From Moraxellaceae bacterium (lineage in GTDB: Bacteria > Pseudomonadota > Gammaproteobacteria > Pseudomonadales > Ketobacteraceae), in contig NVVG01000010.1 in NCBI GenBank assembly GCA_002402125.1, positions 11,312 through 28,668 on the forward strand: DNA of 17,357 nt. The letters are read 5' to 3'. Each line of letters begins with the position of its first letter. Position 1 is the stretch's first letter. Positions 1 to 17,357 of this stretch are shown piece by piece. The notes beneath the pieces were generated by a model. The model did no database searches, had not been told where the DNA came from, and was given only the letters and a program-made list of their open reading frames with translations. The position numbers and the translations under genes are program-made.

Positions 1-1545
1 TATCGCAGGCGTCACCTTGGTTATCACCGTCGATATCGTTTTGATCAGGGTTTGCCAACCCTAAACAGTTATCAATGTCATCACTGATTGAATCGCCGTC
101 ACTGTCGCTGTCGCAGGCATCGCCCACGCCATCATCGTCACTATCGGTTTGGTTGGCGTTTGCGTTAGCAGGACAGTTATCAGTAATATTGTTTACGCCA
201 TCACCATCCATGTCTGAATCACATGCATCACCGACATTATCATTATCTGCATCGAGTTGATCGGTATTGAATATTGCAGGACAGTTGTCGTCACTATCAG
301 CAACGCCATCTTGGTCACTGTCTATAAAGCTGTCGCACGCGTCACCAACGTTATCGCTATCCATGTCCACCTGGTCAGTGTTAGCGGTGGTTGGACAATT
401 GTCAGTAGTATCATCGATACCATCGTTGTCACCGTCTGTATCACAGACGTCCCCTAACCCATCGTTGTCGGCGTCTGCTTGATCCGGGTTGGCGTCCATT
501 GGGCAGTTATCACCACCATTTTCTACACCATCGTTATCTGTATCGGTATTGTCATCACAGGCATCGCCAATGTTATCGGCGTCGCTATCCGTTTGATCAT
601 TGGCTATTAGCGGGCAGTTATCGTCTACGTCGGGGAAGTTATCGTTATCATCATCCGTATCGCAGGCATCACCCACAAGGTCGTTGTCGGTATCGGACTG
701 ATCAGGATTAGCTACTGTTGGGCAGTTGTCATTGCTATCATCAATGCTATCGTTATCAGTATCGATAAAACTGTCACAGGCATCGCCAATTCCATCTAAA
801 TCAATATCCGTTTGAGCGGGGTTCGCGATGAAGGGGCAGTTGTCATTGGCATCATTTTGTTGATCGTTATCATCATCACTGTCACAGACATCACCGACTT
901 GGTCTTGATCGTTGTCTAATTGATCGGCATTAGGTGTCATTGGGCAGTTGTCATTATCGTTAATAACGCCATCGTTATCAGCGTCGCTGGAACAGGCATC
1001 GCCCACACCATCATCATTGCTATCAAGCTGGCTTGGGTTGACAGTAAACTGACAGTTGTCTTGCTCGTCATCGACATTGTCACCATCGTCGTCGTTATCA
1101 CAGGCATCACCCACAAAATCATGGTCCTTGTCTGCTTGCGATGGATTGGATAGGGAGGGACAGTTATCGACGCCATCATCTATGCCGTCGCCATCACTAT
1201 CGGTATCGGTATCACAAACATCACCAACACCGTCGTTGTCACTGTCTTGTTGATCCGTATTTGATGTTAACGCGCAGTTGTCGTTATCATTGGCTTTGGT
1301 ATCGCCATCCGTATCGGAATCACAGACATCACCCTGTCCGTCACCATCACGATCGGTTTGCTCAGGGTTTGGCAGTTGCGGGCAGTTGTCTTGTGTGTCT
1401 TCAATAGAGTCTCCGTCTGCATCACTGTCACAAACATCGCCTACGCCGTCTTGATCAAAATCTGCTTGATCGCCATTGGGCGTAAGTTCGCAGTTGTCGA
1501 TATCGTTGTTAATTCCATCATCATCGGTATCGGTTTGCCCTAATG
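1..1545 (-). repeat. Array of 14 coding TSP3 modules
   Basis: The words cagttgtc and cagttatc (DNC on the coding strand) recur 14 times at 105-118 base spacing, each with the same Asp-rich surroundings. At DNA level the modules are diverged and codons vary, so this is an old protein-level repeat and not a recent tandem duplication. The array continues beyond the left edge. Confidence 0.85.
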
Positions 1546-1687
1546 AACGGCCTGGACCAGATTCAGCGTCAGCTCCAGAGACAGGGTCTCTACCATTCGC
1601 TTCACAGCCATAGAGGCTTAAAAAAGAGCCGCCGATTATCGCGATGAATGCTAATTGTTTTATTGTCTTTTTTATTGTGTTTTTCAT
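1..1687 (-). CDS. TSP3-repeat calcium-binding lipoprotein (3' end outside window)
   Basis: The reading frame is open without a stop from an ATG at 1687 down to the window edge, giving 562 visible residues. An AGGAG ribosome-binding site lies 8 bases before the ATG. The N-terminus has lysines, a hydrophobic stretch and LYGC, a plausible lipobox with Cys28 as lipidation site; residue +2 is Glu, so outer-membrane sorting is expected. From about residue 50 on, the protein is Asp/Asn-rich modules, each with a DNC core, an NPDQ-like step, then DxDxDG and GDxCD. I count 14 DNC cores spaced about 35-39 residues apart. Thrombospondin type 3 repeats of this kind wrap Ca2+ ions and form stiff rods, so the likely role is a calcium-dependent surface or periplasmic spacer or adhesin. 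It follows an OmpA-family gene by 12 bp, probably in one operon. The C-terminal domain that might show a specific function is outside the window. Confidence 0.9.
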   Translation of the reverse strand, partial: MKNTIKKTIKQLAFIAIIGGSFLSLYGCEANGRDPVSGADAESGPGRSLGQTDTDDDGINNDIDNCELTPNGDQADFDQDGVGDVCDSDADGDSIEDTQDNCPQLPNPEQTDRDGDGQGDVCDSDTDGDTKANDNDNCALTSNTDQQDSDNDGVGDVCDTDTDSDGDGIDDGVDNCPSLSNPSQADKDHDFVGDACDNDDDGDNVDDEQDNCQFTVNPSQLDSNDDGVGDACSSDADNDGVINDNDNCPMTPNADQLDNDQDQVGDVCDSDDDNDQQNDANDNCPFIANPAQTDIDLDGIGDACDSFIDTDNDSIDDSNDNCPTVANPDQSDTDNDLVGDACDTDDDNDNFPDVDDNCPLIANDQTDSDADNIGDACDDNTDTDNDGVENGGDNCPMDANPDQADADNDGLGDVCDTDGDNDGIDDTTDNCPTTANTDQVDMDSDNVGDACDSFIDSDQDGVADSDDNCPAIFNTDQLDADNDNVGDACDSDMDGDGVNNITDNCPANANANQTDSDDDGVGDACDSDSDGDSISDDIDNCLGLANPDQNDIDGDNQGDACD

Positions 1688-1699
1688 AGTCGGGACTCC

Positions 1700-2815
1700 T
1701 TATCGGGCTGAAACCCGAAACTCCACTCTTCTGTTCATTGCACGGCCAGAGACTGTTTTATTACTGGCAATAGGTTGGCTTTCGCCATAGCCTTTATGGG
1801 AAATTCTTGTTTTTTCGACGCCTTGACTGATCAAGTAATTAGCGACGGCTGCAGCACGCTTTTCTGATAAGTTATGATTGTATTGATCAGAGCCGCTACT
1901 GTCGGTGTGACCTGCCACCAACACGTTAAAATCGGTTTGAGTATTGAGTGATTTCACCAGTTGATCCAGAGTAGGTCGTGAGGATGCCGCAATAGTCGCA
2001 GAGTTGAGTTCGAAGGTGAGGTTGTTCAGTGTAATACTTTGGTTTTTAAGCAAGCAGCCTTGAGCGTCGACTCTGCCACCTTTTAATGTATTAGGGCACT
2101 GATCTCGCTCATCGGGAACGCTGTCCCCATCGGTGTCGGCAAGTTGTTGTTCGATGACTTTCTCTATGACTTTTTCGACTTCTTGGATTTTATAAACAAT
2201 CTTTTCCCTTACGATGACTTTCGATACGCCTAACGGAATCACCACGCCAACCGAAAAGTGCCAATCACTAAAGCCACCATTGCCTCTAGAGCTTTCGATG
2301 TTCGTGTCGCCACCAGCACCGTGGAAGGTGTCGTACACATAACGCATTTCTGTACGTAATTTCAGGCCATTTTCAAACAGCTTAGGCGTAAATAAACCCA
2401 CGCCAATATTCGCGGTAAAGTCGATTGAATCGTGACTATTGGGCACGACGTCATTTCGTGACAATCCAACACCACCGACCACAAATGGCGTGTATTGATC
2501 GATAGCGGAAAAGTCGTAGCGTAGGCCTGTCGTGAGCGTTCCCTGGTAGTAATCGGTCGCATTATCCTCACCGGTATCTTGGCTATAAATACCTACTTGA
2601 GTTTCCCACCATAGCTTGTCTGACATTGGGTCTGCATAAATAATAGAACCACCGATGCCTTTGCCTTCTATGTTTCTGTCTGAGTCGGATATCACATACG
2701 TGCCTATTAAATGCAACGAGCTATGATCGTCCACATAGCTAATTGTCTCGGTCGCCTGTGCGAACGAAGATATTGAAAGGGCCGATACTAAAGCCGCAAA
2801 AGGCAAGAATTTCAT
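1700..2815 (-). CDS. OmpA-family outer-membrane protein with TSP3 linker
   Basis: 371 residues. A signal peptide (cleavage likely after the AQA ending at residue 21) leads into a beta-rich barrel domain, about residues 22-196, with alternating aromatic strands. A charged helical linker (about 199-225, rich in VEKVIEK) is followed by a single TSP3-type calcium motif, DTDGDSVPDERDQCPNT (227-243). The C-terminal OmpA/MotB peptidoglycan-binding domain spans about 262-370. It contains AGHTDSSGSDQYN and LSEKRAAAV, and Asp305 and Arg320 match the pair that holds diaminopimelate in OmpA proteins. The protein should tie the outer membrane to peptidoglycan. GGAG lies 6 bases before the ATG. The TSP3-rich lipoprotein follows at 12 bp. 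A CRP-type site lies just upstream. The layout is that of OprF/OmpA-like proteins with a TSP3 hinge; the exact subfamily is not known. Confidence 0.93.
   Translation of the reverse strand: MKFLPFAALVSALSISSFAQATETISYVDDHSSLHLIGTYVISDSDRNIEGKGIGGSIIYADPMSDKLWWETQVGIYSQDTGEDNATDYYQGTLTTGLRYDFSAIDQYTPFVVGGVGLSRNDVVPNSHDSIDFTANIGVGLFTPKLFENGLKLRTEMRYVYDTFHGAGGDTNIESSRGNGGFSDWHFSVGVVIPLGVSKVIVREKIVYKIQEVEKVIEKVIEQQLADTDGDSVPDERDQCPNTLKGGRVDAQGCLLKNQSITLNNLTFELNSATIAASSRPTLDQLVKSLNTQTDFNVLVAGHTDSSGSDQYNHNLSEKRAAAVANYLISQGVEKTRISHKGYGESQPIASNKTVSGRAMNRRVEFRVSAR
1703..1718 (-). promoter_or_regulatory. Small hairpin at the ompA-like/lipoprotein junction
   Basis: TCGGG and CCCGA form a perfect 5-bp stem around a 6-base loop. 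The hairpin covers the last codons of the OmpA-like gene and sits 15 bases upstream of the lipoprotein start, just before its ribosome-binding site. No T-tract follows, so it is not an intrinsic terminator. It could affect translation of the second gene or mark an RNA-processing point. Confidence 0.3.
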
Positions 2816-3265
2816 AAAACGCTCCGACGATATAATTTAATAATGTGAACCATATCACAGTATTTTTATTCTCTATAGAGATAAGAGCGAAGTTTTTAGT
2901 GTGATTTTGTAATAAGAAGTGTAAAAAACGACCTTTTTTAATTCCTTTTGGCTACTAAAACCCGCATATATATAACCTCTGGGCCGTCAACATCTTAAAA
3001 GTAACTATTTCTAATAGTAACCTCGCTTGTTTAGGTGATAGATTAAAAGGCAACACTCTCGTCAAGTAGACTTAATAGTCTTCCGATAGAAGTCTTCGGC
3101 GGGCAAGATTACAGTCCTACTGATACCTGCTTCCACGTGCTTTGCAGCTTGGGTACGTATAAAGGTATTTATTTAGTGCATTATTTGGTTTGCTGGCTTT
3201 GCTGCAAGCACCCCAAAATAGATCAAAAACATTATTTTCAACGGTAATGCTTTCTTGTTGGGCAA
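2816..3265. other. Intergenic region between the PEP-CTERM gene and the ompA-like gene
   Basis: 450 bp with no established gene. The right part overlaps a 57-codon minus-strand ORF (3117-3290) listed separately. The left part, next to the OmpA-like gene, is AT-rich and holds the CRP-type site and the TCTCTATAGAGA palindrome. At 2923-2939 six A and six T flank CGACC; this has no GC stem and is not a good terminator. Nothing else was recognised. Confidence 0.6.
2844..2859 (-). promoter_or_regulatory. CRP/Vfr-type operator upstream of the ompA-like operon
   Basis: TGTGAACCATATCACA is a perfect TGTGA-N6-TCACA palindrome, the consensus core of the cAMP receptor protein (CRP/Vfr) site. Its centre is 36 bp upstream of the OmpA-like ATG. 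I could not place a convincing -35/-10 pair around it, so activation or repression cannot be decided. A separate 12-bp palindrome, TCTCTATAGAGA, lies 10 bp further upstream at 2870-2881. Confidence 0.6.
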
Positions 3266-3290
3266 TTACCTGAGGTGCGTATTCATCCAT
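3117..3290 (-). CDS. Doubtful 57-residue ORF or gene remnant overlapping the PEP-CTERM 3' end
   Basis: On the minus strand, in another frame than the PEP-CTERM gene, an ATG at 3290 opens a 57-residue ORF (MDEYAPQVIAQQESITVENN...) ending with TAG at 3117. The frame is open further upstream without a start, giving a plausible protein-like stretch (ALLWHKSLTEFAVKL) read over the PEP-CTERM tail. No good ribosome-binding site precedes the ATG. The composition looks like a real soluble protein and not random translation, so this may be a fragment of a decayed gene. I do not recognise a family. Confidence 0.3.
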   Translation of the reverse strand: MDEYAPQVIAQQESITVENNVFDLFWGACSKASKPNNALNKYLYTYPSCKARGSRYQ

Positions 3291-4084
3291 AAGCTTAACC
3301 GCAAACTCTGTAAGACTTTTATGCCAAAGTAAAGCTGATGCCTTTTATTCCTACGCGAAAAACTAAGACCCACAAGCCCGACAGCTATCAAAAACAATGC
3401 GCCAGGTTCAGATACTTCAGTAGACTCAGCAACGGGCTTAACAGGCTCATTGTAGGTATACGTTAAGTAAGCGGTACCCTGCCAATCATTACTTTTATGG
3501 AATTGCCGACAAAATTGCGCACCACAACTTATTATAAAAGCATCAAAGCGCTCTGTAAGCTGAACCTGTACATCATTACCAACCGGGTTAATAAACGCTT
3601 CCAAACTGATGCTGGATAAGTCCAGGGTTTGATTAAAGGCACCTGCATTATTCTCGAATTGGGAACAACCGGAAACGCCAGAACTTGAACTTGAACTTCT
3701 AGAACATCCGCTGTATTCAGAATCTGACATTGTTGCAACTGCAGAATCAGGATCAAAAAGAAAAAAGCTTAACGCAAATGATGAAATTCCGCTCCCCTTA
3801 ACACGCGCAGTATAGAAACTACTGCTAGTACTGACCCCACTCCTATACTTCCAGTTTGAGGTAAACCGCAAATCAACGCCGGTAAGCGACCCTAGCTCCT
3901 CATCAAATCTCATAAAACGCAAACTATCGTGTACGGATAACGCTATCGAACCTCTAGTGACAATAGATATTGAATCGAAGTCCCAGCTATCTTCATAGGT
4001 AATTGTTGTAGCACTTGCCCCAGTGATTACAAAACACATACTGCAAGCGATGACTGCTTTTTTTAAACGGCGAATATTCATCAT
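3266..4084 (-). CDS. PEP-CTERM protein, choice-of-anchor E-like
   Basis: 272 residues. A signal peptide (RRLKKAVIACSMCFVITGASA) is cleaved probably after residue 25. The body resembles choice-of-anchor E proteins: TITYEDSW at the mature start, then RFDEELGSLTGVDLRF (60-74) and, near the end, TAYLTYTYNEP (204-214). Between them is a Ser-rich segment with paired cysteines (127-140). The sorting signal lies at 225-248: SEP, a hydrophobic helix, then the basic cluster RRNKR. Such proteins are exported and processed by an exosortase; none is encoded in this window. Unusually, 24 more residues follow the basic cluster, where the family normally stops. AAGGA lies 5 bases before the first of two adjacent ATGs; either could be used. 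The protein's own role is unknown, probably biofilm or extracellular matrix. Confidence 0.82.
   Translation of the reverse strand: MMNIRRLKKAVIACSMCFVITGASATTITYEDSWDFDSISIVTRGSIALSVHDSLRFMRFDEELGSLTGVDLRFTSNWKYRSGVSTSSSFYTARVKGSGISSFALSFFLFDPDSAVATMSDSEYSGCSRSSSSSSGVSGCSQFENNAGAFNQTLDLSSISLEAFINPVGNDVQVQLTERFDAFIISCGAQFCRQFHKSNDWQGTAYLTYTYNEPVKPVAESTEVSEPGALFLIAVGLVGLSFSRRNKRHQLYFGIKVLQSLRLSLWMNTHLR
3681..3698 (-). repeat. Three-copy GAACTT hexamer coding for serine run
   Basis: GAACTT occurs three times in a row inside the PEP-CTERM gene and encodes part of the SSSSSS run (residues 130-135). It is a short in-frame simple repeat; a change in copy number would add or remove two serines. Confidence 0.5.
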
Positions 4085-4645
4085 TACAATCCTTCTACAT
4101 TAAACTGCTTAATAGAAAAGGTGATAAAACTTCATTCAATAACTAGCTATCATGTCCGCGTCGAGATGAAGTGCGGTTATTTACCCAAGATAACTATGTG
4201 CATTTTTTGCGCCAGCACTGTTAAATCAACAAGATAGAAAAACCACACCGGTACGAAACGATGGAGCTGTAAGAATTTTCGACATTACATTTAATGACTC
4301 ATCCAATTCAATATAACCCCAACTCAACCTAATCCACGGGTTTTATACTCATAGTAAATAACAACTCTATCTAAGGTCGCGAGTAAATTATGCACTGCCA
4401 CCCAAAGCAAACACCCTTTATCAACGTAAGACATATCTCACATTCATGTAATCCAATTGCTCGAAATACGCCCTAAACACGCCAAGCCAAATTATTAACC
4501 TATTGATAATAAACACGAATACAAACACGCCCTTTACCGGTGTGCAAATAGCTGCACAACACCCTATTGCAGCAAATCAGAATATTGATAAAGTACATTC
4601 CGTACTCAAGGAAGATTACCCGCGACAAAAAACAAGGATGTTATT
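4085..4645. other. Gene-free region between PEP-CTERM gene and small ORF
   Basis: 561 bp with no ORF above about 30 codons that has a ribosome-binding site. It must hold the divergent promoters of the PEP-CTERM gene and the small ORF at 4646. Structures seen: an 18-bp inverted repeat at 4541-4558, an AT-rich inverted repeat with TTATTA/TAATAA arms near 4492-4512, and a 5-bp hairpin AGTAC-ATTCC-GTACT at 4592-4606. No convincing -35/-10 pair was found. Confidence 0.5.
4541..4558. promoter_or_regulatory. Inverted repeat, possible operator
   Basis: TGTGCAAATAGCTGCACA has perfect 6-bp arms (TGTGCA/TGCACA) around a 6-base centre. The TGTG-to-CACA spacing is 10, two more than in a CRP site, so another dimeric regulator is more likely. 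It lies 87 bp upstream of the small ORF start. Confidence 0.4.
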
Positions 4646-4822
4646 ATGAATACCAATCAAAACCGTCTCGCTAGCCAATCCATCGATTACGACCTCTACA
4701 GAACTCAGAGTTTCTTTGAAATACTCGATGCTTCCGGCAACGTAGTGGAATATGGAGACCTTGTTGAGGCAACAGACACAAACAATGCGAGGACAGAGCC
4801 TGAAACAGAAGCCCAAGATTAA
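4646..4822 (+). CDS. Small acidic hypothetical protein (58 aa)
   Basis: ATG at 4646 to TAA at 4820-4822. AAGGA lies 8 bases before the ATG, a good ribosome-binding site, and the reading frame has ordinary codon use. The protein starts MNTNQNRLASQSIDYDLYRT, continues with a compact, possibly folded core (QSFFEILDASGNVVEYGDLV, 21-40), and ends with an acidic, probably disordered tail rich in Glu, Thr and Asp. There is no signal peptide or membrane helix, so it should be cytoplasmic. It is convergent with the acyl-CoA dehydrogenase gene, whose stop lies 56 bp away. I do not recognise the family. The case for it being real rests on the ribosome-binding site and the protein-like core. Confidence 0.6.
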   Translation: MNTNQNRLASQSIDYDLYRTQSFFEILDASGNVVEYGDLVEATDTNNARTEPETEAQD

Positions 4823-4878
4823 CCTTTGCTTCTGCTGCTCCTCTTAAAACACTAACTACAAGTCTTGGGTGCGTGCCC

Positions 4879-6663
4879 CTACAACCAATCGGTATCCACA
4901 TCCATGGCGGCAGAACCTGACCTTATGGTCTCAAATAAACTTTCCGTTCGTGGAAATACTCGATCGAAATAGAACTTGGCAGTATCAAGCTTAGATTGGT
5001 AGAAACCATCATCCTCAGCCAATTTCTGTTCCGCAACTACCGACATCTTGAGCCACATATACGCAGACATGACATAACCAAATAGATGAAGATATTCCAC
5101 CGCTGCGGCACCTAGCTCTTTCGGATTATCAACAATTTTCACTATCAACTCATCGGATAACATTGAAAACCTGTCTAGCGTGGCGAGCAACTGCGAACAA
5201 TAAGGCGCAAGCAACACACTATTAATGCCATCGACAAACTCCACAATTTCACGCGTAAGCACACCAAGAGTTTCCGCCTTATCAAACACCACTTTTCGAC
5301 CTAATAAATCATGCGCCTGAATGCCATTGGTTCCTTCGTAAATCTGAGCGATACGCGCGTCACGCACCAATTGCTCCTGCCCCCATTCACGAATATAGCC
5401 GTGCCCACCAAACACCTGCTGCCCCAAAACAGTCACATCAAACCCCATATCCGTCAAAAACGCTTTGGCTACCGGCGTCAATAGCGCTACATAACTTGCT
5501 GCACGCGCTTTCTCCTCTGGATCTTGAGAAAACTTTGCCGCATCCAATTGCATTGCAACATAAGTTGAAAACGCCCGGCCGGCTTCCGTTAATGATTTCA
5601 TCGTTAACAACATGCGTCGCACATCTGCGTGCACTAACAGGGTATCGGCATAAGCTGCTGGCTCTTCCGTTCCTGTCACCGAACGCCCTTGTCGACGATC
5701 TTTTGCGTATGCAATAGCACTTTGCAAGGAGCTATCACCACAACCTAATCCCTGTATACCAATAGAAAGTCGCTCGTAGTTCATCATCGTGAACATGTAA
5801 GCTAAGCCTTTGTTAAGCTCACCAACAAGGTAACCTTTTGCCTCATCAAAGTTCATCACACAGGTAGCAGACGCCTTAATACCCATTTTGTGTTCGATTG
5901 AACCACAAGTTACATTATTAGGCTCAAGCAAATTACCGCTCTCATCCACATTAATCTTAGGCACAATAAACAAGGAAATACCTTTGGCCCCCTTGGGTGC
6001 ATCGGATACCCGCGCCAGTACTAGGTGCGCAATATTACTGGCAAGATCATGCTCCCCTGCGGTAATAAAAATCTTGGTACCGGTAATCAGATACTGACCT
6101 TCCGCATCGATTGGTTCTGCTTTGGTCCGAATAAGGCCGAGGTCGGTACCCGCATGAGGTTCCGTTAAACACATGCTGCCACACCACTCTCCAGAGTAGA
6201 TCTTTGGCAGATAAAGTGCCTTCAATGTTTCACTGGCATGGGCATCGATTGCCACGGTGGAACCGGTACTCAAATTAGGATAAAGCGCAAAAGAACTGTT
6301 GGCGGCATATAACATCTCATCAATCTGCGCCCCTAACGCTTTCGGCATACCAAAACCACCATACTCAGCATTACCGGTGAGGCCAACCCAACCACCTTCA
6401 GCATACGCGGTGAAGGCCTCTTTAAAACCTGCAGGAGTGGTTACCTCACCGTTATCCCAATGCGCACCCTCTTCATCGCCGGAACGGTTTAACGGCGCAA
6501 TCTCCTGCTCTGCCAATTTGGCGGCTTCTTCTAACATGGCTACGGCAGTCTCCCTATCCGCCACTTCGGCAAGTTTTGGGATGCCTTGCCACATTTTGTG
6601 AGCCTCAAAGACCTCAAACAGGGTGAAATGAATACTACGCAAAGGGACGTTAAATTCAGCCAT
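4879..6663 (-). CDS. Acyl-CoA dehydrogenase, DmdC-like (long C-terminal domain type)
   Basis: 594 residues, cytoplasmic FAD enzyme. It should oxidise an acyl-CoA to the trans-2-enoyl-CoA and pass electrons to electron-transfer flavoprotein. Visible parts: an N-terminal extension (about 1-40), the N-terminal helical domain, the central beta domain with CLTEPHAGTDLG (165-176, flavin and substrate contacts), and the C-terminal helical domain with GGHGYIREWGQEQLVRDARI (419-438) and IYEGTNGIQAHDLLGRK (441-457), where Glu443 is the expected catalytic base. About 130 more residues form the extra C-terminal domain seen in DmdC (3-methylmercaptopropionyl-CoA dehydrogenase) and related enzymes near 600 residues. 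Many homologues act on other short or medium acyl-CoAs, so the substrate is open. AAGG lies 8-11 bases before the ATG. The gene is divergent from a ScfR-type acyl-CoA regulator, which probably controls it. Confidence 0.92.
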   Translation of the reverse strand: MAEFNVPLRSIHFTLFEVFEAHKMWQGIPKLAEVADRETAVAMLEEAAKLAEQEIAPLNRSGDEEGAHWDNGEVTTPAGFKEAFTAYAEGGWVGLTGNAEYGGFGMPKALGAQIDEMLYAANSSFALYPNLSTGSTVAIDAHASETLKALYLPKIYSGEWCGSMCLTEPHAGTDLGLIRTKAEPIDAEGQYLITGTKIFITAGEHDLASNIAHLVLARVSDAPKGAKGISLFIVPKINVDESGNLLEPNNVTCGSIEHKMGIKASATCVMNFDEAKGYLVGELNKGLAYMFTMMNYERLSIGIQGLGCGDSSLQSAIAYAKDRRQGRSVTGTEEPAAYADTLLVHADVRRMLLTMKSLTEAGRAFSTYVAMQLDAAKFSQDPEEKARAASYVALLTPVAKAFLTDMGFDVTVLGQQVFGGHGYIREWGQEQLVRDARIAQIYEGTNGIQAHDLLGRKVVFDKAETLGVLTREIVEFVDGINSVLLAPYCSQLLATLDRFSMLSDELIVKIVDNPKELGAAAVEYLHLFGYVMSAYMWLKMSVVAEQKLAEDDGFYQSKLDTAKFYFDRVFPRTESLFETIRSGSAAMDVDTDWL

Positions 6664-6726
6664 GACAACACCTTATTTCAATGATAGGAGCCTGCAATGG
6701 GCACTTACGTTTAGCCGCATTGCATA

Positions 6727-6754
6727 ATTATAGTACATTGGTTAATGACTCCAA
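6727..6754 (-). promoter_or_regulatory. Promoter of the acyl-CoA dehydrogenase gene
   Basis: On the minus strand TTGGAG (6749-6754) and a perfect TATAAT (6727-6732) are 16 bp apart, pointing at the dehydrogenase gene, with a leader of about 55 bases. The -35 box is weak (TTG only), which fits an activator- or repressor-dependent promoter. A TTTGCA word (6758-6763) lies just upstream of the -35. Confidence 0.55.
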
Positions 6755-6803
6755 TTATTTGCATTTTTGCTAAAACTTCAACAAACCCTTGCCACATACG
6801 TGC

Positions 6804-6854
6804 TTGCGTGCAAAGATATTCACAAATATTTTTGCAATGTTGCAAATCTTGCAA
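6804..6854. promoter_or_regulatory. TTGCAA cluster, candidate ScfR/RamB-type operator
   Basis: Three TTGCAA words lie at 6832-6837, 6840-6845 and 6849-6854, 8 and 9 bp apart, with a related TTGCGTGCAA at 6804-6813 and TTTGCA at 6758-6763. RamB of Corynebacterium and PrpR of Mycobacterium bind sites built on TTTGCAAA, and this cluster sits immediately upstream of a regulator of that family. The likely function is autoregulation and control of the divergent dehydrogenase. Confidence 0.55.
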
Positions 6855-6892
6855 ATACCAAGCAGCAATCAATCGCCACTTACCCGTTAATA

Positions 6893-8407
6893 ATGTATAC
6901 CTCCATGATTAATCAAAAACCGACATCCACTGCCAGCAAACGCACTCGCAAGACCTTTCTTGGCGGCAAATTACGCCGTTTCAGAGAAGATCTCGCCCTC
7001 ACCCAAGCGGCGATGGCCATTAGCTTAGAACTGTCTCCTAGCTATCTCAATCAGATCGAAAACAACCAGCGACCATTGACGGTGTCGGTGCTGCTCAAAC
7101 TCAGCACAACGTACAATATCGACTTGAACACCTTTTCCGAGCACGAAGATGACCGCCTAGCATCAGAGGTGCTCAATTGCTTAGATGACCCCTTATTCCA
7201 TCGTGAACGCAACCAAACCAGCAAGAGCCCTCGAGAAAGCATCGACATTAGAGATTTGCGTGACGCAGTATCCTCATCCCCGGAATTTGCCAAACATTTC
7301 TTAAGCCTTTACCGCGCCTACTCACAGACCAAACATAACTATGCTGATTTGGCCCATGAAATTGCCGGCGATGAAGCAGTAAGAGCGGTTGAGGGCCAAC
7401 AGTTTCCTTACGAAGAAGTACGGGATTTTTTCTATTACAAGAACAACTACTTTGACGATCTAGACAAAGCCGCCGAAGTCTTATTTAACAAAGAAGGATT
7501 ATCGCTCGGTGAAGGTGAGGCACAATTAGTGCAACACCTCGAACGCAGCCACGACATTCGGGTGGATTTGCTGGGCGATAACCAAGGACTACGAACCTAC
7601 AATGCCTCCCGTAGAATTCTAACCCTATCCAAACTACTCTCTCATAAACAACGGGTATTTCAGCTCGCCCATCAAATATGCTTACTGGAACAAGGGGCAT
7701 TGCTAGACAGTATCATCGCCGATGGCAATCTAAGCACTCCACAGTCAGCCGCGGTTTGCCGTGTAGGCCTTGCCAACTATTATGCGGGCGCGCTATTGAT
7801 GCCTTACGAGCAATTCTTAGAACGGGCGCAAGCGGAAAAATACGATATTGAACGCTTACAAATCCACTTCAACGTTAGCTTCGAACAAGTCTGCCACCGC
7901 TTAAGCACCCTGCAAAGACCCAATAAAAAAGGCATCCCATTTTATTTCGTCCGAGTTGACATGGCAGGAAACATTTCCAAACGCCAAAGCGCATCCGGTT
8001 TTCACTTTGCCCAAGTCGGTGGCGCCTGCCCGTTATGGAATGTGCACGAGGCCTTTGCCACACCTGGAAAAATATTGCGTCAGGTAGCAGAAATGCCCGA
8101 CGGAAAACGTTATTTTTGCTTAGCCAGAACCGTCACCCGCACCGAAGGTGGGTACTTAATGCCGCAAAAAACCTTTGCCGTTGGCCTCGGCTGTGAAATT
8201 CATCATGCACCTAATCTAGTCTACTCCGTGGGTTTTGACTTAGAAGATCGAAATGCTGCGGTACCCATTGGCGTTAGCTGTCGCGTTTGCGAGCGAACCA
8301 ATTGCCCGCAACGGGCCTTCCCTCCCATTGGAAAAGCCATCCGTATTAATGAGAATGAACGGGATTTTTTACCCTATCAGTTTATTCCAGAAACTGGCAA
8401 ACAATAG
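6893..8407 (+). CDS. ScfR/RamB/PrpR-type short-chain acyl-CoA transcriptional regulator
   Basis: 504 residues from the ATG at 6893. An upstream TTG in frame (6767) would run through the TTGCAA cluster, so I reject it; ATG 6905 is an alternative, and neither has a clear ribosome-binding site. An XRE-type helix-turn-helix occupies about 22-78 (FLGGKLRRFREDLALTQAAM, then SPSYLNQIENNQRPLT). The middle is an ImmA/IrrE-like domain that lacks the protease motif: FQLAHQICLLEQG in place of HExxH. The C-terminal domain has the family signature SCRVCERTNCPQRAFP with Cys463, Cys466 and Cys471. In mycobacterial PrpR three cysteines of this domain hold an Fe-S cluster next to a CoA pocket. Family members control propionate, acetate or other short-chain acyl-CoA metabolism. 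The divergent acyl-CoA dehydrogenase is the obvious target. Confidence 0.88.
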   Translation: MYTSMINQKPTSTASKRTRKTFLGGKLRRFREDLALTQAAMAISLELSPSYLNQIENNQRPLTVSVLLKLSTTYNIDLNTFSEHEDDRLASEVLNCLDDPLFHRERNQTSKSPRESIDIRDLRDAVSSSPEFAKHFLSLYRAYSQTKHNYADLAHEIAGDEAVRAVEGQQFPYEEVRDFFYYKNNYFDDLDKAAEVLFNKEGLSLGEGEAQLVQHLERSHDIRVDLLGDNQGLRTYNASRRILTLSKLLSHKQRVFQLAHQICLLEQGALLDSIIADGNLSTPQSAAVCRVGLANYYAGALLMPYEQFLERAQAEKYDIERLQIHFNVSFEQVCHRLSTLQRPNKKGIPFYFVRVDMAGNISKRQSASGFHFAQVGGACPLWNVHEAFATPGKILRQVAEMPDGKRYFCLARTVTRTEGGYLMPQKTFAVGLGCEIHHAPNLVYSVGFDLEDRNAAVPIGVSCRVCERTNCPQRAFPPIGKAIRINENERDFLPYQFIPETGKQ

Positions 8408-8433
8408 CCTTATCCGTCAATCCAGTTACAGAA

Positions 8434-8655
8434 CTAACGACTTAAATATTTCGCCGCCAAGGGCATCACCCCATAAGAAATTATTGGCACAATGATGCCC
8501 ACAGCCACCACCACATTTAAGAACTTACCCTCTGGCAAAAATTGACCCACAAACTCTGGAATAAAGTACACCAAGGGAACCAATGCCACAAATGTCACTA
8601 AAGCCATAAGGTGTCGATTGGGCCGTTTAGGCACAGGGCTATCCTCTTGTTTCAT
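8434..8655 (-). CDS. Small two-helix inner-membrane protein
   Basis: 73 residues from the ATG at 8655, chosen because GGAGG lies 4 bases upstream; a TTG start further up (8694) would overlap the pirin stop and has no such support. A short basic, Pro-containing N-terminus (KRPNRH) precedes two hydrophobic segments, about 16-34 and 45-67, joined by EFVGQFLPEGKF. The basic ends suggest both termini are cytoplasmic. It follows the pirin gene by 35 bp in the same direction, so the two are probably cotranscribed. The second segment with PIISYGVMPL resembles the C-terminal membrane part of some bacterial antibiotic-biosynthesis-monooxygenase-like proteins, but no function can be assigned. Confidence 0.75.
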   Translation of the reverse strand: MKQEDSPVPKRPNRHLMALVTFVALVPLVYFIPEFVGQFLPEGKFLNVVVAVGIIVPIISYGVMPLAAKYLSR

Positions 8656-8690
8656 ATTGCCTCCAATAGCGTAAAGGGTAATGGCCAGTA

Positions 8691-9380
8691 TCAATGCGGT
8701 TGGCTAATTACAATGATAGAAACATCACTCTTAGCTTGAATTGTTACGCTTTCACTTCGAACCAGATCACCATCGGTGACCGACTCCTTTTGCTCACCTT
8801 CGATAAACTGCGCCAATCCTGAGGTGACATAACTCAATTGCTCGTTTTCAAATGCAACAGAGTCACCCGCCGCTAGATTCACAATCTCAATCACCGTCTG
8901 GCTCGCAAATGTCTCTGCTTGTTGCTCATTACCCCCATAGATACGCGTCACACCGCTAGCCTGTGGCTGATACATCTTATAGGCGGCACACTCACCTTCA
9001 GTTTCTGGCAATACCCACAATTGAATCATCCGATTTTCGCTGTTATCGGGATTTACTTCGTTATGGGAAAAACCCTCTCCACCCGCTCGCTGCACCTGAA
9101 CTTCACCGGCCTTTAATTCCTGACCGTGTTCCAGCGAGCCTTTGTGGGCTACTCGGCCATCAATCATTACTGAAATCACATCAATTTCTTTGTGAGGATG
9201 CATACCGGTTTCACCCAAGGGATTAAAATTAGCATCCGCCAGATAAACAAAGTTGCCCAAGCCTTGACTGGTTTTTGGGTCTTTGTTAGCCCCAGCTATC
9301 TTACTGTCAGTAACGACGCGTACCTCACGTAACCCTGCAAAACCGCCCTTGTTTAAAGATTTTTTTGATAACACCTGCAT
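8691..9380 (-). CDS. Pirin family protein (YhhW-like cupin)
   Basis: 229 residues, a bicupin close in length to E. coli YhhW (about 230). The metal site of the N-terminal cupin is visible as ETGMHPHKEIDVIS with His61 and His63, and EGFSHNEVNP with His106 and Glu108, the same H-x-H, H-x-E pattern as YhhW, which has quercetin 2,3-dioxygenase activity in vitro. The motif GSLEHGQELKAGEVQVQRAG (81-100) is typical of pirins. The C-terminal cupin lacks metal ligands, as usual in the family. It is probably cytoplasmic. Its physiological substrate is unknown; pirins are often induced by oxidative or electrophile stress. GGAG precedes the ATG. A LysR gene is divergent at 179 bp and is the likely regulator. 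Confidence 0.92.
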   Translation of the reverse strand: MQVLSKKSLNKGGFAGLREVRVVTDSKIAGANKDPKTSQGLGNFVYLADANFNPLGETGMHPHKEIDVISVMIDGRVAHKGSLEHGQELKAGEVQVQRAGGEGFSHNEVNPDNSENRMIQLWVLPETEGECAAYKMYQPQASGVTRIYGGNEQQAETFASQTVIEIVNLAAGDSVAFENEQLSYVTSGLAQFIEGEQKESVTDGDLVRSESVTIQAKSDVSIIVISQPH

Positions 9381-9427
9381 AACCTGTCTCCAACGTTTTT
9401 CCTAAAATGTAAGATCATTCTAGGCTC

Positions 9428-9455
9428 TGGACACTGTTTGATATATAGCTATAAT
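9428..9455 (+). promoter_or_regulatory. Promoter toward the LysR gene
   Basis: TGGACA (9428-9433, five of six matches to the -35 consensus) and a perfect TATAAT (9450-9455) are 16 bp apart. Transcription would start near 9462, leaving a leader of about 98 bases that contains the 13-bp repeat array. The pirin promoter must overlap this region on the other strand, but no clear boxes were found for it. Confidence 0.5.
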
Positions 9456-9504
9456 TTAAACTCATAATATCAATTTTAACAACAATAATGGCACAGTAAA
9501 AACC

Positions 9505-9572
9505 ATGTCTGAACTACATAATGTCTGAACTACATGCCTGAACTACATGCCTGAACTATATGTCTGAACTAC
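9505..9572 (+). repeat. 13-bp tandem repeat carrying copies of the LysR start codon
   Basis: The unit ATGTCTGAACTAC occurs five times with C/T changes only: starts at 9505, 9521, 9534, 9547 and 9560. The first unit is 16 bases long, the next three 13. The last copy is the start of the LysR gene (codons 1-4 and part of 5). Since 13 is not a multiple of 3, each earlier ATG opens its own short ORF of six or seven codons (MSELHNV, MSELHA, MPELHA, MPELYV), and each ends with a TGA 2-4 bases beyond the next ATG. Confidence 0.85.
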
Positions 9573-10471
9573 ATGACCTAAATGACATGATGGTATTCGT
9601 TGCGGTGGTTGAGGCTCAAAGCTTCACCCTAGCGGCGGAGCGACTTGGCATACCCAAAGCCAATATCAGTCGCAAAGTGTCTCGCCTAGAGAAACAGCTT
9701 AATGTCAGGTTATTAGAACGCTCCACTCGCTCACAACATTTAACCGAAGCGGGGAAAATCTATTTAACCCACTGCAAACGCATCCAAAGTGAAATAGAAC
9801 TCGCGGAATCTGGCCTTTCAGAGCTATTATCAACCCCTAAGGGACTACTGCGTATCGGAGCCTCCGTCACCATTGGTCAACAGGTACTAAAATCTACCCT
9901 CTCCCGCTTTATGGCTGAATACCCAGAGATAAACTTACAACTCAATCTGGTCAATCGCCGGGTAGATTTGATTGAAGAAGGTTATGACTTAGTGATTCGG
10001 GTTGGACAACTAGAGGATTCGCAATTAATCGGGAAATATTTGGGCACCGCTAAACGGAAAATATATGCCAGCCCACAATACTTGAAAAAACAAAATCCGA
10101 TAAAAAAACCAGAAGATTTACTCCAGTGTGATTGCCTGATTATGGACACTGTTCATCAAGACTATAAATGGCTGTTAGAATCAAACAACAAAACATCTGA
10201 ATTAACCATAAGCCCTAGATTAGTCGTGCAAGATTTTTTAATCTTACAACAGACTGTCATAGATGGGTTAGGCATTGCTATCTTACCGGATTATATGTGT
10301 GACGATGCGATCCATAAAAAACAATTAGTAGAAGTATTACCCGCATGGGGAATGCCTGATATCGATATCTATGCGCTCTATCCTACGCATAAAAGTAAGA
10401 CTCCGAAACTCAGCGCCTTCTTGGAATTTATAAAAGTAGTATTTACTGAAAAATTACATCAAAAATACTGA
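9560..10471 (+). CDS. LysR-type transcriptional regulator (CrgA-like clade)
   Basis: 303 residues, the usual LysR length. The N-terminal winged helix-turn-helix (about 8-66) shows the family pattern: DLNDMMVFVAVVEAQSFTLA, LGIPKANISRKVSRLEKQL, then RLLERSTRSQHLTEAG. The effector-binding half (about 92-300) has the clade features VDLIEEGYDLVIRVG and GLGIAILPDYM. Frame analysis allows no upstream extension because TGA at 9539 closes the frame; the start at 9560 is therefore the last copy of a tandem repeat. No ribosome-binding site is visible before it; earlier repeat copies fill that place. It is divergent from the pirin gene, a common pairing in which the LysR protein controls the pirin operon. 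The gene ends 59 bp from the convergent kinase gene. Confidence 0.92.
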   Translation: MSELHDLNDMMVFVAVVEAQSFTLAAERLGIPKANISRKVSRLEKQLNVRLLERSTRSQHLTEAGKIYLTHCKRIQSEIELAESGLSELLSTPKGLLRIGASVTIGQQVLKSTLSRFMAEYPEINLQLNLVNRRVDLIEEGYDLVIRVGQLEDSQLIGKYLGTAKRKIYASPQYLKKQNPIKKPEDLLQCDCLIMDTVHQDYKWLLESNNKTSELTISPRLVVQDFLILQQTVIDGLGIAILPDYMCDDAIHKKQLVEVLPAWGMPDIDIYALYPTHKSKTPKLSAFLEFIKVVFTEKLHQKY

Positions 10472-10530
10472 TCAATGATTCTTATATGGTATCGTTAAAT
10501 CCAAGCACTCATTTCCACAGGATAACAACA

Positions 10531-13500
10531 TTAAACCGACTGATTTCTTATATCAGCCGTCTCCGGCCCACTTCCCGCTGCAAGCCATCGCCTTAAAACA
10601 CGCTCAAGCTCATCAGGTTCAACCGGTTTACTTAAGTAATCACTCATACCCTCACTTAGGCACCTCTCTTTGTCACCGGTCATCGCATTTGCTGTTAACG
10701 CTATAATCGGTATCGCCTTATATCGACGAGTCGCAGCACCAAGGCGAATATTGCGCGTTGTCTCATAACCATCCATCACCGGCATCTGGCAATCCATCAA
10801 AATCAAGGTATAGGGATTATCATCTCCTGCTTTGATTAAGGCTTTTAGTGCTTCCTTACCATCAGAAACAATGTCAACTAGCAAACCAACATCCTCTAAT
10901 ATTCCTTTTACCACTTCTTGATTTATCTGGTTATCTTCTGCCAGCAATAGTCGTGTATTAGTTGGCCAACTTGGAACCTCTGCCCCAGTCGCGGGGGGGG
11001 ATCTGTGTTCCTGCTCTGGCCTGTTATCACCCTCTATCATTAACGAAGAGGTTTTCTGTAAAACTGCAGCATCCTCAACAACAACGGCAAGTGCATCAAA
11101 CAAATCTGACGTTGTCGCAGGCTTAGGAAAATATGCACTAAAGCCTAACTGAGATAAATACGCAGCATCTCCTTGATGAACCATCGATGTCATCATGACT
11201 AATTTCATCTGGCTATAAATAGGATTTGATTTTAATTCCTCGGCGAGTTGAGCACCATCCATGCCAGGAAGATCCGCATCAATAAACACGACATCAAACA
11301 AGCGCGTGCGATTTTCGTCGCGTACATTTAACAACGATAGCACTGCCGGCCCATCGCTCAGGCCCAATGTCTTCGCTCCCCAATGCTGGAGTTGCTGACA
11401 TAATACGGATCGATTGCTAGCATTGCTATCTACCACCAGTAGCTCTAGCGCTTTCATATTAACCTGAGGTATAACCTCCCTGGACAGCTCGCTAACCTGT
11501 AGGTTTACCACAAATTCGAAACAACTCCCCCCTCCAGCAGGGGTACTGACAGTGATATCACCCCCCATTAACTCACATAATTTTCTTACGATAGACAACC
11601 CCAACCCCGTCCCGCCATATTGCCGCGTAGTAGAGGAGTCATATTGGCGAAAGGCTTCAAACATATGCTCTTGTTGGTCGGCGGGAATGCCAATACCCGT
11701 ATCCTGCACCGCACAACAAAGTACCATCGACTGCCCCTCCCTGGCCAGTAAGCTTGCACGTATCGTTATCTCTCCCACTTCAGTAAACTTAAGCGCGTTG
11801 CCCACAAGATTGGTTAATATTTGGCGAATTCGACCAGGATCCCCTTTCACCATCGAATGCTCAATCCCAATCACATCAAGAACAATCTCCAAGCCTTTTT
11901 CTTGCGATCTAACCGCCATGGCTTCAGAAAAGTCCCCCAACAAATCGCGCAAATTAAAATCTATCGCTTCTAGCTCCATCTTGCCAGAATCTATTTTTGA
12001 AAAATCGAGAATATCATTAATGATAGTAAGTAATGATTGCGCACTAGATCTAGCCATAGTGGCCTTTTTTGTTTGATCAGCTGTCATATCTGTTTTCATA
12101 AGCAACCCAAGCATACCGATTACACCGTTCATGGGTGTACGGATTTCATGACTCATGGTGGCCATAAAGTCTGATTTGTAACTGCTGGCAAGTTCGATCT
12201 CTTGAGCGTAATCTTGTAATTTTTCCTGCGCATTAAGCAGGTCTTCGTTTTGTACAATCATTTCATTTTTCTGCTTCTCTAGCAGAGCGGTCTGCAGCTC
12301 GAGATTCTTTTTTGATGCATCCATCGCGTCTCTAGTGGTTGCCAGCTGCCCAGTCATGGCATTAAACGAGGTTGCAAGCGCCCCTATTTGATCGTTACTT
12401 ACGATATTTATCTCTACCGTAAGGTCACCAGCAGCAACCCGTTCTGTAGCATCACTCAATTGCCGTAAAGAATCCAAAATTACTCTTACTAAATATGTTG
12501 CGACAACAAAGGCAATAAATACGGAGACCAAGGTACCAAACACTGTCTGAAAAAGTGTTGTGGTTGCGGCAGATTCTGCTTGTGCCGATCTTTCGCCGAT
12601 TAATTTATTTTCAATATTAATAAAGTGTTTGATATGATCTCGAATACCATCAATGATGTTTTTTCCGGTTTCATTCTCTATCAATCGAGTAACATCACGC
12701 ATTGATGAGCCCGCCAGGCTAAGCTTTCTTCGCAAAGCAATTTCTGGTTCACCTGCTTGGACATTCCATTGATCGGCTGTTTTTCTCAGTCTTTCTATCT
12801 TCGCGAGCATTTCTCCCGTGTCATAACCTGCAGAAACAAGCGCTCTAATTTCAGAAAAATGCCTTATAACACTGCGTTTCCCCCGCTCATACGGCTGTAG
12901 AAACTCATTTTTACCGGTAATAAGGTATCCTCTTTGGCCGGTTTCCATATCGACAATATCTTTTGAGAGGGCTATGATAAGGCGCTGGGCCGACTTATTT
13001 TTTGCTCTGACAAACACCTGATTAAGACCATCCTGAATATATCGAATATTGTCCAAAATGTCTTTTCCAAGCCCTCCAGCGATGACCGCTTCCAAAGTAA
13101 GAAAATTTTCTTGGCCCGCGGATATCTGTTGCCGCAACAATATTTCTGGTTCTGCAGCAGTCAACAGCCATCGATCAATCTCAGTTTCAATCGTTGCTAT
13201 CTGCTCAAGGGTAGCATCAACATTAAAAGCCTGGTCCGCAATATTAACAAGTTCTGCTAGCGACCTGCGCAAGTTTTTATTGCCTCGATGATAAGGTTCA
13301 AGAAAGGATTCATCGCCAGAAATAATAAAACCTCTCTGTCCCGTTTCTTGGTCAATCAGATTCTTTCCAATCTGCAATACTAAATTTGAACCCTTAGTGT
13401 TTCTAGCCTTGATAAAATCGCCGTTTATTTCCTCTAGCTGCAGCCTGGCCTCATCGATAATTGTCTTACCCGTTCCTTTCTTAAACACATGCTGTATGTG

Positions 13501-15228
13501 TGAAAGCGTAGACAATCTGCTTTGAATCACATGATCTGCCGCATTAATCGCTGGATCAACTTCCGACCGATACCAATTGGTAAAATTAGAGCGTAGATCG
13601 TCTATATCTTTTTTTATCCCGGTGAGATCATCCCCCGAATAAAATTTGCTGACAAAGTTTGTCAGCTGGATAAACAAAGATATGAATTCATCTCTAGATT
13701 GATTTAACGCAACCTTCTGCTCTTCTTTCCCACTAATCATAAACTGAAGAAATCGAGAATTCTGATCCTTAAAGCTTCTATCTATATCAAGAATAATGTT
13801 AACGCCATCGGGCAAATTCCAGATTATAAATCTTTGTTTTATTTTTTCTATCAGCTCACGCCTATTCCCAGTACTTTCAAAAGAAAATGCTTTTTCAACA
13901 AAATTATTCAGAACTTCTAAGGGTGAAAGTCCAGATTTGTTAATTTCTCTTCTCGTCTCAATTTCAGACCTTGCCGCTTTTTCCTGCCAATCGTCTAATA
14001 GGAATTCGATATGCTCAATTTTTTCTAGCACGTCTTGTTGGTCGTAGGCATATTTAGCGATGTCTTTTAACGAGTTTATGTTTTTGTTAAAGTCGATTAA
14101 ACCTTGCTTAAATGGGGTTAAAAATTGTTCCTCGCCGGTTATTAAAAACCCACGCTGACCTGAATCCTGGTCAACCATCGACTTAGCTATTGACAAAACA
14201 ATAATCTGCGCACTTTCATTCTCAGAATTTCGATAAATATTATTCAGATAATCGAGAGTAATTCTTAATTCATCGAGTATATTTTTACCTTTACCTCTAG
14301 CAATAATTTTTTCCATTTGATAAAATTTTTCGGCTTCGGCTTCGGCTTCGGCTTTATGAACTTGCGCTCGACGAATCTCAATCTCCGGCTGAGCAGCCTC
14401 ATTAAGCCATCTTGCGGACAAGCGTTCAGTATCCGCAATCAGCTTCTCAACCTCGTTTCTAGGCGGCGAATTAAGCATCAATGATTTTAGTTTTCCAACA
14501 TGGTATTTAAAACCTTCCTGGCCTCGATAATATGGCTCCAAAAAATCCTCATCTCCAGATATAAGAAAACCAAGCTCACCGGTTTCTTGGTCAACTATAT
14601 CCGTCAGTATTGACACCAATAAATTAGCAGCCTGTTGGTTTTCAGCCACTACAAACAGTTCATTGAGTTCACTGATCGTTATCCGAATTTCATCGAGAAT
14701 TTTCTTGCCCGTTTTATCTTGCAAAATTATTTCAATATGATCCAAACTTATGGAGTCCAATTTCACCTTTCTGCGCTCGGCTATTTCAGGTTCTGCAGCC
14801 AGCTTCAACCAATCCTTAGCTTTCCGATCGATTTCTTCAAGATTATGCACTTGTTGTGGGTCATCCTTAACCAACTCTTTTAATTTCTCGATCTCAACAT
14901 CCCATTGTTTTTCGGAAGCAACAAATGGCTCCAAAAAATTGTCCTTGCCGGTAATTAGAAACCCACGCTCTCCGCTCTCCATGTCGACAATGAGCTTTTC
15001 CAACAAATGCCCCTTAGTGATAACTTTTTGAGTATGTTGAACCCATTTTGCGGTATCAACCAAGGAGTTAGTACTAAAATAAACCACCGTTGAAACAATC
15101 ACCATCAACACAATGGGTAGTGCAAAGCCAGCAATGATCTTTGTGCTGATAGTTATATTTTGGGTAAACCGATCCACATAACGAAACAGCCCTGAATCAT
15201 TTCTTCGCCTATTATGCTCTTCCTTCAT
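10531..15228 (-). CDS. Hybrid sensor histidine kinase with six tandem CHASE3-like units
   Basis: 1565 residues, an inner-membrane sensor. Order: short basic N-terminus; membrane helix about 31-53; a periplasmic part of about 840 residues with six CHASE3-like units; membrane helix about 892-914; HAMP about 915-965; coiled coil; HisKA with the phosphorylated His1027 in MSHEIRTP; ATPase domain with the N-box NLVGNAL (1140-1146), DTGIG (1176-1180) and GGTGLGL (1205-1211); receiver 1 (about 1262-1383) with acceptor Asp1317; receiver 2 (about 1426-1548) with acceptor Asp1479 in [11 protein letters not shown]. There is no HPt domain, so a separate phosphotransfer protein is expected. Receiver 1 has VVDSN where most receivers have two adjacent acidic residues; receiver 2 has the normal AEDN. 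Ordinary CHASE3 kinases have one sensor unit. The ligand is unknown. It is divergent from a TonB receptor gene. GAGAG, 9-13 bases before the ATG, is only a weak ribosome-binding site. Confidence 0.93.
10993..11000 (-). repeat. C8 homopolymer in the linker between the two receivers
   Basis: Eight consecutive G on the plus strand are C8 on the coding strand, reading TCC CCC CCC (Ser1410, Pro1411, Pro1412) in a disordered linker. A one-base slip here would remove the second receiver and leave the rest of the kinase intact. Confidence 0.7.
12559..15072 (-). repeat. Six CHASE3-like units, about 131-140 residues each
   Basis: Each unit has an ETGxRGFLITGxxxFLEPY core, at residues 83-102, 214-233, 354-373, 489-508, 627-646 and 761-780. 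Downstream in each is a helix with AAEPEIxxRR (near 144, 276, 415, 554, 689, 823) and, in most, a linker GKxIxDxIR (174, 314, 587, 721, 855). The fourth unit keeps only FMISGKEE of the core and lacks PEI-RR. DNA of the units has diverged, so the duplications are old. Confidence 0.88.
14329..14352 (-). repeat. Four-copy GCCGAA hexamer in the kinase gene
   Basis: TTCGGC is repeated four times on the plus strand and codes for the alternating Ala-Glu run at residues 293-300, in the helix that joins CHASE3 units 2 and 3. Being a multiple of three it is in frame; a copy-number change would lengthen or shorten this helix by two residues. Confidence 0.75.
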
Positions 15229-15555
15229 TAATATTAGCTCTCAAGCTATTTATAAAAACAAACCGCCTAACGCGAGCGGAGTACGTACAAGATTAAACCA
15301 TCGAATAAACTAAGTATTGACCACTATCTATCGAACTGTTGCGTATTTTAATGATATTAATAACTAACAAGCAAAACCAACAGAACCAAAGAATATAATA
15401 AAGCTCATCGAGTAATAACTTTTAGTTTGGCTCTTATTACTATTCCTACCTTCGAACACCTAACCCCTCTGTACTATTATATTAGGATAGCCTATCGACA
15501 CCTTATCATTGGCTAGAGCGCAGCTCCTATCAGCACCATTACGGAATAAAATCTG
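15229..15555. other. Divergent intergenic region, kinase / TonB receptor
   Basis: 327 bp, AT-rich, without ORFs of note. It must carry both divergent promoters. A 13-bp inverted repeat, TTAAT-GAT-ATTAA, lies at 15348-15360 near the middle. TTGACC at 15317-15322 resembles a -35 box, but no -10 follows at the right distance; TATTAT near 15474-15479, with TTCGAA 18 bp before it, is a weak alternative for the receptor gene. No operator of a known family was recognised. Confidence 0.4.
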
Positions 15556-17357
15556 ATGACTGAGCATAAAATCCCACAGCAAAATCACAGAGACAACCTG
15601 CGCAAAGGCCTACAAAAAAAACTACAGCTTTGCATTTTCCTAACTAGCTACCTTTTAATATCTCCCGCTGCGGCATTCCATGAGATAGAGCAAACACTGT
15701 TTGACATGTCCCTTAGCGATCTACTTGATATAAAAGTCACCACCCCATCAAAATTCGCCCAACCATTAAATGAAACACCCGCTGTCATCACCACCTTTTC
15801 CAAAGAAGAAATCGCCCTCTTTGGCGGTCGCGACCTCGGTGAAGTATTATCTCGCATGCCAGGTTTAGAAGAATTTGCATCACTGATCAACGGTCGCAAT
15901 GTCGTCACCATCCGCGCCGACCAGATCAGCACCAACAACAACCATGTGTTATTTCTATTGGACGGCGTACCGTTAAATCGAGAAAGTTATACGGGTGGCA
16001 TTTGGAATGAAGCCATGATATTAAGCATCCCGCTCAATATCATCCACCAACTCGAAGTTATTCGTGGTCCTGGCTCGGTATTATATGGCACCAATGCCTT
16101 TGCCGGCGTAGTGAATATTATCACGCAAACTTCCCATGAGCTGACAGACAGCGTCACGGTTGGTACCGGCAGTTTCAACACTAAGAAGGTAGCCATAGAA
16201 TTCACTGGCGAAATAAATGAATGGTTCTGGACCAGCGCATTACGTTTTAGTCAAACCGACGGCTGGCCCTTTACTAGCAAAGATAGTGCTGGCGACACAT
16301 TCAAAGATCATGCTTACAGTCAATCTCCAGGCATAATTGCGACATTAAAAAAACACGGCTTTAGCGCTAGCCTATTTTTGGGAGAAGCAGAGCAATTTAC
16401 CATTAGAGGGTCCGCCGACTTGCCTGAAGCCGGCAGAACAGACAACGAAAAATACATGCTAGATTTGGCCTACATGCTCCCCTTAAGTGATCGGTGGATG
16501 TTAACAACCCATTTATCCCATGTTGGCGGTAGGACAAAACACAAGGTAGCAAGCCCAACTCCCGGGCAACTCTTAACTATCAACTATGAAACAGACGACT
16601 CGAGATTTGAGGTCAGCTCCAGAGCAGAATTGAATGACCACAGCAGCCTGCTTGTCGGTGCCACCATTGACCATTTCTCAGGCAGAACTCCGCCTCCCTT
16701 GGTCATCGTACCCGATTGGAGCAATTACTTAATGGGGCTATATGGGCAATATGAGATCAAAATCGACGACACAAAATTCATCTTAGGCGGGCAGCTTAAC
16801 AAACCCAAAGAAAACCCCAGCAAATTCGTCCCTCGAATGGGTGTCATCCATCACCTCAACGATAACAGCGGGGTGAAATTATTGTACGGACAGGCATTCA
16901 GATCCCCTTACGTGGTAGAACGCGAGATCAACGTTAGCATACCCAACCTAACCCTGAAGGGAGACAAAAACCTTAAGCCAGAACTGGTTACTACCTGGGA
17001 TCTACAATATTTCTATTCTGATACAGAGCTCTCATACACGGCAACGGTATTTCGCAACGAACAAAAAGACCTGATCGTTCGATCACCCACCGGCGCTACC
17101 TCCTTTGTCTTTGCCAATAAAGGTGAATTGGTCATTCAAGGCATAGAACTAGAGAGTAAATATAAAATAGGCCATTGGTATTTTACCGGTAGCTTTACGG
17201 CTCAAAACAACGAAGACGGCAATAACCTTAAGGACTTCACCTTACAACCTCGTCACATCATTAAGCTCGGCATTGGATATACCGCAGGTGACTGGTCCGT
17301 TGGGGTGTTTGATAGCTACCTGGCCAAATACCAGGAAAACGATCACAACATTCCTCA
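15556..17357 (+). CDS. TonB-dependent outer-membrane receptor (3' end outside window)
   Basis: 600 residues are visible from the ATG at 15556; the frame is open to the window edge. A long signal peptide (basic residues to 22, hydrophobic core, cleavage probably after the AAA at 38-40) precedes a segment with the MSLSDLLDIKVTTPSK motif (51-66), common before the plug in one group of TonB receptors. The plug (about 66-190) shows TPAVITTFSKEEI, LGEVLSRMPGLEEF, VLFLLDGVPLN and LEVIRGPGSVLYGTNAFAGVVNIIT. The rest is barrel, with RSPYVVERE and LKPELVTTWDLQY as typical late elements; the last strands lie outside the window. It should import a scarce ligand (siderophore, vitamin, sugar or other) using TonB energy. 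The ligand is not evident. The gene is divergent from the CHASE3 kinase. Only a weak ribosome-binding site (GGA, 10 bases before the ATG) is visible. Confidence 0.92.
   Translation, partial: MTEHKIPQQNHRDNLRKGLQKKLQLCIFLTSYLLISPAAAFHEIEQTLFDMSLSDLLDIKVTTPSKFAQPLNETPAVITTFSKEEIALFGGRDLGEVLSRMPGLEEFASLINGRNVVTIRADQISTNNNHVLFLLDGVPLNRESYTGGIWNEAMILSIPLNIIHQLEVIRGPGSVLYGTNAFAGVVNIITQTSHELTDSVTVGTGSFNTKKVAIEFTGEINEWFWTSALRFSQTDGWPFTSKDSAGDTFKDHAYSQSPGIIATLKKHGFSASLFLGEAEQFTIRGSADLPEAGRTDNEKYMLDLAYMLPLSDRWMLTTHLSHVGGRTKHKVASPTPGQLLTINYETDDSRFEVSSRAELNDHSSLLVGATIDHFSGRTPPPLVIVPDWSNYLMGLYGQYEIKIDDTKFILGGQLNKPKENPSKFVPRMGVIHHLNDNSGVKLLYGQAFRSPYVVEREINVSIPNLTLKGDKNLKPELVTTWDLQYFYSDTELSYTATVFRNEQKDLIVRSPTGATSFVFANKGELVIQGIELESKYKIGHWYFTGSFTAQNNEDGNNLKDFTLQPRHIIKLGIGYTAGDWSVGVFDSYLAKYQENDHNIP

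Follow-up and report, generated by a model that had tools for sequence, protein, structure and literature searches.

A predicted hybrid histidine kinase with six tandem CHASE3 units and a proposed closed array of permuted four-helix bundles

The kinase and its domain layout

The window, a stretch of 17,357 nucleotides, encodes on its minus strand a protein that is best explained as an inner-membrane hybrid histidine kinase, a prediction based on its sequence. The domains that define this class were found in Pfam scans, namely HisKA and HATPase_c together with two Response_reg stretches, and the SHEIRTP sequence within HisKA is presumably the phospho-acceptor motif. Hydropathy places the sensor region between two membrane helices, as is expected of CHASE3, with the membrane side being assumed. 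The features are as follows.

10531..15228, minus strand: hybrid sensor histidine kinase of 1565 residues (open reading frame with Pfam CHASE3 six times, HAMP, HisKA, HATPase_c and Response_reg twice)
15082..15138, minus strand: membrane helix 1, residues 31-49, mean hydropathy 2.71
14659..15057, minus strand: CHASE3 unit 1, residues 58-190, Pfam 109.1 bits
14239..14658, minus strand: CHASE3 unit 2, residues 191-330, Pfam 76.4 bits
13837..14238, minus strand: CHASE3 unit 3, residues 331-464, Pfam 64.5 bits, helix 4 without GKxIxDxIR
13420..13836, minus strand: CHASE3 unit 4, residues 465-603, Pfam 23.2 bits (E 7e-5, below the cut-off), helices 1-3 degenerate and helix 4 intact
13018..13419, minus strand: CHASE3 unit 5, residues 604-737, Pfam 78.6 bits
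12574..13017, minus strand: CHASE3 unit 6, residues 738-885, Pfam 104.3 bits
12475..12531, minus strand: membrane helix 2, residues 900-918, mean hydropathy 2.50
12343..12492, minus strand: HAMP, residues 913-962, Pfam 49 bits
11983..12177, minus strand: HisKA with SHEIRTP, residues 1018-1082, Pfam 64.9 bits
11500..11844, minus strand: HATPase_c, residues 1129-1243, Pfam 103.6 bits
11074..11445, minus strand: first receiver domain, one of the two Pfam Response_reg stretches, with approximate limits set by eye from the sequence
10594..10947, minus strand: second receiver domain, residues 1428-1545, best Pfam Response_reg stretch

No conserved partner gene was found when six neighbour proteins were compared with three orthologue loci (G004, G002 and G001); the only two matches there are distant, an acyl-CoA dehydrogenase at 26% and a TonB receptor at 23% over 180 residues.

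Six CHASE3 units and their occurrence among relatives

The whole kinase matches the Pfam CHASE3 profile (PF05227) in six stretches, with 409.7 bits and an E value of 3.3e-124. A sequence-only reading had proposed six CHASE3-like units between two membrane helices at 12559-15072, and both the architecture and the coordinates are correct. When the units were scanned singly, five of the six exceeded the curated Pfam cut-off of 28 bits and unit 4 fell below it, though a profile made from relatives detects all six (residues 60-190, 191-330, 331-465, 466-603, 604-737 and 738-871). The repeats are not a product of chance, because BLASTP of unit against unit gives best E values from 7e-31 (unit 2 with unit 5) to 0.003 (unit 3 with unit 4); units 2 and 5 form the closest pair, at 40% identity.

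The ETGxRGFLITG core, which was expected six times, can be clearly recognised in only five of the units, at residues 84, 215, 355, 628 and 762, and at residue 491 of unit 4 just ten protein letters, not shown here, stand in its place. Neither FLEPY nor PEI-RR was matched in unit 4; that unit does have GKxIxDxIR, which unit 3 lacks. Adjacent clear cores are spaced by 131, 140 and 134 residues, and unit 4 fits in between. As had also been claimed, no hydrophobic segment separates the units, the highest 19-residue window (starts 59-865) reaching a hydropathy of 1.13, against 2.71 and 2.50 in the membrane helices.

Degeneration is concentrated in two adjoining parts of the array:

13822..13881, minus strand: helix 4 of unit 3, the putative partner of unit 4 helices 1-3 (joint decay, rho 0.79)
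13534..13812, minus strand: helices 1-3 of unit 4, family mean 12.4 bits versus 120-162 bits for the other units

In the query kinase the helix from unit 3 scores -21.4 bits, and over 41 proteins the two parts decay together. At unit 5 the own-unit correlation (0.69) is higher than the next-unit one (0.61). As the two decayed parts adjoin in sequence, their joint decay could be regional.

Tandem CHASE3 copies recur, and the six-unit kinase is not unique: six units occur in 44 of the 294 proteins examined, this kinase included, which partly contradicts the presumed rarity of such proteins. Among the 267 proteins with both membrane helices, 38 contain one unit, 140 two, 48 three and 41 six, and none contains four, five or more than six. 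The notion that CHASE3 normally occurs as one copy is consistent with a sample of 369 gammaproteobacterial genomes (up to 10 candidates scored per genome), where no protein outside the window's own genome has more than two above-cut-off copies among the matches listed. In a scan of genome contigs, the best 80 of 585 loci matched mainly through the kinase part, and only two frames among them had a CHASE3 match, with one unit each. Within one genus, receptors with one, two and three units are found at one locus, and the break between two- and three-unit orthologues lies after helix 2 and before helix 3 instead of at the edge of a bundle. No recognisable paper on tandem CHASE3 arrays was found in a literature search with most subscription journals outside its range.

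Structure models, sequence types and covariation

AlphaFold2 was used to model the six-unit protein and a three-unit receptor (pTM 0.60 and 0.53). The fold is the four-helix bundle expected of CHASE3. Among solved structures, a clear sequence match was obtained only with 3VA9, the HK9 sensor of Rhodopseudomonas palustris, which belongs to the same family. It fits best across the first and last units in both models, with all 127 of its 127 residues aligned at 1.8-1.9 Å, whereas the query kinase has six copies of the domain; on the six-unit model the fit spans model positions 45..859. The helices that make up this first/last composite are deduced, because the aligner reports only the first and last aligned residues. 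In the model, membrane helix 1 runs without interruption into helix 1 of unit 1, as does helix 4 of unit 6 into membrane helix 2. One continuous helix running from unit to unit was rejected, as a three-residue break occurs at each of the five unit junctions. Another grouping exists in the three-unit model, where designed bundles (240..366) fit helices 3 and 4 of unit 2 with helices 1 and 2 of unit 3, and the solved sensors MCP2201 (234..377), two PcaY entries (238..369 and 232..371) and Tar (224..377) fit the same grouping.

When the whole models were searched with Foldseek against the PDB and against viral models, nothing matched at E ≤0.001, and the 3VA9 entry returned by Foldseek with the three-unit model (109 columns, rmsd 12.8, no range given) is uninformative about the composite. 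Structure rows for McpZ, McpS, talin and catenin were not accepted as relatives, and no conclusion was drawn from a family being missing in the structure lists. PMC6381276 describes the helical bimodular (HBM) domain, seen in McpS (2YFB), as more than one four-helix bundle within one receptor sensor. McpS has two bundles, compared with six units in the query kinase, and belongs to a separate Pfam family, PF16591, which is not among the eight families reported for the query at E up to 1; 222 of 235 residues of 2YFB align at rmsd 9.9 with the three-unit model and 229 at 14.1 with the six-unit model. The periplasmic domain of McpZ from Sinorhizobium meliloti (8F7N) is described as consisting of several linked four-helix bundles, three in number as opposed to six; 285 of its 364 residues align at rmsd 14.2 with the three-unit model and 304 at 23.5 with the six-unit model.

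At the level of sequence types, a base-versus-insert signature is present. Single-unit receptors resemble first units in helices 1-3 and mostly last units in helix 4, and a last-type linker and helix 4 occur in the final unit of all 41 six-unit proteins, while distant single-unit kinases have little first/last switch. The putative base bundle of the query kinase would comprise two parts:

14770..15033, minus strand: part 1, helices 1-3 of unit 1, approximately residues 66-153, from the 3VA9 fit and a first-type signature, exact helices deduced
12589..12669, minus strand: part 2, helix 4 of unit 6, approximately residues 854-880, from the 3VA9 fit and a last-type signature, with suggestive closing covariation

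Antiparallel covariation is clear between each helix 4 and helix 1 of the next unit, and covariation closing the first unit on the last is suggestive. Against an earlier row-shuffle null (24 shuffles, 20 for neighbours), in which pairs within one unit are untouched and own-unit z values are meaningless, the neighbour pairing had z values of 10.9 and 5.1 and the closing helix 3-helix 4 pairing 6.1 and 3.7. A replacement null that shuffles helix 4 alone (20 shuffles) and leaves shared ancestry in weakened the closing signal. Closing pairs have z 2.5 and 2.7 under this null, compared with 2.1 and -0.1 for a non-neighbour control pairing helix 4 of the first unit with the last unit (three- and six-unit proteins). 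With a free register, no closing pair rose clearly above the shuffled peaks (z -0.6 to 1.2). The best closing registers are the expected ones (150, 210, 149 and 211), picked on the same proteins as were later tested. Covariation between helix 1 and helix 4 of the same unit was not above shuffles. Pairing of helix 3 with helix 4 does not discriminate, its next-unit z being -3.3 in three/six neighbours and its control peaks (own-unit 0.63, k to k+2 0.51) being as high as the closing peaks. The strongest closing band between helix 1 and helix 4 in two-unit proteins is 132 rather than 150, and the single-unit set is too thin for covariation (38 proteins, Neff 24).

Proposed fold, alternatives and significance

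It is proposed, with a probability of roughly 0.7, that the sensor consists of one base CHASE3 bundle that carries, between its helices 3 and 4, an insertion of five circularly permuted bundles, the array closing on the base. The composite of first and last units is supported mainly by the models and the sequence types. Unit 1 would give the membrane-proximal base its helices 1-3, which are joined to membrane helix 1, and unit 6 would supply its helix 4, which leads into membrane helix 2. Each inserted bundle would combine helix 4 of one unit (k) with the first three helices of the following unit (k+1), such that the chain departs from the base and comes back to it. A signal that binds or strains an inserted bundle may then pass through the shared base bundle and the membrane helices to HAMP and the kinase, as in one-bundle sensors. 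ETGxRGF at the turn between helices 1 and 2, PEI-RR at the end of helix 3 and GKxIxDxIR at the start of helix 4 could form sites common to neighbouring units.

The sequence-only reading had imagined six independent bundles, each packed from helices 1-4 of its own unit and stacked end to end as a rod. Regular unit lengths, the lack of a hydrophobic break and the partial alignment of McpS and McpZ to the models are in keeping with such a rod. It is nevertheless very improbable and lacks support: the CHASE3 template spans the first and last units in both models, the sequence types agree with that fit, and the own-unit helix 1-helix 4 signal does not exceed shuffles. Moreover, an up-down-up-down bundle begins and ends on one side and both membrane helices share one membrane, so a one-way rod would presumably be unable to return. 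A second alternative is a row of own-unit bundles, all standing on the membrane and linked to their neighbours by hairpins of helix 4 and helix 1, with no swap. The antiparallel neighbour covariation and the three-residue junction breaks suit a plain hairpin too; the alternative four-helix fits in the three-unit model and a possible own-unit helix 3-helix 4 covariation also accord with it. This arrangement is quite unlikely in view of the same missing helix 1-helix 4 signal, the mixed first- and last-type character of single-unit receptors and the composite 3VA9 fits.

As to origin, one alternative is that a complete three-unit sensor was simply duplicated (3+3), which would be compatible with either fold. 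Copy numbers of three and six, with none of four or five among the 267 complete proteins, and the closeness of units 2 and 5 point in this direction, but 35 of 41 proteins lack the first-type character in helices 1-3 of unit 4 and 30 of 41 lack the last-type character in helix 4 of unit 3, though both parts are badly decayed; we regard this origin as unlikely. A tentative and rather unlikely extension of the permuted-bundle proposal is that CHASE3 receptors grow by insertion of permuted bundles into closed arrays of two, three or six only. Six bundles would then form a closed ring or loop head in which as many as six sites at shared interfaces feed their signals into a single base bundle, the degenerate bundle (unit 3 helix 4 plus unit 4) lying opposite the base as a cap or hinge, and the gap at four and five copies would reflect a closure rule.

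The usual way to annotate sensor domains is to count profile matches along the chain. Such a count may hide the architecture, since the matches are sequence units and the folded bundles appear to be shared by neighbours and closed first to last. If this is true, bacteria can enlarge a receptor head by bundle insertion while leaving the signal path through the membrane unbroken. The effect of bundle number on sensing can be tested with the one-, two- and three-unit receptors of one genus and the 41 complete six-unit members, the query included. Chemoreceptors of the same genus (L099, L100, L103, L105 and L106) carry the same kind of array with one, two or three units, and in the four that were scanned the output is a chemotaxis signalling domain preceded by PAS domains, in contrast to the kinase of the query.

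Ionic or envelope stress is a first candidate for the cue, by likeness to RsfS, CfcA and KipF, CHASE3 histidine kinases that PMC10950880 ties to ionic-strength or respiratory stress. According to the same source, RsfS has only a CHASE3 domain and is a non-hybrid kinase, unlike the hybrid kinase described here.

Unit composition and copy number of the six-unit kinase

The gene under study encodes a hybrid histidine kinase in which a membrane helix (residues 31-49) is followed by six CHASE3 units, a second membrane helix (900-918), HAMP, HisKA and HATPase_c domains, and two receiver domains.
10531-15228, minus strand: hybrid histidine kinase, 1565 residues

CHASE3 has been described as a member of the four-helix-bundle sensor superfamily (PMC9769921), and CHASE3 kinases have been tied to ionic strength and respiratory state (PMC10950880). 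Among solved structures, the CHASE3 domain 3VA9 is reported to be the closest homologue of nitrate sensor McpN (PMC6381276). The sequence-only reading, which assigned six CHASE3 units with shared motifs to this kinase, holds, with corrections for units 3 and 4. Five of the six units exceed the Pfam cut-off (28 bits) when scanned singly, and unit 4 stays below it (23.2 bits, E 7e-5). Unit 4 also lacks the ETGxRGF core, FLEPY and PEI-RR but retains GKxIxDxIR, which is missing from unit 3. Identity among the units is 19-40%.

A search of approximately 5.8 billion proteins with kinase residues 1-900 (7993 candidates scored) returned 152 matches, 120 of them listed. Counted with a profile made from the listed matches and with the query included (n=121), six units occur in 44 proteins, five in 1, four in 5, three in 28, two in 42 and one in 1. 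Membrane helix 1 is missing from all six four- and five-unit proteins, which therefore look truncated. Six-unit records include the names Maricurvus nonylphenolicus, Pseudoalteromonas denitrificans, Cycloclasticus sp., Bermanella sp. and Methylophaga sp. Several six-unit relatives (P0004, P0008, P0012, P0015, P0016 and P0017) carry an HPt domain (PF01627), for which the window's kinase has no Pfam match. Two further searches (520 matches, 120 listed; 64 matches, all listed) brought the combined set to 294 distinct proteins; since it was gathered with six-, three- and one-unit queries, its proportions are not a census. By hydropathy, 267 of the 294 have both membrane helices, with one unit in 38, two in 140, three in 48 and six in 41, and the remaining 27 have one to six units. 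None of the 267 contains four, five or more than six units, and the absence of four- and five-unit forms is a notable feature of the distribution.

In two genome censuses, each scoring at most 10 candidates per genome and read from the matches listed, CHASE3 was found over the cut-off in 64 of 369 gammaproteobacterial genomes and at E <= 1e-8 in 65 of 390 genomes of the order. Among the matches listed for the former, read by eye, no frame outside the window's genome holds more than two over-cut-off copies. The six-unit pattern of strong copies with a gap at weak unit 4 appears among the matches listed in single frames of at least six genomes (G000, G002, G004, G434, G492 and G514, the last with an incomplete frame). 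Frames of ~690-720 aa with paired weak CHASE3 matches, mostly below the cut-off, were seen in other gammaproteobacteria (G143, G353, G359, G263, G073 and G089) and are perhaps a diverged two-bundle receptor group.

Arrangement of the units

AlphaFold2 models and the sequence types of the units support an arrangement in which helices 1-3 of the first unit and helix 4 of the last would form one base bundle, on which five circularly permuted inserts, each combining helix 4 of one unit with helices 1-3 of the next, would close, perhaps as a ring, a loop or a stacked lobe. This arrangement displaces the end-to-end rod proposed earlier from sequence. A tree of 242 units, taken from selected proteins, places the first units of two-, three- and six-unit proteins close together, and likewise the last units. 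Profiles were made for each unit position of 48 three-unit receptors. By these, helices 1-3 score as first type at unit 1 in 41/41 six-unit, 140/140 two-unit and 37/38 one-unit proteins, and away from unit 1 in 6/205 cases in six-unit proteins (all the decayed unit 4) and 4/140 in two-unit proteins. In the last unit, linker and helix 4 score as last type in 41/41, 140/140 and 23/38, respectively; elsewhere they do so in 16/205 six-unit (11 at decayed unit 3) and 2/140 two-unit cases.

Scored by segment, single-unit proteins lie closer to the first unit than to the last in helix 1 (38/38), helix 2 (35/38) and helix 3 (30/38), and do so in 13/38 for the linker and 8/38 for helix 4, an aligned helix 4 being absent in 3/38. 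Helices 2 and 3 carry the information here, because helices 1 and 4 border the membrane under any model. The single-unit receptor therefore looks, by sequence type, like first-unit helices 1-3 fused to a last-unit helix 4; this switch is weak or absent in more distant single-unit kinases.

Chemoreceptors of the same genus form a natural copy-number series at one orthologous locus, where L103, L105 and L106 each share three flanking proteins with L100 at 78-92% identity.

CHASE3 chemoreceptors in loci of the genus
L099, 5538-8732: 3 units, outside the shared locus
L100, 4646-9337: 3 units, shared locus
L103, 7772-12484: 1 unit, shared locus
L105, 6373-10683: 2 units, shared locus
L106, 1-3758: 2 units, shared locus

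Of the five, the four whose tail falls within their own locus record have MCPsignal, HAMP_2 and PAS matches and a terminal EWEEF. The single unit of L103 matches unit 1 of L100 at 24/32 positions in helix 1, 20/32 in helix 2 and 16/32 in helix 3, and its helix 4 matches unit 3 at 14/18 positions versus 7/18 for unit 1. The two-unit form instead breaks, relative to L100, at the step from helix 2 to helix 3, a position that is neutral as to the composite reading.

Decay and covariation

In the 41 six-unit proteins, the mean score of unit 4 over helices 1-3 is 12.4 bits, versus 120-162 for the other units (lowest in 32/41). The weakest helix 4 is that of unit 3, with a mean of 0.0 bits versus 12-29 (lowest in 26/41), while helix 4 of unit 4 holds at a mean of 24.5 bits. 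From protein to protein, the score of helix 4 in unit 3 correlates with that of helices 1-3 in unit 4 (rho 0.79) and not with that of helices 1-3 in its own unit (-0.16). The corresponding own/next values are 0.20/0.28 for unit 1, 0.49/0.58 for unit 2, 0.20/0.49 for unit 4, 0.69/0.61 for unit 5 and -0.22/0.35 for unit 6.

Mean-field couplings on unit columns were computed for subsets of 229 complete multi-unit proteins against a null in which helix 4 alone was shuffled among proteins 20 times, the fixed registers having been picked after an earlier coupling analysis. For 140 two-unit proteins and 301 neighbouring pairs from three- and six-unit proteins, respectively, fixed-register coupling of helix 4 gives z 7.4 and 5.0 with helix 1 of the next unit, and z 3.8 and -3.3 with helix 3 of that unit. 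For closing pairs, which join the first unit to the last, helices 1 and 4 give z 1.6 in two-unit proteins and 2.5 in the 89 three- and six-unit proteins, and helices 3 and 4 give 2.7 in both sets. Own-unit values range from -1.9 to 1.8 (helices 1 and 4) and from -2.7 to 0.7 (helices 3 and 4). With the register free, the pairing of helix 4 with helix 1 of the next unit is the only one to stand out, at z 5.2 and 2.0. Closing pairs show no clear excess over the shuffles (z -0.6 to 1.2), although their best registers, 150, 210, 149 and 211, are those expected. As a non-neighbour control, helix 4 of the first unit was paired with the last unit in three- and six-unit proteins; z was 2.1 and -0.1. 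Covariation thus clearly backs the neighbour link; the lack of an own-unit link between helices 1 and 4 fits the permuted arrangement, and first-to-last closure is only suggested. The neighbour covariation of helices 4 and 1 would also be expected from a plain hairpin.

Neighbouring genes

Three further genes of the window are as follows.
15556-17355, plus strand: TonB-dependent receptor (Pfam Plug and barrel), divergent neighbour of the kinase, extending past the window edge
2-1687, minus strand: protein with 13 thrombospondin type 3 stretches, truncated by the window edge
3266-4084, minus strand: protein whose PEP-CTERM motif scores 22.1 bits (cut-off 20.7)

In locus L098 the TonB-dependent receptor spans 568-2592 (674 aa), and its only match in the kinase orthologue's locus of genome G002 is distant, at 23% over 180 residues. 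An OmpA-family protein adjoins the thrombospondin type 3 protein and has one similar acidic repeat by eye.
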